Origin: an uncultured Kiritimatiellota bacterium
Lineage (GTDB): Bacteria > Verrucomicrobiota > Kiritimatiellia > RFP12 > DVOR01
Direction: 5' to 3'
Assembly: GCA_944389545.1 (NCBI GenBank)
Contig: CALXMT010000003.1
Location: 62,001-126,000, forward strand
Length of the DNA: 64,000 nucleotides
Shown here in pieces: positions 1-64,000 of this stretch. The notes beneath the pieces are model-generated. The model was not told the origin of the DNA, ran no database searches, and worked only from the letters and a program-made list of their open reading frames with translations. Every line of letters begins with the position of its first letter. Positions within the stretch are counted from its first letter, which is position 1. Position numbers and translations under genes: made by a program.

Positions 1-68
1 AGAGGCCCGTAGGGCCGAACGGTGAAGTGCCCAGGCCCTTGCGTTCCTTGATGTCTTCGTGGAAAACT
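1..68 (+). repeat. Hairpin-tail repeat, A-type (cut by window edge)
   Basis: Right half of an A-type hairpin-tail element. The inner stem GGCCC-GTA-GGGCC, the linker GAACGGTGAA, the right arm GTGCCC and the closing arm CCCTTGCG are present. The tail GATGTCTTCGTGGAAAA follows. The left half lies outside the window. Full A-type copies are at 3357, 35178, 59257 and 59684. Confidence 0.8.
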
Positions 69-83
69 TCCCCGGGCTTTTTG

Positions 84-97
84 GTAGCATATAAAGG
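84..97 (+). promoter_or_regulatory. Possible -10 box of a leaderless transcript
   Basis: TATAAA at 90-95 ends only 4 bases before the ATG at 100. No Shine-Dalgarno sequence and no good -35 box are visible. If this is the -10 box, transcription would start at or beside the start codon, giving a leaderless mRNA. Confidence 0.3.
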
Positions 98-99
98 TT

Positions 100-543
100 A
101 TGGTGCTTTATCTGATTCGTCATGGGACGTACGCCTCGGGGGAGATAGACCCGGGGCTTTCGCCGTTCGGCGAGGCGCAGGCGCGGGCCGCGGGGCGTTT
201 CCTGCGGGCGCAGGGGGCGCGGCCGGAGGTCGTGCTGACAAGCGGTTATCGACGGGCGCGGGAGACCGCGGCGCTCATCCAGGAAGAACTGGGGACGACG
301 CTTGACCCGGTGGAAAGCCGCGACTTCTCGCCCTCCGGCGACGCGGAGACGATGCGCGCGATTCTCGAGGGCTTGGGTGCGAACGAGACGCTCGTGGTGG
401 GCCATATGTGCTCGATCGGGGAGTTGGCGTGGACGCTTTGCGCGGCGGCGCCCCATGTTTTCGGCACGTGCATGATTGTGGCGCTGGAGCGCCAAGACAA
501 CGACTGGCGTCTGCTTTGGGCGCAACGGATGGAGACGGTATGA
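100..543 (+). CDS. Histidine phosphatase family protein (SixA-like)
   Basis: 147-residue single-domain histidine phosphatase of the SixA/phosphoglycerate-mutase-like superfamily. The catalytic RHG motif is at residues 7-9 (nucleophile His8), the arginine cluster RRAR at 51-54, and the second active-site histidine in VVGHM (His102). There is no signal peptide, so it acts in the cytoplasm. SixA in E. coli removes phosphate from histidine phosphotransfer domains; the substrate here cannot be read from sequence. The stop codon overlaps the ATG of the following symporter (ATGA), so the two are translationally coupled. The family call is secure; the SixA-level assignment rests mainly on small size. 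Confidence 0.88.
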   Translation: MVLYLIRHGTYASGEIDPGLSPFGEAQARAAGRFLRAQGARPEVVLTSGYRRARETAALIQEELGTTLDPVESRDFSPSGDAETMRAILEGLGANETLVVGHMCSIGELAWTLCAAAPHVFGTCMIVALERQDNDWRLLWAQRMETV

Positions 544-1919
544 GCGAGGGTAAACGCGAATCGTTGGCGACGAGTCTGGGCTTCCTGCTGGTGTCGGCAG
601 GGTGCGCCGTGGGGTTGGGGAACGTGTGGCGTTTCCCTTACATCGTGGGCGAGGGCGGTGGCGCGCTCTTCGTGCTGATGTACATCGTCTTCTTGTTGAT
701 GTTTGGTCTGCCGATGATGGTGGCGGAGTTCTCGATTGGCCGCGCGGCGCAACGTTCGCTGGCGACGGCCTACACGGTGCTGACGCCGCGTCCGGGGCCG
801 TATCGGGCCATCTCGAAGGCGCAAATCGCGGGCAACTGGTTGCTGATGATGTATTACACCACGGTGGCGGGCTGGATGCTGGCCTATCCGGTGGCGCTGT
901 TGTGCGGGTGGTTCGACTTCGGCGACCCGGAGGGGTTCTTTGGGTCCTTCACCGGCAATGCGACGGCGCAACTCTTCTGGATGGCGGTGGTGTGCCTCTT
1001 CGGTTTCGGCGTCTGCGCGCTGGGGTTGGAGAAGGGCGTGGAGAGCGCGAGTAAGAAGATGATGGCGGCGCTCTTTGTGCTTCTCTTCTGTCTGGCGGGT
1101 TATGCGCTGACGCTCGACGGCGCCGGCGCGGGCTTGAAGTTCTACCTGATGCCCTCGCTTGAGCCGCTCAAGGAGCGTCCGCTCTTCGACATCGTCTTCG
1201 ACGCGCTGGGACAGAGCTTCTTCACGTTGTCGCTGGGCATCGGCTCGATGGCCATCTTCGGCAGTTACACCTCGCGGCGCTACACGCTTCCCGGGGAGTC
1301 GGCGAAGATCATCGGCATCGACACCTCCGTGGCCTTGCTCTCGGGCCTCATCATCTTCCCGGCGTGTTTCGCCTACGACGTCCGCCCGGACCAAGGGCCG
1401 GACCTCATCTTCATCACGCTCCCCAAGGTCTTTGCGCAGATGCCCCATGGACTGGGCGTTTGGGTGGGGTCGGCCTTCTTCGTGCTGTTGGCGTTGGCGG
1501 CGCTCACCACGGTCATCGCGGTCTTTGAGAACATCATCGCCATGACGATGGAGGCGCGCCAGTGCACGCGCCACAAGGCCATCAAGCGCAACGCGCCAAT
1601 CCTCTTCCTCCTCTCGATTCCCTGTGCGCTGGGCTTCAACCTGCTCTCCTTCATCAAGCCGCTTGGCGAAAAGAGCACCATCATGGACCTGGAGGACTTC
1701 TTGGTCTCGAACGTTGCTCTGCCGCTGGGTTCCTTGGCCGTGCTCATCTTCTGCACCAGCCGCCGCTACTGGGGGTGGAACAACTTCCTGAAGGAAGCCA
1801 ACACGGGGCGCGGCCTGCGCTTTGCCAACGCCCTGCGCATCTACATGACCTACATCCTGCCCACCATCCTGGTGGTGGTCTTTGTGTTGGGTATTTACGT
1901 CAAGTTCTTCCGTTCGTGA
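540..1919 (+). CDS. Sodium-dependent transporter, NSS (SNF) family
   Basis: 459-residue polytopic membrane protein of the neurotransmitter:sodium symporter family, which takes up amino acids or related amines with Na+. The family signature GLGNVWRFPY lies at residues 25-34 in the first membrane segment, followed by GGGALF. About eleven hydrophobic segments follow and the length is typical of bacterial members. The ATG at 540 overlaps the upstream stop by four bases; an in-frame start at 408 would add 44 residues lying inside the phosphatase gene, so it was rejected. The MFS gene starts one base after the stop, implying one transcript. The substrate is unknown. Confidence 0.93.
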   Translation: MSEGKRESLATSLGFLLVSAGCAVGLGNVWRFPYIVGEGGGALFVLMYIVFLLMFGLPMMVAEFSIGRAAQRSLATAYTVLTPRPGPYRAISKAQIAGNWLLMMYYTTVAGWMLAYPVALLCGWFDFGDPEGFFGSFTGNATAQLFWMAVVCLFGFGVCALGLEKGVESASKKMMAALFVLLFCLAGYALTLDGAGAGLKFYLMPSLEPLKERPLFDIVFDALGQSFFTLSLGIGSMAIFGSYTSRRYTLPGESAKIIGIDTSVALLSGLIIFPACFAYDVRPDQGPDLIFITLPKVFAQMPHGLGVWVGSAFFVLLALAALTTVIAVFENIIAMTMEARQCTRHKAIKRNAPILFLLSIPCALGFNLLSFIKPLGEKSTIMDLEDFLVSNVALPLGSLAVLIFCTSRRYWGWNNFLKEANTGRGLRFANALRIYMTYILPTILVVVFVLGIYVKFFRS

Positions 1920-1920
1920 T

Positions 1921-3132
1921 ATGCGTCTGCGTCGAAACTTTCTCTTCTCCTTCCTCTTCCTGCCGCGCACGCCCGCGCCGATCCGCGCCCGCGTGGCCAT
2001 CTGTTGCTCCTTCTTCATCCAGGGCGTGACCTTCGCCACGTGGTGCTCGCGCATCCCCGACATCCGCGACCGACTCTCCCTCAGCGAGGCCGCGCTGGGC
2101 ACGCTCCTGTTGGCGATTCCCATCGGGCAACTCATCTCCATGGCGCCCAACGGCCTCTTGGTGGCGCGTTTCGGGAGCCGGCGTATGCTGTTGCTTGCGG
2201 GCTACCTCTATCCCGCCGTCCTGCTCTTCCTCGGCTTCGCGCCCAACGTCGCCTCCCTCGCCGTGGGACTGCTCCTGGCCGGCTTCGCCGCGAACCTCTC
2301 CAACACCGCCGCCAACACCCAGGGCGTCCAACTGGAACACTACTACCGCCGTTCCATCATCGCCCTTTTTCATGGTATGTGGTCGCTTGCCGGCCTGGCC
2401 GCCGTCGGCCTCGCCATGTTGCTGGGCCGCTTCAGCGTGCCCACCTGGGCGCACTTCGGCGGCGTGGCCCTCGGGGCGTGGGCCCTCCTCTCCTGCTCCG
2501 GGGGCGCGTTGCTGACCTTCGACCGCGCCCCCGCGCCCTCCTCCTCCGCCCCGCGCCGCGGCTCGGCCTGGCGCCTCACGCCCTTCCTCTTCTGGCTCGG
2601 CATCGCCTCGCTCGGTTGCATGGCCTGCGAAGGCACCATCTACGACTGGGGCGGCGTCTACTTCCGCGACGTCCTTGATGTCCTCCCCGCGCACCAGAGC
2701 TACGGCTACTTCGCCTACCTCTGCACCATGGTCTCCGGACGCTTCGTGGCCGACCGCATTGTCAACCGCCTGGGTCCTCGCCGCGTACTCTACGCGTGCG
2801 GCTTCTTCATCTCCGGCGGATTGGCCCTTGCCGTGTGCGCGCCCCTCTTCGGCGGGATGGCCGCGATGGTCGGCGCGATGGTCGGCTTCGCCCTCGTGGG
2901 GTGCGGCACCAGCGCCGTCGTGCCGCTCTGCTGCGGGTTGGCCGGCAAAGCGCCGGGCGTGCCGCCTAGCATCGCCATCGCCCAAATCTCCACCATCGGC
3001 TTCTTCGGCTTCCTCGCCGCCCCGCCCTTCATCGGCTACGTCGCCCACGCCGCCAGCCTCCGCCTCTCCTTCACCTTCATGGCCATTGTCGGCTTGTTGG
3101 TCCTCCTCGCCACCCGCCGCCTCCGTCTTTAG
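1921..3132 (+). CDS. MFS transporter (YbjJ-like)
   Basis: 403-residue major facilitator superfamily permease with about twelve hydrophobic segments. The first segment reads FFIQGVTFATWCSRIPDIRD and is followed by LSEAALG and GQL, a pattern seen in the YbjJ/sugar-permease-like branch. A short charged loop (FGSRRM) follows TM2 as expected for MFS. The ATG at 1921 lies one base after the symporter stop. The alternative in-frame start at 1882 lies inside the symporter. Third gene of a three-gene operon; its substrate cannot be inferred. An E-type hairpin/heptad repeat begins at the stop codon. Confidence 0.88.
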   Translation: MRLRRNFLFSFLFLPRTPAPIRARVAICCSFFIQGVTFATWCSRIPDIRDRLSLSEAALGTLLLAIPIGQLISMAPNGLLVARFGSRRMLLLAGYLYPAVLLFLGFAPNVASLAVGLLLAGFAANLSNTAANTQGVQLEHYYRRSIIALFHGMWSLAGLAAVGLAMLLGRFSVPTWAHFGGVALGAWALLSCSGGALLTFDRAPAPSSSAPRRGSAWRLTPFLFWLGIASLGCMACEGTIYDWGGVYFRDVLDVLPAHQSYGYFAYLCTMVSGRFVADRIVNRLGPRRVLYACGFFISGGLALAVCAPLFGGMAAMVGAMVGFALVGCGTSAVVPLCCGLAGKAPGVPPSIAIAQISTIGFFGFLAAPPFIGYVAHAASLRLSFTFMAIVGLLVLLATRRLRL

Positions 3133-3200
3133 GGGCGGCTTGTGCCGCCCCGGAGAACGGAGAACGGAGAACAGAGAACAGAGCGCGCGGCAAGCGCGCG
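3132..3200 (+). repeat. E-type repeat: hairpin, GGAGAAC heptads, hairpin
   Basis: Perfect hairpin GGGGCGGC-TTGT-GCCGCCCC (3132-3151). Four to five imperfect GGAGAAC heptads follow (3152-3182), then a second hairpin with arms CGCGC and GCGCG (3184-3198). Other copies are near 15142 (inverted), 20215, 26669 and 59641 (truncated). Confidence 0.75.
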
Positions 3201-3237
3201 ACAGGCGGAGCCGTGGCTGGGAGGGTTGGTGTGCCAT

Positions 3238-3268
3238 GTCCTATTCGTACTATAGGTCCTATTCGTCC
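3238..3268. repeat. Direct repeat GTCCTATTCGT x2
   Basis: GTCCTATTCGT occurs at 3238-3248 and again at 3256-3266, with ACTATAG between. The unit period is 18 bases. Function unknown. Confidence 0.5.
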
Positions 3269-3298
3269 TACCACGTCGCCTTAGTGTGAATTTTACAC

Positions 3299-3340
3299 CA
3301 CGCCCATCGCACGGTAAGCGCGATGGGTGTGGGTGTTTTT
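3299..3340 (+). terminator. Probable rho-independent terminator
   Basis: Arms CACGCCCATCGC (3299-3310) and GCGATGGGTGTG (3320-3331) pair over 12 bases with one G:U. A short GG/TG stretch and TTTTT (3336-3340) follow. It could end the sixA-NSS-MFS transcript. Confidence 0.55.
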
Positions 3341-3356
3341 CAGGAAAACATGGAAA

Positions 3357-3447
3357 CGCAAGGGATGGGCACGGTAATGAGGCGCAACGCGCCGAACGGT
3401 GAAGTGCCCAGGCCCTTGCGTTCCTTCGTGTCTTCGTGGAAAACTCA
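3357..3447 (+). repeat. Hairpin-tail repeat, A-type
   Basis: Complete copy. P1 arms are CGCAAGGG (3357-3364) and CCCTTGCG (3413-3420). P2 arms are GGGCAC (3367-3372) and GTGCCC (3404-3409). P3 is GGCGC-AAC-GCGCC (3381-3393). The tail TTCCTTCGTGTCTTCGTGG follows. It lies just upstream of the nifU-like promoter. Confidence 0.85.
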
Positions 3448-3465
3448 CCGCCCCGCTGATTTTGC

Positions 3466-3523
3466 TTGCGGGGTGGGGGCGGTGCGCGGTATAATGGAGG
3501 GGACTTTTCAATCAAAGGAGGAA
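3466..3523 (+). promoter_or_regulatory. Sigma70-type promoter and RBS of the NifU-like/GGGtGRT operon
   Basis: -35-like TTGCGG (3466-3471), 18-base spacer, perfect -10 TATAAT (3490-3495). A strong Shine-Dalgarno AAAGGAGGAA (3514-3523) lies three bases before the ATG at 3526. The RBS fixes that start. Confidence 0.7.
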
Positions 3524-3525
3524 CC

Positions 3526-4239
3526 ATGAGTTGTCCCTACGCTTGCTCGAGCGAAGTCGAGCACATGATCCCGGTCGCCAAGGGCGCCAAGCACGCGCCC
3601 GCCCCGATCCCTGAGGAAGGGAAGTGGGTGAAGGCCTATGAGACGAAGGACATTTCCGGCCTGACGCACGGCGTTGGCTGGTGCGCGCCCCAGCAGGGCA
3701 CCTGCAAGCTGACGCTCAACGTCAAGGAAGGCGTCATCCAGGAAGCCCTCGTCGAGACCATCGGCTGCTCCGGCATGACCCACTCCGCCGCCATGGCCGC
3801 CGAAATCCTGCCCGGCAAGACCATCCAGGAAGCGCTGAACACCGACCTCGTGTGCGACGCGATCAACACCGCCATGCGCGAGCTCTACCTCCAGATCGTT
3901 TACGGGCGCACCCAGAGCGCCTTCTCCGAGGGCGGCCTGCCCATTGGCGCCGGCCTGGAAGACCTCGGCAAGGGCCTCCGCTCTCAGGTGGGCACCATGT
4001 TCTCCACCAAGCAGAAGGGCGTGCGCTACCTCGAAATGGCCGAAGGCTACGTCAAGCGCATCTTCCTCGACAAGAACAGCGAGGTCTGCGGCTATGAGTT
4101 CGTCCACCTGGGCAAGTTCATGGAAGCCGTCAAGAAGGGCCAGGACGCCAACGAGGCGCTCAAGGCCTGCACCGGCACCTACGGCCGCGTGACCGAGGAG
4201 CAGGGCGCCGTGAAGTCCATCGACCCCCGCCACGAGTAA
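3526..4239 (+). CDS. Iron-sulfur cluster assembly scaffold-like protein (NifU N-terminal type)
   Basis: 237-residue cytoplasmic protein resembling the NifU/IscU scaffold fold, on which Fe-S clusters are assembled. Cysteines occur at positions expected for such proteins: near the N terminus (SCPYAC), in GWCAPQQGTC, in ETIGCSGMTHSAAMAAEIL, and later in DLVCDAI. The strong RBS sets the ATG at 3526; an earlier in-frame start at 3466 precedes the -10 box and was rejected. A GGGtGRT protein gene follows 12 bases downstream with its own RBS. The pair is a known conserved neighbourhood whose biochemical job is, as far as I know, undefined. The scaffold role is inferred from family resemblance. Confidence 0.85.
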   Translation: MSCPYACSSEVEHMIPVAKGAKHAPAPIPEEGKWVKAYETKDISGLTHGVGWCAPQQGTCKLTLNVKEGVIQEALVETIGCSGMTHSAAMAAEILPGKTIQEALNTDLVCDAINTAMRELYLQIVYGRTQSAFSEGGLPIGAGLEDLGKGLRSQVGTMFSTKQKGVRYLEMAEGYVKRIFLDKNSEVCGYEFVHLGKFMEAVKKGQDANEALKACTGTYGRVTEEQGAVKSIDPRHE

Positions 4240-4251
4240 GGAGGAAGCACC

Positions 4252-5250
4252 ATGGCACTCTTTGAATCCTACGAACGCCGCATCGGTCAGATCCAGCCCG
4301 TCCTCGACAAGTATGGCATCAAGTCCATCGAGGAATGCCGCGAGATCTGCAAGGCCAAGGGCTTCGACCCCTACGAAATCACCGAGAACATCCAGAAGAT
4401 CTGCTTCGAGAACGCCAAGTGGGCCTACACCGTCGGCGCGGCCATCGCGCTGAAGAAGGGCTGCACCAAGGCCGCCGACGCCGCCGAAGCCATCGGCGAA
4501 GGCCTCCAGGCCTTCTGCATCCCCGGCTCCGTCGCCGACGACCGCAAGGTCGGCCTCGGCCACGGCAACCTGGGCGCCATGCTCCTGCGCGAAGAGACCA
4601 AGTGCTTCTGCTTCCTCGCCGGCCACGAGTCCTTCGCCGCCGCCGAGGGCGCCATCGGCATCGCCATGAAGGCCAACAAGGTCCGCAAGGAGCCCCTCCG
4701 CGTCTGCCTCAACGGCCTCGGCAAGGACGCCGCCTACATCATCAGCCGCATCAACGGCTTCACCTTCGTCGAGACCGAGTTCGACTACTTCACTGGCAAG
4801 CTGTCCATCACCAACGAGATCCCCTTCTCCGATGGTCCCCGTGCCAAGGTCCGCTGCTACGGCGCCGACGACGTCCGCGAAGGCGTCGCCATCATGTGGC
4901 AGGAGGGCGTGGACGTCTCCATCACCGGTAACTCCACCAACCCCACCCGCTTCCAGCACCCCGTCGCGGGCACCTACAAGAAGGAATGCGTCCTCGCCGG
5001 CAAGAAGTACTTCTCCGTCGCCTCCGGCGGCGGCACCGGCCGCACCCTCCACCCCGACAACATGGCCGCCGGCCCCGCCTCCTACGGCATGACCGACACC
5101 ATGGGCCGCATGCACTCCGACGCGCAGTTCGCCGGCTCCTCCTCCGTGCCCGCGCACGTCGAGATGATGGGCCTCATCGGCATGGGCAACAACCCCATGG
5201 TCGGCGCCACCGTCGCCGTCGCCGTCGCCGTTGAGGAAGCCTCCAAGTAA
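4252..5250 (+). CDS. GGGtGRT protein
   Basis: 332-residue protein of the family named after its GGGTGRT motif, here at residues 259-265 in a long, very conserved-looking C-terminal block rich in Gly, Met and Ser. Cysteines are scattered through the chain (in EICKAK, KCFCFLAG and VRCYG). No signal peptide or membrane segment is seen. It is the second gene of a two-gene operon with the NifU-like scaffold: RBS AAGGAGGAA overlaps the upstream stop, and a strong terminator follows. The neighbour suggests a link to Fe-S metabolism, but the molecular function of this family is not established and I do not assign one. Confidence 0.9.
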   Translation: MALFESYERRIGQIQPVLDKYGIKSIEECREICKAKGFDPYEITENIQKICFENAKWAYTVGAAIALKKGCTKAADAAEAIGEGLQAFCIPGSVADDRKVGLGHGNLGAMLLREETKCFCFLAGHESFAAAEGAIGIAMKANKVRKEPLRVCLNGLGKDAAYIISRINGFTFVETEFDYFTGKLSITNEIPFSDGPRAKVRCYGADDVREGVAIMWQEGVDVSITGNSTNPTRFQHPVAGTYKKECVLAGKKYFSVASGGGTGRTLHPDNMAAGPASYGMTDTMGRMHSDAQFAGSSSVPAHVEMMGLIGMGNNPMVGATVAVAVAVEEASK

Positions 5251-5265
5251 GGCCCCCACACCCCC

Positions 5266-5304
5266 AAAAAAGACCCCGAGCCACCCGGCTCGGGGTCTTT
5301 TTTT
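5266..5304 (+). terminator. Rho-independent terminator after the GGGtGRT gene
   Basis: A-tract, perfect 11-bp stem GACCCCGAGCC-ACCC-GGCTCGGGGTC (5272-5297), then seven T residues. The flanking A-tract makes it potentially bidirectional. Confidence 0.92.
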
Positions 5305-5335
5305 GTCCCTTCACAGTGCCCGAACCGCTCCGGAA

Positions 5336-5461
5336 CCCTATAGGGATCGGCCATGGACCCCTATAGGGCCTCACTATGGACCACTATAGGGTCTCACCAC
5401 CGACCCCTATAGTGGTCGACCTCGGACCCCTATAGGGTCTCTCCTCGGACCCTATAGGGTT
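5336..5461. repeat. Array 1: six CTATAG-centred palindromes at 23-bp period
   Basis: CTATAG occurs at 5338, 5361, 5384, 5407, 5430 and 5452, spaced 23, 23, 23, 23 and 22 bases. Each sits in a GACCCCTATAGGGGTC-like palindrome (some arms CCAC or GTGG) with variable spacers such as GACCTCGGACC. No gene overlaps it. Related arrays are at 51533 (inverted spacer strand) and 59433. Confidence 0.85.
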
Positions 5462-5597
5462 TCGACCTCACCCCTTGCGTTTCTTGCCGCTCTTCAGGGC
5501 CTGTTTTGGGGACCGCCCAGTGCGACTAAACATTCGCGTCCCCAAACTCCCAATCACACATTCTACGTGTGGTCAATAACGTCTGGAGCAAGAGTGC
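5462..5597. other. Non-coding stretch before the low-G+C island
   Basis: No supportable gene, promoter or terminator. Base composition begins to drop toward the island here. The 5251-5849 gap otherwise holds a terminator, the 23-bp palindrome array and a B-type hairpin-tail element. Confidence 0.5.
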
Positions 5598-5704
5598 CCA
5601 AGGAAAATTGGGCCCGCAAAGACGCAACGCTTGCAGGAAAGATGGGGCGCTAACGCCGGGCGCACGGTCGTGTACCTCCCGCACCCAACTTCCCTGCGCC
5701 AGAA
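5598..5704 (-). repeat. Hairpin-tail repeat, B-type
   Basis: Inverse orientation. The tail complement GCAAAGACGCAA is at about 5615. P1 arms are GCAGGAAAG (5633-5641) and CTTCCCTGC (5689-5697), with GGGGCGCTAACGCC between. The inner stem is degenerate. A closely similar copy in the same orientation lies at 7637, so the two bracket the 5.85-7.34 kb gene pair as direct repeats. Confidence 0.75.
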
Positions 5705-5849
5705 GGGGATAAGAAAGCTTGGACTCACCTTGAGGCATTCGCAAAGACTGTCAAAGTGTTCCCACCACGAAGGCACACAAGAATTGCCAACACGGAGCGC
5801 TCGGTTGTGTACCCCACGTTTCTATACCAAGTCTTTGGTTTGAGGTGCT

Positions 5850-6176
5850 TCAACATCCCTCAAAGAGGCCGCAGATGAATGCAACAGAGAGAATAATGAG
5901 TAAAAGAAATCCATAAAATAACGCTCTGGCGCATCCCATACATCCGCTGTCGACTTTGATGACTTGTGGTCTCACGGGGTACGCTTTAGCCAGCTGGGCC
6001 ACTGCGGCCCGCTCTCGGGCTCGCTCTTGGGCATCTAGCAATTCCCCGCAGAAACGGCACTTCTTTGCCGTAGCCACGATTTATTCCCCACAATAGGGGC
6101 AAGGTTTTGTTTGCGTGTTTTGCCTGGTGTTTGAGGATTGCAACCGGTTCTTTAAGAAATCGTCCGATACTGACAT
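5850..6176 (-). pseudogene. Zinc-ribbon membrane protein gene interrupted by in-frame TAA
   Basis: Reading the minus strand from the ATG at 6176 (GGGAT-type RBS) gives 31 codons ending in KPCPYCGE. An in-frame TAA (6081-6083) follows, then the same frame continues IVATAKKCRFCGELLDAQE to 5850. Two CxxC knuckles separated by about ten residues form a standard double-CxxC zinc ribbon, in which the residue after CGE is commonly Glu, so GAA to TAA is the simplest lesion. The C-terminal part has CMGC and one membrane segment (FYGFLLLIILSVAFI). If only the downstream part is made, a GTG at 6077 without a clear RBS gives 75 residues. Alternatives are readthrough or an assembly error. Confidence 0.65.
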
Positions 6177-6217
6177 CGTTTATCCCTTTGCTTGCTTCAA
6201 AATCCGTGGACAATTGT

Positions 6218-7336
6218 TCAGTTCTGCATGAGTGCGCGGACACAGAATAAGGCGATTAGGCCCACTATGCCAATAATCAGCCAAAGGTTTTTCATGCCCT
6301 TTTCCCGATCATCTGCGAACCCTTTTTGGGCAGACTCCGCCAAGTGTTTTCCCGCCAAGGTGTTTAGTTTTGGGGTGGTGGCCAACCAGGCCGAAAAGTC
6401 CTTGCCAATGAGTTGCGCGGGGGCAGATTCGATGAAGGCCTCCAGCGTGTCCAAATCGGTCTCCAACATGTTTAGGTCGGGTACGGGTTGGCCGTCATCC
6501 AATAGTGACAGAGAAAGCGGCCAGCGCAGTTGCTTTATCTCATTCATATAGGCGTTGAGTGCGCTTCGAAGCATTTTCACCTTTGCGGTTGTACCGCTGG
6601 TGGGCGCCAGTGTCTCGCATTCTTTCAACGCCTCGCACAAGGCTTGGCGCGCCTTTCTTGCCCTTTCGTAAACGGCCAGGAGCGCGGGGTGTGCCGTCAA
6701 TGCCAACTTCACCACCGCTTCGGTTTCTCCGCTGTCCGCGAAGAAAACCTTCGGCAGTGTATCCAACGAGGACAATGCGGGGAGATTAACTTTCAGCCAT
6801 TCTTCTTCTGTGGCGGATGGCCGTTCCTCGCCATAGACTATGAGGGGAACTGCGTCCCCGCAAGGCAATGCCGCCGTGAAGCGAAAGATGGCGCGCAACA
6901 ACCAGGCGGTGTGTTGGGCCGCCTCCGTTGACTCCATACGCAACGCCGTGCCATTGATTGCCACACAGATTGTCGCGGCATCTGCCATACTGTTTAGCAA
7001 GGCATCGAGTTCGGCTTTGTTCTCCAATGCTCTTCGCCCAAAAGTCTCCGGCTCCAAGTCCTCTTCCGCATTCAAGAAGGCCAAGGCATAGATCGACTGC
7101 GGCAAATCCCACAGGGCGACGGTCTCCGTTATTTGATCTTGCCGCGCCTCCCACACTTGCCGGCGCTCGTGTTGTGTGACATCACCACGACGCATCGCCT
7201 GCGCCGTGCGCAACGCCGTCAAGGAGTCCGAAGAGGGATCCCACACCCATCCAGGTTGTTTGCTCGAAAAGACCGCATCAAATCCGCGGACAAGTTTATT
7301 GCTCGCGCCATCCAAGCAGACAATGACTGTGCTCAT
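6218..7336 (-). CDS. Uncharacterised membrane-anchored protein, possibly a degenerate GTPase
   Basis: 372 residues, not recognised as a named family. RBS GGAGAAA fixes the ATG at 7336; the 92 in-frame codons further upstream look non-coding. Residues 1-25 (IVCLDGASNKLVRGFDAVF) resemble a beta strand plus P-loop with the GK[ST] lost. WDLPQ (76-80) sits where a DxPG switch might be. A hydrophobic strand AATICVAIN (120-128) and PLIVYGEER follow, then a helical region. The final 24 residues form one membrane helix (LWLIIGIVGLIALFCV). This could be a nucleotide-binding-dead TRAFAC-like GTPase, which is weak inference. It lies in a lower-G+C island between direct B-type repeats, upstream of the broken zinc-ribbon gene. 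Confidence 0.7.
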   Translation of the reverse strand: MSTVIVCLDGASNKLVRGFDAVFSSKQPGWVWDPSSDSLTALRTAQAMRRGDVTQHERRQVWEARQDQITETVALWDLPQSIYALAFLNAEEDLEPETFGRRALENKAELDALLNSMADAATICVAINGTALRMESTEAAQHTAWLLRAIFRFTAALPCGDAVPLIVYGEERPSATEEEWLKVNLPALSSLDTLPKVFFADSGETEAVVKLALTAHPALLAVYERARKARQALCEALKECETLAPTSGTTAKVKMLRSALNAYMNEIKQLRWPLSLSLLDDGQPVPDLNMLETDLDTLEAFIESAPAQLIGKDFSAWLATTPKLNTLAGKHLAESAQKGFADDREKGMKNLWLIIGIVGLIALFCVRALMQN

Positions 7337-7636
7337 GCCGTTTCTCCTTCGAGTCCAAATCCGGCAGAACACAAAAAGGCGTGCTCCACCCGTTCTTGTC
7401 TCCGATAGGGGCCTACCACAGCCGTGCGAGAAGACAGTACGGGGAAGCACGCCTGGGAATACCCAGACGCGCCTCCGCGATACGTTCGCCCTCGCAATGG
7501 AAGTGGTAGTTCCTATCGGGCGAAAGTATGCGTGACGCATGCTTTCATGTGTCTGAGGCGTGGTGGGAGGCCTCGCGGCGTCACCGCAACTCAAACGCCA
7601 CAAAAGTATCATTTCCCCTTATGCTTGTCAAACCAT
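7337..7636. other. Non-coding region upstream of the 372-residue protein gene, with inverted repeat
   Basis: No gene is supportable. It holds a 12-bp inverted repeat with one wobble, GAAAGTATGCGT (7522-7533) and ACGCATGCTTTC (7535-7546), about 190 bases upstream of the minus-strand ATG at 7336. This could be an operator or part of a repeat boundary. Confidence 0.45.
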
Positions 7637-7730
7637 GGGACTCCCAAAGACGCAACGCTTGCAGGAAAGATGCGGCGCTAACGTCGGGCATAGCGTCGTG
7701 GGTTCTCTCATGCACCACTTCCCTGTGCCA
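7637..7730 (-). repeat. Hairpin-tail repeat, B-type
   Basis: The tail complement AAAGACGCAACG is followed by TTGCAGGAAAGATG, GGCGCTAACG and the closing arm CTTCCCTG. Nearly identical over its left half to the copy at 5598 and in the same orientation. Confidence 0.75.
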
Positions 7731-7803
7731 AAAGGGGATAGGAAGTTGGGAAGCTTGGTTTTCTTGGAGGGGAGGTACCACACCTCTCTGTTGGAACCGA
7801 CAA

Positions 7804-7922
7804 GGCGCGAAACGGAGGGCGGCGGGCGCGGTCAGCGGCGAAGCCGCAGAGCGACCGATGGAGCCCGAGACGTTTCGTGCCCACAATTGCGTCTTTGCGG
7901 TTCCCATTTTCCCCGGGCACTG
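7804..7922 (+). repeat. Hairpin-tail repeat, C-type
   Basis: P1 arms CGCGAAACG (7806-7814) and CGTTTCGTG (7871-7879) pair with a G:U. P2 is GGGC/GCCC and P3 is GCGGC-GAA-GCCGC (7835-7847). The tail is TTGCGTCTTTGCGG, continued by TTCCCATTTTCCCCGGGCAC. Confidence 0.85.
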
Positions 7923-7966
7923 CTGTTTCTTAGACAAAGTGAGTTTTTATCTTTCGCGAATTATGG

Positions 7967-7972
7967 TATAGT
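7967..7972 (+). promoter_or_regulatory. Possible -10 box (TATAGT), near-leaderless start
   Basis: TATAGT ends nine bases before the ATG at 7982. No Shine-Dalgarno sequence is present and the -35 region is weak, so a transcript starting near 7979 would be almost leaderless. Confidence 0.35.
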
Positions 7973-7981
7973 AAAGACATC

Positions 7982-8827
7982 ATGCGCGTGCTGTTCGTGT
8001 TCATCGATGGCGTTGGCTATGGGCCGGCGGGGGAGCAAAACCCCGTCTGCCCGGAGGTTTGCCCCACGCTCTGCGCGCTGATGGACAAGGCCCCGCATTT
8101 GGACGCGTGCTTGGGCATTCCCGGACTGCCGCAGTCGGCCACCGGCCAGGCCACGCTCTACACGGGCGTCAACGCGGCGCAGGTGATGGGCCGCCACAAA
8201 GAGGGTTTCCCCGGCCCCACGCTCTGTAAGCTTTTGCAGGAGGACAACCTCTTCATCGAGGCCCGCCGCCGCGGCCTGCGCGTCTGTTTCGCCGATGCCT
8301 ATTTCGCCGACGCGCCCGAGGAGCTCGCCTCCCGCCGCTTCAAGAGCGTCACCACCATCATGTCCCTCACGGCGCCCGAGACGTTGCGTTTCCAGAAGGA
8401 TATGCTCGCGGGCCGTGCCGTGGTGCACGACATTACGCGCGCCGTGCTCGTGCCCAAGGGCTACACCGGTCCCCTCGTCACGCCCGAGGAGGCCGCCGGC
8501 CACCTGCTTACCGTGGCCGCCGAGAACGACCTGACCCTCTTCGAATATTTCCTCACCGACACCGCCGGCCACTCGCAGAACCGCGAGCGCGCCGAGGGCA
8601 TCCTCCGCACGCTCGACGCCTTCCTCAAGGAGGTCGTCGCCGGGCGTCCGGACGACACGCTCCTCGTGGTCACCTCCGACCACGGCAACATCGAGGACCT
8701 CTCTACCCGCGGCCACACCTTCAACCAGGTGCCGCTGATTGCCGTTGGCCCGCGCGAGGACGAAATCCGCGCCGGGGCCGCTTCGTTGATGGACGTAATG
8801 CCGCGCCTCCTGCGCGTGTTGGGATAA
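7982..8827 (+). CDS. Alkaline-phosphatase-superfamily metalloenzyme (phosphomutase-like)
   Basis: 281 residues of the AlkP/phosphopentomutase/iPGM superfamily. Metal ligands and nucleophile are visible: Asp9 in FVFIDGVG, Ser52 in QSATGQAT (the SATGQ nucleophile pattern of phosphoglycerate mutases), Asp193 and His197 in DTAGH, Asp233-His234 in SDHGN, and His245. It is much shorter than full iPGM (about 510 residues) and lacks the inserted phosphotransferase domain, so it is more likely a phosphatase or phosphomutase of unknown substrate. No signal peptide, hence cytoplasmic. A secreted-protein gene follows 18 bases downstream. The start is set by MRVLFVFIDG matching the fold's first strand. 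Confidence 0.82.
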   Translation: MRVLFVFIDGVGYGPAGEQNPVCPEVCPTLCALMDKAPHLDACLGIPGLPQSATGQATLYTGVNAAQVMGRHKEGFPGPTLCKLLQEDNLFIEARRRGLRVCFADAYFADAPEELASRRFKSVTTIMSLTAPETLRFQKDMLAGRAVVHDITRAVLVPKGYTGPLVTPEEAAGHLLTVAAENDLTLFEYFLTDTAGHSQNRERAEGILRTLDAFLKEVVAGRPDDTLLVVTSDHGNIEDLSTRGHTFNQVPLIAVGPREDEIRAGAASLMDVMPRLLRVLG

Positions 8828-8845
8828 TTTTAGAAAGGAACGCCC

Positions 8846-9793
8846 ATGAAACACCTCCTGTCAGCCTTTGCCTTCTGCGCCGCCCTCCCCATCTGTGCGC
8901 AGACTGCCGCCAACCTTGTTGTGAATGCCCCCGCAACGACCACTGCGGAGGAGAATTCCGTGGCGTACACGCTTAGCGAGAAGGTGAATGTCGCCACGGG
9001 TATGACCGTGCTCTTGGATGCAGACATGACCTTCACGTTGCCTTCCGCGGATCCTACAGAGCCGTCGGCTGAGGACAAGATCTCCATCATGGCCAATAAG
9101 GCCGGCGAGATTTTGATTTCCAATAGCAACGCGTGGACGAAGTCCGGTGTGACGGTCGCGGACAACGGCACCAAGCACGTGAAGATTGTCACCGTGCAGA
9201 AGGATGGCGCGCTTGCTTTTGACGTGACCATCGAGGGGATGGAGAAGCCCCTCACGGTTGCGCCCACCGCGGGTGGGACGGAGTTCTCCACGCTCGCCTT
9301 CGAGGGTGAGGGAGAGGTGAATGGCGTGGCCGTCGCTGCCGTGCCGACCGCCATCATTCCGTCTGCCTCTGGCGAGGGTGGCACGCAGGACGCGGGCCTC
9401 GTCTCCAAATACGTCACGTGGCTGAACTCCGCCGACAAGGGTGGGGCCATGCAGGGCGCCTCCGAGACGGAGCTTTCCGATGCTTTCGCGATGAATGTCG
9501 GCGGCACGCCGAAGTTGGAAGTCGTGGCCATTGACCCTAACGCCGGCGAGCATGGCACCATCACCATCAAGGGTTCTTACACGCGTAACGAAACTGAGCA
9601 AGCTGCTGACCTTGGGGCCATCAACGGCACGATTTACGTCACCTATTCCGAAACGCTGGACGGCACGGCCACAACCGCAAAGGCGGAGGTGTCCATCGCG
9701 GACGGCGAAACGGCCACCATCAATTTGCCTGAGGGCGCGGTCTTCGTGAAGGCCCGCGTCGCCCTCACGCAGCCCACCGACACCACCCTTTAA
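8846..9793 (+). CDS. Secreted protein of unknown function
   Basis: 315 residues beginning with a signal peptide (MKHLLSAFAFCAALPICAQT, likely cleaved near residue 19-21). The rest is rich in Thr, Ala, Gly and Val with short beta-prone stretches and few Lys/Arg. This is typical of secreted or surface beta-sandwich proteins. No recognised catalytic or binding motif and no second membrane segment. RBS AAAGGAA precedes the ATG at 8846. It probably shares a transcript with the upstream phosphomutase-like gene and purM 23 bases downstream, though no functional link is evident. Confidence 0.72.
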   Translation: MKHLLSAFAFCAALPICAQTAANLVVNAPATTTAEENSVAYTLSEKVNVATGMTVLLDADMTFTLPSADPTEPSAEDKISIMANKAGEILISNSNAWTKSGVTVADNGTKHVKIVTVQKDGALAFDVTIEGMEKPLTVAPTAGGTEFSTLAFEGEGEVNGVAVAAVPTAIIPSASGEGGTQDAGLVSKYVTWLNSADKGGAMQGASETELSDAFAMNVGGTPKLEVVAIDPNAGEHGTITIKGSYTRNETEQAADLGAINGTIYVTYSETLDGTATTAKAEVSIADGETATINLPEGAVFVKARVALTQPTDTTL

Positions 9794-9816
9794 TCCTTCA
9801 AGAGAGACCAAGAGAC

Positions 9817-10851
9817 ATGGAAGCAAAGCAGAGCGCATACGCCGCGGCCGGCGTGGACATTGACAAGAAGATGGGCGGCATCGAGACCATCAAGCAGATG
9901 GTCAAGAAGACGGTGACCCCCGGCGTGATCGGAGGCATCGGCAGTTTCGGCGGTCTCTTCCAGAGCCCCGGCGCCGACACCATTCTTGTGGCCTCGACCG
10001 ACGGCGTGGGCACCAAGCTGAAAGTCGCCGCGATGGCCGGCCGCCACGACACCGTGGGCCAGGACATCGTCAACCACTGCGTCAACGACATCCTGGTGCA
10101 GGGCGCCACGCCGCTCTTCTTCTTGGACTACATCGGCGCCTCGGTCTTCGATTCGGACATCTTCAACCAGGTGGTCTCCGGCCTCTGCAAGGCGTGTGCG
10201 GAGAACAGCTGCGCCCTGCTCGGCGGCGAGACGGCCGAGATGCCGGGCCTCTATCCCGTCGGCGAGTATGACCTGGTGGGCACCATCGTGGGCCAGGTGA
10301 AGAAGAGCCAGATCATCACCGGCGAGCGCATCGAGGTGGGTGACGTCCTCATCGGTCTGCCCTCCGGCGGTCTGCAGACCAACGGCTTCTCCCTGGCGCG
10401 CAAGGTGATCTTCGAGCAAGAGGGCCTCAAGCCCGAGGATCTCCTCCCCGGCACGGACACCACCTGCGCCGACGCGCTCCTGGCCGTCCACAAGAGCTTC
10501 CTCAAGCCGGTCAGCAACGTCATGGCCGCGGGCATCGACATCCACGGCATGGCCCACATCACCGGCGGCGGCTTCTACGACAACATCCCGCGCGTCCTGC
10601 CCAAGCATGTCGACGTCACCATCGACGCCGCGAGCTGGGAGGTGCCCCAGGTCTTCCGCTTCATCGGCGAGAAGGGTGGGGTGGACCGCGAGGAGATGTA
10701 CCGCGTCTTCAACATGGGCATCGGGTTCATCCTCATCGTCTCCTCCGCGGCGGTGGGCGCCACGCTCCAGGCCCTCGAGGCCGCCGGCGAGAAACCCGTC
10801 GTCATCGGCGGCGTCAATCCTGGCCACAAAAAGGTGCACGTGGTCTTCTGA
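9817..10851 (+). CDS. purM: Phosphoribosylformylglycinamidine cyclo-ligase
   Basis: 344 residues, normal length for PurM (AIR synthetase). It closes the imidazole ring of formylglycinamidine ribonucleotide using ATP, step five of purine synthesis. Diagnostic motifs are STDGVGTKL (residues 60-68) and LGGETAEMPG (135-144), plus the C-terminal MGIGF block. The N terminus YAAAGVDIDKK matches the family's conserved start, supporting the ATG at 9817 (weak AGAGA RBS). Cytoplasmic. The next gene has its own promoter, so purM is probably the last gene of the 8-10.8 kb transcript. Other de novo purine genes are not in the window. Confidence 0.96.
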   Translation: MEAKQSAYAAAGVDIDKKMGGIETIKQMVKKTVTPGVIGGIGSFGGLFQSPGADTILVASTDGVGTKLKVAAMAGRHDTVGQDIVNHCVNDILVQGATPLFFLDYIGASVFDSDIFNQVVSGLCKACAENSCALLGGETAEMPGLYPVGEYDLVGTIVGQVKKSQIITGERIEVGDVLIGLPSGGLQTNGFSLARKVIFEQEGLKPEDLLPGTDTTCADALLAVHKSFLKPVSNVMAAGIDIHGMAHITGGGFYDNIPRVLPKHVDVTIDAASWEVPQVFRFIGEKGGVDREEMYRVFNMGIGFILIVSSAAVGATLQALEAAGEKPVVIGGVNPGHKKVHVVF

Positions 10852-10863
10852 GACCCGGGCCGC

Positions 10864-10914
10864 TTGCAAAATCTTCACCAAAGCGCTATCCTAAGGGACA
10901 GAACTAAGGAGAGA
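10864..10914 (+). promoter_or_regulatory. Sigma70-type promoter and RBS of the HzsA/FGE-like gene
   Basis: TTGCAA (10864-10869), 17-base spacer, TATCCT (10887-10892). RBS AAGGAGAG (about 10906-10913) precedes the ATG at 10920. Confidence 0.65.
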
Positions 10915-10919
10915 GCGAC

Positions 10920-13900
10920 ATGAACCGTTCACGATTTTGGATTCTCTCGCTGGCCGGCATCCTTGCCGCGGCCGGCGCCACCGCCGCTGACGTGCGCTAC
11001 GTGACCGTCGACATTCCCAAGGAGAGCGCCACGCTCTCCCTGGCCGAGGTCGAGGTCATCACCAAGGATGGCAAGAACATCGCCCGTCAGGGCGCCGCCA
11101 CCCAGAGTTCCACCGCCAACAACGGCAACGCCGACCGTGCCATCGACGGCCGGACCGACGCCAACTGGGGCAGCGGCACCATCACCCACTCCGAGGAAAA
11201 CGTGCCCTTCCCCGTTTGGGAGCTCGACCTCAAGCAGGCCGTGCCCCTGGACCAGATTGAGCGCATCACCGTGTGGAACCGCGGCGAAGGCCTCGGCGGC
11301 CGTCTGAACGGCTTCCGCGTCACCGCCTCCGACGCCGACCGCAAGATTGTATGGGAAGGCAACAAGCCCAACGCCGAGCGCCAGAACATCTTCGTTCCGC
11401 AGGTGAACCGCGGCCCCCGCGTCGGTCAGACCCTCGAGACCATCCCGCAGTTGGCTGAGCGCGCCCGTCTCGCCATCCTCGCCCAGTCCATCAACATCAA
11501 CGCTCTGCGCGACGGTCTGAAGCAGTACTCCGAGAAGTATCCCGAAAACTACCCCAACGCCAAGGAGATTGCCGCCGGCATCGACGCGCTCCAGAAGCGC
11601 ATTGAGGGTGGTGACAAGGATTTCGACTCCCTCTACGCCGACTACCGCAAGTTGCAGAAGGAAATCCTCCTGCAGCACCCCGCCGTCGACTTCGATGAAA
11701 TCATCTTCATCTCCCGCGACCGCGGCACGCCCCAGGGCCTCTTCTCCAACTACGCCGGCAACACCGGCTGGCTCGCCAACAACGAAGGCACCCTTCGCGG
11801 CGGCGACTCTGGCTACAAGGGCAAGATCCTCCGTGGTCCTCTCGACCAGGACAAGGCCCCCAACCGTCAGGCCACCGTTCTGCGCGAATCTTCCGTCTAC
11901 ATGGGCGACCTCTGCCTGGACTGGGACGGCAAGACCCTCCTTATGTCCTCCGGCGAGAAGGAAAAGGGCACCCCCTGGGGCCTCTATGAGATGGACGTTG
12001 ACGGCAAGAACTGGCGCAGCGCCTACAAGAACACCGACAACGAAGTCGACATCTACGACGCTTGCTACCTCCCTGACGGCCGCATCGTCACCACCGCCTC
12101 CGTCGGCTTCCAGGGCGTGCCCTGCGTGAGCGGCGGCGACATCGTCTCCAACCTCGTCCTCATCAACAAGGACCGCACCGGCATGCGCCGTCTGACCTTC
12201 GACCAGGACTGCAACTGGAACCCCGAGGTCTATCCCAATGGCCGCCTCGTCTATCTCCGCTGGGAGTACACCGACTCCGCGCACTACTTCTCCCGCGTCA
12301 TGATGACGATGAACCAGGACGGCACCGACCAGCAGGAATTCTATGGTTCCAACTCCTACTGGCCCAACGCCATCTTCGGTCAGCAGCACATCCCCGGCAG
12401 CTCCACCAAGTTCGTCGGCATCGTCTCCGGCCACCACGGCGTCTTCCGCAAGGGCGAGCTCGTGATGTTCGACGTCTCCAAGGGCCGTATCGAGACCCAG
12501 GGCGCCGTCCACAAGTTCGGCTTCGCCGGCAAGCCCATCGAGAACATCACCAAGGACCGCCTGGTCGACAACATCAAGCCTTACTTCCTCCACCCCCGTC
12601 CGCTGAATGACGAGCTCGTCCTCGCCGCCAAGCAGGATGAGGAAGGCAAGAACTTCAAGCTGGTTCTCATCGACATCTTCGACAACTGCCTCACCCTCTG
12701 GGAGATGCCCAACGCCAGCCTCTACGAGCCCATCCCGCTCAAGGCCACCAAGCGTCCCCCCGTCCAGCCTGACCGCATCGTCCCCGATGCCAAGACCTGC
12801 AACGTCTACATGGCCAACGTCTACCGCGGCCAGAACACCCTCAAGGACGTCCCCCACGGCACCGTCAAGAAGCTCCGCGTCTTCCACTACGAATACGCGC
12901 CCCGCTACGCCGGCGGCCACTACGCCATCGGCATGGAAGGCCCGTGGGATCCTCGCGTCCTCCATGGCACCGTCGACGTTGAGGCGGACGGCTCCACCAT
13001 GTTCGTCTTCCCCGCGCAGACCCCGCTCTCCGTCCAGCCCCTCGACAGCGAAGGCCGCGCCCTCCAGCTCATGCGCTCCTGGCTCGTCGGCCAGCCCGGT
13101 GAGACCATCAGCTGCATCGGCTGCCACGAGAACCAGAACGCCGCCGCCCCCTCCGGCCAGGTGACCGCCGCCGCCCGCAAGAAACCCCAGCAGATTCAGA
13201 ACTGGTACGGGCCGCCCCGTGGCTGGGCCTTCGAGCGCGAGCTCCAGCCTGTCCTCGATGCCAAGTGCGTCGGCTGCCACAACGGCAAGACCCAGGCCAA
13301 GAACGCCATCGGCCAGCCCATCCCCAACTTCGAGTACAACCCGAAGCTTGGTTGGGGCAAGTTCTCCGAGTCCTATCTCGCCCTCCACCCCTACGTCCGT
13401 CGCAACGGCCCCGAAGGTGACTACCACGTGCTGAACCCGCTCGAGTTCCACGCCACCACCTCCGATCTCTATCAGATCCTCAAGAAGGGCCACCACGGTG
13501 TCGTCCTCACCCCCGAGGAGTGGGACCGCATCATCACCTGGATTGACCTCAACGTCCCGTACTACGGCACCTGGACCGAGTTCGGCGCCCGCCAGCGCAT
13601 GATCGACCAGCGCCGCCGCTACGAGCGTGAGACCACCAATCTCGACTTCGACCCCGAGCGCATCATCAACCCCTACAAGCCCGGCGCCATCAAGTTCTCC
13701 GCCCCCACCGGCGTGACCGTTGCCAAGCCTGCCCAGAAGCCCACCGTGGAAGGTTGGCCCTTCGACGGCGCCGCCAAGCAGGGCCAGCGCCAGACCATCA
13801 CCCTCGATGTTGGCGGCGGCAAGGCCATCACCCTTGTCAAGATTCCCGCCGGCAAGTTCGTCATGGGTTCTGACGACGAGACCAACGCCGAGGCCCCCGC

Positions 13901-14615
13901 CCACGTCGCCGCGGTGGACAAGCCCTTCTATATGGGCACCACCGAGGTTACCATGGGCATGATGCGCGAGTTCGACCCCACCTTCGAGAACGGCGTCTAC
14001 GACATGCACTACAAAGACCAGGTCCGCCGCGGCTACTTCGTGAACGACCCGGATTTCCCCGCCATCCGCGTCTCCTATGACCAGGCCCAGGCTTTCTGCG
14101 ACTGGCTCTCCAAGAAGACCGGCAAGAAGGTCCGCCTCCCCACCGAGACCGAGTGGGAATACGCCTGCCGCGCCGGCACCGACACGCCCATGAACTATGG
14201 TGACTTCAACGCCGACTTCAGCAAGCACGCCAACCTTGCCGATGTCACCATGAAGAAGCTCGCCGTCCGCGGCGTCGACCCGCAGCCCATCCGCAACCCT
14301 GACCAGTGGATGGACTACGAGAAGAAGGACCCCCGCTTCAACGATGGCGTCCTCCACCTCGCCAAGGTCGGCTCCTACCAGCCCAACGCCTTCGGTCTCT
14401 ACGACATGCATGGCAACGTCGCCGAGTGGACTACTTCGCCCTTCGTCTCCTACGAAGGCGGCCCCGGCTTCGATGGCGCCAACGCCGACCTCAAGGTCAT
14501 CCGCGGCGGTTCTTGGTATCAGCGCCAGATCCGCGCCTCCTCCGCCAACCGCTGGGGCTATCCTCAGTGGCAGCACCCCTACAACGTCGGCTTCCGCGTC
14601 GTCGTCGAGGAGTAA
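10920..14615 (+). CDS. Secreted multidomain protein: discoidin-like, HzsA-like region with two CxxCH, FGE-like C terminus
   Basis: 1,231 residues. Signal peptide (1-23), a discoidin/F5-8-C-like beta-sandwich (about 25-160), then a long region resembling the hydrazine-synthase-alpha-like beta-propeller proteins of PVC bacteria (about 250-720). CIGCH at 732-736 and CVGCH at 783-787 look like c-type haem sites. The C-terminal quarter (about 970-1231) is a formylglycine-generating-enzyme-like (SUMF1/PvdO) domain: IPAGKFVMGSDDE, LPTETEWEYACRAGT, GLYDMHGNVAEW and RGGSWYQ. The catalytic cysteines of true FGE are absent from the RGGSW region, so it is probably a binding or different-chemistry member. 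True hydrazine synthesis should not be assumed. Own promoter and terminator, so monocistronic and likely well expressed. Confidence 0.8.
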   Translation: MNRSRFWILSLAGILAAAGATAADVRYVTVDIPKESATLSLAEVEVITKDGKNIARQGAATQSSTANNGNADRAIDGRTDANWGSGTITHSEENVPFPVWELDLKQAVPLDQIERITVWNRGEGLGGRLNGFRVTASDADRKIVWEGNKPNAERQNIFVPQVNRGPRVGQTLETIPQLAERARLAILAQSININALRDGLKQYSEKYPENYPNAKEIAAGIDALQKRIEGGDKDFDSLYADYRKLQKEILLQHPAVDFDEIIFISRDRGTPQGLFSNYAGNTGWLANNEGTLRGGDSGYKGKILRGPLDQDKAPNRQATVLRESSVYMGDLCLDWDGKTLLMSSGEKEKGTPWGLYEMDVDGKNWRSAYKNTDNEVDIYDACYLPDGRIVTTASVGFQGVPCVSGGDIVSNLVLINKDRTGMRRLTFDQDCNWNPEVYPNGRLVYLRWEYTDSAHYFSRVMMTMNQDGTDQQEFYGSNSYWPNAIFGQQHIPGSSTKFVGIVSGHHGVFRKGELVMFDVSKGRIETQGAVHKFGFAGKPIENITKDRLVDNIKPYFLHPRPLNDELVLAAKQDEEGKNFKLVLIDIFDNCLTLWEMPNASLYEPIPLKATKRPPVQPDRIVPDAKTCNVYMANVYRGQNTLKDVPHGTVKKLRVFHYEYAPRYAGGHYAIGMEGPWDPRVLHGTVDVEADGSTMFVFPAQTPLSVQPLDSEGRALQLMRSWLVGQPGETISCIGCHENQNAAAPSGQVTAAARKKPQQIQNWYGPPRGWAFERELQPVLDAKCVGCHNGKTQAKNAIGQPIPNFEYNPKLGWGKFSESYLALHPYVRRNGPEGDYHVLNPLEFHATTSDLYQILKKGHHGVVLTPEEWDRIITWIDLNVPYYGTWTEFGARQRMIDQRRRYERETTNLDFDPERIINPYKPGAIKFSAPTGVTVAKPAQKPTVEGWPFDGAAKQGQRQTITLDVGGGKAITLVKIPAGKFVMGSDDETNAEAPAHVAAVDKPFYMGTTEVTMGMMREFDPTFENGVYDMHYKDQVRRGYFVNDPDFPAIRVSYDQAQAFCDWLSKKTGKKVRLPTETEWEYACRAGTDTPMNYGDFNADFSKHANLADVTMKKLAVRGVDPQPIRNPDQWMDYEKKDPRFNDGVLHLAKVGSYQPNAFGLYDMHGNVAEWTTSPFVSYEGGPGFDGANADLKVIRGGSWYQRQIRASSANRWGYPQWQHPYNVGFRVVVEE

Positions 14616-14630
14616 GCGGCATCCAACCTC

Positions 14631-14661
14631 AAAAGGCGCCCCCCACCGGGGGCGCTTTTTT
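14631..14661 (+). terminator. Rho-independent terminator
   Basis: AAAAGGCGCCCCC and GGGGGCGCTTTTTT form a GC-rich stem with a three-base loop and a T-tract, 16 bases after the 10920-14615 gene. Confidence 0.9.
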
Positions 14662-14687
14662 GTGTATTGTGGCAATAGCACCAGAAT

Positions 14688-14806
14688 ACAGGAAACCGCA
14701 AAGACGCAAGGGGAGGCGCGAACCGCTTCGGGCTCCATCGGTCGCTCTGCGGCTTCGCCGCTGACCGCGCCCGCCGCCCTCCGTTTCGCGCCTTGTCGTT
14801 TTTCCG
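14688..14806 (-). repeat. Hairpin-tail repeat, C-type
   Basis: Inverse orientation. The tail complement CCGCAAAGACGCAAG is followed by outer arms AGGCGCGAA and TTTCGCGCCTT and inner stem GCGGC-TTC-GCCGC. Confidence 0.8.
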
Positions 14807-14865
14807 AGAACTCCATCCGTCGCCCCGGAAGAGCACTTTCTGGTTTCCGTTCTCTGTTTTCAATA

Positions 14866-15003
14866 CTGTCCAGGGAAATCGGAAGCCTTCTTTTCCCGCG
14901 AGGACGCCAGTGCGCGCGAAGCCAGATGGGCTGACGCCGGTCGCTTTGCGGGCTAAATGCCCGCTGATCGCTCCCTCCCGCCCCTCGTCTTCGCGCTTAG
15001 GCC
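14866..15003 (-). repeat. Hairpin-tail repeat, D-type
   Basis: Extended tail complement GTCCAGGGAAATCGG, then CCCGCGAGGACGCC, outer arm GCGCGAAG, P2 GATGGGC-type arms, and inner stem GCGGGC-TAAAT-GCCCGC. Together with the C-type and B-type copies on either side it fills the 14.66-15.25 kb gap. Confidence 0.8.
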
Positions 15004-15030
15004 GTTGGAAAAGATTTTGGCGCAGGGAAG

Positions 15031-15131
15031 TGGGGTGCGGGAGGGCGCACGGACGTGCGCCCGGCGTTAGCGCCCCTCCTTTCCTGCAAGAATTGCGTCT
15101 TTGCGGTTCCCATTTTCCCCGGACACCATTG
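15031..15131 (+). repeat. Hairpin-tail repeat, B-type
   Basis: P1-like arms GCAGGGAAG and CTTTCCTGC. Inner stem GGGCGCACG-GA-CGTGCGCCC is perfect over 9 bp. The tail TTGCGTCTTTGCGG continues as TTCCCATTTTCCCCGGACAC. Confidence 0.85.
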
Positions 15132-15141
15132 GCCTCACCCG

Positions 15142-15213
15142 GCGCCCCATAGGGGCGCTTTCTGTTTTCCGTTTTCCGTTTTCTGTTCTCTGGGGCGGCG
15201 CAAACCGCCCCTC
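15142..15213 (-). repeat. E-type repeat (inverted)
   Basis: Hairpin GCGCCCC-ATA-GGGGCGC (15142-15158), heptad tract of TTTTCCG-like units, then hairpin GGGGCGG/CCGCCCC (15192-15211). Confidence 0.7.
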
Positions 15214-15251
15214 TTTTTGGTACAGTATGGAGAAAGAGAGGATTCGCAGAC

Positions 15252-16535
15252 ATGAAGCGATTTGTTGGAACCGTGGCGGCTTTGGCGTGCGCGTGGTGCG
15301 TGGCGCAGGAGGTCGCCCCCGCGATGCCCCCGGAAGAGGAGGCTCCGTTCAAGATTGTCATCGAGGAAGTGCCGGAGGAAGAGGCCGCGCAGCCAGTCGC
15401 GCCCGCGCCGGTTGAGGCCCCTGCTCTGGCTACGCCTCAGGCACCGGAATCGCAACCGGCTTCTGCCACACCCGCAACCCCGGCACAACCCGCGGCGGCC
15501 GCGCCTGTTGAAGCTTCGGCGACCCCGGCGCCCGTGGCGGAAGAGGTCGACCCGCGTCCGAACTGCGGACATGTGCTGACCCCGCCGAAGGGGTTCGCCA
15601 CGGAGACGCTGATGCTCCAGATCTTCCTGGACCGCCACAACTTCTCGTGCGGCGTGATTGACGGCGTGTGGGGCGAGGGTTCGCGCAAGGCCATGCGGGC
15701 TTTCCAGGCCTCTCAGGGGGCGCGTCAGACGCAGTGGGTGGACGTGGATCTCTATGTCCAATTGGCGAAGATGCCCGAACCGTTGATGCGTTACACAATC
15801 ACGGCGGAGGACGAGGCGCTCGTCACGGGGCCGATGCCCAGCACGTGGGCCGAGCGTGCCCGTCTGCCGCTGATGGGTTACGATACGTTGGGCGCGTGCG
15901 TGGCGGAGCGCTTCCACACCTCCGAGCGGACCTTGCGCAACCTGAATCCCGGCATCGTCAATTGGCCGGATGACCTTGCCGCGGGGGTGACGCTGACGGT
16001 GCCCAACGTGCGCATGGCGGCGTTGGAACGTCCCGCGACCTTGGTTATTGCCTTGGATGACTGTGTCCTGGCGGGTTACGACGCCAACGGCGTGATGCGT
16101 TTGCGTTTCCCGTGCTCCATCGCGCGCAACAAGGCGCGTCTGCCCGAGGTGGGCGAGGTGACCATCCGCAACATGGCCCCCGCGCCGAACTACACCTACG
16201 ACCCCGTGAACTACGGCCAGGACCCTAGCGTGGGCAAGATGGTGGTTCCCGCCGGTCCGCGCAACCCCGTGGGTAGCCGTTGGATCGGCCTGTCGATTCC
16301 GGGCTACGGCATTCATGGCTCGCCGCGTCCGAACACCGTGGGGCGGCCGGAGTCGTTGGGCTGCTTCCGCCTGACGAACTGGAATGCCGAGAAACTCTTC
16401 GAGTTGGTGCGCACGGGCATGCCCGTGAAGATTCTGCGTACCCTGCCCGAACGCCTCTCCCCTGACGGCGAACCTGCGCCCGCGGCGCCTGCCGCGCAGA
16501 CTGCCCCCGCGGAAAGCGAGGCCGCCGATGCTTGA
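15252..16535 (+). CDS. L,D-transpeptidase with peptidoglycan-binding and LysM-like regions
   Basis: 427 residues, exported. Signal peptide (1-19), a Pro/Ala/Glu-rich linker to about residue 100, and a peptidoglycan-binding-1-like helical region (LQIFLDRHNFSCGVIDGVWGEGSRKAMRAFQ in fragments). A LysM-like stretch (YDTLGACVAERFHTS, then LNPG) precedes the C-terminal YkuD domain. The YkuD active site reads IHGSP followed by SLGCFRL: catalytic His and Cys are kept, but the usual SHGC histidine is Leu. The enzyme class makes 3-3 cross-links or attaches lipoproteins to peptidoglycan in the periplasm. AGAGAGG-type RBS; the stop overlaps the next gene by eight bases. Confidence 0.88.
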   Translation: MKRFVGTVAALACAWCVAQEVAPAMPPEEEAPFKIVIEEVPEEEAAQPVAPAPVEAPALATPQAPESQPASATPATPAQPAAAAPVEASATPAPVAEEVDPRPNCGHVLTPPKGFATETLMLQIFLDRHNFSCGVIDGVWGEGSRKAMRAFQASQGARQTQWVDVDLYVQLAKMPEPLMRYTITAEDEALVTGPMPSTWAERARLPLMGYDTLGACVAERFHTSERTLRNLNPGIVNWPDDLAAGVTLTVPNVRMAALERPATLVIALDDCVLAGYDANGVMRLRFPCSIARNKARLPEVGEVTIRNMAPAPNYTYDPVNYGQDPSVGKMVVPAGPRNPVGSRWIGLSIPGYGIHGSPRPNTVGRPESLGCFRLTNWNAEKLFELVRTGMPVKILRTLPERLSPDGEPAPAAPAAQTAPAESEAADA

Positions 16536-17325
16536 GTCCGTGGCGCAGGGATTGCCTGAGGTCTTCCGCGAGGCGCCAATCGCCTGCGGCCTGGTCTTGG
16601 GGTCGGGTTGGGGCGACGTGCTCAAGCCCGAGGCCGTGCACGCGCGGGTGCCCTATGTAGCACTCGAAGGCTTTGGCTCCAGCACGGTGGCGGGACACCA
16701 CGGCGAACTTCTGCTTCTGACGTTGGGCGGTAAGCGCGTGGCGGCCTTCAGCGGGCGGCGTCACTACTATGAAGGGTGCGACCTAGATCAAGTGGTCTAT
16801 CCCGTGGAGTTGTTGCGGTGCCTCGGCGCGCCCATCGTGCTCCTCACCAACGCTGCGGGCGGGCTGAACCCCGACTTCGCCCCCGGCACGCTCATGGCCG
16901 TGACTGACCACTTGAATCTGACCGGCGTCAATCCTCTGCGGGGGCCGCACCGTCCCGAGTGGGGGCCGCGTTTCCCCGATCTGTCGTACGTCTACGACCC
17001 CGCGCTCACCGACCTCTTGGTGCGGAGCGGCGAGGGCGTGCGCCGCGGCGTCTACGCCTTTTCCGTTGGCCCCTCCTACGAGACGCCGGCGGAGGTGCGG
17101 GCGTTGCGGATGCTCGGCGGCGACGCAGTGGGCATGAGCACGGTGCCGGAAGCCGTCGTGGCGCACGCGGCGGGTCTGCGCGTGGCCGCGCTCAGTTGCG
17201 TCACGAATCCGGCCGCTGGGCTCAGCCCCACGCCGTTGCGCCATGAGGAGGTGCTCGCGGCAAGCGAGGCCGCCAAGCCGCGTATGGCGGCGGTGGTGAC
17301 GGCCTTCCTGCGGGGGCTGGACTGA
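16528..17325 (+). CDS. Purine-nucleoside phosphorylase (trimeric type)
   Basis: 265 residues. Phosphorolysis of purine nucleosides to base and (deoxy)ribose-1-phosphate in purine salvage. Family blocks are LVLGSGWGD (phosphate loop), AGHHGEL, GRRHYYEGCD, LLTNAAGGLN, the substrate-binding SYETPAE, GMSTVPE and CVTNPAAG. The Glu in SYETPAE and the Asn in CVTN are the residues that favour 6-oxopurines in the trimeric PunA/PNP family. Cytoplasmic. The ATG at 16528 overlaps the L,D-transpeptidase stop by eight bases and the next gene starts one base after this stop, placing it in a five-gene operon. No functional link with the ABC exporter is obvious. Confidence 0.93.
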   Translation: MLESVAQGLPEVFREAPIACGLVLGSGWGDVLKPEAVHARVPYVALEGFGSSTVAGHHGELLLLTLGGKRVAAFSGRRHYYEGCDLDQVVYPVELLRCLGAPIVLLTNAAGGLNPDFAPGTLMAVTDHLNLTGVNPLRGPHRPEWGPRFPDLSYVYDPALTDLLVRSGEGVRRGVYAFSVGPSYETPAEVRALRMLGGDAVGMSTVPEAVVAHAAGLRVAALSCVTNPAAGLSPTPLRHEEVLAASEAAKPRMAAVVTAFLRGLD

Positions 17326-17326
17326 G

Positions 17327-18190
17327 ATGTTGCGGAAGCTGTGGGCCATCGCGTGGTTCTCCGCCGTGGAGGTGCTGGGACATCCGGCGACGCTCCTGCT
17401 CACGTTGGCTTCCGCCATCGGCACGCTCTTGCTTCCGCTCTTCCAGTTCCAACGTTTCTCCGAGGATGGACGCCTGGCGCGCGACTGTGGGCTCTCCACG
17501 GCGTTGCTCTTCGGCACATTGCTCGCCATCGGCGGGGCGGGTCGCCTCCATCGGGCGCTGCGCGATGGGACGTCCGCCATCGCCTTGGTGAAGCCGCTGT
17601 CGCGGGGTCTGTGGTTCTGCGGCAACGCGTTGGGCACGGCGCTGGCGTTGGGGGTCTATCTGCTTACGCAGGGGGCCGCGACGCTGTTGGCCGAGGCCTA
17701 TTCCCCGCGCTATCACGCCGGGGGAAGTTACGCGGACGTGGGCGCAATCTTCTTGGCTGTTGGCGTCGCCGTCGGCGCGCTGGTCTTGGCGGCACTGAAC
17801 AACCGCGTCCGCAATGGCCGCTTTGCCCTCTCCGGGAGCCTCCTGTTGCCGGTCGCGCTGTGGGTGCTGGTGCCCTTTGCGCCGGCTGTGCATTGGGGCG
17901 ACCTGACGGCGCTTGTCGCGGTGGCGATGCTCTTGGCCCAGGCGACGGCGCTGGCCCTGGCGCTGGGCGTGCGGTGCCCGCCGGGGCTGACGGCCGGCGT
18001 CACGTTGGCGGCCTTGGCGGTGACGTTGGCCTATCTTGGCGGCGCGGCCTATCTGCCGCTTGAGCCGCTGGCGGGGGGCGGGGCGGTCCCCGCGCGAACC
18101 CTGCTGTTGTTGGCGCCGCAGGCCTGTTTTGTGACGGCCTTCCTGCTCTGGTGCAGCATGGGCCTCTTGGACACGAAGGAGACGTTATGA
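17327..18190 (+). CDS. ABC-2-type exporter membrane protein
   Basis: 287 residues with about six hydrophobic segments. The pattern (short N-terminal helix, then a long loop before the second segment) fits ABC-2-type export permeases. The cytoplasmic stretch ALRDGTSAIALVKPLSRGLWFCGN, read in fragments, resembles the coupling region of such permeases, and the downstream permease has the similar ALTFTKPIRRWTLWWGRFLG-type segment. Start at 17327, one base after the phosphorylase stop. The stop overlaps the ATPase start by four bases (ATGA), so permease and ATPase are translationally coupled. Substrate unknown. Confidence 0.75.
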   Translation: MLRKLWAIAWFSAVEVLGHPATLLLTLASAIGTLLLPLFQFQRFSEDGRLARDCGLSTALLFGTLLAIGGAGRLHRALRDGTSAIALVKPLSRGLWFCGNALGTALALGVYLLTQGAATLLAEAYSPRYHAGGSYADVGAIFLAVGVAVGALVLAALNNRVRNGRFALSGSLLLPVALWVLVPFAPAVHWGDLTALVAVAMLLAQATALALALGVRCPPGLTAGVTLAALAVTLAYLGGAAYLPLEPLAGGGAVPARTLLLLAPQACFVTAFLLWCSMGLLDTKETL

Positions 18191-18972
18191 GCGAACCGTT
18201 GGTCTTGGACGGGGTCCGCAAGACCTTCCGCGATTTCTGGGGCCGGCCCACCGTCGAGGCCGTCAAGGGACTCTCCTTCACCGTCGGCGCGGGCGAGGTC
18301 TTTGGCTTGCTCGGCCCGAACGGCTCCGGCAAGAGCACGACCATTAAGATGCTTCTCGGCCTGCTTCGCCGCGATGGGGGCGACATCCGCGTCTTTGGCG
18401 AGCCGCCGACCTCCAAGCGCGCCCATGCCGCGGTCGGTTACCTCCCCGAAATCACCTATCTCCATCCCTTCCTCACCCCGCGCGAGACCCTGCGTTACTA
18501 TGGACGTCTTTTTGGACTGGGTGGCAAGACGCTTCACGACCGCGTGGAGGACCTGTTGCGTCTGGCCGGGGTGGACCATGTGGCCGACCGCCGCGTGGGC
18601 ACCTTCTCCAAGGGCATGACCCGTCGCGTGGGCTTGGCGCAGGCCCTTCTCAACGCGCCCCAACTGCTGGTGCTCGACGAGCCGACCTCCGGGCTGGACC
18701 CCATCGGCACACGCGAGGTCAAGGACTTGATTCTGGGCCTCAAGGCCCGCGGCATCGCCGTCTTGATGAGTTCCCACCTGCTCCCGGACGTCCAAGACTG
18801 CTGCGACCGCATCTTGATTTTGGACCGCGGGGAGTGCCGCGCACAGGGACGCATCCGCGACCTCAAGGAGTCCCTCGAGGCCTTCTTCCTCGAGACCGTC
18901 GACCGGACGGAACGCGTCTCGCCGTTGGAGGCTGCCGGCGGGTTGCCCTGGCTCGGGGGAACGCAAGCGTGA
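18187..18972 (+). CDS. ABC transporter ATP-binding protein
   Basis: 261 residues. Nucleotide-binding subunit that drives the flanking permeases. Walker A GPNGSGKST is at residues 43-51. The Q-loop region reads GYLPEITYLHPFLTPRE, the signature FSKGMTRRV is an LSGGQ variant typical of ABC-2 exporters, and Walker B with D-loop is LLVLDEPTSGLD. The switch His lies in MSSHLLPDV. The ATG at 18187 overlaps the first permease stop; an in-frame start at 18151 would extend 12 residues into that gene and was rejected. The stop overlaps the next gene's GTG start (GTGA). Peripheral at the inner membrane. Confidence 0.94.
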   Translation: MSEPLVLDGVRKTFRDFWGRPTVEAVKGLSFTVGAGEVFGLLGPNGSGKSTTIKMLLGLLRRDGGDIRVFGEPPTSKRAHAAVGYLPEITYLHPFLTPRETLRYYGRLFGLGGKTLHDRVEDLLRLAGVDHVADRRVGTFSKGMTRRVGLAQALLNAPQLLVLDEPTSGLDPIGTREVKDLILGLKARGIAVLMSSHLLPDVQDCCDRILILDRGECRAQGRIRDLKESLEAFFLETVDRTERVSPLEAAGGLPWLGGTQA

Positions 18973-20210
18973 AGGCGCTGTGGGCGGAGTTGACCCTAGG
19001 CTGGCGGCGTGCCGTGCGCGGGCCGTTCCTCGTCGCGCTCGTGGCCGTTCTCGCGCTCTGCCTGCTCGTCTTGCCGGGCTGGGACGACCCCGGGCTGACG
19101 CGCACGGGCTTCGGCATCTCCCTGGCGTGGAGCCTGCTCCTTTTTTCCGCCCTCTGGTGCGGGGGAACGGCCTACGCGCTTGACCGCGACCGTCACCGTC
19201 TGACGCTGGCCTTCACCAAGCCCATCCGCCGCTGGACGCTCTGGTGGGGACGCTTCCTCGGCACGCTTGCGCCCTTTGCGGCCGCCGTCCTCGCGATGGG
19301 CCTCTTCCTCGCCTTCCGGTCTTTCCCCGAGGGACGCACGGTCGTGGCGCCGGAGAATCTGCCGGACCTCACCCCGCAGGCCCAGGCATGGTTGGACCAT
19401 CTTCAAGAGGCGGGTACGACTCCGGAGGGCGCCTCTGAGGAACGCCTTCTGCGTGCCACCCGCGAGGCCTTGGAGAAGCGTCCCGTACCGTTGAATCCGG
19501 GGCAGACCAGAACCTACGTCTTCCCGCCTGTCGCGCACGCGGGGCCCGTGACCTTCCGCCTGTCCGGCCGACCTTTCCTCGGGGCCCGCCAGGCCATTCG
19601 GCTAGCCGTGGTAGCCGAGTGTGATGGGCAGACGGTCACGTTACGCCCGGAACGGCTCCGCGACCAAGGCTTTTCCGTCGACCTGCCGGACGGCTTTGTC
19701 GCACCCGGCAAGCCGGTCTCCATCACGTTGCTCCGCGAGGACAAGGAGGAGGCCGGCACGGTCCTTTACCGCGAGCGCGCCGATGTCTCCCTGCTCTCCG
19801 GGGGACAGGCTCCGGTCCTCAATCTGGCGGCCTTTTGCCTGACGCTGTTGGTGACGGTGGCGATGGCCGTGGCGCTTGGCATGGCGCTGGGGTGCGCCTT
19901 CTCTTTGCCGGTTACGCTCTTCGTGGGCACCCTCGCGTTGCTGGCCGTCGCCGCCTCCGCGCTCTCCCCGGAGACCTTTGTCTTGGACGAGATCAAGTCC
20001 GTGTGGTCGCGCGTCAGCACGTGGATCTCCACCTGTGTCGCCTGGCCTTTCCGCGATTTGGTCACGCTCGACCCGCTCCGTTGCCTGATGGAAGGCGAGG
20101 CCATCGGCCTTCGTCCCCTGTTACGTATTTTACTCTTGGCGGCCCTGCCTTGGTGCGTGGTCTGCTCCCTGGCCGCCACCCTCACCTCCGTCACCGATGA
20201 AGATCGTTGA
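18969..20210 (+). CDS. ABC-2-type exporter membrane protein with periplasmic insertion
   Basis: 413 residues, starting at a GTG that overlaps the ATPase stop (GTGA). Hydrophobic segments occur near residues 15-35, 45-65 and 95-115. A soluble insertion of about 190 residues (rich in charged and Pro residues, with beta-prone stretches) follows, then three more segments before the C terminus. This is the layout of ABC-2 permeases with a large periplasmic domain between TM2-3 and the last helices. It forms a heteromeric exporter with the two genes before it. Substrate unknown. Last gene of the 15.25-20.21 kb operon; an E-type hairpin repeat follows at once. Confidence 0.75.
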   Translation: MKALWAELTLGWRRAVRGPFLVALVAVLALCLLVLPGWDDPGLTRTGFGISLAWSLLLFSALWCGGTAYALDRDRHRLTLAFTKPIRRWTLWWGRFLGTLAPFAAAVLAMGLFLAFRSFPEGRTVVAPENLPDLTPQAQAWLDHLQEAGTTPEGASEERLLRATREALEKRPVPLNPGQTRTYVFPPVAHAGPVTFRLSGRPFLGARQAIRLAVVAECDGQTVTLRPERLRDQGFSVDLPDGFVAPGKPVSITLLREDKEEAGTVLYRERADVSLLSGGQAPVLNLAAFCLTLLVTVAMAVALGMALGCAFSLPVTLFVGTLALLAVAASALSPETFVLDEIKSVWSRVSTWISTCVAWPFRDLVTLDPLRCLMEGEAIGLRPLLRILLLAALPWCVVCSLAATLTSVTDEDR

Positions 20211-20214
20211 GGGA

Positions 20215-20290
20215 GGGGCGGCGGTCGCCGCCCCAGAGAACGGAGAACAGAGAACGGAGAACGGAACGCCCCTGCGGGGCGACGGGTGAA
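20215..20290 (+). repeat. E-type repeat
   Basis: Hairpin GGGGCGGC-GGTC-GCCGCCCC (20215-20234), GAGAACG heptads (to about 20264), and hairpin CGCCCC-TGC-GGGGCG (20267-20281). The second hairpin differs on both arms from that of the 3132 copy. Confidence 0.75.
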
Positions 20291-20302
20291 GGCCTGGAAA
20301 AC

Positions 20303-20410
20303 CGACAAGGCGCGAAACGGAGGGCGGCGGGCGCGGTCAGCGGCGAAGCCGCAGAGCGACCGATGGAGCCCGGGCGTTTCGCGACTCCATTGCGTCTTTG
20401 CGGTTCTTTA
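20303..20410 (+). repeat. Hairpin-tail repeat, C-type
   Basis: P1 arms CGCGAAACG (20311-20319) and CGTTTCGCG (20375-20383). P3 is GCGGC-GAA-GCCGC. The tail is TTGCGTCTTTGCGG. Confidence 0.85.
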
Positions 20411-20419
20411 GACTGGGGC

Positions 20420-21760
20420 TTACGCCAGGGCTTTGCGGACTTCCTCCGCGTCGGAGAAGGGGTGGCGGACACCGTTGATTTCTTGATAAGTCTCGTGGCC
20501 TTTGCCGGCGATGAGGACGACGTCGTCTTCGCCGCGGAGGGCGAGGGCGCGGCGGATGGCCGCGCGGCGGTCGGGCTCAACGAGGGGCTTGTGGTCGCGG
20601 AAGCCCGGCAGGATGTCGGCGATGATGGCGGCGGGGTCCTCGGTGCGGGGATTGTCGGAGGTGACGATGGGCACGTCCGCCCAGCGGTCGACGGCGGCGG
20701 CCATTTTGGGGCGCTTGGCACGGTCGCGGTCGCCGCCGCACCCGAAGACGCAGAGGATGCGGCCTTTGGTGAGGGCACGCAGGGTGGAGAGGACGTTGGC
20801 GAGGGCGTCGTCGGTGTGGGCGTAGTCCACGAAGACGTGCGGGGCAACGGGTTCCAGACGGCCCCAGCGAGGTTTGGCCGCGGAGATGGCCACCAGGATG
20901 GCGTCGACGCTGACGCCGAGGGCTTGGGCGGCCGTGGCGGCGCAGAGGATGTTGGCCAGGTTGTAACGACCGCAGAGGGCGGTGCGGAAGGCGACGCGGC
21001 GGCCGCCCAGGGTCACCTCGGCCTCGGTGCCGGCGGGTGTGAAGGCGGCCTTGGCCGCGGAGGCGGCGTAGGGGAAGACGTTGGTGCGGCCCGCGAGCAG
21101 GTCCAAGAGGCGGCGGCCATAGGGATCGTCGGCGTTGATGACGGCGAGGGCCTCGGGGTGCTCCGTGAAGAGGCGCGCCTTGACGGCGAAGTAGGCCTCC
21201 ATCGTCTTGTGGTAGTCCAGGTGGTCCTGGGTGAGGTTGGTGAAGGCTGTGAGGGCGAAACGGCAGGCCCCGACGCGCGCCTGGTCGATGGCGTGGCTGG
21301 AGACCTCCATCACGGCGGCACGGCACTTTGCGCCCACCATCGCGGCGAGGTCGGCCTGGAGCGCGCGGGCGTCGGGCGTGGTACGGTCGGCGGGGGCATC
21401 GTGGCCCGGCCACTGCTCGGCCACGGTGGTGAGGAGCCCGGGCAGGAGGCCGCCTTGGGCGAGCATGTCGCGCAGGAGCCAGGCAGTGGTGGTCTTGCCG
21501 TTGGTGCCGGTGACGCCGCAGAGCAGGAGCCGTTCGCTGGGGCGGCCGAAGTGGTCGGCACAGGCCTCGGCGAAGGCGGCGCGCGGGTCGTCCACGCGCA
21601 GGTCGCAGTCCGGGCCGGCGCCCATCACGGCGGCGGCGCCCTTGGCGCGGGCCTCGGCGATGTAACGCGAGCCGTCATCGTGGGTGCCGGGGATGGCGAC
21701 AAAAAGGGCGCCGGGGACGACCCGGCGCGAATCACACGTGACGTCGGTGTAACGCGGCAT
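20420..21760 (-). CDS. murE: UDP-N-acetylmuramoyl-tripeptide synthetase (meso-DAP type)
   Basis: 446 residues. Adds the third stem-peptide residue to UDP-MurNAc-L-Ala-D-Glu in the cytoplasm. The N-terminal domain has TCDSRRVVPGALFVAIPG, then the ATP loop GTNGKTTT (85-92), EVSSHAI (152-158), TNLTQDHLDYH, the carbamylated-lysine region VKARLF, and DNPRTEDP (369-376). DNPR is the meso-diaminopimelate selectivity motif, as in Gram-negatives. The N terminus is about 40 residues shorter than in E. coli. The ATG at 21760 lies one base after the lipoprotein stop; the in-frame extension upstream overlaps that gene and looks non-coding. Co-transcribed with the lipoprotein and the sulfhydrylase. Confidence 0.93.
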   Translation of the reverse strand: MPRYTDVTCDSRRVVPGALFVAIPGTHDDGSRYIAEARAKGAAAVMGAGPDCDLRVDDPRAAFAEACADHFGRPSERLLLCGVTGTNGKTTTAWLLRDMLAQGGLLPGLLTTVAEQWPGHDAPADRTTPDARALQADLAAMVGAKCRAAVMEVSSHAIDQARVGACRFALTAFTNLTQDHLDYHKTMEAYFAVKARLFTEHPEALAVINADDPYGRRLLDLLAGRTNVFPYAASAAKAAFTPAGTEAEVTLGGRRVAFRTALCGRYNLANILCAATAAQALGVSVDAILVAISAAKPRWGRLEPVAPHVFVDYAHTDDALANVLSTLRALTKGRILCVFGCGGDRDRAKRPKMAAAVDRWADVPIVTSDNPRTEDPAAIIADILPGFRDHKPLVEPDRRAAIRRALALRGEDDVVLIAGKGHETYQEINGVRHPFSDAEEVRKALA

Positions 21761-21761
21761 C

Positions 21762-22472
21762 TCAGTTTCCCCGCAGTTGACGTTGCTGGCGCAGGTAACG
21801 CTCGCGCAATGAGAGGTTTTCGGCCGGGGCCTCGGCGGCACGGCGCACTTGGGGCGTCTGGGCCTGGGGGGCTGGAACGGCCTCGTCCTGCATCGTTTCG
21901 CCGTCAATCTTCAATTCTTCCGGCCGGCCCTTGGTGACGACAGTTCGGCGGCCAATGGCGTTCGAGACGTAGGTGCCATTGGCATAGGCCTCGCGCTCGG
22001 CCGCCAGACGGTCGGCCTCGGCATGGAGCTCCGCGCCGGAGAACTGGATTTTGATGGAGGGGTCCAGCACGTCGGTGCTTGTCTCCCCCGTCAGACGGTT
22101 GTAGGTGGAGAGCGAGGCCTGCGGCGTGGAGAAGAAGCGGAACTTGAGGTGCCCCCCGCGGAACATCTGGTCCGTCACGTACTTGCAGAGCGTGACGAAC
22201 TCGGGGCTGTCCGGGTCACCGTGCAACTTGATAAGGACGGTGTCCTGCGGCTGGGTGGAGGAGTTTTTGACGACCTCCGAGAGCTCGCCCATCTCGATGG
22301 GTTCGCCGAAGACCCGCACTTCGCCGTTGGGGTAGACGTCGATCTTCGCCTCACGGGCGTTCAAGGCGCGCAGGTTTGGGCCGCTCCCCCCGCACCCGGC
22401 CAAGAGACCGAGCGCGAGGAGGGCGCAAAAAGCCCCGAAGGCGGGGCGGGGTGGGCGATGGATCAAGGCCAT
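21762..22472 (-). CDS. Putative lipoprotein with ExbD/TolR-like periplasmic region
   Basis: 236 residues. Type II signal peptide with lipobox LLAGC, so lipid-anchored. The next 90 residues (IDVYPNGEVRVFGEPIEMGEL, then DTVLIKLHGDPDSPEFVTL, in fragments) resemble the small periplasmic alpha/beta domain of ExbD/TolR, but there is no ExbD-type single membrane helix with the catalytic Asp. The C-terminal third is charged and Gln/Arg-rich. RBS GGAGGAA supports the ATG at 22472. It lies between the sulfhydrylase and murE on one transcript. The ExbD resemblance is an impression, not a firm assignment. Confidence 0.7.
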   Translation of the reverse strand: MALIHRPPRPAFGAFCALLALGLLAGCGGSGPNLRALNAREAKIDVYPNGEVRVFGEPIEMGELSEVVKNSSTQPQDTVLIKLHGDPDSPEFVTLCKYVTDQMFRGGHLKFRFFSTPQASLSTYNRLTGETSTDVLDPSIKIQFSGAELHAEADRLAAEREAYANGTYVSNAIGRRTVVTKGRPEELKIDGETMQDEAVPAPQAQTPQVRRAAEAPAENLSLRERYLRQQRQLRGN

Positions 22473-22520
22473 GACGCGTTCCTCCGTCGTTTCGTTGCCT
22501 TCGGGGCGTTTGGGTGGGGC

Positions 22521-23792
22521 TCAGAAGACCTTCTTGAAGGCCTGGTCGAGGTCGGCGATGATGTCGTCGATGTGCTCGATGCCGCAGGAGAAACGCACGG
22601 TGGTGGGCGAGATGCCCGCGGCGACGAGCTGTTCGTCGGTCAGCTGACGGTGCGTCATGCTGGCGGGGTGGAGCACGCAGGTGCGCGCGTCGGCCACGTG
22701 CACGACGATCTTCGCCAACTGGAAGGCGTCCATCAGGCGCTGGGTGTCGGCGCGGGAGCCGTCGACCTCGAAGGTCACCACGCCCGAGCTGCCCAGCGGC
22801 AGGTACTTCTGCGCCAGCGCGTGGTACTTGTCGCCCTTGAGGCCGGGGTAGCGCACGTTCTTGACGCGGGGGTTGTTGGCGAGCCACTCGGCCACCTTGA
22901 GGGCGTTCTCGCTGTGACGGGCCATGCGCAGGGGCAGGGTCTCCATGCCAAGGTTCAACAGGAAGGCGTTGAACGGCGCGGCCTGGGCGCCCATGTCGCG
23001 CATCAGCTGCGCGCGGGCCTTGACGATGTAGGCCATCTTGCCGAAGGCCTCGGTGTAGACGAGGCCGTGGTAGGAGTGGTCAGGCTCCGTGAAGTCCTTG
23101 AAGCGGCCCGAGGCGGCCCAGTCGAAGTTGCCGCTGTCCACGATGATACCGCCCAGGCTCACGGCGTGGCCGTCGAGGTACTTCGTGCTCGCGTGCACCA
23201 CGATGTCCGCGCCCCACTCGAAGGGACGGCAGAGGTAAGGCGTGGGGAAGGTGTTGTCCAGGATGAGGGGCAGACCGTTCTTGTGCGCGACCTTGGCCCA
23301 GCGCTCCACGTCGAGCACCGAGAGGGCGGGGTTGGCCAGCGTCTCGCCGAAGATGGCCTTGGTGTTCGGGCGGATGGCCGCCTCGATCTCCGCGTCGGAG
23401 GCGTCGGGGTGGACCCAGGTGAACTGGATGCCCAGCTTCTCCAGCGTCACGCCGAAGAGGTTGACCGTGCCGCCGTAGATTTCCGAGCTCGACACGATGT
23501 GGTCGCCCGCATGGGCTACCGTCAACAGGGAAATCATGCTCGCGGCCTGGCCGGCGCTGGTGAGCATCGCGCCCACGCCGCCCTCGAGCGCCGCGATGCG
23601 CTGCTCCACGTAGTCCAGCGTGGGGTTGCTCAGGCGGGTGTAGAAGTGGCCGCCAACCTTGAGGTCGAAGAGGTCCGCCACGTGTTGCGCGGAGTCGAAC
23701 TTAAAGGTGGTGCTTTGGTAAATCGGCGGAACGCGGGGTTCGCCGTTCTTCGGGTCCCAGCCCGCTTGGACGCATTTCGTCTCGAATTTCAT
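22521..23792 (-). CDS. O-acetylhomoserine sulfhydrylase
   Basis: 423-residue PLP enzyme of the Cys/Met metabolism family. It makes homocysteine from O-acetylhomoserine and sulfide, allowing direct sulfhydrylation. Family blocks are PPIYQSTTF (23-31), YTRLSNPT (51-58), SAGQAA, the internal aldimine Lys204 in VVHASTKYLDGH, and the C-terminal RFSCGIEH. The length and the SNPT pattern favour acetylhomoserine sulfhydrylase over cystathionine gamma-synthase. RBS AAAGGAG supports the ATG at 23792. A TACAAT -10 box lies upstream, so this gene heads the murE-containing operon. Cytoplasmic. Confidence 0.93.
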   Translation of the reverse strand: MKFETKCVQAGWDPKNGEPRVPPIYQSTTFKFDSAQHVADLFDLKVGGHFYTRLSNPTLDYVEQRIAALEGGVGAMLTSAGQAASMISLLTVAHAGDHIVSSSEIYGGTVNLFGVTLEKLGIQFTWVHPDASDAEIEAAIRPNTKAIFGETLANPALSVLDVERWAKVAHKNGLPLILDNTFPTPYLCRPFEWGADIVVHASTKYLDGHAVSLGGIIVDSGNFDWAASGRFKDFTEPDHSYHGLVYTEAFGKMAYIVKARAQLMRDMGAQAAPFNAFLLNLGMETLPLRMARHSENALKVAEWLANNPRVKNVRYPGLKGDKYHALAQKYLPLGSSGVVTFEVDGSRADTQRLMDAFQLAKIVVHVADARTCVLHPASMTHRQLTDEQLVAAGISPTTVRFSCGIEHIDDIIADLDQAFKKVF

Positions 23793-23852
23793 TTTCGTCG
23801 ACTCCTTTTGTTGCGGCCTCTGCGCCATGTGGCGTCCGACCGATTGCCCACC

Positions 23853-23880
23853 ATTGTACCACACCTGGCTCTTCCTCAAC
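23853..23880 (-). promoter_or_regulatory. Promoter of the sulfhydrylase-lipoprotein-murE operon
   Basis: On the minus strand, TACAAT (complement at 23853-23858) lies 15-16 bases from TTGAGG/GTTGAG (complement at 23874-23880). The -10 is strong; the spacer is short. Confidence 0.55.
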
Positions 23881-23892
23881 GCACTTTTTTAA

Positions 23893-24200
23893 GAAAGTTT
23901 ATTGGGGATGCACAGAGACCCACAGAAAGCACGACGCAGGGAACCGCAGATTTCGAGGAACACAGAGGACACAGAGAAGACAGAGGGGCACAGAGGCGGG
24001 CGGCGTGCTACCGCACGCAGGACTGCCAGTGTGTCTTTGGGAATCACAAAGGACACGAAGAATCACAAAGGACACAAAGGGGAAACGCAGATTGTTCCGT
24101 CGCTTCGCTAGGAAGACCTTCGGTGACACAGATTGATGCAGATTTTGGGCGTGCTGGCGCACGCCGATTGAGTAGGATGGAAAGGAAATTGGGATTGAAG
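23893..24200. other. Non-coding region with purine-rich short direct repeats
   Basis: CACAGAG and CACAAAGGACAC-like units recur between 23905 and 24080, with a GCGTGC-TACC-GCACGC hairpin between. No gene is supportable. The style matches the repeat-filled gaps elsewhere in the window. Confidence 0.5.
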
Positions 24201-24204
24201 GGAT

Positions 24205-24273
24205 GTGGGGCGTTGCCCCACACCCCGGCAGGGAGAAGTTCTCCCTGCACCCCCGGCACGTCTGCGACGTGCC
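24205..24273. repeat. Three consecutive perfect hairpins
   Basis: GTGGGGC-GTT-GCCCCAC (24205-24221), GCAGGGAGA-AGT-TCTCCCTGC (24228-24248) and GGCACGTC-TGC-GACGTGCC (24255-24273), each with a three-base loop. The third recurs exactly at 59201-59219; the first recurs with loop TCC near 26982. Confidence 0.8.
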
Positions 24274-24382
24274 AACTAGCACGACGGAATGACAAGCACG
24301 ACCCAGCAGGAGGTTCAGGAGATTCAGGAGATGCAGGAGCGCCCGGTAAACGGGCGGAGGACGAGGACTCTGGGAGACAAAC

Positions 24383-24487
24383 AAGCGCGAAGACGATGGG
24401 CGGGAGGGAGCGATCAGCGGGCGTTTAGCCCGCAAAGCGACCGGCGTTAGCCCATCTGGCTTCGCGCGCACTGGCGTTTTTGCGGTT
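24383..24487 (+). repeat. Hairpin-tail repeat, D-type
   Basis: P1 GCGCGAAG (24385-24392) with CTTCGCGC (24460-24467). P2 GATGGGC/GCCCATC. P3 GCGGGC-GTTTA-GCCCGC. The tail GGCGTTTTTGCGG follows. Confidence 0.85.
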
Positions 24488-24518
24488 CATCTCTTTTTCC
24501 CTAGGATACTCCTGGCGC

Positions 24519-24532
24519 GACCCTATAGGGTT
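24519..24532. repeat. Single CTATAG palindrome
   Basis: ACCCTATAGGGTT, a lone copy of the palindrome that forms 23-bp arrays at 5336, 51533 and 59433. Confidence 0.6.
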
Positions 24533-24580
24533 CGGCGGGGGGTGTTAGGGGTTTTGGAAGGGATTTTATGGGGAAAAAAG

Positions 24581-24610
24581 AAAAAGCCCCGGCGGGAGCC
24601 GGGGCTTTTT
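24581..24610 (-). terminator. Rho-independent terminator after pckG
   Basis: AAAAAGCCCCGGC-GGGA-GCCGGGGCTTTTT, perfect 13-bp stem including the A/T tracts, so potentially bidirectional. It lies 18 bases past the minus-strand pckG stop. Confidence 0.92.
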
Positions 24611-24628
24611 GGAGGGGTGGAAGACCGC

Positions 24629-26500
24629 TTACTTGTTGAGGGCGGCGGTGATTTCCTCGAGCTTGGCGGTGAGCTCGGCGGGGATGCGGTCGCCGAACTT
24701 CTCCCAAGACTCCTTGACGCCGGCGACTTCCTTCTTCCAGCCTTCGACGTCGACGGTGAGGAGCTCGTGGAGCGTCTCAGGGGTGGTCTCGCAGCCGGTC
24801 AGGTCGATGGCGTCGTCGGTGGGCATGATGCCGATGGGGGTGTCCTTGGTCTTGGCGGTGCCTTCGATGGCCTCGCAGGCCCACTTGAGGACGCGGGAGT
24901 TGTCGCCGAAGCCGGGCCACATGAAGTGACCGTCGGCGTCCTTGCGGAACCAGTTCACGAAGAAGATCTTCGGGAGCTTGTCGGCGGCGATCTTCTTGCC
25001 CATCTCGAGCCAGTGGCCGAAGTAGTCGGCCATGTTGTAGCCGCAGAAGGGCAGCATGGCCATGGGGTCACGACGGACCTGACCGATCTGGTCGGAGATG
25101 ACGGCGGCGGTGACTTCGGAGCCGGCGGCGGAACCCATGTAGACGCCGTGGGCCCAGTCCTTGGCCATGTTGACCAACGGGATGGTGGAGGGGCGACGGC
25201 CGCCGAAGAGGATGGCGGTGACGGGGACGCCGTTGGGATCCTCCCACTCCTTGGCGATCACGGGGCACTGGACGGCCGGGGCGGTGAAGCGGGAGTTGGG
25301 GTGAGCGGCCTTGATGGGCTCGCCGGTGCCGTCGGGGCTGGCGACCATCTTGTTGGGCTTCTCCTTGGAGGCGTAGCAGTCGTTGCCCTTCCAGTCGATG
25401 CCGTGGGCGGGGGCGGGGACGCCCATGTCTTCCCACCACACATCGCCGTCATCGGTGAGGACGACGTTGGTGAAGATGGTGTTCTTCTCGCAGGCGTGGA
25501 GGGCGTTGGGGTTGGAGATCTTGGAGGTGCCGGGGGCGACGCCGAAGAAGCCGTTCTCGGGGTTGATGGCGTAGAGGGCGCCGTCCTTGCCCACGTGCAT
25601 CCAGGCGATGTCGTCGCCGCAGGTCTCGACCTTCCAGCCGGGGAGGGTGGGGAGCATCATGGCGAGGTTGGTCTTGCCGCAGGCGGAGGGGAAGGCCGCG
25701 GTGATGAAGTAGCTCTTGTTCTCGGGGCTGGTGAGCTTGAGGATGAGCATGTGCTCGGCCATCCAGCCTTCCTTGCGGGCGAGGGCGGAGGCGATGCGCA
25801 GGGCGAAGCACTTCTTGCCGAGGAGGGCGTTGCCGCCGTAACCGGAGCCGAAGGACCAGATGGCCTCTTCGCCGGGGTCGGTGAACTGGGTGATGTACTT
25901 CTTTTCCATCGGGGCGCAGGGCCACGCGACGTCTTCCTGGCCGGGCTCCAGGGGCGCGCCGACGGAGTGGTAGCACTTGACGTACTCGGCGCCCTTGTTG
26001 ATGAGGTCGAGGGCGGCGTCGCCCATGCGGGTCATGATGCGCATGTTGCAGACGACGTAGGGGGAGTCGGTGAGCTCAACGCCGAGCTTGGCGAGGGGCG
26101 AGCCGATGGGGCCCATGGAGAAGGGGATGACGTACATCGTACGGCCCTTCATGCAGCCCTTGTAGAGGTCCCACATGATGGTCTTCATCTCGGTGGGGTC
26201 CATCCAGTTGTTGGTGGGGCCGGCGTTGTTCTTGTCCTTGCAGCAGATGTAGGTGCGCTTCTCGACGCGGGCGACGTCGCTCTCATGGGAGCGGACGAGG
26301 TAGCAGCCGGGGCGCTTCTCTTCGTTCAGCTTGACCCAGGCGCCGCGCTTGACTTCGGCGGCGGCCAGGCGGTCGAACTCTTCCTGGGTGCCGTCGCAGA
26401 CGACGATGTTTTCGGGGGTGGTGTGCTCGGCGAATTCCTTCACCCACGCCTTCAGCTCAGGGTTGGTGATCTTCTCAAGGGCTTTGCAGCAGCAGCTCAT
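24629..26500 (-). CDS. pckG: Phosphoenolpyruvate carboxykinase (GTP)
   Basis: 623 residues, the usual length of the GTP-dependent enzyme. It interconverts oxaloacetate and PEP with GTP/GDP; in fermenting anaerobes it often runs in the carboxylating direction toward succinate. The kinase-1 P-loop with the catalytic cysteine reads FPSACGKTN (270-278, Cys274). Other family blocks are [33 protein letters not shown] and the Asp-rich metal site region. Cytoplasmic. The N terminus starts unusually with SCCCK. Monocistronic: a TTGCGT-17-TACAAT promoter upstream and a strong terminator downstream. Confidence 0.97.
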
Positions 26501-26584
26501 TATGCTTCTCCGTTGCGTTGGTTTGCCTTGGGGGCTTGGCCGCGCACCCGCGCTTCCGCCTGCCTTGGCTTAAAAACGTTCTCT

Positions 26585-26613
26585 ATTGTACCGCACCCTG
26601 CACGCGCACGCAA
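26585..26613 (-). promoter_or_regulatory. Sigma70-type promoter of pckG
   Basis: Minus strand TTGCGT (complement 26608-26613), exact 17-base spacer, TACAAT (complement 26585-26590). The 5' leader to the ATG at 26500 is about 78 bases. Confidence 0.75.
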
Positions 26614-26633
26614 GTTTTTTTACCGACCGGCAA

Positions 26634-26745
26634 TGCTGTCCGGGGGAAATTGGGACCGCAAAGACGCAAGGGGCGACTTGCGCCGCCCCGGAGAACGGAG
26701 AACGGAGAACGGAGAACAGAACGCGCGACAAGCGCGCGACAGGTG
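26634..26745 (-). repeat. E-type repeat joined to a hairpin-tail tail
   Basis: The tail complement GTCCGGGGGAAATTGGGACC and GCAAAGACGCAAGG runs straight into an E-type unit: hairpin with GGGGCG/CCGCCCC arms, four GGAGAAC heptads and hairpin CGCGC-GACAA-GCGCG. This shows that E-type units also use the shared tail. Confidence 0.7.
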
Positions 26746-26754
26746 AAGGTTTCC

Positions 26755-26850
26755 GCAAAGACGCAAATCTTGCAGGAAAGGTGGGGCGCTAACGCCGGGC
26801 GCGCGTCCGTACGCCCTCCCGTGCCCCACTGTCCTGCGCCAAAAGGAGAT
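26755..26850 (-). repeat. Hairpin-tail repeat, B-type
   Basis: Tail complement CCGCAAAGACGCAAA, GCAGGAAAGGTGGGGCGC, then GTGCCCCACTGTCCTGC. P2 arms GTGGGGC/GCCCCAC pair here; P3 is imperfect. Confidence 0.75.
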
Positions 26851-26919
26851 GAGGAAGTTTGGAAGCTTGGAGGCTTGGAAGTTAGCCGTGGAAGGATCAC
26901 GCTTTGCGCTCCCGGGTTT

Positions 26920-27005
26920 TCGGGGAGGGGGTTCGCCCCACACCCCACTATAGAAGCTTGGCTGATTAGCTGATTGGCGTTTTGGTGGGGCTCCGCCCCA
27001 CACCC
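26920..27005. other. Non-coding stretch with GC hairpins
   Basis: GTGGGGC-TCC-GCCCCAC near 26982 and a CTGATTAGCTGATTGG stretch that is the complement of the CCAATCAGC tandem repeat at 59953. No gene seen. Confidence 0.5.
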
Positions 27006-27012
27006 CTGCTTA

Positions 27013-27145
27013 GACGCGAAGACGATGGGCGGGAGGGAGCGATCAGCGGGCGTTTAGCCCGCAAAGCGACCTGCGTTAGCCCATCTGGCTTCGCGCGCAC
27101 TGACGTTTTTGCGGGAAAAGAAGGCTCACTGATTTCTCGGACACT
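27013..27145 (+). repeat. Hairpin-tail repeat, D-type with extended tail
   Basis: GACGCGAAGACGATGGGC, inner stem GCGGGC-GTTTA-GCCCGC, GCCCATC and CTTCGCGC. The tail GACGTTTTTGCGG continues to CGGACACTATTGG. Confidence 0.85.
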
Positions 27146-27179
27146 ATTGGCCAACCAGGGAGGCCGAATCCTAAGGGAA

Positions 27180-27734
27180 TCAGGCGCGGCGGTAGACGGC
27201 GAGGCGGGTTTTGCCGTATTCGCGGTCGCGGAGGAGGGTGAAGCCGGGGATGGGGAGGGCGTCGGTGCGGAAGTCGGTCTCGAAGATGAGGAGGGCGTCC
27301 GGGGCGAGGGCGCCGCGGGCGAGGAGGGCGGCGGCGATTTGGGCGGGGCCGAGTTCCTCGGCGTGGCGGTAGGGCGGGTCGGCGAAGACGATGTCCCAGG
27401 GGCCGGCGGGGGGATGGGTGCCGCGGAGCCAGGCGTCGGCGTCGGCGAGGCGGGCGCAGTCCGTGGGGATGGCGAAGGCCTCGAGGTTTTGGCGGAGGGT
27501 GTCGAAGACCTTGCGGTCACGCTCGATGAAGTCGGCGGAGGCGGCGCCTCGGCTGAGGGCCTCGATGCCGACGGCGCCGGAGCCGGCGTAGAGGTCGAGG
27601 AAGCGCGCGCCGGGGAGGGCGGTCTGAAGGAGGTTGAAGAGGGCCTCGCGGACGCGGTCCTGGGTGGGGCGGGTGGCCTCGGATTTCGGGGCGCGGAGGG
27701 TTCTGCCGCGCCAGTCGCCGCCGGTGATTCTCAT
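27180..27734 (-). CDS. rsmD: 16S rRNA (guanine(966)-N(2))-methyltransferase
   Basis: 184 residues, standard RsmD length. SAM-dependent methylation of G966 in 16S rRNA on the assembled small subunit. The N terminus MRITGGDWRGRTL and RPTQDRVREALFN are diagnostic. The SAM motif is DLYAGSGAVG (47-56) and the catalytic motif DPPY (119-122). The ATG at 27734 overlaps the stop of the upstream membrane-protein gene by four bases (ATGA). Last gene of the ppiB-led operon. In many bacteria rsmD sits beside coaD, which is not seen here. Cytoplasmic. Confidence 0.94.
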   Translation of the reverse strand: MRITGGDWRGRTLRAPKSEATRPTQDRVREALFNLLQTALPGARFLDLYAGSGAVGIEALSRGAASADFIERDRKVFDTLRQNLEAFAIPTDCARLADADAWLRGTHPPAGPWDIVFADPPYRHAEELGPAQIAAALLARGALAPDALLIFETDFRTDALPIPGFTLLRDREYGKTRLAVYRRA

Positions 27735-28318
27735 GGGGTGTCCTCTGTTGGGGGAAGGCCGAGGAGGTCGCGCATGGTGGCTTCGGTGAAGCCCTGCGCG
27801 TGGGGGAAGGTCTTGACGGAACCATCGGGGAGGCGCAGCTCCAGGGTTTGGAGTTCCGGGTTCACGAATTCCTCGGCGCGGTTGGTGTAAAGGAGGGTGG
27901 AGGGGAGGGAGACGCGGGTGACCTCCTCGGCGTAGAGCAGGGCGGCGGGGTGGAGGGCCGCGACGGTGTAGGTGGCGCCTTCGTAGTCGACGCGGTCGGG
28001 GATGGTCCAGTCGGTGACCCAGAAGCAGGGGCGGGTGACGATGGCGATGCGCTTGGGGTAGTTGAGCCAGTAGCGCGTGTCGCCGATGGCGATGCCGAGG
28101 ACGAGGTCGGGGTCGAAGTTCTTGTAGAGGGTGGCGTCTTCCGGCGAATCGAAGTGCAGGCCGCTGCGCCAGCGGACGGAGACCTCCTTGGGGATGACGC
28201 CGGCGAAGTCGGCGATGACATAGCCGCCGAGGAAGAGGACGACGCAGACGCCAAAGACCCAACGCGCGATTCTGTCGCGGCGGCTACGGGCCTCTTCGTC
28301 GGTCAAGGGGCGCCTCAT
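27731..28318 (-). CDS. Single-pass membrane protein of unknown function
   Basis: 195 residues. A short Arg-rich cytoplasmic N terminus (DEEARSRRDRIARW) is followed by one membrane helix (residues 20-38, VFGVCVVLFLGGYVIADFA) and a soluble region of about 150 residues with several Trp and Tyr (RYWLNYP, RPCFWVTDW, VDYEGATYTV). This is presumably periplasmic by the positive-inside rule. No recognised family. It overlaps pdxA upstream and rsmD downstream by four bases each (ATGA), so it is certainly translated with them, but these neighbours give no clue to function. Confidence 0.72.
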   Translation of the reverse strand: MRRPLTDEEARSRRDRIARWVFGVCVVLFLGGYVIADFAGVIPKEVSVRWRSGLHFDSPEDATLYKNFDPDLVLGIAIGDTRYWLNYPKRIAIVTRPCFWVTDWTIPDRVDYEGATYTVAALHPAALLYAEEVTRVSLPSTLLYTNRAEEFVNPELQTLELRLPDGSVKTFPHAQGFTEATMRDLLGLPPTEDTP

Positions 28319-29262
28319 CGGGTCAGCTCCCGGGCCTTGCGGATGGCGGCGACCATGCTTTGCGCGGAGGCTCGGCCCTGCCAGGCGAGGGCGAAGGCGG
28401 TGCCGTGGTCGGGGCTGGTGCGGACGAAGGGGAGGCCGAGGGTGGTGTTCACGCCCTCCACGAAGGCGGCGCGCTTGAAGGGGATGAGGCCCTGGTCGTG
28501 GTACATGGCGACGAAGCCGTCGAAGCGGTCGGCGCCGGCGGCGGGGGTCATGGCGGTGTCCGGGACGAGGGGGCCCTCGAAGTCGGCCCACGGCTGGGCG
28601 GCGGCGATGGCCGGCGTGAGGACGCGGGCTTCTTCGTCGCCGAAGGCGCCGTCCTCGCCGGCGTGGGGATTGAGGGCCAGGACGCCGATGCGCGGGCGGC
28701 GGCCATGCAGACGCGTGAGGGCGTCGGCGAAGTCGCGGAAGACGCGCAGGAGTCGGGGCTCGGTGATGAGGTCGGGGACGTCGCGGAGGGCGCAGTGGAT
28801 GGTGGCGAGGGCCATGGCGAGGCCCGGCGCGAAGAAGGCCATGGTGGCCTCCTCGCGGCCGCAGAGACGGGCGAGGAGCTCGGTGTGGCCGGGGACGTCG
28901 GTGTGTCCGGCGAGGTGGAGGGCGGCTTTGCTGAAGGGCGCGGTCACGATGCCCCGCACGCGGCCCGCGAGGGCGTCCTGTCCGGCGGCCGTGACGCAGG
29001 CGTAGGCCAGTTCACCGGTCGCGGCCTGGTTCTCCCCGGGGCGGATGACCTCGACGGGACAGGCGAGGGGCAGGTCGCGCCAAGCGATGTTCGGGGAGTC
29101 CGGCACGGGGACGCCGGCGGCGGCGCAGGCTCGCGCGAAGAGGGCGCGGTTGGTGTAGACGACGAAGTGTTCTTCCGGGAAGGCGGCCAAGGCCCGGGCC
29201 GTGATTTCCGGCCCGATGCCCGCGCAGTCGCCCCCCGTGATTGCAAGCGGTCGCATGGTCAT
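28315..29262 (-). CDS. pdxA: 4-hydroxythreonine-4-phosphate dehydrogenase family protein
   Basis: 315 residues, normal for PdxA, which oxidises 4-phosphohydroxy-L-threonine with NAD in pyridoxal-phosphate synthesis. Family blocks are ITGGDCAGIGPEI near the N terminus, TAPFSKAALHLAGH with the metal-binding His and the following GHTELLA, LNPHAGEDG, and MYHDQGLIPFK near the C terminus, then TSPDHGTAFALA. The start at 29262 overlaps the upstream stop (ATGA); a second Met two codons on is equally possible. PdxA2-type paralogues act in other pathways, so the pyridoxal role is likely but not certain. Cytoplasmic. Confidence 0.9.
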   Translation of the reverse strand: MTMRPLAITGGDCAGIGPEITARALAAFPEEHFVVYTNRALFARACAAAGVPVPDSPNIAWRDLPLACPVEVIRPGENQAATGELAYACVTAAGQDALAGRVRGIVTAPFSKAALHLAGHTDVPGHTELLARLCGREEATMAFFAPGLAMALATIHCALRDVPDLITEPRLLRVFRDFADALTRLHGRRPRIGVLALNPHAGEDGAFGDEEARVLTPAIAAAQPWADFEGPLVPDTAMTPAAGADRFDGFVAMYHDQGLIPFKRAAFVEGVNTTLGLPFVRTSPDHGTAFALAWQGRASAQSMVAAIRKARELTR

Positions 29263-30761
29263 GGAGCGTCAGGGGCGTCCGGCGTCGGCGCGGGGGTCGG
29301 CTCCGCGGCGGCGAGGTCGGCCTGTTTGGCAGCCGGCGCTTCCTCGGTGATGGGGGCGCCGTTCTCGTCGGTGGTGGCGCTGTCCGGCGGGGGCTCATCG
29401 GTCCAGCCGCCGCCGAGCGCACGGTAGAGGGTGATGGCGTTGGTGAAGAGGGTGGCGCGGTGGGAGACGAGGGCCTCTTGGGCGCTGAGGAGGCTGGACT
29501 GGCGGGTGAGGACGTCGTCGATGGTGATTTCGCCGTTCTCGTAGAGTTGGTCGGCGATGCGGAGGGCCTCGGCGCTGAAGCTCTCGGCGGCGCGGAGGTC
29601 GTTGGTGCGCTCGGCCTCGCGGCGGCAGGCGTCCCAGGCGGCCTCGGCCTCTTGGTAGGCCTCGAGGACGGTGTCCTCGTAGGTCGCGATTTGGGCGTCG
29701 AGGGTGGCTTTGGCGGACTCGACGCGTTTGCGCCAGGTACCGAAGCCGAAGATGTTCCAACTGACGGAGGGGCCGAAGTTGACGGACTGAGTGTAGTCGG
29801 ACCAAGGCGTGAGGTCGGGGGTGGAGAGGCCGATGTTGCCGCCGAGGGTGAAGCGCGGATAGAGCTCGGCGGTGGCGACGCCGACGGCGGCGGTCTGGGC
29901 GTGGACGTTCTCCTCGGCGATGCGGATGTCCGCGCGGCGGCGGAGGAGTTCGTTGGGGAGGACCTTGGGGGAGAGGTCCGGGAGGGTCATCTCGTCCAGC
30001 GACTCGCGGAGGCGGGCCTGCGTGGCGTAGGGCGCCTGGCCGGTGAGCCAATCGAGGCGGAGTTGGGCGGCGGTGAGGTTCTGGCGAAGCGAGGGGATGG
30101 AGGCGCGGGTGGTGGCGGTCTGGGCCTCCGTGGCCGCGACGTCGTACCACGGGACTATGCCGGCCAGGGCGCGCTCGCGGATGACGGCGGCGGTCTTTTC
30201 CTGAAGGGCGAGGTTGGCCTCGGCGATGTTGACCTGCGCGGCGTAACGGCGGAGCTCGACGTAGGCGGTGGCAATCTCGGCGGCGAGGGTGACGCGGACG
30301 TCTTGGAGGGTGTAGGCGAGGCGGGCCTCGTTGGCCATCTGTTGCTCAACGGAGCGGCGGACGCCGCCGAAGATGTCGATTTCCCAGGAGGCGTCGCCGC
30401 GGGCGGTCAGGTTGTCCTCCCAGCCTTGGCGTTGGGCGCCCCAGGAGCGGCCCCACGTGTAGGAACCGCTGGCGGTGAATTGCGGCCAGAAGCCGGCTTC
30501 GGTGCTCTCGCGGAGGGCGCGCTGGGCGCGGAGGTTGGCGATGGCGGCCTCGACGGTGGGCGCGTTCTTGAGCCCCTCTTCGATGAGGTCGCAGAGCAGG
30601 GGGTCTTGGAAGTCCTGCCACCAGTTGGCAAGGGACTCGGTCTCGTAGCCGGAGCCTTCGAAGAGCTCGGCGGTGGTCTCGGGGGCCTCGGGCGGCGTGT
30701 AGTCCGGGCCGACGGCGGCGCAGCCGGAGAGGAGCAAGAAGAAGAGGGGCGCGCGCTTCAT
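29259..30761 (-). CDS. Outer-membrane efflux lipoprotein (OprM/NodT, TolC family)
   Basis: 500 residues. Lipoprotein signal with lipobox LLSGC, then the family-typical AVGPDYTPPEAPE, followed by two TolC-type helical/beta repeats: WWQDFQDPLLCDLIEEGLKNAP starts the first, and LRRRADIRIAEENVHAQTAAVG the hinge of the second. It should form a trimeric channel across the outer membrane for tripartite efflux pumps. A Pro/Ala/Asp-rich tail of about 45 residues ends the protein. No periplasmic adaptor or RND/ABC pump gene is adjacent, so its partners lie elsewhere. The ATG at 30761 starts one base after the ppiB stop; an in-frame extension to 30857 lies inside ppiB and was rejected. Confidence 0.9.
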   Translation of the reverse strand: MKRAPLFFLLLSGCAAVGPDYTPPEAPETTAELFEGSGYETESLANWWQDFQDPLLCDLIEEGLKNAPTVEAAIANLRAQRALRESTEAGFWPQFTASGSYTWGRSWGAQRQGWEDNLTARGDASWEIDIFGGVRRSVEQQMANEARLAYTLQDVRVTLAAEIATAYVELRRYAAQVNIAEANLALQEKTAAVIRERALAGIVPWYDVAATEAQTATTRASIPSLRQNLTAAQLRLDWLTGQAPYATQARLRESLDEMTLPDLSPKVLPNELLRRRADIRIAEENVHAQTAAVGVATAELYPRFTLGGNIGLSTPDLTPWSDYTQSVNFGPSVSWNIFGFGTWRKRVESAKATLDAQIATYEDTVLEAYQEAEAAWDACRREAERTNDLRAAESFSAEALRIADQLYENGEITIDDVLTRQSSLLSAQEALVSHRATLFTNAITLYRALGGGWTDEPPPDSATTDENGAPITEEAPAAKQADLAAAEPTPAPTPDAPDAP

Positions 30762-30762
30762 G

Positions 30763-31260
30763 TCAGGCCCGGCGGACGGATTCGATGACGATGGGGGTGT
30801 GCGGGACGTCCTGGTGGCGGCCGAAGAAGCCGGTGGGGACCTGCTCAATCTCGTCAACGGTGTCGAACCCGGCGGAAACGCGGCCGAAGACGGCGTAGCC
30901 GTAGGCGGAGGGGTTGGGGGCGCGGAAGTCGAGGAAGTCGTTGTCGACGGTGTTGATGAAGAACTGCGCGGTGGCGGAGTTGATTTCGGGGGTGCGGGCC
31001 ATCGCGATGGCGTACTTGCGGTTCTTGAGTCCGTTGTGGGCCTCGTTGCGGATGGGCTCGTGGGTGGGCTTCTGGACCATGTCCGGGGTGAAGCCGCCGC
31101 CCTGGATCATGAAGCCGGGGATGACGCGGTGGAAGATGAGGCCATCGTAAAAGCCTTCGTCGATGTAGCGGAGGAAGTTGGCGACGGTGATGGGCGCGGC
31201 GGATTCGTCGAGCTCCAGGGTGATATCGCCTTTGTTGGTCTTCATGATAACGGTGGTCAT
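30763..31260 (-). CDS. Peptidyl-prolyl cis-trans isomerase (cyclophilin, PpiB type)
   Basis: 165 residues, single cyclophilin domain. Catalyses proline isomerisation during folding. Active-site and ligand residues are in FHRVIPGFMIQGGG (Arg and Phe conserved), MARTPEINSATAQFFIN (Met, Ala, Gln, Phe) and the GYAVFGRV strand. No signal peptide, so it is a cytoplasmic PpiB-like form. First gene of the five-gene minus-strand operon (ppiB, OprM-like, pdxA, membrane protein, rsmD). AAAGGA RBS and a CTGACG-18-CATAAT promoter lie upstream. Confidence 0.94.
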   Translation of the reverse strand: MTTVIMKTNKGDITLELDESAAPITVANFLRYIDEGFYDGLIFHRVIPGFMIQGGGFTPDMVQKPTHEPIRNEAHNGLKNRKYAIAMARTPEINSATAQFFINTVDNDFLDFRAPNPSAYGYAVFGRVSAGFDTVDEIEQVPTGFFGRHQDVPHTPIVIESVRRA

Positions 31261-31283
31261 GGCAAGGGGTCCTTTCGGAAGAT

Positions 31284-31313
31284 ATTATGGCACATCGCGC
31301 GGCGCGCCGTCAG
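31284..31313 (-). promoter_or_regulatory. Promoter of the ppiB-rsmD operon
   Basis: Minus strand CTGACG (complement 31308-31313), 18-base spacer, CATAAT (complement 31284-31289). A GC-rich palindromic stretch (GGCGCGCC) lies in the spacer. Confidence 0.5.
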
Positions 31314-31352
31314 CGGGAAGGTGCGGCGGCGCGGGTGTGCGTACGCGGGGAA

Positions 31353-32546
31353 TCAGACCTTGGCGAGGCCGCCCTCGGAGGTCTCCTTGTAGAGGGAAGG
31401 CAGGTCGTGGCCGGTCTGCAACATGGCGCGGACGACCTTGTCGAAGGAGATGCTATGCTGGCCGTCGGAGAGGGCGGCGTACATGTTCGCATCCATGGCG
31501 CGGGCGGCGGCGAAGGCGTTACGCTCGATGCAGGGGATTTGGACGAGGCCGTTGATGGGGTCGCAGGTGAGGCCGAGGTGGTGCTCCAGACCCATCTCGG
31601 CGGCGTACTCGATCTGGTTGGGGGAGCCGCCGAAGATTTGGTTGACGGCGCCGGCGGCCATGGCGCAGGCCACGCCGATCTCGCCCTGACAGCCGACCTC
31701 CGCACCGGAGATGGAGGCATTCTCCTTGACGATGGCGCCGATGAGGCCGGCGGTGGCCAGGGCGCGGATGATGCGCTTCTCGGAGAGGTCGTGGTGCTTA
31801 TAGAGATAGTAGAGGCAGGCGGGGAGGACGCCGGCGCTGCCGCAGGTGGGCGCGGTGACGATCAGGCCCGTGCCGGCGGCGTTTTCCTCGGCCACGGCCA
31901 GGGCGTAGGCATAGAGCAGGCCGCGGCCGCGGATACCCTCGCGCATGCCCATGGCGCGGCGGTAGTAGACGCTGGCCTTGCGCTGGAGGCCGAGCCCGCC
32001 GGGGAGGACGCCCTCGGCGTCGAGGCCGCGCTCCACGGCCTCGCGCATGACACGCCACACCTCACGCATATGGTCGAAGACGGGCTGGCCTTCGTATTCC
32101 AGGACGTATTCCCAGAAGATGCGGCCGGTCTCGTTGTACCACTTGAGGATGCCGCCCATGGTGGTGTAAGGGTAGGGGACGGCGGTGGTCTGGGTCTTTC
32201 CGGGGCCTTCCGAGAGGAAGCCGCCGCCGATGCTGTAGACCTCCCAGTCGCCGAGTTCGGCGCCGTCCGGCCCGAAGGCGTGGAAGCGCATGCCGTTGGG
32301 GTGGAAGGGGAGGAAGACGGTGGGCTGCCAGTCGATCTCCGTGCGCTCGGGGCCGAGGGCGTCGAGGATGGCCTTGTCGGTGAGGTGGCCGCGGCCGGTG
32401 GCGGCGAGCGAGCCGTAGAGCGAGACGCGGAAGCGTGCGGCCTGCGGGAAGCGGGCCAGGAAGGTCTCGGCGGCGCGGCGGGGGCCCATGGTGTGGGAAC
32501 TCGAGGGGCCGACGCCGATTTTGAAGATGTCGCGGATGGAATCCAT
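31353..32546 (-). CDS. L-serine ammonia-lyase, iron-sulfur-dependent, single chain
   Basis: 397 residues with fused beta and alpha domains. Deaminates L-serine to pyruvate using a [4Fe-4S] cluster. The N terminus DIFKIGVGPSSSHTMGP is the beta-domain signature. Cluster cysteines sit in TAPTCGSAGVLP, VGCQGEIGVACAMAAGAV and LTCDPINGLVQIPCIERN. It is shorter than E. coli SdaA (about 455), mostly at the start of the alpha domain and the C terminus. RBS AGGAGA supports the ATG at 32546. Oxygen-sensitive enzyme, consistent with an anaerobic host. Last gene of the moxR-DUF58-sda transcript, 13 bases after DUF58; the functional link is unclear. Confidence 0.93.
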   Translation of the reverse strand: MDSIRDIFKIGVGPSSSHTMGPRRAAETFLARFPQAARFRVSLYGSLAATGRGHLTDKAILDALGPERTEIDWQPTVFLPFHPNGMRFHAFGPDGAELGDWEVYSIGGGFLSEGPGKTQTTAVPYPYTTMGGILKWYNETGRIFWEYVLEYEGQPVFDHMREVWRVMREAVERGLDAEGVLPGGLGLQRKASVYYRRAMGMREGIRGRGLLYAYALAVAEENAAGTGLIVTAPTCGSAGVLPACLYYLYKHHDLSEKRIIRALATAGLIGAIVKENASISGAEVGCQGEIGVACAMAAGAVNQIFGGSPNQIEYAAEMGLEHHLGLTCDPINGLVQIPCIERNAFAAARAMDANMYAALSDGQHSISFDKVVRAMLQTGHDLPSLYKETSEGGLAKV

Positions 32547-32559
32547 GTCTGTCTCCTGT

Positions 32560-33444
32560 TCAACGGCGGCGCCGGGCACGGCGGCGGAAGAGGTCGCGCA
32601 CGGCGTCGATAAAGGGTTTGTCTGTGGAAAGGTCGATAAGGTCGATGCCGGCGCGGCGGAAGGCGCGCGTCTGCTCGTCGCGCACGGCCTCGGCGCGCTC
32701 GGCGAAGCGGCGGCGCACGGCGGCGCTGGAGGTGTCCACCAGCAGGGTCCGGTGGGTCTCGGGATCCCACAACTCCACGAGGCCGACGGCGGGGAGGGCC
32801 GATTCCGCGGGGTCGGAGATGCGGCAGGCGATGACGTCGTGGCGGCGGGCGAAGGCGGTCAGGTCGCGGACGTAGCCGTCGTCCTGGAAGTCGGAGAGGA
32901 GGAAGACGACGGCCTTGCGGCGCTGGGTGGCGGAGACGAAGCGGAGCGCGGCGCTGATGTCGGTGCCCTCATGGGTCTCCTCGGCGGCGAGGACCTCGCG
33001 CACCAGGCGCTGGACGGCGGTGCGGCCCTTGCGCGGGGGAAGGCTCTTCACCACGCGGTCGCTGAAGAGCAGGAGGCCGACCTTGTCTTGGTTGGAGAGG
33101 GCGGCCATGGCCAGGAGGGCGGTGAGCTCGGCCGCGCGCGCGGCCTTGGAGCGGGCGCCCGTGCCGAAGCTCTGGCTGCCGGAGACGTCGACCAGGAAGA
33201 GAACCGTCAGCTCGCGTTCCTCGCTGAAGCGCTTGACGTAGGGTTCGCCCGTGCGTGCGGTGACGTTCCAGTCGATGGCGCGGACGTCGTCGCCGGGCTG
33301 GTAGGGGCGGGCCTCATCGAACTCGATGCCTTGGCCTTTGAAGACGGAGTGGTAGTCTCCGCTGAGGCGCTCATCGAGCAACCTCCGCGTGAGGATGCGG
33401 ATCCTCCGCACCTCCTTCATCAATTCCTCTGTATCAATCTCCAT
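32560..33444 (-). CDS. DUF58 domain-containing protein (vWA-like)
   Basis: 294 residues. Family partner of MoxR AAA+ ATPases. N-terminal helical part with YHSVFKGQGIEFDEARPYQPGDDVRAIDWNVTARTGEPYVKRF (fragments), which is the DUF58 core. A von Willebrand A-like domain with the MIDAS motif DVSGS follows (FLVDVSGSQSF). No membrane helix. MoxR-DUF58 pairs are thought to act as chaperones for assembling enzyme or envelope complexes. RBS GGAAAGGAGG at 33449-33458 (minus) directly abuts the end of a hairpin-tail repeat. MoxR lies 670 bases upstream, separated by a nuclease cassette, whereas the two genes are usually adjacent. Confidence 0.88.
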   Translation of the reverse strand: MEIDTEELMKEVRRIRILTRRLLDERLSGDYHSVFKGQGIEFDEARPYQPGDDVRAIDWNVTARTGEPYVKRFSEERELTVLFLVDVSGSQSFGTGARSKAARAAELTALLAMAALSNQDKVGLLLFSDRVVKSLPPRKGRTAVQRLVREVLAAEETHEGTDISAALRFVSATQRRKAVVFLLSDFQDDGYVRDLTAFARRHDVIACRISDPAESALPAVGLVELWDPETHRTLLVDTSSAAVRRRFAERAEAVRDEQTRAFRRAGIDLIDLSTDKPFIDAVRDLFRRRARRRR

Positions 33445-33453
33445 ACTGCCTCC

Positions 33454-33536
33454 TTTCCACGAAGACACGAATGAGACGGCAAGGCATGGGCGCTTCACCG
33501 GTCGCTTCGCTCCCTACCGCGCCCATCCTTGCCGCC
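33454..33536 (-). repeat. Hairpin-tail repeat, A-variant (left end of cassette)
   Basis: P1 CGGCAAGG (33477-33484) with CCTTGCCG (33527-33534). P2 GGGCGC (33488-33493) with GCGCCC (33519-33524). The inner stem is reduced (GC-TTC-GC). The tail points left toward DUF58. Linkers CTTCACC and CTACC match other A-type copies. Confidence 0.85.
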
Positions 33537-33576
33537 TGATTGTCATCTTGAAAAGTTGACATAAGTGAACCTCGAT

Positions 33577-33978
33577 TCAGCGATTGGCATCCTTCAGAAG
33601 GATACGCTTGAAACGTTTTCTGTCGGTGGCGCCAAAGTTGGCAAGCAGGCCTAGGGGATAATTGAGGACCTTAAGGTAGCTGAGCACCTGCATCTGATGT
33701 TCATAACGGAGCTCGCCCTCAAGCGACTTCAGCTCAATCACGAGACACTCATCTACAATTAAATCGGCGCGCAAGGTCGTGGAAAACGAGGCGCCTTTGT
33801 ATACGTAGGCAACATATTTTTCCTTTTCGACGTGGTGACCGCGCAAGGTCAGCTCGCGCTCCAGACACGCCTCATACACGGATTCCAAGAGCCCTTGACC
33901 CATGTGTCGTAAGACCTCAACGCACGCATCGAGGGCATCTTGACAGACAAGATCGGCTTTTGGGTAGAGCGGGTGCAT
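33577..33978 (-). CDS. GxxExxY family protein (PD-(D/E)XK nuclease fold)
   Basis: 133 residues. The name motif is GLLESVY (29-35). The nuclease-like core is visible: strand with Asp72 in RADLIVD, then E82-L-K84 in VIELKS, matching PD-(D/E)XK superfamily metal and catalytic positions, with the preceding KEKYVAYVYKG. The family occurs in PVC bacteria and its biological role is not settled. The ATG at 33978 (MHPLYPKADL) fits the family's usual short start; 12 further residues are possible upstream. Its composition is lower in G+C than its neighbours. Flanked by inverted hairpin-tail repeats, suggesting it travels with them. Confidence 0.85.
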   Translation of the reverse strand: MHPLYPKADLVCQDALDACVEVLRHMGQGLLESVYEACLERELTLRGHHVEKEKYVAYVYKGASFSTTLRADLIVDECLVIELKSLEGELRYEHQMQVLSYLKVLNYPLGLLANFGATDRKRFKRILLKDANR

Positions 33979-34016
33979 GATTGGAGTGGGCTGGGTTATT
34001 CGGGAAGCATACAAAG

Positions 34017-34100
34017 GGCGGAGGGATTAGGCGCGGTAGGGAGCGAAGCGACCGGTGAAGCGCCTAATTCCCTCCGCGCATTTGGTGTCTTCGTGGATAA
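34017..34100 (+). repeat. Hairpin-tail repeat, A-variant (right end of cassette)
   Basis: Left arm GCGGAGGGATTAGGCGC (34018-34034) pairs with GCGCCTAATTCCCTCCGC (34060-34077) over 17 bp with one bulged T. The loop holds GGTAGGGAGCGAAGCGACC. The tail TTGGTGTCTTCGTGGA points right. The stem sequence differs from the left-end copy on both arms. Confidence 0.88.
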
Positions 34101-34113
34101 GGCGGTTTAACTC

Positions 34114-35100
34114 TCATGGGACGGGGATTTCGGAGAGGAGTCTGTCGATGACGGCGTCGGGGGTGAGTTCCTCGGCTTCGGCTTCGTAAGTGAGGAGGAG
34201 ACGGTGGCGGAGGACGTCGTGGGCGGTCTCTTTGACGTCTTGCGGGGTGGCGTAGGTGCGGCCGCGCAGGAGGGCGTTGGCGCGGGCGGACTGCTTCAGG
34301 CAGATGGAACCGCGCGGGGAGACGCCCAGCTGGATGGCTCCCTTGAGGGATTGCAGACCCTTGAAGGACTCGGGTTCGCGCGTGGCGAAGACGAGGTCGA
34401 GGATGTAGTCGTCGACCTTCGCGTCGCAGTAGACCTTCTCGGCGGCGGAGAGGAGGAGGTCGATGTCCTCGCGCGTGACGCACTGTTTGGGCGGGGTCTC
34501 CATGGCCGCGGGTTGGGTGAGGCGGTTCATGATGCGGCGCTCGTCCTCGCGGCCGGGATGGCGCACCACGCACTTGAGCATGAAACGGTCGGTCTGCGCC
34601 TCGGGCAGGGGATAGGTGCCCTCTTGCTCGATGGGGTTCTGCGTCGCCATCACCAGGAAGGGGCGCGGCAGGGGATAGGTCTCGTCGCCGAGGGTGACCT
34701 GGCGTTCCTGCATGGCCTCGAGGAGGGCGGATTGCACCTTGGCGGGGGCGCGGTTGATTTCGTCGGCGATGAGCAGGTTCGCGAAGACGGGACCCTTGTG
34801 CGGGGTGAAGGTGCCCTCGCGCTGATTGTAAATCAGACTGCCGATCACGTCCGCCGGCAGCAGGTCCGGCGTGAAGGAGATGCGCTTGGTCTCCAGGCCC
34901 AACGCGGCGGCGAGGGCGCGCACGGCGGTGGTCTTGGCCAGGCCCGGCACGCCTTCGAGCAGGATGTGCCCGCCCGTCATCAACGCAATCAGCAGGGCGT
35001 CGAGCATGTGCTCCTGCCCCACCAACGCCTTGTTCACTTCGCTTCGGATCGCCGCCAGGAGCGGCGTGCAACGCGCAATCGTCTCATCGGTCTCTGCCAT
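34114..35100 (-). CDS. MoxR family AAA+ ATPase
   Basis: 328 residues. AAA+ ATPase of the MoxR group, which with vWA/DUF58 partners remodels or activates protein complexes. Walker A GVPGLAKT is at 50-57, Walker B LLIADEINRAP near 115, sensor 1 MATQNPIEQEGTYPLPEAQTDRF in the usual long form (given in fragments), and the C-terminal lid region. No membrane segments. RBS AAAGGA before the ATG at 35100 was preferred over a Met nine codons upstream. A perfect TATAAT lies at 35126-35131 on the minus strand. Head of the transcript moxR - [cassette] - DUF58 - serine dehydratase. Confidence 0.94.
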   Translation of the reverse strand: MAETDETIARCTPLLAAIRSEVNKALVGQEHMLDALLIALMTGGHILLEGVPGLAKTTAVRALAAALGLETKRISFTPDLLPADVIGSLIYNQREGTFTPHKGPVFANLLIADEINRAPAKVQSALLEAMQERQVTLGDETYPLPRPFLVMATQNPIEQEGTYPLPEAQTDRFMLKCVVRHPGREDERRIMNRLTQPAAMETPPKQCVTREDIDLLLSAAEKVYCDAKVDDYILDLVFATREPESFKGLQSLKGAIQLGVSPRGSICLKQSARANALLRGRTYATPQDVKETAHDVLRHRLLLTYEAEAEELTPDAVIDRLLSEIPVP

Positions 35101-35125
35101 GACAGTCCTTTCGTTCAACGTCACC

Positions 35126-35131
35126 ATTATA
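35126..35131 (-). promoter_or_regulatory. -10 box of moxR
   Basis: Perfect TATAAT on the minus strand, 26 bases before the ATG at 35100. No convincing -35 at 17 bases (AGACAG). Confidence 0.5.
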
Positions 35132-35177
35132 CTTCAATTCCGCGAACCCTGTCTGCCTGCGATACGGTCCGAGGAGG

Positions 35178-35270
35178 TTTCCACGAAAACACGAAAGGAA
35201 CACAAGGGCCTGGGCACTTCACCGTTCGGCCCTTCGGGCCTCTCTACCGTGCCCATCCCTTGTGTTTCTA
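35178..35270 (-). repeat. Hairpin-tail repeat, A-type
   Basis: P1 CACAAGGG (35201-35208) with CCCTTGTG (35257-35264). P2 GGGCAC with GTGCCC. P3 GGCCC-TTC-GGGCC (35228-35240). P1 and P3 differ from the 3357 copy on both arms, keeping the pairing. Confidence 0.88.
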
Positions 35271-35285
35271 TCATTTCGTTGGAAA

Positions 35286-35336
35286 CGCCCCGGGCGCACG
35301 TGCGTGCGCCCTCCCGCGCCCCACCTTTCCTGCGCC
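35286..35336 (+). repeat. Hairpin-tail repeat, B-type fragment
   Basis: Perfect stem GGGCGCACG-TG-CGTGCGCCC (35292-35311), then CCCCACCTTTCCTGC. The other half is missing, apparently replaced by the adjacent A-type copy. Confidence 0.7.
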
Positions 35337-35361
35337 AAAGAGACTTGTGAAAGACGGCCTA

Positions 35362-35500
35362 AGCGTGAAGACGATGGGCGGGAGGGAGCGATCGGCGGGC
35401 GTTTCGCCCGCAAAGCGACCGGCGTCAGCCCATCTGGCTTCGCGCGCACCGGCGTCTTCGCGGGAAGATGGCGCCTGTCGTTTTCCCCGGAGAGTATTGC
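35362..35500 (+). repeat. Hairpin-tail repeat, D-type with extended tail
   Basis: GCGTGAAG/CTTCGCGC outer arms, GATGGGC/GCCCATC, inner stem GCGGGC-GTTTC-GCCCGC. The tail GGCGTCTTCGCGGG runs on to TTTTCCCCGGAGAGTATTG. Confidence 0.82.
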
Positions 35501-35515
35501 CTTGAAAAGCGCAGT

Positions 35516-36385
35516 TTATGGGGCCTTCCGAGCCGTTGCGTCAGAGGGGAAGTAGAGGGCATGGAGTCGGTCAAGGGTGCCGTCGGCACGGAGGCGGGCC
35601 ATGCCCTGCTCGAACTCCTCGAGGATAGCGGGGGCGCTGGGGTTCTTTGGGGAGAGGGTGAGGAAGAGAGGGACCTGCTGGATGGGGCCGGCATCGCGGA
35701 AGTCGTCGCGGAGGACGAGGTTGGTGTTGTCGGCGTCCCAGCGGGCGGCGGCGAGGGTGAGGACGATGGCGTCGCAGTCCCCGGCGAGGGCGCGGGGGAG
35801 CCAGTCGTCGGCGGAGGTGTCGTCGGGGAGGAGGAGGGCGCGCTTGGGGTCGTCTTTGTGGCGGGCCCAGTGGTCGGCGACGAGGGGCGCGTCGAGGTAG
35901 GTGCGGGAGTAGGCGAGGCAGATGTTTTCGAGGGAGTCGGGGCCGGCGTAGCGCCAGGCGGACTTGCGCGGGGAGACGACGGTGATGGCGTAGTGGGCGA
36001 TGGGGGTCTTGGATTGGGGGAAGCCGGCGACGTCGGGGTGGCGGCCGAGGGTGACGAGGGCGCAGTCGGGGGAGTCGGCGACGTGTGCAATGAGTTGGGC
36101 GTCGGTGGGGTGCTCGTCGTAGGCGAGGATGGCTTGGGGGAAGATGCGGTGGATGACGTCGAGGCAGTAGCCGTCGCGGCCGGAGATGGGGTCGTGGCCG
36201 GCGTAGGGCTGCCAGGGCTGGTAGTGGATGTGGAGGGCGTTGCCGGCGAGGGTGGGGGCGGTCTCCGCGGCGGGTGTCGCGGGGGCCGGGGCGTGGGCGC
36301 GGCGACCCTTGGCGACGGTGATGGCCTTGAGGGCGCAGAGGGCGACGAGGATGCCGAAGAGGATATAGCAGAGTTTGCGGATCAT
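35516..36385 (-). CDS. Periplasmic solute-binding-like protein (SBP family 3 type), end of tad operon
   Basis: 289 residues. N-terminal membrane anchor or signal (residues 5-22, LCYILFGILVALCALKAI), an Ala/Pro linker, then an extracellular solute-binding family 3-like domain: YQPWQPYAGHDPISGRDGYCLDVIHRIFPQ, and IAHYAITVVSPRKSAW with domain 2 features, ending in GMARLRADGTLDRLHALYFP (fragments), a classic SBP_bac_3 C terminus. No transporter is nearby. Its ATG overlaps the upstream stop (ATGA), so it belongs to the Tad operon. It might sense a ligand or act structurally; this is unusual company for a pilus locus. Confidence 0.75.
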   Translation of the reverse strand: MIRKLCYILFGILVALCALKAITVAKGRRAHAPAPATPAAETAPTLAGNALHIHYQPWQPYAGHDPISGRDGYCLDVIHRIFPQAILAYDEHPTDAQLIAHVADSPDCALVTLGRHPDVAGFPQSKTPIAHYAITVVSPRKSAWRYAGPDSLENICLAYSRTYLDAPLVADHWARHKDDPKRALLLPDDTSADDWLPRALAGDCDAIVLTLAAARWDADNTNLVLRDDFRDAGPIQQVPLFLTLSPKNPSAPAILEEFEQGMARLRADGTLDRLHALYFPSDATARKAP

Positions 36386-38205
36386 GGCAGGTCCTCCGGT
36401 TGGCGGGGCGCGTCCGGACGGGCGGTGCGCGCCTGTTCGCGCTGGGCCCAGGCCCAGAAGGGACTGTCGGCGGGGCCGAGGGCGAGGATTTGTGCGAGGA
36501 TGGCGTCGGCGGCGGGGGCGTCCCCGGCGAGGCGCTTGAGGCGGTAATCGACGATGAGGGCACGGCAACGGCGCTCGTAGTCGGTCTCGAGGGCGTTGGC
36601 GTGGGCCTCGGCGCGTTGGGCGACGGTTTGGGCGTCAGGCGTACCGAGCGCACGGGCCAGACGTGCGAGGGCGTGGAGCTGCGCGGGGGTGGCGGCATCG
36701 GGGGCGAGGAGGGCATCGCCTTCGCCGCAGAGGGTGGCGATGCGGGTCGCGACCCTGTCTGCGAGGGCGTCGCGCGCTTGGCGGAGGAGGGCGCTCAGAG
36801 TGGGGTCGTCCAAGGCGTTGGTGGCGTCCTCGAGGTCGTAGAGGGCCTCGCGGAGGACGCCCTTGGAGTCGTAGGCATCGACGTCGTCCGCGCCGCCGGC
36901 GCCTCCGCCGAAGCCGCGGACGGCAACGTGCCAAGTCTGGAGGGCGGACCAATGGCGGTCCTGCGCGTCAAGGCGCTTGGCGACGACGGGGAGGGCACGG
37001 AAGCGGTTGCCTTGGAGGGCGTCGCGGGCGGATTGGAGGCGGGGCTCGACGGAGGCGGGCGTGCCACCCCGGCAGAGAGCTTGGCAGGCCTCTGGGTAGG
37101 TTTTGCTGAAGTAGTGGTCAAGGGCGCGGGCATCGGCCAGGAGCAGGTCGGCGTCGTAGTAGGCGAGGCGGGCGGCGTCGAGGGTGTCCAGGGCGCGACC
37201 GAGTCGGGGCCAGTTGCCGGCGGCGACGGCGCGCTTGAGGTCGGCGAGGTTCTTGAGGAAGGCCCACTTGCGGGCGAGGGGGTCGCGGTCGGGGGCGTCC
37301 TTGGGAAGTTCGGCGAGGAGTTCTTTGGCGCGGCGGGCGAGGAGCTCGCCGGAGGCGGCGGCCTCGGGGGAGTCGAGGAGGCCCGGGAGGCAGGCGTGGA
37401 AGAGCTGGCCGTAGGCGATGACGGCGTCGCGGGCAAGGGGGTCGGCGGGGGTGTCGGGCAGGTCCGGCGCGGGGAGTTTGACGACGGCCGGGACGCGGAC
37501 GTCGCGTTCGGCGCGGAGGGCGTTGACCTGTCGAGCCAAGGCGAGGAGGATGAGAGCGAGAAGGAGGCCGAGGACGGCGGCGACGCGCAGGAGGAGGCGG
37601 ATGCGGCGGTCGGGCCAGGCGAGGGGATGGCGGGTCTTGAGGGCACGCTCGGCCAAGGGGGTGGGGAGGGCGAGGCCCTGGAGGGGGCCGATGGCGAAGC
37701 GGTCGCCGAGGGCGAAGACCAGGCGGTCGGCGGGTCCCTCGGCGCTTTCGGAGACAAGGGTGAGGGTGTCGCCCTCGAGGAAGATGTCGCAGATTTTGTC
37801 GCCGGGGACGGGCGGGTTGAGGGCCGGCTCGGAACGGTCGGGGAGCCAGGCGAGGACGTTGCGGCCGTCGGCGAGGGGCGCGGCGTGGACGGGTTTGCCG
37901 CGTGCGGCGCGCCAGAGAAGGGTGGCGCGGGCCTGGACGGCGTCGCGCTCGAGGCGGAAGCGGAAGGGGCCGAGGGCGGCGGGCTCGCCGGGGAGGAGGC
38001 GCGTCTCGGGGGTGGCGGGGTCGACGGGCGCGAGGAGCCAGCCGTCTTCGTCGCGGAGGAGTGCGGCGAGGGTGGCGGGGCCTTCGGGGAGGGGGAGATC
38101 GGCGGCGGGGTCGGTACCGAGCGTGAGGGGACGGCGGGGGAGGTCGGCGAGGTCGAAGGTCTTGATGAGGGCGCCGTCCGCGGCGTGAAGGTGGAGGAGT
38201 TCCAT
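36382..38205 (-). CDS. FHA-like membrane protein in the tad operon
   Basis: 607 residues. The N-terminal 100 residues have the beta-rich pattern of a forkhead-associated-like domain (LTLGTDPAADLPLPEGPATLAALL, in fragments). A second similar beta region spans about 130-185 (GDKICDIFLEGDTLTLV, FALGDRFAIGPLQG). One membrane helix lies near 205-228 (LLLRVAAVLGLLLALILLALA). The C-terminal 380 residues are helical and Ala/Leu/Asp-rich, with TPR-like spacing but no clear motif. Not a recognised Tad component. Overlaps the SBP-like gene and follows the 347-residue protein gene by 11 bases, so it is co-transcribed. Confidence 0.68.
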   Translation of the reverse strand: MELLHLHAADGALIKTFDLADLPRRPLTLGTDPAADLPLPEGPATLAALLRDEDGWLLAPVDPATPETRLLPGEPAALGPFRFRLERDAVQARATLLWRAARGKPVHAAPLADGRNVLAWLPDRSEPALNPPVPGDKICDIFLEGDTLTLVSESAEGPADRLVFALGDRFAIGPLQGLALPTPLAERALKTRHPLAWPDRRIRLLLRVAAVLGLLLALILLALARQVNALRAERDVRVPAVVKLPAPDLPDTPADPLARDAVIAYGQLFHACLPGLLDSPEAAASGELLARRAKELLAELPKDAPDRDPLARKWAFLKNLADLKRAVAAGNWPRLGRALDTLDAARLAYYDADLLLADARALDHYFSKTYPEACQALCRGGTPASVEPRLQSARDALQGNRFRALPVVAKRLDAQDRHWSALQTWHVAVRGFGGGAGGADDVDAYDSKGVLREALYDLEDATNALDDPTLSALLRQARDALADRVATRIATLCGEGDALLAPDAATPAQLHALARLARALGTPDAQTVAQRAEAHANALETDYERRCRALIVDYRLKRLAGDAPAADAILAQILALGPADSPFWAWAQREQARTARPDAPRQPEDLP

Positions 38206-38216
38206 GGGGCGTCTCC

Positions 38217-39260
38217 TTATTGCTTGGGCGCGGGGAGGGCGCGGAGGACGGCCTCTGCGCGGAGGCGGTCGGGGGCCTCGCCCTCAAGGGTGGCGTTGTC
38301 GCGGATGAAGGCGGCCTGCGTGCGGGCGGCCTCGGTGTCGCCCATGCCGCGGGCGCGGTCGAGTTTGGCGAACCAGTCGTCGACTTGGCGGCGGCGCTCC
38401 TCGGCGAGGGCTTGGAAACGGTCGGCCTCGGGGGAATCGAGGAGGATGTCTTCCTCGCGGATGGAGGAGAGGAGGCTGAGGGCCTTGCGGTAATGGACGA
38501 GGGCCGGGACGAGGTCGGCGCGGTCGGCGGCGGTGCGCGCGGCGGCACGTTCGCGCTCGGCCTCCTCGGCGACGGCGCGGGTCTGCTCGAAGGTGAGGGC
38601 GTTGGAATCGATGACGGGGCGCGCGAAGTCGTCGCGGAGGCCTTCGGGGAGGGTGACGGCGCCGCCGACGGCGGCGAAGAAGGGCGCGAGGGCGGGGGAG
38701 CCTTCGCCGCCGCGATGGCCCCAGAAGAGGTATTCCACGTCATCGACGTAGAAGAGGATGCCCTCGCCGTGGTCGTCCTCGGCATCGAAGAAGAAGTGCG
38801 CGGCGACGACGCCGGCAGCGTGGGGGCGGGTCTCGACGCCGAGGAGGCGGACAGGCTGGGAACGGCCGATGGCGGCGTGCGAGGCGGTGAGCTTGGTGGC
38901 GAGGACGGCGGGGGAGAGGTCGAGGGCGCGTGCGGCGAGGTCGGGGTCGCGCGTGGTTTGGAGGACGGCGAGGGCGCCGGTGCCATCGGGGTGTTCAGTG
39001 AAGAGGAGGAAGCGGGTGGGCCGGTCGTCGCCGATGGTGGCGAAGGCGCCCCAGGCGGGGTCCGGCGAGACGGTGAGACGGTCGCTGACGAGGGTGTAGG
39101 GGAGGGGACGGGCGAGCTCGGCGCGCAGGTCGCGGATGTGGCCCCACTGGAGGTAAATCAAGAGCGCGAGGAGGAAGGCCGCGACGAGGAGGACGCCGGC
39201 GATGAGGCGACGTTGGCCGTGGAGGGTGAAGGGAAGGGTGGGGCGGTCGGGCTTGGCCAT
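38217..39260 (-). CDS. Membrane-anchored protein of unknown function in the tad operon
   Basis: 347 residues. Cytoplasmic N terminus of about 17 residues, one membrane helix (18-38, LIAGVLLVAAFLLALLIYLQW), then a presumably periplasmic region. A globular part to about residue 215 has several beta-prone stretches (FLLFTEHPDGTGALAVLQ, GILFYVDDVEYLFWGH). A highly charged helical region (220-340, many Arg, Glu and Ala, likely coiled coil) follows. I do not recognise a family. Position between tadC and the FHA-like gene, with short spacers, argues for a role in pilus assembly or its regulation. Confidence 0.65.
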   Translation of the reverse strand: MAKPDRPTLPFTLHGQRRLIAGVLLVAAFLLALLIYLQWGHIRDLRAELARPLPYTLVSDRLTVSPDPAWGAFATIGDDRPTRFLLFTEHPDGTGALAVLQTTRDPDLAARALDLSPAVLATKLTASHAAIGRSQPVRLLGVETRPHAAGVVAAHFFFDAEDDHGEGILFYVDDVEYLFWGHRGGEGSPALAPFFAAVGGAVTLPEGLRDDFARPVIDSNALTFEQTRAVAEEAERERAAARTAADRADLVPALVHYRKALSLLSSIREEDILLDSPEADRFQALAEERRRQVDDWFAKLDRARGMGDTEAARTQAAFIRDNATLEGEAPDRLRAEAVLRALPAPKQ

Positions 39261-39269
39261 GGCGGGTTC

Positions 39270-40160
39270 CTATCGGGAGGCAAGGAATTGGATGACGAGG
39301 GGGGCGAGGAGGACGATGAAGACGCCCGGGAGGATGAGGAGCAGCAGGGGGAAGGACATGTTGACGACGGCCTTCTGGGCACGTTCCTGCGCGCGACTGC
39401 GGGCCTGGCGGCGGATGAGCTCGGAGGCGGAGCGGAGGTTGTCGGAGACGGAGGTGCCCATCTCGATGGACTGCGCGAGGGTGGTGAAGACGGCGGTGGC
39501 CTCGGGCGTGCCAACGCGTTCGGCGACGTGGTTGAGGGCGGCGGGGAGGGAGGTGCCGAAGGCGACCTCGTTGCGCAGGAGAACGAGTTCCTCGCGGACG
39601 GGGCCGGGCTCGGTGACCTGGGTGACGGCGACGATGCCCGAGAAGAGGTCGCCGCCGGACTGGCTGATCAGGCGCATGACGTCGAGGGCGCCGGGGAGCT
39701 GGCGGACGAAGGCGCGGGCGCGCTTGGCGGCGAGGTCGCGCAACGCGCTCTCGGGCCACTTCCAGAGCATGACGGCGAAGAGGGCGACCGCCAGGGTGAT
39801 GAGGCCCGGATGGACGCGCAGGAGCGGCAGGACGATAAGCAGGACGAGGGTGGAGAGGACGGGGAAGACCCAGCGGGCGACAAAGACCTCCGCAGCCGTG
39901 GCGCCGCCGAGAAAGGCGCCGCCGGCCTGCCGGACGAGGGTCTCGAGTTCGGAGAGGCGCGCATCGAGGGCGGCATCGCGGCCACGGCGACGCTCGACCA
40001 TGCCAGCGAAGCAGGCGAGGAGCTGGTTGAGGAAGGGGCGGTCGGCGGCGTCACGGACGATGCCGGCGCGGGCGCGGAGCAGGGCGCGGACGGCGATGTA
40101 GGCCACGAGCGCGGCGGCGAGCGCGCCGGCAAGGAGCCCGAGAAGGAGGTCGGGGTTCAT
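39270..40160 (-). CDS. tadC: Tad pilus inner-membrane protein TadC (T2SF domain)
   Basis: 296 residues. Type II secretion F-like domain protein with TadB forming the inner-membrane platform of the Flp pilus machine. Membrane helices lie at the N terminus (LLLGLLAGALAAALVAYIAV) and in the middle (VFPVLSTLVLLIVLPLLRV, LITLAVALFAVMLW), and a C-terminal pair ends in LLLLILPGVFIVLLAPLVIQF. The cytoplasmic T2SF loop contains LPGALDVMRLISQSGGDLFSGIVAV and EMGTSVSDNLRSASELIRRQARSRAQERA (fragments). Overlaps tadB by four bases (start inside its end). Confidence 0.88.
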   Translation of the reverse strand: MNPDLLLGLLAGALAAALVAYIAVRALLRARAGIVRDAADRPFLNQLLACFAGMVERRRGRDAALDARLSELETLVRQAGGAFLGGATAAEVFVARWVFPVLSTLVLLIVLPLLRVHPGLITLAVALFAVMLWKWPESALRDLAAKRARAFVRQLPGALDVMRLISQSGGDLFSGIVAVTQVTEPGPVREELVLLRNEVAFGTSLPAALNHVAERVGTPEATAVFTTLAQSIEMGTSVSDNLRSASELIRRQARSRAQERAQKAVVNMSFPLLLLILPGVFIVLLAPLVIQFLASR

Positions 40161-41017
40161 ACGCGCACCTCCACGATTTTGCGGATCCAGACGTAGGCGA
40201 GGGCCTGCATGGCCGTCATCACCAGGAGGGTCACAAGGCCGGCGCCGGTCTGGAAGAGCGGCAGGACAATCTCGCGGCGGACGAGGAAGAGGATGGCCAG
40301 GAGGGCGAAGGGCAGGCAGCTCATGACGAGGGCCTGCATGCGGCCTTCGGTGGTCATGGCGCGGAGTTCCTCCTCGAAGGCAAGGTTGTCGCGGACGAGG
40401 GCGGAGAGCATGGCGTAGCTCTCGGCGAGGTTACCGCCGTGGGAGACGCCGATCTTGGAGGCGATGACGACCATGCGGACCTCGGGGATGGGGAGACGCT
40501 CGCCGAAGTTGTCGAAGGCCGTGCCGATGGAGTAACCCAGGCGGGTGTCGCAGAGGATGCGGGCGAATTCCGCCCCGACGTGGGCGGGGAAGCGGCGGAG
40601 GTTGCGGGCGATGGCCTGGGGAAGGGTGAGGCCGGCGCGGATGGAGTTGGCCAGCATGTCGAGCGCGTCGGGGAGCTCGGCGCGGAGGCGGTCTTGGCGG
40701 CGGTCGGCCAGGCGGCGGAGGATGAGGCGGGGCAGAATCAAGGCCGCGGCGATGCAGAGCAGGAAGAAGACGAGGAGGGCGCCGGGGCTGCCGGCCATGA
40801 GGACGGCGCCGAAGAGGAAGGCCGCGATGGCGCCGACGGCGACGCCTTGGCGGACGGACTGGACGGGGAGTTCCTCGGCCGCGGCGGCGCGGGCGGCCAG
40901 CTCGTCCTCCCGGGCGGCGGCGCGGGCCCGTGCGGCGAGGAGCGCACGGACGGCCAGACCGACGAGGAGTGCGGCGGCGAGGGCACAGGCGTAGGCCACA
41001 ATCAGGTCAGGGCTCAT
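40157..41017 (-). CDS. tadB: Tad pilus inner-membrane protein TadB (T2SF domain)
   Basis: 286 residues. First of the paired T2SF platform proteins that couple the TadA ATPase to pilin assembly. An N-terminal helix (IVAYACALAAALLVGLAV) and a helix pair near 60-100 precede the T2SF loop with LPDALDMLANSIRAGLTLPQAI and the second half MVVIASKIGVSHGGNLAESYAMLS (fragments). C-terminal helices follow. The ATG at 41017 lies inside the end of the TadA/CpaF gene (11-base overlap); an in-frame extension to 41158 overlaps that gene further and was rejected. Confidence 0.88.
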   Translation of the reverse strand: MSPDLIVAYACALAAALLVGLAVRALLAARARAAAREDELAARAAAAEELPVQSVRQGVAVGAIAAFLFGAVLMAGSPGALLVFFLLCIAAALILPRLILRRLADRRQDRLRAELPDALDMLANSIRAGLTLPQAIARNLRRFPAHVGAEFARILCDTRLGYSIGTAFDNFGERLPIPEVRMVVIASKIGVSHGGNLAESYAMLSALVRDNLAFEEELRAMTTEGRMQALVMSCLPFALLAILFLVRREIVLPLFQTGAGLVTLLVMTAMQALAYVWIRKIVEVRV

Positions 41018-42614
41018 CGGGCACCCCGTCAAAGATGGCGGTGTCGAGGGGGACGCCGCGGAGGGCGAAGTCGCCGAGGAAGGTGGGCCGGCCGACGACG
41101 ACGTGCTCGCCGAGGACCTTGCGGGTCTTGGGGTCGACGCCGGACTGCCGGAAGACAAAGAGGTCGCGGAGGCGGGGCTGGCCGCGGTCGTCCAGGCCGA
41201 GGACCTCGGTGACGGCGGTGACCTTGCGTGAGCCGTCGGAGAGGCGCGCGGTCTGGACGATGAGGTCGACGGCGGAGACGATCTGTGCGCGGATGGCCGA
41301 GAGGGGGAGGTCCATGCCGGCCATGAGGCAGAGGGTCTCGAGGCGGGCGACGGTGTCGCGGGGGCTGTTGGCGTGGACGGTGGTGAGGGAGCCGTCGTGG
41401 CCGGTGTTCATGGCCTGGAGCATGTCGAGGGCCTCGCCGCCGCGGCATTCGCCCACGACGATGCGGTCGGGGCGCATACGCAGGGAGTTGGCGACGAGCG
41501 CACGGATGGGGACGGCGCCCTTGCCTTCGGCGTTGGCGGGGCGGGCCTCCATGCGCACCACGTGGTCTTGCTGGAGCTTGAGCTCGAGGGAGTCCTCGAT
41601 GGTGACGATGCGCTCGCCGCCGCCGATGCAGAGGGAGATGGCGTTGAGGAGGGAGGTTTTGCCCGAGCCGGTGCCGCCGGAGACGACGATGTTCTTGCGG
41701 AGGGTGACGGAGGCCTCGATGAAGCGGGCCATGGGCAGGGTGAGCGAGCCGATGGAGATGAGCTTGTCGAGGGTGAAGAGGGATTTGCCGAACTTGCGGA
41801 TGGTGAGGCAGGCGCCGTCGGGGGTGATGGGGGGGATGACGGCGTTGACGCGTGAGCCGTCGGCCAGGCGGGCATCGACGAGGGGGGAGGATTCGTCGAT
41901 GCGGCGGCCGATGGGGGTGACGATACGCTCGATGACGCGGATGAGGTGCTCCGGGTCGCGGAAGTGGCGTTCGGTGAGGGTGAGCTTGCCGGCGCGCTCG
42001 ACGTAGATGCGCCGGTAGTCGATGACCATGATCTCGGTGATGGAGTCGTCGGCGATGAGGGGCTCAAGGGGACCCAGGCGGAGCATGTCCTCCACCGTCT
42101 CGGCGCGGAGCTCGGCGAGGGTCTGCTCTGGGAGGTCGGCGAGCTGCGGGGGGCACTCGCGGATGGTCTCGTCCAGGAAGTCGACGACGCGGCGCTCGAG
42201 CTCGGCGTCGGCGACGGTCTCTGCGCCACCGATCTCCTGGGAGAGGCGGAAGAGGGCGCGTTCGTAGAGCCAGTCGCGGGCGAGGTCGCGCCGGCCGACG
42301 CGGGCGGCGGCGGTGCCGCATTCGGCCTCGAAGGCGAAGCCGCGGACGGAGAGGGCGACGCGGCCGGCGATGGGGAGCCTAGCAGCGCGGCGGCCATCGG
42401 ACTCGAGGGAACCGTCGCCGGTGAGTTCCTCGGCCCACCAGAGGCTGCCGCCCGGGGTCAGGCGGAGCTGGCGGTCGGCCAGGCCGAAGGCGGCGTCCGC
42501 GACGACGACGTCGCAGGCCGGGGCGCTACCGAGGTAGAAGCACTCGCCGGGCTTGCCGGAGGGCTTGAGGGTGGCGATGCGTTTGCCGTCGCGATAGAGG
42601 GCCAAGGTGTTCAT
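41007..42614 (-). CDS. cpaF: Tad pilus assembly ATPase TadA/CpaF with N-terminal FHA-like domain
   Basis: 535 residues. Hexameric type II/IV secretion ATPase that powers Flp pilus assembly, cytoplasmic face. Residues 1-100 form an extra FHA-like beta domain (ECFYLGSAPACDVVVAD). The helical N2 region spans about 115-230, then the RecA core: Walker A GGTGSGKT (313-320) followed by Ser, RIVTIEDSLEL with the Glu/Asp box, the MRPDRIVVGECRGGEALDMLQAMNTGHDG block (fragments) with Walker B, and TTVHANSPRD with the His box. ORFs in family average about 450-500 residues, so the FHA-like part is an addition, also echoed by the FHA-like gene downstream. Confidence 0.94.
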   Translation of the reverse strand: MNTLALYRDGKRIATLKPSGKPGECFYLGSAPACDVVVADAAFGLADRQLRLTPGGSLWWAEELTGDGSLESDGRRAARLPIAGRVALSVRGFAFEAECGTAAARVGRRDLARDWLYERALFRLSQEIGGAETVADAELERRVVDFLDETIRECPPQLADLPEQTLAELRAETVEDMLRLGPLEPLIADDSITEIMVIDYRRIYVERAGKLTLTERHFRDPEHLIRVIERIVTPIGRRIDESSPLVDARLADGSRVNAVIPPITPDGACLTIRKFGKSLFTLDKLISIGSLTLPMARFIEASVTLRKNIVVSGGTGSGKTSLLNAISLCIGGGERIVTIEDSLELKLQQDHVVRMEARPANAEGKGAVPIRALVANSLRMRPDRIVVGECRGGEALDMLQAMNTGHDGSLTTVHANSPRDTVARLETLCLMAGMDLPLSAIRAQIVSAVDLIVQTARLSDGSRKVTAVTEVLGLDDRGQPRLRDLFVFRQSGVDPKTRKVLGEHVVVGRPTFLGDFALRGVPLDTAIFDGVPDEP

Positions 42615-42623
42615 GGGCGCTCC

Positions 42624-43994
42624 TCAGGGCATGGGGACTTCGACGGGACGCCCACGCAACGCATCGGCCTTGGCGCGGACGCCCTCGGTGTCCTCGACGG
42701 CCCAATCGACGGTGACGACGAGGAGGATTTCGCGCGAGGAGTTGTCTTGCCCCTCGCTGCCGAAGAGGCCGCCGATGAGGGGGATGCGGCTGAAGAAGGG
42801 GAGTCCGCGCTTGGAGCCGCCCTCGGTCCAGTGGTTGAAGCCGGAGAGGAGGATGCTTTCGCCGGGGCGGACGATGTATTTGCTCTTGGTCTGATAGCGG
42901 GAGACGTCGGTGTCGCCGGAGGAATTGTCGTTGATGGGGGTGCGGAGGTCAAGGTCGAACTCGAGGTTGACAGTGTCGCCGTCGAGGATGGTGGGGCGGG
43001 CCTTGATGATGTAGCCGTACTCGATTTCGGTGATGCCGGTCTTGTAGAGGTCGCTGGTCTCCTTGTAGAGGGTGCCGCCGGATTGGAACTCGGCGGGCTC
43101 GCCGCTCTGGGTGGAGAGGGTGGTGGCGTAGAGCTGCTTGGCGACCTCGTTCTGCTTGAGGGTGTTGATGCGGGCGGTGAGGCCGTCGCTGTTGCTGATG
43201 GTGCCGGAGAGGTTGTCGTGGAGGGTGTAGGTGAGGTCGAAGTCCGCGCCGATGGAATCGGAGATTTCCACGCCCAGGTTCCGCGCCAACGTGCTGTCAT
43301 AGGAGAGGAACTCGATGCCGATGAGGATCTTTTGCTTGTAGACGCGCATGGCGCCGGTGTTCACGGTGAGCCCCGGGAAGTCGGCCAAGAAGGCTTGGAC
43401 CTTCTTGCCCAATTCGTCGATTTGCCCTTGGTCGTACATCTTGCCGGAGAGGCAGACCTCCTGGCCCACGAGCTCGGCGGTGACGCCCTCCTGGCCGTTG
43501 CGGCGGAGGAAGGCGTCCAGCAACGCCTTCAGCGCCTCGGGCGAGACGCTCACATGGCTGACGATGCGCTCGGGGTCAAGGGCCTGCGCATCGCGGACGC
43601 GCCGCAGGGCGCCGACGTCGGCGGTGGAGCCGCTGAGGATCACGCGGTCGCCCGCCACCTCGGCGCGGATTTCCGGGTCGTCGGCGAAGAGGCGCCCCAA
43701 CATCTCCCAATAGGCGGGGCGGACGTCCACGCGCAGGGTGGCCGCGGGGCCGGCCGCGTCGAAAAAGGTCACGGTGGACGTGCCCAGGCGCAGGCCGACG
43801 AGCTCGGCCTCGCCGCCCTCGCGGCAGGCGGCGGAGAGGACGGCGGCGTTGGAGACGCGGGCGCGCTCGGCGCCGGGCACCGTCAGATACACGGTCTCGC
43901 CCTCATGTAGGGCGCGGGGCTCCAACTCCCGCACGCGGGCCTGAAGGGCGCCGATGGCCAGGAGCGTGGCAAGCAGGGTCAGGGTCGTTTTCAT
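42624..43994 (-). CDS. cpaC: Tad pilus secretin (CpaC/RcpA)
   Basis: 456 residues. Outer-membrane ring through which the Flp pilus passes. Signal peptide (1-19), the N-terminal pilus-secretin domain (VYLTVPGAERARVSNAAVL), BON-like repeats (residues 100-200, DRVILSGSTADVGALRRV, VCLSGKMYDQGQIDEL), then the secretin core: AEFQSGG, ITEIEYGYIIKARPTILDGDTVNLEFDLDL and the family C-terminal block SILLSGFNHWTEGGSKRGLPFFSRIPLIGGLFGS (fragments), ending REILLVVTVDW. Overlaps cpaB by four bases. Order cpaB-cpaC-cpaF is standard for Tad loci. Confidence 0.93.
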   Translation of the reverse strand: MKTTLTLLATLLAIGALQARVRELEPRALHEGETVYLTVPGAERARVSNAAVLSAACREGGEAELVGLRLGTSTVTFFDAAGPAATLRVDVRPAYWEMLGRLFADDPEIRAEVAGDRVILSGSTADVGALRRVRDAQALDPERIVSHVSVSPEALKALLDAFLRRNGQEGVTAELVGQEVCLSGKMYDQGQIDELGKKVQAFLADFPGLTVNTGAMRVYKQKILIGIEFLSYDSTLARNLGVEISDSIGADFDLTYTLHDNLSGTISNSDGLTARINTLKQNEVAKQLYATTLSTQSGEPAEFQSGGTLYKETSDLYKTGITEIEYGYIIKARPTILDGDTVNLEFDLDLRTPINDNSSGDTDVSRYQTKSKYIVRPGESILLSGFNHWTEGGSKRGLPFFSRIPLIGGLFGSEGQDNSSREILLVVTVDWAVEDTEGVRAKADALRGRPVEVPMP

Positions 43995-44821
43995 TCCGCA
44001 TCTCCCTTCCCCGCGGCGCCGAGCGCGCGGACGGTTTCATAGAAGGCCGCGCCGGGATAGACCACGTTGCGGGCGCGGTCTTCCTCCAGACGGTCGTCAC
44101 GGACGTTGCGCAGCAGATAGGTGAGTGTGCCCATCGTGCGGGCCTGCACCAGGGTGAGAGCCGCGCGGGTGGGCACATTCAGCGTGATGGTGCCGTAGCC
44201 CTCGGCCTCCTCGCCCAGACGGAAGGCGCGGTCGGTGGCGATGACGGGCACGTTCTGCATGATGACCATCGAGACCACGCGGTCCTCTGCGTCGGGGCCC
44301 TGCGCGGGCAGCCCCAGGCGGCTCTCCGTGGCCGTGAGCACGATGTCCACGCGGCTGCCGGGACGGATGAACCCGCAGACGCTGCTCACGGTGTCCACCG
44401 GCAATGTCACCGCGCGGCTGTCCTCGCCGATGAGGTCGGCGAACTCGGTCTGCCGCGCCTCCTCCACGTCAATCCAGAAGACGGGCGTGTTCGCGGCGAT
44501 GAGGCGCTTGGCGGTGTGCCCGACGAACTTGGCCTTGGCCTCGGCCAACGCCGTCTCGAACCCGGCCTCGTCGCGGTTGGGCAACGTCACGTGGAGGTTG
44601 GAAAGGCCCTCGGCGGGGATTTCCGCCACGGTCAGTTGGTCCTCGGCTAGGGTCGCCCCGGCGGGGATCTCCGAGGCCGCGGTCAGGATGCAGACCTTCG
44701 GCGTCTCGGGCACGGCCGTCCGCTCGCGCACATAGCGGTTGATGGCCACGACGGCGAAGAGTCCCACCAGGACCGCCGCCACAATGGCGAGTTTCGCGTT
44801 GGAACCGCTTGGGTTGCTCAT
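43991..44821 (-). CDS. cpaB: Flp pilus assembly protein CpaB (RcpC)
   Basis: 276 residues. Periplasmic protein thought to stabilise the secretin or connect it with peptidoglycan. One N-terminal membrane helix (AKLAIVAAVLVGLFAVVAI), then a SAF/beta-clip domain (VCILTAASEIPAGATLAEDQL in fragments) and the RcpC/CpaB domain with GSRVDIVLTATES and MIIMQNVPVIATDR-like text (here MVIMQNVPVIATDR), TITLNVP and the ALTLVQARTMGTLTYLLR segment. The stop overlaps the secretin start. The upstream gene overlaps its start by four bases. Confidence 0.9.
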   Translation of the reverse strand: MSNPSGSNAKLAIVAAVLVGLFAVVAINRYVRERTAVPETPKVCILTAASEIPAGATLAEDQLTVAEIPAEGLSNLHVTLPNRDEAGFETALAEAKAKFVGHTAKRLIAANTPVFWIDVEEARQTEFADLIGEDSRAVTLPVDTVSSVCGFIRPGSRVDIVLTATESRLGLPAQGPDAEDRVVSMVIMQNVPVIATDRAFRLGEEAEGYGTITLNVPTRAALTLVQARTMGTLTYLLRNVRDDRLEEDRARNVVYPGAAFYETVRALGAAGKGDAE

Positions 44822-45738
44822 GGTTTCTCCTTTCGGGGCGGACGCACGTAGACCTCGTCGTCCGTGAATCGATAAACAAGGGTGGTTTCACCGGCGCGGG
44901 GGCCGGCGACGGCGCGCACGTTGCACGCCACGTTGCGGTAGACAAAGGTCGCTACGGCGGCCGGGGCCGGCGCACCGGCGGGGCGAAGGGCGTCGATGGG
45001 CGAATGCTCGCGCACCCAGCCTGCCGCCGCCGCGGCCTCGCCCACCCGCGTCAGGGTTTCCGCCGGCGTGCCGGGCACCAACGCGGTGAGGTAGAAGGCC
45101 GTCCCCCCGCGGCGTTGAATCAGCTGTGTGGTGAGGGCGCTTCCCAGACAGGGCGCGGCCATCCAGCGGGGCAACTGCCGCTCGGGGCGCAGGCGCGCGG
45201 CGCTCTGCACCAGCAGGGAGAGGCCATCGGCGTCGGGCGGTGCGGCGGGGTCGATGGGTTCGGCGCCCTCGGTGCGCAACAGGAAGGTGCGCACGCGGCT
45301 GCCGCCGGAGGGCCCCGCCGTCACGGTGACATGCGCGAAGGCTTGGTCGGGGGTGGCGTAGACTTCGCCGCCGGCAAGGGTGAGCAGGTGGGCCTGGTTG
45401 AGCGGGAGTTCGCCGGAGAGGGCGCGCCATCCCTTGGCCGCCAGCCGGGCGGCGACCTCGGCGCGGGCCTGCTCCACGGGCATCGGCAGGGTCTCCTCGG
45501 TGCGCTCGGGCGCCAACCCGCCAAAGGTCGTCCACAGGGTCCGCGGCACCACCGTCGTCAGGTCGAGCTCCTTGGTCGCGGGGACGGAGATGAGGCCCTC
45601 GGGGGCGCCGGCGGGCGGTGGGGGCATGGGCCGCAGGAGGTCACGCGCCGCGAAGCGCAGCAGCCACACGCCCCCGGCCGCGAGGGCCAGGGCCGCCAGC
45701 AGGCGGAGCGTCTTGATTGCTGTGGGCGGGAGTTTCAT
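44818..45738 (-). CDS. Uncharacterised exported protein in the tad operon
   Basis: 306 residues. An N-terminal membrane helix or signal (residues 8-30, TLRLLAALALAAGGVWLLRFA) is followed by a Pro-rich stretch and a soluble periplasmic region with no recognised family. Segments such as ELDLTTVVPRTLWTTFGG and ARLAAKGWRALSGELPLN suggest two small alpha/beta repeats. A second region (TAFYLTALVPGTPAETLTRV, AAAAAGWVREHSP) looks similar to the first and may be a duplication. Starts inside the end of the TadE-like gene and overlaps cpaB, so strictly part of the operon. Could be a pilotin-like or accessory factor; unproven. Confidence 0.65.
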   Translation of the reverse strand: MKLPPTAIKTLRLLAALALAAGGVWLLRFAARDLLRPMPPPPAGAPEGLISVPATKELDLTTVVPRTLWTTFGGLAPERTEETLPMPVEQARAEVAARLAAKGWRALSGELPLNQAHLLTLAGGEVYATPDQAFAHVTVTAGPSGGSRVRTFLLRTEGAEPIDPAAPPDADGLSLLVQSAARLRPERQLPRWMAAPCLGSALTTQLIQRRGGTAFYLTALVPGTPAETLTRVGEAAAAAGWVREHSPIDALRPAGAPAPAAVATFVYRNVACNVRAVAGPRAGETTLVYRFTDDEVYVRPPRKEKP

Positions 45739-46517
45739 TTCAGCTTGAAGGTCTTCTTGATTTTGTCGATCAGGTCGCCCGTTGCCTTGATGTAAGTGGG
45801 GCGGCGGTCCATAAAGGTCTCGCGGTTGGGCATATAGCACCAACGGCGCTCGACCGTATCGGCGGCGGTGGGTTCTTCCTGCACCGCCAGCACCGACGTG
45901 CGGTCCCACCCGGGGGAGGTCTGCCCGTAGAGCGCCTTCGGGAAGAGGGTCTGTGTGCGCATGGAGACGGTCGCGCCGATGGTGTAGTCCGCCGCCAACG
46001 GCTCGGTGAGATAGCGCACGCAACGGAAGGAGACCAGGTCGAGCACGCCCTTGAGGATGCCGCTGAAGAGGCCCAACGCCGTCTTGTTGGCGCCATTTTT
46101 GTTCACCAGCTTGTCGCCGTTGCCGGTGAGGAAGGTGCCGAGGAACTGAAAGGGCAGGGGCTTCTGGCGGAAGGTCACATACACGTCGTTCGCCGTCGGG
46201 GCCGTGCCGATCGCCGGGCGCGTCACGTAGGCCATGTAGGTCCGCAGGGCGAGGTGCGCGGACAGGGGGGCGCCTTCCTCCAGCTCGCCGAACGCCGTCG
46301 GTGCGCGCGACTCCAAGTCCGCGGCGAAACGCGCCCCGATCTCCAGCTGCTGGCGCACGAGCGTCAGGTGCGCCACGTCGAAGATGAAGGCTCCCATCGC
46401 CAACAGCAACGGCGCCACCAGGGCGAACTCGACGTAGAGCGAGCCGCGCTCGCCCAGTAGGCGCCTTAGGAAGCGTCGGCGGCTGCGTGCCTCGTCTCTC
46501 TCGTCCGCGTCCGTCAT
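45735..46517 (-). CDS. TadE/TadF-like pseudopilin
   Basis: 260 residues. The Arg-rich cytoplasmic leader of about 22 residues ends in GERGSLYVEFALVAPLLLAMGAFIF, given here in two parts: GERGSLYVEF and the helix ALVAPLLLAMGAFIFDVAHL. Gly before a short segment with Glu at +5 is the prepilin-peptidase-processed pseudopilin pattern of TadE/F. The periplasmic part of about 200 residues has no recognised domain. One of three TadE/G-like proteins in the operon. It starts one base before the end of the TadG-like gene region and overlaps the next gene by four bases. Confidence 0.82.
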   Translation of the reverse strand: MTDADERDEARSRRRFLRRLLGERGSLYVEFALVAPLLLAMGAFIFDVAHLTLVRQQLEIGARFAADLESRAPTAFGELEEGAPLSAHLALRTYMAYVTRPAIGTAPTANDVYVTFRQKPLPFQFLGTFLTGNGDKLVNKNGANKTALGLFSGILKGVLDLVSFRCVRYLTEPLAADYTIGATVSMRTQTLFPKALYGQTSPGWDRTSVLAVQEEPTAADTVERRWCYMPNRETFMDRRPTYIKATGDLIDKIKKTFKLK

Positions 46518-46518
46518 G

Positions 46519-47661
46519 TCAGTGGTAGAACAGGAATCCCGCCGCCTTCTTCAAGGTGGCGTGGTCGGTGATGGTGAGGGCCTCCTCCAGGGAGATAAGC
46601 TTGGCGTTGGCGCCGGCGCCGTAGCCGCGCGGCCGCGTGGGGTGGTCGGCGGGCGCGTTGGTCGTCAGGTCGCCCGTCACGCACTGCCCCACGGCGTAGG
46701 CCATGACGGGGAAGGCGGACTTCTTGGGTTCGGCCAACGCGTTGAGGCTTTGCGACCCCTTCTCGAAGAGCCACGCGTCGAAGCCGCGGATGACGTCGTG
46801 CGGCGGATAGTCGCGCATCGCCACCCAGAGCGTCGGCGAGGGGAGCACGGGCGCCGACTTGCCGTCTTTGCCCACGGCGGTCTTGGAGACAATCGGCCAG
46901 AAGGTCGGCATCTTCGCGGGCGTCCAATAGATTTCTCCCACGATGGGAATGCTCTTGATGGTCGTGAAGATGGTGTCCATGCCCAGGGAGGCGCCGCTGT
47001 CCCACGGCGGCTGGCCCGTCATCTGCTTCTCCTCCACCGGCAGGACGAGCGTGTCCTTGGGCGCGAGCGAGAGGCCGAAGGCGAAGACGTCCAGGTCCAA
47101 CGTCGTTCCCCCGGGCATCTTCAGGCTGGCTACCTTCTGCCCGGGCTTGGCGAAGTGGGCGATGATGCCCGTCGCCCCGTTGTATGAGGCGACCTCCTGC
47201 GCCGCAAGGTAACCCAGCACACACGTGCCGTATTGGTAAAACTTCTGCGCCACTTGGACAAAGGTCAGCACCACCTCGCAGGTCCAGGTGCTGGCCGCGC
47301 ACGTGATCACCGAGGCGCCGATCAGCGCCGTGTTCAGGATGGGACCGATGATCGGAATCGCCGTCACCGCCTGCGCGATGGCCACCAGCACCCCCGAGAT
47401 GGTGTAGCCCGCGATGGCCGTCGAGAGCGCGTCGTAGCCCTCCTCGTTCAGGTTCTGCAGGCAGTTCATCCCGCGCGCCTGCCACGTGGCGTGCTCCAAC
47501 GCCGCCGCGTCCACCGCGTCCTGTACGCGCATCTTCTCGCGCGAGAGGGTGTAGGTGTTCCACGTCATCGTCAGCATCCCGCAGACGAAGAACATCACCA
47601 GCGCCATCAGGAAGCCCATCGCCCCCCGGTCGCCGAAGAGGCGCCTCCTCAACGTTTCCAT
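46519..47661 (-). CDS. TadG-like pilus protein
   Basis: 380 residues. N terminus LFGDRGAMGFLMALVMFFVCGM (in parts GDRGAMGF and a helix), followed by NTYTLSREKMRVQDAVDAAALEHATW in fragments. This matches the Flp pilus TadE/G-like N-terminal domain, in which a membrane helix is followed by the A-D-A-A-A-L-A-like helix. The central region has additional long hydrophobic stretches (TISGVLVAIAQAVTAIPIIGPILNTALIGASVITCA), so the topology may be more than single-pass. The C-terminal half is soluble. The ATG at 47661 lies inside the end of the 755-residue gene (13-base overlap). Confidence 0.78.
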   Translation of the reverse strand: METLRRRLFGDRGAMGFLMALVMFFVCGMLTMTWNTYTLSREKMRVQDAVDAAALEHATWQARGMNCLQNLNEEGYDALSTAIAGYTISGVLVAIAQAVTAIPIIGPILNTALIGASVITCAASTWTCEVVLTFVQVAQKFYQYGTCVLGYLAAQEVASYNGATGIIAHFAKPGQKVASLKMPGGTTLDLDVFAFGLSLAPKDTLVLPVEEKQMTGQPPWDSGASLGMDTIFTTIKSIPIVGEIYWTPAKMPTFWPIVSKTAVGKDGKSAPVLPSPTLWVAMRDYPPHDVIRGFDAWLFEKGSQSLNALAEPKKSAFPVMAYAVGQCVTGDLTTNAPADHPTRPRGYGAGANAKLISLEEALTITDHATLKKAAGFLFYH

Positions 47662-49916
47662 GGGCCGTCCCCCTTTCCGTCCTTGTTGATTCCGTAGGTC
47701 TGGTCTTTTTCCTTGCCGAGGTCCGCGTCGCCCGTGCCGTCGTTTTGCGCGGCCGTTGCGGCGATGGCGCCCCAATCCAGCTTGCTCGGGTCGAGCCCCG
47801 CGGAGGTCTTCAGGTTCAGCTTCTGCGCGAACTGCACCTCCAGCGCCATCGCCTTGTCCACGTTCGTCCCAAGCTGCCCGGCCACGGAGTCGAGCTGGCC
47901 GATGGCGTCGTGCAGGGTCTTCAGGCGCGCGCTCAACGTCTGGAAATCCTTGTCTTTGGCGTTCTTCTTCTTGGCGTTCTTCAGTGCGTCGCCCACCTGC
48001 TTCGCCTGCTTGGACAGGTTGGCGGAGGTCGAGGCGATGGCCTCGCATTCCCAGCCGATGTCCCGCGCCACGGTGTTGATTTGGTCGCGCAGCGCCTTGA
48101 GTTCGGCGTAGGTCTGCCTCCACTTCGCCTGCAGGGCCTCGGGGGTGATTTCCTCGTTGCCGTCCGTCAGGTCGTCGCCGGAGAGGTTCCGCATCGTGTC
48201 GGGGTCCAGCTCGATGCCGGAGGCGCTCGAGGTCTCGCCCACGCGCTTGGCGAGTTCCGCGATGGTGGCGTCAAGCCACTTGTGCAACGTCGCCAACTTC
48301 TGAACGGCGGTCTGGGCCGTGGCGGTGGCGGAGACTAACCGTGTGCCCAGCCCGGCGGAGAGGCCCGTGGCCTGGCCGTGCCCTTGCGCTACCGTCAGCG
48401 CCTCCTCCCACTGCTGTTTGTCCGCGGCGGCCGCCCCCCATCCAACGGGCGAGGGCAACCCGCCCAGGATCCCGAGGTAACGCTCGCGCTTGGAGTCTTC
48501 GCCTTCGTAGAAGAGCCATTCGCGTCTCTGATAACCCTTCAGGTAACTCCGCAGGGTCGCAGCATCGAGGTATCGCGAGCTCCACCACACGCCGTCCTGC
48601 GCCTCACTCCAACTCTTCTTGTAAGGCTCCGGATTGCTGTTCGCATAGGCCAGATCCTTCCACGGCTGGATGTGCTTCGTCTTGAGGACACCGCCCTTCA
48701 TGTCCAACGGCTCGCGCGTGTTGCGGTAGCGCATCAGGAAGAGTTCGATCTTCAGGTCATGCACAATCTGGTCCGAGACCTTCTGATACTCCCCCGGTTG
48801 GTTCTGCGCCGGCGGCGTGTAGGCCGTCGGGTTGGAGGACTTCAGGTGTTCGTTCTTGAGCATCGGCTCGAGCAACGTCAGGCAGTGGCCCGTGGCCCAG
48901 ACCCCCTTGTCGGAGCGGTCGCCGCCCCAGAAGAAGGGGAAGAGCCAGTCGCTCGCCATCGGCCAGCGCACGCGCACATAGGCCGCCTGCCCCTCCAGCC
49001 CCGGGGCCTTGCCCTTGATATGCGGCTGCCGGAGCGTCCCCGTCGCCCCCAGGAATTGGATGTCGCCCTCGTTCGCGGTGTAGACCTTCACCAGCGGGCC
49101 GCCCTTCTTGCCCTTGCCCACCGTCGCGAACTGCACGCGCTGGTAGGCCTTCTGCAGGTTCCGCGCGTAATGCTTCGTGGCGCTGAAGGAGCCGTCCTTC
49201 TGGTCCAGCGCGTCGGAGATCTTCGTCCCGATGCCGTTCAGCGTCTTCTGCGCCCACTCCGAAACGGGCTTCAGCAACTGTTTCGCCACGGCGTTGAAGA
49301 TCGGCTGCGCGATGACCCCCAGCAGTTGGCTTGCCAGCCCGCTCAGCAGGTCTCCCGTCGGCAGGCCGAACTGCGAGAGATCCGGAGCCTTCGCGGCCAA
49401 GGCCTCTGCGAGCATCTTGCTCAGCCCATTCTCCTTGTCCGTCAGCATCTCCATCGGCGCCTTCACGATGATGGAGAGCAGGTCGCCCATCTCATGCCCC
49501 GGCACCCCCGTGTAACCCATCGAGCTGCCGGACATCAGCATCACCGTCGTCAGCGTCCGTTGGTCGCCGAATTGGTTCAGCAGCTTGATGACGTCGTTCA
49601 CCCCGCTCCCCGCCTGCTTTGCGATGTCGGACTTCGCGTCGAGGGCTTTGATCTTGAAGAGCTCCGTGTTCTTCCCGTCGGGCTTCACCTTCATGATCCG
49701 CCCCACCTGCCACGCCGCGTGGTTCGCCATCACCGAGGCGTCCCAAAAGGTCGCCAACTCAATCAGCAGCGATGCCATCATCAGGAAGAGCGGCGCCAGA
49801 AAGGCAAACTCCACATAGGCGCTTCCACGCCCGCTCCGCAGACGCCGCCCCCCCGCCGCCAGGACGCGCCGTTCCCCGGCGTCCCGCGCGAAGAGCCGCC
49901 GCAACCACCCCCTCAC
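47649..49916 (-). CDS. Very large TadE-like pilus protein
   Basis: 755 residues. After an Arg-rich leader (VRGWLRRLFARDAGERR), RSGRGSAYVEF leads into the helix AFLAPLFLMMASLLIELATFW, the Gly/Glu+5 pattern of a TadE-like pseudopilin. The rest, over 680 residues, is far longer than ordinary TadE (about 150-200). It contains Trp/Tyr-rich globular segments and, near the C terminus, a long coiled-coil-like region (about 560-700, SKQAKQVGDALKNAKKKNAKDKDF). The GTG start at 49916 overlaps the prepilin peptidase stop (GTGA). It is a candidate minor tip or adhesin-like subunit; this is inference from size and position. Confidence 0.75.
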   Translation of the reverse strand: MRGWLRRLFARDAGERRVLAAGGRRLRSGRGSAYVEFAFLAPLFLMMASLLIELATFWDASVMANHAAWQVGRIMKVKPDGKNTELFKIKALDAKSDIAKQAGSGVNDVIKLLNQFGDQRTLTTVMLMSGSSMGYTGVPGHEMGDLLSIIVKAPMEMLTDKENGLSKMLAEALAAKAPDLSQFGLPTGDLLSGLASQLLGVIAQPIFNAVAKQLLKPVSEWAQKTLNGIGTKISDALDQKDGSFSATKHYARNLQKAYQRVQFATVGKGKKGGPLVKVYTANEGDIQFLGATGTLRQPHIKGKAPGLEGQAAYVRVRWPMASDWLFPFFWGGDRSDKGVWATGHCLTLLEPMLKNEHLKSSNPTAYTPPAQNQPGEYQKVSDQIVHDLKIELFLMRYRNTREPLDMKGGVLKTKHIQPWKDLAYANSNPEPYKKSWSEAQDGVWWSSRYLDAATLRSYLKGYQRREWLFYEGEDSKRERYLGILGGLPSPVGWGAAAADKQQWEEALTVAQGHGQATGLSAGLGTRLVSATATAQTAVQKLATLHKWLDATIAELAKRVGETSSASGIELDPDTMRNLSGDDLTDGNEEITPEALQAKWRQTYAELKALRDQINTVARDIGWECEAIASTSANLSKQAKQVGDALKNAKKKNAKDKDFQTLSARLKTLHDAIGQLDSVAGQLGTNVDKAMALEVQFAQKLNLKTSAGLDPSKLDWGAIAATAAQNDGTGDADLGKEKDQTYGINKDGKGDGPWKR

Positions 49917-50428
49917 GCAAAAAACCTCCAGAAGACGGCGAAGAGACTCCCCGCCGCGATCGCCAGCCCATAGGGCACCGTCGGCACGCGCCGCAGTCCC
50001 TTCCTCCGTCGCGCCCGCCCGCCAAAGGCAATGCGCCCGGCGTTCGCCAGCGTGCTCCACACCCGCCCGCTCCAGACCATCACGACGATCGCCAACACCC
50101 CGCCGGCCAGGCACGTGTGCGCCAGCGCCGGCAACACCAACGGCCAGCCCACCATCGCGCCCACCCCCGCCATCAGCTTCAGGTCGCCCCCGCCCAACGC
50201 CCCCATCAGGCAAAACGGCAGGAAGACGCCGCCCCCCACCGCCAGCCCGATGAACGCGTCAAGCAACCCCGCCCAGTCGCCCTCAAGCAGCCCCGCCCCC
50301 AGGCCGAAGACCATCATCGCCAACGTCAGCCAATTCGGGATCCGCCGAAAGCGGATCTCGGAATAACAGGCGAACACCAACGGCACCGGCAGCAGCAGGC
50401 ACGCCAACGGCAACGAGGAAATCGGCAT
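49913..50428 (-). CDS. cpaA: Prepilin peptidase (A24 family, CpaA/TadV)
   Basis: 171 residues, polytopic. Processes Flp prepilins and TadE/G-like pseudopilins at the inner membrane. The second catalytic aspartate is in GGGDLKL (Asp82). The first catalytic position, normally Asp in DxRxRRIPN, reads EIRFRRIPNWLT with Glu24 in its place, an acidic but unusual substitution. About five membrane helices. Located between the Flp pilin genes and the TadE-like gene, overlapping the latter by four bases. Given intact operon context it is probably functional. Confidence 0.86.
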   Translation of the reverse strand: MPISSLPLACLLLPVPLVFACYSEIRFRRIPNWLTLAMMVFGLGAGLLEGDWAGLLDAFIGLAVGGGVFLPFCLMGALGGGDLKLMAGVGAMVGWPLVLPALAHTCLAGGVLAIVVMVWSGRVWSTLANAGRIAFGGRARRRKGLRRVPTVPYGLAIAAGSLFAVFWRFFA

Positions 50429-50443
50429 GGAAGCCTCGGGCTG

Positions 50444-50638
50444 TCAGAAGATGGGCAGGCGGATCAGCAGTTGTCGGAACGCAAAATCCGCCCCAAGCGC
50501 GCGAAACGCGGCCGAACCCGGGGCAAAGACCGTCATCGCCGCCAGAAAGACCAGCGCCGTCAACAGGCTATACTCCAGGTACGCGCTCCCGCGCTCGGCG
50601 GAGACGCGCCGGACCGCACGTTTCAGCCAACGGACCAT
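50444..50638 (-). CDS. Flp pilin-like small protein 1
   Basis: 64 residues. Basic leader (VRWLKRAVRRVSAER), then GSAYLEYSLL running into the helix LTALVFLAAMTVFAPGSAAF. Gly followed at +5 by Glu-Tyr is the Flp/type IVb prepilin cleavage pattern. The short C terminus ends LLIRLPIF. One of three tandem pilin-like genes; the tail differs from the others, so it may be a minor pilin. Directly upstream of the prepilin peptidase on the same transcript. Confidence 0.78.
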   Translation of the reverse strand: MVRWLKRAVRRVSAERGSAYLEYSLLTALVFLAAMTVFAPGSAAFRALGADFAFRQLLIRLPIF

Positions 50639-50654
50639 CGGGTCTCCAAAAGGC

Positions 50655-50882
50655 TCACTTGGTCGGGGTCTTGTTGTTCGAGCCGGCCGCGGAAGTGTCG
50701 GCCTTCAGGTTGGCCGTCTTGACGCCCTCGGTCACATTCTCGGTCTGCTCGCCCGTCGCGGAGAAGAGGCTCTTCAGCTCATCGCCGAAGAACATCGCCG
50801 CCACGGCCACCACGATGGCCACCAGGCCCGCCAACAGGGCGTACTCGATGAAGGTCGCGCCCTTCTTGCTTTTCAGTTGCAT
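50655..50882 (-). CDS. Flp family type IVb pilin 2
   Basis: 75 residues, the best match to a major Flp pilin. Leader MQLKSKK, cleavage after Gly in KKGATFIEYALLAGLVAIV (Glu-Tyr at +5/+6), hydrophobic helix, then a polar tail rich in Thr, Asn and Ala (TEQTENVTEG-like) that would be the exposed surface of the fibre. The ATG at 50882 was chosen because MQLKSKKG is a typical short leader; the longer frame upstream overlaps pilin 3. Part of the Tad operon. Confidence 0.85.
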   Translation of the reverse strand: MQLKSKKGATFIEYALLAGLVAIVVAVAAMFFGDELKSLFSATGEQTENVTEGVKTANLKADTSAAGSNNKTPTK

Positions 50883-50923
50883 GGGTTGTTTGCTCCTTGT
50901 GCGTTGTGCCGGAAACCCCGGCG

Positions 50924-51136
50924 TCACTTCAGCACCCCGGCCGTCTTGTCGCCGAGGCTCTTGAAGAAATTCTTGATCTCTTCCCCGAAATACATCACGC
51001 CCACCGCCCCCACGATGCCGATCAGCGCCGCCAGCATCGCATATTCCAGAAAGGCGCTCCCCCGGCGTGACCGCCAGGCGCCATAGCGCGGGTAGCGCCC
51101 GCCCAGCCAATCCAAGGTCTGCTTCAGCCAATCCAT
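50924..51136 (-). CDS. Flp pilin-like small protein 3
   Basis: 70 residues. A longer leader (about 25 residues, DWLKQTLDWLGGRYPRYGAW) ends in SRRGSAFLEYAML, then a membrane helix (AALIGIVGAVGVMYFG) and a short tail EEIKNFFKSLGDKTAG. Same Gly/Glu-Tyr processing signature as its two neighbours. The gene lies 36 bases downstream of the small secreted protein that heads the operon. Which of the three is the major pilin cannot be told from sequence alone. Confidence 0.8.
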   Translation of the reverse strand: MDWLKQTLDWLGGRYPRYGAWRSRRGSAFLEYAMLAALIGIVGAVGVMYFGEEIKNFFKSLGDKTAGVLK

Positions 51137-51172
51137 CGCCGTCTCCTCCTACCTTATTATAAGCGGCCCCGC

Positions 51173-51388
51173 TCACAGAAAGCGTGACCACGACAGCCAC
51201 TCCGGCCAATCCGGGATCTCAAAGAAAAAGAAGTGACGTGGCCCGAAAAAGGATTTCGGCTGCGTCCGTTCCGCGTAAAAGGCCTCCTTGGCCTCCCAGG
51301 TCGCCACCGGCGCGGAAGGCGACGCCGCCTCGCCCGCGGCCGCCCAACCGACCGTCGCAATTGCCATCGCCAATAGCAATCCCTTCAT
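51173..51388 (-). CDS. Small secreted protein at the head of the tad operon
   Basis: 71 residues. Signal peptide MKGLLLAMAIATVGWAAAGEA, leaving about 50 residues rich in aromatic and Pro residues (SFFGPRHFFFFEIPDWPEWLSW). No known family. A very strong RBS, AAAGGAG, five to six bases before the ATG at 51388, sets the start; the in-frame region upstream is non-coding. First gene of the operon that runs uninterrupted to 35516. May be a periplasmic accessory or minor structural peptide. Confidence 0.7.
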   Translation of the reverse strand: MKGLLLAMAIATVGWAAAGEAASPSAPVATWEAKEAFYAERTQPKSFFGPRHFFFFEIPDWPEWLSWSRFL

Positions 51389-51849
51389 GGTGACTTCTCC
51401 TTTGATAGGATTACAGTAGCAAATTCCCCCCGTCCGCGCAATGGAAATCGAAGCAAATGGGTTGTGAACCCCTTCCTTGACGCCAGTGGCACGGTATGAC
51501 CGCCCAAGCCGTCCCCTGAAGGGCTCCGGCGAGACACTATAAGGGTCCGAGGTCAACCCTTATAGGGGGCGGTGGCCAACCCTTATAAGGTCGGTGATGA
51601 AAAAGTCAAAAGAGAAGCATAGCGTAAGGTGAATCCCTGAGTTCTCCGCTTTGAGATCTCTTTCAACATTCTCAAAAAGGGGCGAAAATTACCCCATCAC
51701 GCCCACTTTTTTACCTTTTTGCCTTCGTGAGTCCTGCTCGGCCTCCTTTTCTACATACATCATTATTCGTCTTTATGCCTATCGGCCACTTTTTCATCAG
51801 CGACTTATAGGGGGCCGTGAGTGACCTTATCGGGGCTTCTGGTGGGGTG
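51389..51849. other. Non-coding region between the tad operon and the C10 protease gene
   Basis: 461 bases, lower G+C in its middle. Holds palindrome array 2 (51533-51590) and two further half-spaced palindromes at 51801-51832. No gene seen. The tad promoter must lie near 51400-51450 but no convincing -35/-10 pair was found (a TACTGTAAT stretch is possible on the minus strand). Confidence 0.5.
51533..51590. repeat. Array 2: three CTATAG/CTTATAAG palindromes at 23-bp period
   Basis: TATA centres at 51538, 51561 and 51584, exactly 23 apart. Spacers GGTCCGAGGTC and GGCGGTGGCC; GGTCCGAGGTC is the complement of a spacer in array 1. A related pair lies at 51801 and 51823 (CTTATAGGGGG and CCTTATCGGGG, 22 apart). 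Confidence 0.8.
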
Positions 51850-54795
51850 TTACGGGGCGGCGCGGAGGCGGAAGAAGCGCGTGGGTGCGGCTTCCGCCTC
51901 GGGGGGCGTCACCTCGAAGATGCCGGACACCCGATCCTCAATGGTTGGCGTCGCCTCCACGGGTGCGAGCGCATCGAGCGTTTCCCCTGTTTCGAGGGTG
52001 ACGGGGATGTCGCGCGCGGCGAGGTCTGCGGCGGAGGCGTCCACGTCCCAAGAGGCGGCGTCAATCAGACGGAAGCTCACGGCCCCGGGCGTGACGCCCA
52101 GCACCTCGATGGCCGGCTTGGGCAGGGGGGGCACCAGGAGGTCGTCGCTGTACTCGTAGCCGAAGGTGGCGAGGTCCTCGATGCGGTCATAGGCCTCCTG
52201 GGCGGCGTGTTCGCCCTCTCGCTCGATGGCGTAAAGGAGCGCGTCAAGGTTGACGGCGGACCACTCGTCGAGAGGGGTCTCCGGGTCGGTGCTTTCGTTA
52301 ACCATACCTTTGAGCACGGCGCCGGGGAGGCGGTTGACCAGGCGAGCGTGGGCCCAAGCGATGTTGCCGGCGGCGTCCTCCGCGCCGATGGAGAGGATGG
52401 CGTCGTGGCCCATCGCGGCGTAGGTGTCCAGGAAGGCCGGGTCGAGGTTGAGCGTGAGGGAGGCGTTGCCTTCGCCGTCGAAGGCCACCTCGCCGGCGTC
52501 TCGCACCGCGTTGTCCACGGCGTCCGGGTCGAAGTCCTCCGCATCGGGGTCGAGGCCCAGCCACAGGCCATCGCTGAGGCAGACGGTGAAGGTGAGCTCC
52601 TCTTCCGCGGTGGCGTCCCGCACGTTGAATGTGATAGGTTCGGCGGGATTCGCGCCGAGGACGATGGTATCCTCGAGGGTGAGTTTGGGCGGCAGGTCCT
52701 CCTCGCCGATGGTGAGGGGCGTCCACAGCACGTCGCCGGCTGCTAACGCCTCCTCTTTCGTTTTGCCGACGACCACCGCCAGCCAGCACGTCTTGCCCTC
52801 CTCGATGGCAAGGTCTTCCGGGAGCGCCGCGAAGGCGTTGCCCGAGTCGAGCACCGTCGCGTCAAGGGCATAGGCCGCCTCCTCGATGGGGAGCGTGCCT
52901 TGGACGGAGACTGAGGCGATGCCGAAGGCGGGCGCGGTCGGCGGAAGCCCTTCCGTCTCGCTTTCCGACTCGGTGGTGGCGATGCAGAGGCGGAAGACGC
53001 CGACGTCCTCCGGCAGGTCAATCGTACACGTGCCTTGATCGCTCTCATCCGGCAGCGTCACTTCGTCGAGCTCCAGGATCTCGCCCGTGGGCTCCTGTTG
53101 CAGGAAGAGGACGAGGGGCACACCCGCCGCGTTCTCGCGAAGGGTACCGTCTTTATTGGTGAGGCGTCGCAGGTCGATGTCAACCGTGCTCCCGCCGTCG
53201 AAGAGCTCGGGCAACAACACGCCCGCCTTCAGACCGGGGCGATCCTCGCAGGTTAGGAGGGACTCCCCGTCGACCGTCTCCAGCGACCAGTTGGGGTCGC
53301 TGGCCGCCGCCTCTTCCAGGTCGGAGTCGCGCGTTTCGGGTTCCTGGGCGAAGGTCGCCACGCGCAGGACGCGGGCATCCGCGTCCGTGCAGAAACTGGA
53401 TTGTGCCTTTTGGGTCTGCCAGTAGGGCGACTCGTACCACCCGATGGAGGCGGGAAGGGGGCCTTGGATGGGCAGGCCGACGATTTGCCCGCATTGGAAG
53501 GGGATGAAGGCGGAGTTCTCCATCGGGAAGACCATGCCATCCTCGGTGAGGCCCTCGCCGTCACCGTCGTTCCGGTCGCGCACGCCCAGCCAGCCGTTGA
53601 AGCCTTTGCCCCAGCCGTAGTTCATCTTGGCGTAGCTGTACTTCTCCGTGAGGTTCGTGAGAGCCGAGTCCACGTTGTCGGCCCAGCCGTAGCAGACGAT
53701 TTCGTGGCCGGAGATGCCCGTCGGCGCGGGGATACCGTAAGCATGGATGGCCGTGCGGAAGGACTCGTGAAGGCCGGGGTCCAGCTCGTCCTCCGAGTCG
53801 GGCTCGGACCCGTTCGGGTTGAGGCGGATGTTTTCCTTGAAGGCCATCTTGTAGCCCATGCGCAAGGCCAGGGCCGGGCGGCAGTTTGTGGCGAAGGTCC
53901 CACCCGAGCCATCGGTGTCGTAGTCCATCTCCAGGATGGTGGCCCAGGCGTGGCAGAGGCGCGCGGCCTCGGCGCCGTCCCCGGTGTAGGCACCGCCGGA
54001 GTCGGCGGCGGGGAACCAATCCTCGCTGCGGATGGCGTCCCAGTCATAGGGTTTGCCCGGGGCCGCCACCATCAGCTTGCGGATGACGTCGGTCTCCTCG
54101 TCCGTGACGGACCCGGAGACCGCGACCCCGCGGAAGGCGTGGGGCCAGCGGAACCACGCCGCGGTCTGGGCCATCGCCAAGGCCACGCACCCGATGGCGC
54201 ACCGCGTGCCATAGTCGCCCAAGAGCGGCCGTCCGCCCTCGCCCACGATGGCGGCGTCTAGGCCCGGCGCGTAGAGATTCCACGGCAGGCATTGGTTCCA
54301 TTGCGTCGTGAAGGTGTTGATAGTGTCCCACGCGCCGCCCGCCGTTTCGATGTCCGTGTCCGGCGTGAAGGCGAGAAGGCTGACGCCGCCTTGCGGTGCG
54401 AGGAGTGAGTCCCAGGCGGGATGGCGGGGCGCTTCGGGCGCGAGGGAGAAGGCGCGGAGGAGGGGCGAAGGCTGCGGCATGCGCCAGAGGGCGGCGTCCA
54501 AGACCTCGGGCAGGTCGGCGGCGGGGAAGTCGTTCTCCTCGGAGAAGGCCACGACGGGGAAGCGCGCGTCATCGGCCTCGAGGGCGACGTAGCCCGCCGG
54601 GCGGAGGGGAACGACCCAGATGCCCGCGCCGTGGCGGTAGGCCTCGCCCACGCCCAACACGTGGCCGCGCAGGATGGCGTTCTGTTGGGCAAAGGCTAGG
54701 GCCGCGGCCTCGGCCTCGCCCGCGCCGACCTCGCCGCCGCGCACCGCGCACGCGGTCAACGCCGCCACCAAAACAAGGATGCAGCATCGCTTCAT
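51850..54795 (-). CDS. Secreted C10 family (streptopain-like) cysteine peptidase
   Basis: 981 residues. Signal peptide (1-20), Spi-like propeptide region (about 25-125), then the papain-like C10 domain: catalytic Cys203 in RCAIGCVALAMAQ, YDWDAIR, MDYDTDGSGGTF, catalytic His364 in GHEIVCYGW, and Asn392/Trp395 in MNYGWGKGFNGWLG. After about residue 420 a long C-terminal region (some 550 residues) of beta-rich, acidic segments follows, probably Ig-like or carbohydrate/surface-binding modules. RBS AAAAGGAGA precedes the ATG at 54795. Exported, likely extracellular; adjacent to a second secreted protease on the same strand. Confidence 0.88.
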   Translation of the reverse strand: MKRCCILVLVAALTACAVRGGEVGAGEAEAAALAFAQQNAILRGHVLGVGEAYRHGAGIWVVPLRPAGYVALEADDARFPVVAFSEENDFPAADLPEVLDAALWRMPQPSPLLRAFSLAPEAPRHPAWDSLLAPQGGVSLLAFTPDTDIETAGGAWDTINTFTTQWNQCLPWNLYAPGLDAAIVGEGGRPLLGDYGTRCAIGCVALAMAQTAAWFRWPHAFRGVAVSGSVTDEETDVIRKLMVAAPGKPYDWDAIRSEDWFPAADSGGAYTGDGAEAARLCHAWATILEMDYDTDGSGGTFATNCRPALALRMGYKMAFKENIRLNPNGSEPDSEDELDPGLHESFRTAIHAYGIPAPTGISGHEIVCYGWADNVDSALTNLTEKYSYAKMNYGWGKGFNGWLGVRDRNDGDGEGLTEDGMVFPMENSAFIPFQCGQIVGLPIQGPLPASIGWYESPYWQTQKAQSSFCTDADARVLRVATFAQEPETRDSDLEEAAASDPNWSLETVDGESLLTCEDRPGLKAGVLLPELFDGGSTVDIDLRRLTNKDGTLRENAAGVPLVLFLQQEPTGEILELDEVTLPDESDQGTCTIDLPEDVGVFRLCIATTESESETEGLPPTAPAFGIASVSVQGTLPIEEAAYALDATVLDSGNAFAALPEDLAIEEGKTCWLAVVVGKTKEEALAAGDVLWTPLTIGEEDLPPKLTLEDTIVLGANPAEPITFNVRDATAEEELTFTVCLSDGLWLGLDPDAEDFDPDAVDNAVRDAGEVAFDGEGNASLTLNLDPAFLDTYAAMGHDAILSIGAEDAAGNIAWAHARLVNRLPGAVLKGMVNESTDPETPLDEWSAVNLDALLYAIEREGEHAAQEAYDRIEDLATFGYEYSDDLLVPPLPKPAIEVLGVTPGAVSFRLIDAASWDVDASAADLAARDIPVTLETGETLDALAPVEATPTIEDRVSGIFEVTPPEAEAAPTRFFRLRAAP

Positions 54796-54883
54796 GGTCG
54801 TCTCCTTTTATAAGACAATACCTGATAAACAGGATAGCAGAAAGTTGTTGAGCCTTTGTGCGTCATGCACGCCTTCGCAGGAA

Positions 54884-57800
54884 TCAGCGGAGGCGGAGGC
54901 GGTAGCCTAGGCGCGGCCAGGGGAGGAAGAGCCTAGGCTCGACGGGGTCGTTGGAGCGGATGAAGATGGCGCGTTCGGCGGACGGGATGGCGGGGCCGAA
55001 GGAGAACGTTCTGGTCCATGTGTCATTGGTTTCCACGGTGGGCGCCAGGTCGATGGGGTTGGCCTCGTCGAGTGTGGCGGAGGTCCAGACATCGTGGCCG
55101 TAGAGGGTGACGGAGTTGACGGTGTAGAGCTCGATTTTACCATCGAAGTCCACCATCGGAGAGAATTGCAGCGCCGTCGCAGTGGGATAGGGTACGTCCA
55201 ACTCGATATCCGCGGTTTCGACATTGTCCCACCAGGGATCCACGAAGGTATCGACCAACTTCGTCTCCCTATTCATCACTTGGACGGACGGCGTGAAGAA
55301 GGGATTGTCTCCGTTGTACGTGTAGGTGAAGGTGATTGTCGGGCCGTCGGGAAGGCCGTTCATCCAGGGCAGCTCCCAGGTGAAGGGGGCATCGGCCGTG
55401 ACCGTTCCGTTCTCGACCTTCCACGTTTGCTTGGCCTCGGTTCGGAAGACTGCGGGAATGACTTTAGTCTCCAACGGTTCCTTGCCGACGTTGCGCAGGG
55501 TAAGTGTACCTCCCACGGCGAGGGTCGCGACGAGCCTCGGGCGGGGATCCGTGCACTCAAGCGTAAAGACGTCGCTCCAGACTACGTGGTCGGCGTGGCC
55601 GCCGGGCAAGCCGTCGAGGAAGGCCGCGCCGAGCGCGTCGGCGACACCCACGCGGTATTCGGTCTGCGGACCCAGGGGGGTGATGTGCGGCATACTCTCG
55701 GCAGTACGGATGAGTGCGCCCCAATCGCCGCCGGGCAGGCGGGTCTGCGCCAACAGGGTCACGGCGCTTTCGGCGTCGACACCGCCGAAGCGGGCGCAAC
55801 GACCGGCCCAATCGGCGCAGGGGGTTTGCACGGGCGGGTTGGAGAGGAGGGTGAGCGCGGGGGGCGTGGGATGCGAGGCGGGGTCGTTGGGGTCGGTGAG
55901 GTCGAGGGCCTCGGCGGCGTTGACGTAGCCGTCTTCGTCGGGGTCAGCGTCAGGGGCGTAGTTGGCGCCGCCGAGGTAGGCCTCGGCCCAGGGGAGGCGC
56001 TCGGCGGTGAAGGTGACGTTCTCTGTGACGGGGCCGTAGGCCTCGCCGGCGCGGTGGCGCGTTCCGTCTTGGGCCAACCAGACGCCGGTGACGACACGGC
56101 CTTGGCTGGGTTTGGGGTCGGGCGCGGGTAGGACAAAGCTGTCGCCCACGCGGCAGAGCATGGTGTAGATGTCGAAGGCAAGGGTGCGCCAAGATTCGGG
56201 GGCGACCGTCTCGGCGGTCCAGGTGAGGGTGGCGGGGACGCAGGGCATCGCGAAGGTGGCCGTGTCGCCGACGCCTAGGTCGAGGACGCGGCCCCCCGCG
56301 TCGGTGAGCGTCCAGCCGCCGGCGGGGGTATTCTCGGAGGTAAGCGTGCGTGTCGTCTTGTCGAAGGTCCACGTACAGACGGGCAAGGCGGTGGCGGTGA
56401 CGATTTCGCCCGCGGCGAAGGCCTGGGTCTGGCCGACGGCGGGGGTGGCGGGGAAGAAGGGGCCTGCCGTGGCGACGGTGAGGAGGACGGATTCGCCCAC
56501 AGTCACGGCATAGGGTCCGGCCACGGTCTCGCCGATACGGAGACGGTAGAGGAAGCGTCCCGATTGTGGGGCGGTCAGGGTGAGGTCCTCGGCCGGCGAC
56601 CAGGTCACGCCATTGGAGGAGGTCTCCAGGGTGGGGACGTCGCCCTCGGCGGCGGGATTGAGCAAGGCGGCTTGGAGTTCAACAGCCTCGCCGGGCGCGA
56701 GGCGCTCGATGGGGTCGTGGGCGATGAAGGGCGTGGGCGCCGCACCGGGGACGGAGCAGACCAGCGCGACCGGGCCGCCGGGGAAGGGAACGGCGTGGCC
56801 GCGCACGCGCAGGGTGTAGGTGCCGGGCACGACCTTGGCCTCGATGCGCTCGGCGACGTTCACGCGGTCGGGGCCGGCGAGGCCGTTGGGATAAGCGACG
56901 ACGGCGCCGTCGGCGTCGAGCAGCTCGAGGTCCAGGTCGTTGACCAGCGTGCGGGCGGCGTAGAGCTGGGCGGGATAGTCAACCCACGTCAGGACGGCGC
57001 GGAGCGTGCCCTCGGCGGTGACCTCGACGGGGAAGTCTCGGGCAAAGCCCGTCTCGCCAGAATCGAAGGTCTCGGTGTGGGCGGCCGCGAAGGCGCGGGG
57101 CAGGGAGAGGAGACCGAAACCCTCGGCGCCGTTGGGGGCAGAGGATGGAATCTCGCGGTTCACCTCCTCGCCGAATTGGCCGGGATAGATGGATTGCGCG
57201 CCGAGCAGGAGGAGGGCGCGCAGGAGCGACTGGCCGGGGTCGTCCACACCCAGCGCCTCGCGGCACCATTGGCGGGCGACGGCTGCGGAGCCGGCGGCGA
57301 GGGGCGTGGCCATCGAGGTGCCGTCAAACGCGATATAGAGCTCCTGCTCCTCCTCGGTGGCGGGGTCGGCGAGGAGGGCATGATCGTGCGTCAAGTCCGT
57401 GAGGCGGGCTGAGACGATTTGGGTGCCGGGTGCAATCAGGTCTGGCTTGACGCGGCCATCGGGGAGTGGCCCGCGGCAGGAGAAGACGGCTACGCCGCGG
57501 CGGTCGGGGTTGTCCCCGGGGGCGGAGCCGAGGGGGTCCTCACGAAGCGCCGTGCCACCCTCCTGTAGGTAAACCGAATTGAGGACGGGCGCGGGGACGC
57601 CGTCGGCGTCGTACCCGTTGCCTATGGGCGGGCGATAGGTCTCCGCCGCGCCAACGGTGAGGCAGTTCTTGGCCATGGCGGGGACGGAAATGAGGGTGCC
57701 GAGGTCGCCCACGTTGTCGGCATCATTGTCCGTACCAGCGTTTCCGGCGGCGAAGAGGGGTAGGAAGTCGCGGTGCGACCAGACAAAGCGGTCGATGGAC

Positions 57801-58981
57801 CAGGCGGAGAGGGAATAGATGGCACTTTTGGCGGTTATGGAATCGGCCCCGCCCCAGCTGTTGGAGTGGATGCGTGCGCCGGCGGCGTAGGCCTCCTCGA
57901 AGACGGGGTCGAGGAGGGGCGGGACGTAGGCGCCCCCGGTCATGAGGCTATCGGCAGTTTCGTTCGACTGGAAGAAGACCCGTGCGCCGGGGGCAACGCC
58001 GCGGAAACGGCGCTTCTCGCTGCCGGTGCCGTCGCCCAGGACGCTTCCCGTCACGTGCGTGCCGTGGCCGCTCCGATCTTTGCAGTCGCCTATCCGATTG
58101 ACGTCGTCGGGCCTCAACATGGCCTCCCACGGCTGTGGGGAGATGCCCATTACGCGTCCGCGCAGGCCGGGGTGGAAGGCCTCGGCGCCCGCCTGCCCCA
58201 GATAGCCGGGGATGCCCGAGGAGAGGCCGCTGTCGAAGACCGCGACGACCTCCCCCGCGCCGGTGAGCCACGAGGCCTCGCCGCCCTGCAGGGAATCCAC
58301 GCCAAGGAAACGCTCCGTGCGTGCGACGTTGTTGCAGAAGCGGGCTTCGAAGGTGCGGTCTGCACCGAGGATGCCGCCTTCCTCCGAGAGTGCCGCAACG
58401 ATCGCCTCGGCCGGGGCCTCCGTCTGGATGGCCGTGCCGACGCGTACGCCGCCTAGACGCGTTTGCAGGCGCACCGCCGTCGCCTCATCCGCACAGGCCA
58501 GGGAAACGGGAATCGTACCGCCGGCATCGACGGCGCGGCGAAGGGCCGGGGTCACGGGGAGCGGCGCCAAGGTCAGGCGGCATCCCGCGGCGCGGAGTGT
58601 GGGCAGGGCGTTGCGCGGGAGCATGGCATCGTAACCGCCCTCAGGGTTCCAGCCGAGCGCCTCGCCGCCTGCCCCGGCGATGGTCGCGCGAAGGTCGCTC
58701 AGTGTTGTGCCCGGGGCAGGAAAAACCGTCCGCCGCACCCGCCCGGAGGCATCGGTGCAGTTTTCCGGCACCTTCTCCGGTAAGGTCATGGGCTTGGGGG
58801 CTTGTGCTGCAGTCGGGACGTTGGGTGCAGGGGCAAGCTTGGACGGTGACGCGACAGACTGCACCACCGCTGTGGAGGCAGACTCCGGCACACGTCCATC
58901 GCCCTTGTCGTGCAAGGTCATCCATACCGCCGCGCACGCGGCCAGCGCCGCAGACAAAAGCAGGACAATGCGTCGCTTCAT
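54884..58981 (-). CDS. Secreted S8 family (subtilisin-like) serine peptidase, multidomain
   Basis: 1,365 residues. Signal peptide (MKRRIVLLLSAALAACAAVW), propeptide, then the peptidase S8 domain with Asp250 (VAVFDSGLS), His306 (GHGTHVTG), oxyanion Asn413 (AAGNAG) and Ser556 (GTSMATP). The catalytic triad is complete. PPC-like or beta-sandwich domains follow from about 680, a calcium-type motif DPDEDGYVNAAEALDLTDPNDP (in parts DPDEDGYVN and DLTDPNDP), and C-terminal beta modules. RBS AAAGGAG supports the ATG at 58981; 43 more in-frame codons upstream lie in a hairpin-tail repeat and were rejected. Extracellular proteolysis with the C10 enzyme next door. Confidence 0.9.
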   Translation of the reverse strand: MKRRIVLLLSAALAACAAVWMTLHDKGDGRVPESASTAVVQSVASPSKLAPAPNVPTAAQAPKPMTLPEKVPENCTDASGRVRRTVFPAPGTTLSDLRATIAGAGGEALGWNPEGGYDAMLPRNALPTLRAAGCRLTLAPLPVTPALRRAVDAGGTIPVSLACADEATAVRLQTRLGGVRVGTAIQTEAPAEAIVAALSEEGGILGADRTFEARFCNNVARTERFLGVDSLQGGEASWLTGAGEVVAVFDSGLSSGIPGYLGQAGAEAFHPGLRGRVMGISPQPWEAMLRPDDVNRIGDCKDRSGHGTHVTGSVLGDGTGSEKRRFRGVAPGARVFFQSNETADSLMTGGAYVPPLLDPVFEEAYAAGARIHSNSWGGADSITAKSAIYSLSAWSIDRFVWSHRDFLPLFAAGNAGTDNDADNVGDLGTLISVPAMAKNCLTVGAAETYRPPIGNGYDADGVPAPVLNSVYLQEGGTALREDPLGSAPGDNPDRRGVAVFSCRGPLPDGRVKPDLIAPGTQIVSARLTDLTHDHALLADPATEEEQELYIAFDGTSMATPLAAGSAAVARQWCREALGVDDPGQSLLRALLLLGAQSIYPGQFGEEVNREIPSSAPNGAEGFGLLSLPRAFAAAHTETFDSGETGFARDFPVEVTAEGTLRAVLTWVDYPAQLYAARTLVNDLDLELLDADGAVVAYPNGLAGPDRVNVAERIEAKVVPGTYTLRVRGHAVPFPGGPVALVCSVPGAAPTPFIAHDPIERLAPGEAVELQAALLNPAAEGDVPTLETSSNGVTWSPAEDLTLTAPQSGRFLYRLRIGETVAGPYAVTVGESVLLTVATAGPFFPATPAVGQTQAFAAGEIVTATALPVCTWTFDKTTRTLTSENTPAGGWTLTDAGGRVLDLGVGDTATFAMPCVPATLTWTAETVAPESWRTLAFDIYTMLCRVGDSFVLPAPDPKPSQGRVVTGVWLAQDGTRHRAGEAYGPVTENVTFTAERLPWAEAYLGGANYAPDADPDEDGYVNAAEALDLTDPNDPASHPTPPALTLLSNPPVQTPCADWAGRCARFGGVDAESAVTLLAQTRLPGGDWGALIRTAESMPHITPLGPQTEYRVGVADALGAAFLDGLPGGHADHVVWSDVFTLECTDPRPRLVATLAVGGTLTLRNVGKEPLETKVIPAVFRTEAKQTWKVENGTVTADAPFTWELPWMNGLPDGPTITFTYTYNGDNPFFTPSVQVMNRETKLVDTFVDPWWDNVETADIELDVPYPTATALQFSPMVDFDGKIELYTVNSVTLYGHDVWTSATLDEANPIDLAPTVETNDTWTRTFSFGPAIPSAERAIFIRSNDPVEPRLFLPWPRLGYRLRLR

Positions 58982-59041
58982 GGGCACTCCTTTGGATAAA
59001 TGTCTGCCAATTAGTATAGCAGAAAGGGTTAGGCCTGTTGT

Positions 59042-59180
59042 GTCCAACTTGTCCGGGGAAAATGGAAACCGCGAGAACGCCAATGTGCGCGAAGCCAGAT
59101 GGGCTGACACCGGTCGCTTTGCGGGCTAAACGCCCGCTGATTGCTCCCTCCCGCCCATCGTTTTCGCGTTTGGGCCGTCT
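59042..59180 (-). repeat. Hairpin-tail repeat, D-type
   Basis: Extended tail complement TTGTCCGGGGAAAATGG, ACCGCGAGAACGCC, outer arms GCGCGAAG/TTTTCGCG, P2 GATGGGC/GCCCATC, and inner stem GCGGGC-TAAAC-GCCCGC. It ends where the S8 protease gene's upstream region begins. Confidence 0.83.
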
Positions 59181-59200
59181 TTCATGTCTCTCCCGCGCAG

Positions 59201-59219
59201 GCACGTCTGCGACGTGCCA
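59201..59219. repeat. Perfect hairpin GGCACGTC-TGC-GACGTGCC
   Basis: Identical to the third hairpin of the 24205-24273 trio. Confidence 0.7.
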
Positions 59220-59256
59220 GGTACGACGGATGATGCTTTCCGAAAAATACTAGAAA

Positions 59257-59347
59257 CGCAAGGGATGGGCACGGTAGTGAGGCGCAACGCGCCGAACGGT
59301 GAAGTGCCCAGGCCCTTGCGTTCCTTCGTGTTTTCGTGGAAAACTCA
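59257..59347 (+). repeat. Hairpin-tail repeat, A-type
   Basis: CGCAAGGG (59257-59264)/CCCTTGCG (59313-59320), GGGCAC/GTGCCC, GGCGC-AAC-GCGCC. The tail is TTCCTTCGTGTTTTCGTGG. Almost identical to the copy at 3357, 56 kb away. Confidence 0.88.
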
Positions 59348-59432
59348 CCGGCACTTCCCCCTACCTTATTATATAGTACCTTCTGGAGGCCCAAAAAGGG
59401 CCTTTTGAGCAACGTTTTAGGGGCCTTTCTGA

Positions 59433-59545
59433 GACCCTATAAGGGTCCGAGGTCGACCACTATAGGGGTCGGTGGTGAGACCCTATAAGGGTCGAGGGTC
59501 AACCCTTATAGTGGTCCAAGGCGGACCACTATAGGGTCTCAAAAG
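59433..59545. repeat. Array 3: five CTATAG-type palindromes at 23-bp period
   Basis: TATA centres at 59438, 59461, 59484, 59507 and 59530, every step exactly 23. Forms include CCCTATAAGGG, CCACTATAGGGG and CCCTTATAGTGG with GACC/GGTC outer arms. Spacer GGTCCGAGGTC is shared with array 2. Confidence 0.88.
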
Positions 59546-59640
59546 GGGGTAAAAAGGGGCCTTTGAGAGGCGCTTTTCGGGTGATTGCGAGGGGGGATTT
59601 GGCTTTGTGAGGTCCCTACATAATAAGGTAGGGGCCAAAG

Positions 59641-59680
59641 AGGGGCGGCGGAGCCGCCCCGGAGAACGAAAAACGGGACG
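59641..59680 (+). repeat. E-type repeat, truncated
   Basis: Hairpin GGGGCGGC-GGA-GCCGCCCC-like (59642-59660) followed by GGAGAACGAAAAACGGGACG. The second hairpin is missing. Confidence 0.6.
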
Positions 59681-59683
59681 CTC

Positions 59684-59775
59684 GGGTTTCCACGAAGACA
59701 CGAAGGACGCGAGGGCCTGGGCACTTCACCGCTCGGCCCTGCGGGCCTCTCTACCGTGCCCATCCCTCGCGTCTC
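59684..59775 (-). repeat. Hairpin-tail repeat, A-type
   Basis: P1 CGCGAGGG (59708-59715) with CCCTCGCG (59764-59771). P2 GGGCAC (59719-59724) with GTGCCC (59756-59761). P3 GGCCC-TGC-GGGCC (59735-59747). Oriented opposite to the 59257 copy, tails facing each other. Confidence 0.88.
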
Positions 59776-59796
59776 TGTGTTTTTCGGAAAACCGGC

Positions 59797-59930
59797 AAGG
59801 CGCGAAGACGATGGGCGGGAGGGAGCGGTCAGCGGGCGTTTAGCCCGCAGAGCGACCGGCGTCAACCCATCTGGCTTCGCGCGTATTGGCGTTTTTGCGG
59901 GGAAAAGAGGTTTGTCGATTTCCTCGGAGG
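59797..59930 (+). repeat. Hairpin-tail repeat, D-type
   Basis: GGCGCGAAGACGATGGG, inner stem GCGGGC-GTTTA-GCCCGC, CAACCCATCTGGCTTCGCGC. The tail TTGGCGTTTTTGCGG follows. Confidence 0.85.
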
Positions 59931-59952
59931 TTCTATCTGTCCTACCGCGTTT

Positions 59953-59988
59953 GGTCAATCAGCCAATCAGCCAATCAGCCAATCAGCT
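59953..59988. repeat. CCAATCAGC tandem repeat
   Basis: About four 9-bp CCAATCAGC-like units in a row. The complement appears once near 26955. No gene. Confidence 0.7.
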
Positions 59989-60007
59989 AAACTTCCAATT
60001 CCCCTTT

Positions 60008-60135
60008 TGAGCGCCCCTTCGGGGGCGCGATAGCGTGGAAATCCCAAGGGCGGCGCGACCAACGGGAGCGATGGAGCCAGCAGGGTTTCCACGCAAGACC
60101 GTCTTCGCGGAAAAACTTCCCCGGACACTATTGAT
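60008..60135 (+). repeat. Hairpin-tail repeat, divergent type
   Basis: GCGCCCC-TTC-GGGGGCGC hairpin, then outer arms GTGGAAATCCC (60035-60045) and GGGTTTCCACGC (60083-60094), P2 GGGC/GCC, and a partly paired inner stem around GCGACC-AAC-GGGAGC. The tail CCGTCTTCGCGG runs on to TTCCCCGGACACTATTG. A new stem sequence with the same layout and tail. Confidence 0.75.
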
Positions 60136-60192
60136 TCCAGACCTTACGTCTCTGCAGTCCCCTCCTTTTTTTCGGATACCATTGATCGTGTC

Positions 60193-60221
60193 TTGACGGA
60201 GCAATAAGAATGGGTTAGAAT
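60193..60221 (+). promoter_or_regulatory. Sigma70-type promoter of the giant calcium-repeat protein gene
   Basis: TTGACG (60193-60198), exactly 17 bases, TAGAAT (60216-60221). Predicted start near 60228, giving a leader of about 17 bases to the ATG at 60245. No strong Shine-Dalgarno (GAGATAAGAAC). Confidence 0.75.
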
Positions 60222-60244
60222 GATTTCGTATGTGAGATAAGAAC

Positions 60245-63200
60245 ATGTCCAGGGCTTTTAGCAGCATTAAACGAACGCTTCTCGCGGCGGCAGGTGTCGT
60301 TGCGGGGATGGCTTTGGGCGCGGAGGGGCAACTGTCGATGGGGATGGCGGAGGCGTGGACCTAGGTGGAGGTGCCGGGGGTGGCGTGGTCGGCTTGGGAG
60401 ACGCGGGTGGCGTCGGCGGCGGAAGGGTTGGCGGAGTCGGCGCGGTGGGTGCCGCCGATGCCGCGTGGCGCAGTGGCTTATTTGGGGCAGGGTGTCGAGG
60501 AATGGCCAACGGCGTTGGCGGCGTGCCTGGAGGTGGTGTCACCTTCGGTGACGGTGGGCGGGGTGCCGGCCTGGGAGGTGCGCGTGACGGAGTGGGTGGG
60601 CGAGGATGGCGCTCGGCAGTGGGTGACGCATTGCGGCGGAGTGGCGTTGCATGCGCAGACGGTGCCGGCGGGGTTTGACCCAGAGGCGTGGTCGCTTGCC
60701 GTTTACACGGAGGATGGCACCTTGCCGGATTTTATCGCGGGGGACCCCACGCGGCGGGCGGAGTGGTTTGAGAATCGTGGTCGGGAGCGTTTGGGGTTTT
60801 CGTATACCTTTGTTGCGGCGGGACAGGTCGAGGCCTTTCAGGCGGCGTTGGACGCGGAGGAGGCTGCGCGATTGGAAGAGCTGGAGAAGGCCGCGCAGGA
60901 GGGGGAAGAGTTGCCGTGGGTCTTTGCGGTGCGGGAGATGAAGCCTACGGCAGGGACGATGGCGTTTGCGTTGTGCAACCCGGATGGGGCGGATGTGGAT
61001 GTTCTGGGGAAGCCGGAGTTGACGGAGCCATGGGAGTATGTTGGGCGGGTGGAAACGGAGCGCCGCCGATGGGCGACCTTTGGGTTGCCGATGGGGCCGG
61101 ACGGCAAGGAGCCGCTCTACTTCTGGAAGTTTTTGGATGCTACGCGAGATTCCGATGGCGACGGCATCCCGGATGGGATGGAGGTGGCCTATTTCGAGAC
61201 AAACCCGATGAAGGCGGACACGGCGGGGAGCATGATCGATGATTGGCGCAAAATCTATCTCTATGGGATGGATGCGACAATCGCGGATGCGGATGGCGAT
61301 GGCTTGCCGGATGGGTGGGAGGTCTTGAATGGGCTTGACCCCTATTCGGGGGAGGGGGCAAACGGCGCGGCGGGGGATTTGGATGGGGACGGCGTATCGA
61401 ACGCGCTGGAGTTGGCCTATGGCACGAATCCCGGCGCTGCGGATTCTGATGGGGATGGTCTGCAGGACCGCACGGAGATGGGCTGGGCGACGGTCTTCGC
61501 CAAGCGCGGACCGGCGGTGTTGGGTGGGGAACGGAGGGCTGTGGCGGACGGCGGAGAGATGGCGTTTCCCTTTGCGGTGCGGCTGGGCGGGCGGCGGTAT
61601 GACCGTGTGCGCGTGTCGCAGGCGGGGAGGCTGACGTTGGAGGGGGAAGCTCCGCTCACGATACGGCTATGGGAAGGTCCCGTAATCTGGGAGGAGACTT
61701 GGTTGGCGGGCATCTTTGCCGAAATCGGCACGTGGCAGGAGAAACCGGCCATGGCACTCTCTTTTGAGAACTTCGGTTTGTCGGGGGAGGATTCTGGGAC
61801 ATTGGGGCGGGTGCAGGTGCTTTTTGTGGAGGGCGAGGGCGCCGTGGAGGTGCGTTACACGACGTTGCAGGGGAAGTTGGCGCAGGCGAAGGCCCGTGCG
61901 CGGCGTCCGGATGGACGGTTTGTGGAGATGTTGTCCGCCGAGGCCGCGATGGGCGACGCCGTGCGCTTCGACTTTGGCTCCGGTTCTGACCCGATGGTGG
62001 CGGATACCGATGGTGATGGGATGGTCGATGGTGAAGAGGTCACGGCGGGCCGTTCCGCTCCGGGACCGGACGATGATTTCGATGGACTGCCGGATGTGTG
62101 GGAACGGTTATATGGACTTGACCCGCTCGTGGACGATGGTGCAAGCGACCCGGACGGCGATGGCTTGGACAGCCTGACGGAGTATCGTCTGGGAACGAAC
62201 CCGACGTCGACGGACTCGGATGGCGATGGGTTGAACGACGCAGATGAGGTCGGTGACCGGGTGACGCGGCGGTCCGGGTTGCCACCGATGGATGTCTCGG
62301 GTGTGACGGAATGGGTGAGTTTCGCGGGGAAGAAGGAGGATGGATGGGTCTATCTGGACTTGCCCGCCGCCGTGACGATTGGCGGTGTGGCCTATCCTCG
62401 CGTGGCCTATCACGCGGATGGTCTGCTCGCCTTTGTGCCTGCCGGCGTGGCGGATTTGGACGAGCCCGGGGAGGCGCAGCCCTTGGCGGATGCGTTGTTG
62501 GATCCGCGCTTCCCCACCTTTGCACTCTACTGGGCGGATTTGGCGTTGGTGCCGGAGTATCTCTCCCAAGTGCGTGCGGGGGTATTGGGGGACCGGGTCG
62601 TTATTGAGTGCCTCAACCTGGCCAAGGAACGAAAAGTGCTCCTTTGGTCCACAATTGAACCTTCCTCCACCTTGGCACGTATTCAAGTGTCTGTGCCGAG
62701 AGAGGTTGGCGGCGGTATCGAGGTGCGTTATCCCACGCTTCAGGGCGAGTTTGACGCCTCGGACGCAATCATCGGCGCCCAGCCCGCCGGAGGTCGTGGC
62801 ACGGAACTCTTCTCCGTGGGCAACAAGACGCCTCTCGCCGTCATCGCCGGTGACGCGTTGACCTATCATTTCTCCCTTGGCACCGACCCCGCCCGCGCCG
62901 ACACCGATGGCGACGGCCTCAACGACCGCGCCGAACTCAATGCCGGGTTGAATGCTTTTGAGCCAGACACCGATGGCGACGGCATGAGCGATGGTTGGGA
63001 GCATCTTTATGGTTATGACCCCACCACTCAAAACAACGGAGATTGGAATAGGGACGGGGATGGTCTGAAAGACAAAGACGAGGCTGCCTACGGCACGAAT
63101 CCGTACGACTCGGATTCGGATGGCGATGGTGTGATGGATACGGTGGAAATCGGGCAAAACAGTGACCCAAGCGATGCCACGGATGGCGGTGTCGCAGAGA

Positions 63201-64000
63201 GTCGGGTGAAGGTCTCATTCTATTTTGGCGATGACAGTGGAAGCCATTCGGAAAAGTACGCGCTTGAAATCACACAACTTGTCGGCGAAGGTGGTGGGAC
63301 CAAGATTTTGCGCAACGAGGAATATGGCAAATGTGAGACGCATACACTCTTCCTGCGTCCCGATTCCGTCTATGCCGTGACCATGCGCCATGTCGCCACC
63401 GCACCTGATAAAACGGTCGACCGTGACTATACGTTGAAAGTGGAAGTGCCGATAGAGGCGTCGTCTGTCCTTGTCGAGGACCCGGACAGACTGCAAGGAG
63501 TCTATGGGGTTGAAAACAACGAACCTTTCCCTGGCGAAGGGAAAACCATCTTTATTTATAACTTCGATGCCAAGCTTATCCCCGACTACGACCGTGACCA
63601 AACATTTTCCGAAGAGGACGAAACACGGGCCGATGCAGGGGAGGCGTGGCATATCTGGGGCAACTATGACGATGATTGCTGGCGTGAAGTCGCACATTCT
63701 ACCAACAATGACAGGGATCCCTATGATGCTTTTGTGAACGGAATGTATGACCTTGACGATTTCTTCCCAGTACAAATTCGTCTTGGTGAGGCGCTTGCGG
63801 ATTACGTGAAGAAACACCCTACCGTCTATCCGACTGTGGGGGGGAGCTCTCTCGGATGTGTTTGGGTCCATGACGATGAGATGGGAGTGGAGGATTTCTA
63901 TTCCGGGACTGGGACTTGTTATGGTAGTTCTGGTACGCAAGCGGCAGAGGAAGCAGAGGTTCAGAGTTTGGTGGATTATCTCTTTCAGAGTGGGGAGGCT
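60245..64000 (+). CDS. Giant secreted protein with thrombospondin-3-like calcium repeats (partial; in-frame TAG at codon 40)
   Basis: Open from the ATG at 60245 to the window edge except for TAG at 60362-60364. Codons 1-30 encode a signal peptide (SIKRTLLAAAGVVAGMALGAEG), and the amber follows eight residues later (EAWT-stop-VEVPGVAWSAW). The frame is then open for over 1,200 codons. At least nine DxDGDG motifs occur: DSDGDGIPDGMEV, DADGDGLPDGWEV, DLDGDGVSNALEL, DTDGDGMVDGEEV, SDSDGDGVMDTVEI and others, the thrombospondin type-3/EF-hand-like Ca2+ pattern. A beta-rich block (VEVRYTTLQGKL; GIEVRYPTLQGEF) is duplicated around 61850 and 62720. After about 63200 the composition shifts lower in G+C with no repeats. 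It is exported and probably surface-attached. The TAG could mean pseudogene, recoding, error, or a downstream start; without the signal peptide it could not be exported. Confidence 0.8.

Follow-up and report, generated by a model that had tools for sequence, protein, structure and literature searches.

The moxR and DUF58 genes of an uncultured Kiritimatiellota bacterium are separated by a single GxxExxY gene bracketed by inverted terminal arrays. I show here that this architecture recurs, with matched ends specific to each gene, in Bacteria and Archaea, that its sites are polymorphic between relatives and include relics, and that the cassettes co-occur with dispersed copies of their tails. The insert is likely a minimal, single-gene, nuclease-encoding element, mobile or mobilisable, whose ends spawn dispersed hairpin repeats; the nuclease activity, the binding to the ends and the transposition are inferred. 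The DNA analysed, hereafter referred to as the window, is a stretch of 64,000 nucleotides from contig CALXMT010000003.1. An earlier note on this stretch, made from sequence alone, had proposed a small mobile cassette with terminal inverted repeats and its own nuclease. This proposal is supported, though that the nuclease drives the movement remains an inference.

Layout of the insert

The gap between moxR and DUF58 measures 669 bp, and the GxxExxY gene is the only open reading frame inside it (Table 1). It is flanked by two terminal elements, each consisting of a tail and a hairpin, which form an inverted pair whose matching arms measure 48 nt (88%) and 16 nt (94%). The tails face outward, and the inverted-match (IR) score of this copy is 40. 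Both elements are strong predicted hairpins (folding z −3.75 and −4.09). The loop of the right hairpin is identical to that of the left, and the stem sequence differs yet remains complementary. The ribosome-binding site of DUF58 lies directly at the left end of the insert (CTTCGTGGAAAGGAGGCAGTATG). The earlier claims that the gap contains only a GxxExxY gene and an inverted pair of tail-hairpin elements, that its left end abuts this ribosome-binding site, and that the gene encodes a 133-residue PD-(D/E)XK-like protein were all borne out, the last by the family matches and predicted fold described below.

Table 1. Features of the insert, its flanks and related elements. Positions are those of the window, except for the last row, which gives the locus and the positions within it.
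Feature	Position	Strand
DUF58 gene (flank, host operon)	32560..33444	-
Whole insert, moxR stop to DUF58 start	33445..34113	not assigned
Left terminal element: tail TTTCCACGAAGACACGAA outermost, adjoining the DUF58 ribosome-binding site, then hairpin	33454..33545	+
Hairpin of the left element: stem GGCAAGGcATGGGCGC / GCGCCCATCCTTGCC, loop TTCACCGGTCGCTTCGCTCCCTACC		
GxxExxY gene, 133 aa from ATG, predicted PD-(D/E)XK fold with Cas4/RecB-type QxxxY motif	33577..33978	-
Right terminal element, inverted copy: tail TATCCACGAAGACACCAA and hairpin	34008..34099	-
moxR AAA ATPase gene (flank, host operon)	34114..35127	-
Solo dispersed A-type tail-hairpin element, non-autonomous, ~105 bp	35178..35290	+
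Dispersed element, exact copy of the tail motif, CCACGAAGACACGAA	3425..3439	-
Dispersed element, tail motif with 1 mismatch	59325..59339	-
Dispersed element, exact copy of the tail motif	59690..59704	+
Four-helix-bundle gene with inverted 7-bp iterons, in the window's own genome	L181:1380-1990	

The GxxExxY protein

The encoded protein matches TIGR04256 with 112.2 bits (cut-off 35) and PF13366 (PDDEXK_3) with 112.7 bits (cut-off 22). The region between the ends has no other Pfam or NCBIfam match, and it lacks genes for a transposase, an integrase or a reverse transcriptase. A sequence search of the PDB gave no match. Its AlphaFold model has a confident PD-(D/E)XK fold (pLDDT 93), for which the top Foldseek match is the Cas4 protein SSO0001 (E 1.5e-4). 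The family motif reads GLLESVY, and the key residues are G29, E32, Y35, D72, E82-x-K84, Q97 and Y101. In an alignment of 57 diverged GxxExxY proteins all of these are kept, together with N114 and F115, and D72, E82xK84 and Q97xxxY101 are invariant. The protein is accordingly read as an intact nuclease of the PD-(D/E)XK family with the QxxxY motif of Cas4 and RecB, and its conservation resembles that of a gene under purifying selection; that it is active as a nuclease is inferred.

The fold and the QxxxY motif are common to Cas4 and lambda-exonuclease-type PD-(D/E)XK nucleases. However, GxxExxY is smaller than Cas4, and no CRISPR genes were seen beside the window copy. Membership of Cas4 was rejected because the four conserved cysteines for the iron-sulphur cluster are absent: there is no cysteine among the invariant or nearly invariant columns of the 57 sequences.

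GxxExxY genes are bracketed by inverted ends in many phyla

The family is present in 135 of the 241 genomes of the phylum. Bracketing was scored by comparing the 300 bp on one side of a gene with the 300 bp on the other and keeping the strongest inverted match, and a gene passed if its score lay above the 99th percentile of shuffles. By this measure 66 of 75 GxxExxY genes of the phylum pass, compared with none of 28 PIN-domain genes used as controls (Fisher p 1e-17). The sample of 75 was biased to high-scoring GxxExxY genes, and I therefore added an exhaustive sample, consisting of every full-length GxxExxY gene of six genomes, where 23/25 pass. A 10-row GxxExxY alignment was then used as query to gather 77 named loci, which cover many phyla and include two groups of archaea, ranging from Alphaproteobacteria to Methanosarcinales; 51 of them pass. 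Examples include an alphaproteobacterium with AACCACAGAGACACAGAGACACAGAGA ends, identical at 27/27 positions, and a Methanosarcinales archaeon with ends AACCACAGAGGACACAGAGGGCACAGAGA. No clear end pair is seen in a third of the named loci and in about 10% of the phylum loci, which could reflect decay or domesticated genes. No GxxExxY gene was found in phage records by tblastn.

The window's genome contains only one other GxxExxY gene, which is also bracketed by inverted arrays, of a different type (CACAAAGGACACAAAGGACACAAAGG, a CACAAAG tail). GxxExxY genes without such flanks had been named in the earlier note as an outcome that would refute the cassette; it is not refuted, as this second gene and most genes of the three samples are bracketed. 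Several of its details nevertheless require correction. Hairpin-tail ends had been taken as the signature, but it is the iteron tail that has this role, many cassettes showing no hairpin. The note had asked whether the same end sequences occur elsewhere, but tails vary from gene to gene and match between the two ends of each. Finally, the spread had been placed in PVC genomes, and it is far wider, covering Bacteria and some Archaea.

Structure and specificity of the ends

The ends of GxxExxY cassettes are arrays of about three short iterons with a spacing of 8–10 bp (mode 9). Iteron sequences are diverse (CACAGAG, CACGAAG, CGCAAAG, ACAGGAT, CGCAGATT and others), the window copy having the CACGAAG type. 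The start codon often lies right beside the upstream array, and the end-to-end length of the cassette is 412–820 bp, with a median of 484.

Within ten genomes carrying multiple cassettes, the left end best matches the right end of its own gene in 31 of 33 cases, against 10 expected among the cassettes compared per genome. Protein identity is correlated with tail similarity across 98 cassettes (Mantel r 0.43, permutation p<0.0005). The excess of tail motifs also follows the number of GxxExxY genes (Spearman 0.68 over 241 genomes, uncorrected for phylogeny), and carriers have more tails than non-carriers in 16 of the 17 families containing both. A possible target-site pattern had been raised previously, but no target-site duplication was seen: there is none of constant length, with no antidiagonal excess over 82 cassettes, and no target duplication at the moxR-DUF58 cassette junctions of the window's genome (G000) or of its closest relative (G003).

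Gene-less derivatives include solo tail-hairpin elements. By eye, a neighbour of locus L298 seems to keep the first codons of the gene between its tails, and the gene at L232 is flanked by a pair of ~105-bp elements.

Tail repeats in the window's own genome

The tail of the window copy has about 199 copies in the 2.53-Mb genome, while the reversed control pattern has 2, indicating that the tail does not occur by chance. The 131-kb contig carries 8 plus and 7 minus tails, and the only outward-facing pair within 1 kb is the one that brackets the GxxExxY gene; simple arithmetic gives an expectation of 0.43 such pairs. An Rfam search returned nothing beyond a sub-threshold chance match.

Gain, loss and replacement of cassettes

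In 11 genomes of the same genus, the moxR-DUF58 gap is 25–110 bp long and holds no gene. In G001 it contains a hairpin of 245 bp that carries no gene and ends in CCGCAAAG-type sequences, and in G003 a different GxxExxY gene bracketed by a different tail (CCGCAAAGACGC). DNA identity between G000 and G003 is 98.8% for the 3' part of moxR and 97.2% for DUF58, but 65% for the GxxExxY gene. The empty or short gaps of 11 relatives and the different cassette of G003 indicate recent gain or replacement rather than vertical inheritance; the same insert at the same place in all relatives, the other outcome that was to refute the cassette, was therefore not found. Elsewhere in the order, two further genera (L058 and L059) have a small unrelated gene in this gap, inside inverted heptad arrays. 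I infer from sequence alone that this gene encodes a four-helix-bundle protein, no family search having been made on these two copies.

Presence/absence and replacement are seen at moxR-DUF58, at gltB-gltD and at other operon gaps, where gene names were read off the translated flanks and not taken from annotation. True empty sites, with 21–24 bp between the genes, were found for gltB-gltD (empty in G177) and for the site of L093 (empty in G276). One pfkB-SDR gap has three tail types in three species. At pdhB-pdhC, two species carry a GxxExxY gene and a third carries a four-helix-like one. In one genus, a 103-bp relic retains the C-terminal residues of GxxExxY (IKHGIRRVVL) with a right tail, at a site where three sister species have full cassettes with three different tails; a lone tail is left at another site. 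At all the sites examined, cassettes occupy gaps between co-directional genes. No clean empty sites of solo elements could be obtained from G000–G003 synteny, as the intergenic DNA is too diverged. The window copy qualifies as a member of the GxxExxY family and, by its matched inverted iteron arrays at both ends, of the class of iteron-ended GxxExxY cassettes proposed here; it also shows the presence/absence polymorphism between close relatives that is characteristic of mobile genetic elements.

As a separate observation, the GxxExxY cassettes of two betaproteobacteria (L240 and L297) occupy one and the same gap, immediately upstream of trpG, which may be gap reuse or shared inheritance.

A parallel class with four-helix-bundle genes

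Genes for four-helix-bundle proteins (TIGR02436, S23/IVP-like) are flanked, by the same score, by inverted 7-bp iteron arrays at 25 of 29 loci (L159–L188), with iterons such as GAATCGT, AGGAGTC and TAGGGAT. They constitute a second class of iteron-ended cassette, with a representative in the window's own genome (Table 1). Several four-helix genes of cyanobacteria and Bacteroidota (Litoribacter, Stenomitos, Flavobacterium; L354, L358, L361, L362 and L367) have the same inverted short-period arrays.

The GxxExxY cassettes resemble 23S rRNA intervening sequences and S23/IVP genes, which are also very small, single-gene units flanked by inverted repeats, are laid out in the same way and occur even in gaps that GxxExxY cassettes use. 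The S23/IVP units differ in protein fold and in period (7 bp against ~9), and the loci examined are not in 23S rRNA. The window element was rejected as an S23-type intervening sequence, its protein belonging to TIGR04256 and its tail spacing being ~9 bp. Heptamer repeats such as TAACTGA occur in Beggiatoaceae (PMC4679880), and it is possible that four-helix cassettes explain them, although I have no data from those genomes.

Proposed mechanism and alternatives

In the proposed mechanism, the nuclease would recognise its own iteron ends and cut at them. The substrate would probably be hairpin DNA in extruded or single-stranded form, or else a tail or repeat already resident at the site. Host recombination or replication would then copy or move the cassette into intergenic gaps, and gene-less ends (solo hairpin-tail repeats and deletion derivatives) would be moved in trans, like MITEs or REPINs. 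No excision or transposition event was observed. The reuse of gaps fits a homing-like replacement. The finding of the same layout in an unrelated four-helix family means that the mover may be shared external machinery.

This last possibility leads to a rival explanation, in which the genes are passengers: external machinery acting in trans (a reverse transcriptase, a transposase, or replication slippage and template switching) moves any inverted-iteron unit, and the GxxExxY and four-helix proteins serve in defence, as toxins or in end protection. It is supported by the two unrelated small proteins sharing one layout and even the same gaps (pdhB-pdhC, moxR-DUF58), and by the abundance of gene-less iteron-ended elements. 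However, the iteron period differs by protein family (8–10 bp for GxxExxY, 7 bp for four-helix genes), tail type covaries with the GxxExxY protein, and tail abundance follows the presence of the nuclease gene, which together suggest that the encoded protein reads the ends; I consider the passenger model unlikely. A homing process, where the nuclease cuts resident tails or repeats and gene conversion then puts the cassette in their place, is possible, and would be a sub-mechanism of the proposed one and not exclusive of it. The different cassettes found in one gap (moxR-DUF58 in G000 and G003, the three tail types at pfkB-SDR) and the absence of target duplication are in its favour. Against it, insertions also occur where the gap of the relative has no obvious resident repeat (gltB-gltD in G177, the L093 site in G276), and since swapped cassettes carry different tails, homology between tails would not by itself be enough to initiate conversion.

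Two further alternatives were considered. GxxExxY might autoregulate its transcription, with the inverted arrays as binding sites or terminators that play no part in mobility and the genes spreading by ordinary recombination. The frequent position of the ATG beside the upstream array is consistent with this, and hairpins could terminate transcription, but the arrays are inverted and at both outer ends, hundreds of copies have no gene, and the whole unit between iteron ends is gained, lost and replaced, with gain boundaries at the outer iterons partly seen. This operator-only reading is very unlikely and was rejected. It could also be argued that two hairpin-tail elements landed by luck on either side of a gene, in a genome with about 200 tails in 2.5 Mb and with tails of both orientations on the same contig. 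Both within-genome and cross-genome tests reject such a pairing, which is all but excluded: fewer than one outward pair within 1 kb is expected in the whole contig and the single pair present is the one around the GxxExxY gene, and bracketing recurs in numerous genomes that are unrelated and differ in tail sequence altogether.

The nuclease-encoding element remains the preferred reading. In a bolder version of it, GxxExxY cassettes would rank with the smallest mobile elements that encode their own mover, with ~0.43 kb made up of tail, ORF and tail; a Cas4-like nuclease would drive them by reading the iteron ends of its own cassette, and they would have spread through both Bacteria and Archaea. 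Together with the four-helix cassettes they would constitute a class, so far without a name, of iteron-ended elements with a single gene, which generate much of the dispersed tandem-iteron and hairpin-tail DNA of prokaryotes. Taken jointly, these statements are about as likely to be wrong as right.

Relation to known systems

The closest parallel in layout is the REP/REPIN-RAYT system, derived from IS200/IS605, in which the short palindromic repeats flanking a nuclease gene also occur between other genes, in hundreds of copies, and form inverted pairs with a conserved tag. However, RAYT is an HUH tyrosine transposase, whereas the only protein of the GxxExxY cassette is a PD-(D/E)XK nuclease of ~130 aa, and REP ends are hairpins tagged with GTAG/CGTC, in contrast to the iteron arrays of the cassette. 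Membership was rejected: dispersed repeats are present, but the protein is not an HUH Y1 transposase, and the resemblance is in layout only. Insertion sequences and MITEs with terminal inverted repeats similarly combine one gene between inverted ends with gene-less internal-deletion derivatives. The cassette, often of only 0.41–0.46 kb, has neither a DDE nor another transposase, and a classical DDE insertion sequence was rejected on this ground and for want of a fixed-length target-site duplication. Free-standing homing endonucleases are likewise small, selfish, intergenic nuclease genes, but GxxExxY has its own inverted iteron ends, dispersed gene-less copies and no conserved cognate gene.

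No description of the association between GxxExxY and repeats was found in the open full-text literature searched (GxxExxY, palindromic repeats, MITEs, IVS/four-helix, tail sequences); subscription papers and preprints were outside this search. The cassette would be categorically new, a conclusion that rests on this limited search and assumes that mobility is confirmed. GxxExxY, a common but functionless family, gains a specific and testable role and is tied to intergenic repeats that are abundant and so far unexplained. Should the nuclease prove able to move the unit by itself, this would imply a new transposition chemistry in less than 450 bp, with each protein-tail pair forming part of a specificity series already provided by nature. 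The four-helix cassettes, in turn, suggest an origin for unexplained heptamer repeats.

Other intergenic repeats

A number of further repeats were observed. Two GxxExxY genes (L124 and L390; G183) are flanked by long near-perfect hairpins (GTTACGCGATTTTGACAAATGG... and GTTGCGGCCATTGTGTTCG...) that outscore the iterons as inverted matches. Synteny with G003 is lost at the solo A-type element that lies a short way upstream of moxR (window 35157–35290), as if this were a breakpoint for rearrangement. Longer gene-less elements of 300–500 bp, with inverted CCGCAAAGACGC ends and internal hairpins, lie at window 14663–15214 and 26624–27179 and at L021:1540–1830, and several elements of this kind are framed by an outer TGTCCGGGGAA/TTCCCCGGACA repeat, suggesting nesting. 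A G003 contig (L133–L140) and window 23893–24521 contain many short intergenic palindromic units unrelated to the tails, for example GACCACTATAGTGGTTGACC / GACCCTATAGGGTC, the number of which differs between G000 and G003. Finally, at L028:1500–1760 a composite insert carrying GAACAGA-type iterons separates GGGCAC from TTCACCG within an A-type hairpin-tail element, and its junctions show a 4-bp GCAC repeat that may be a target duplication.
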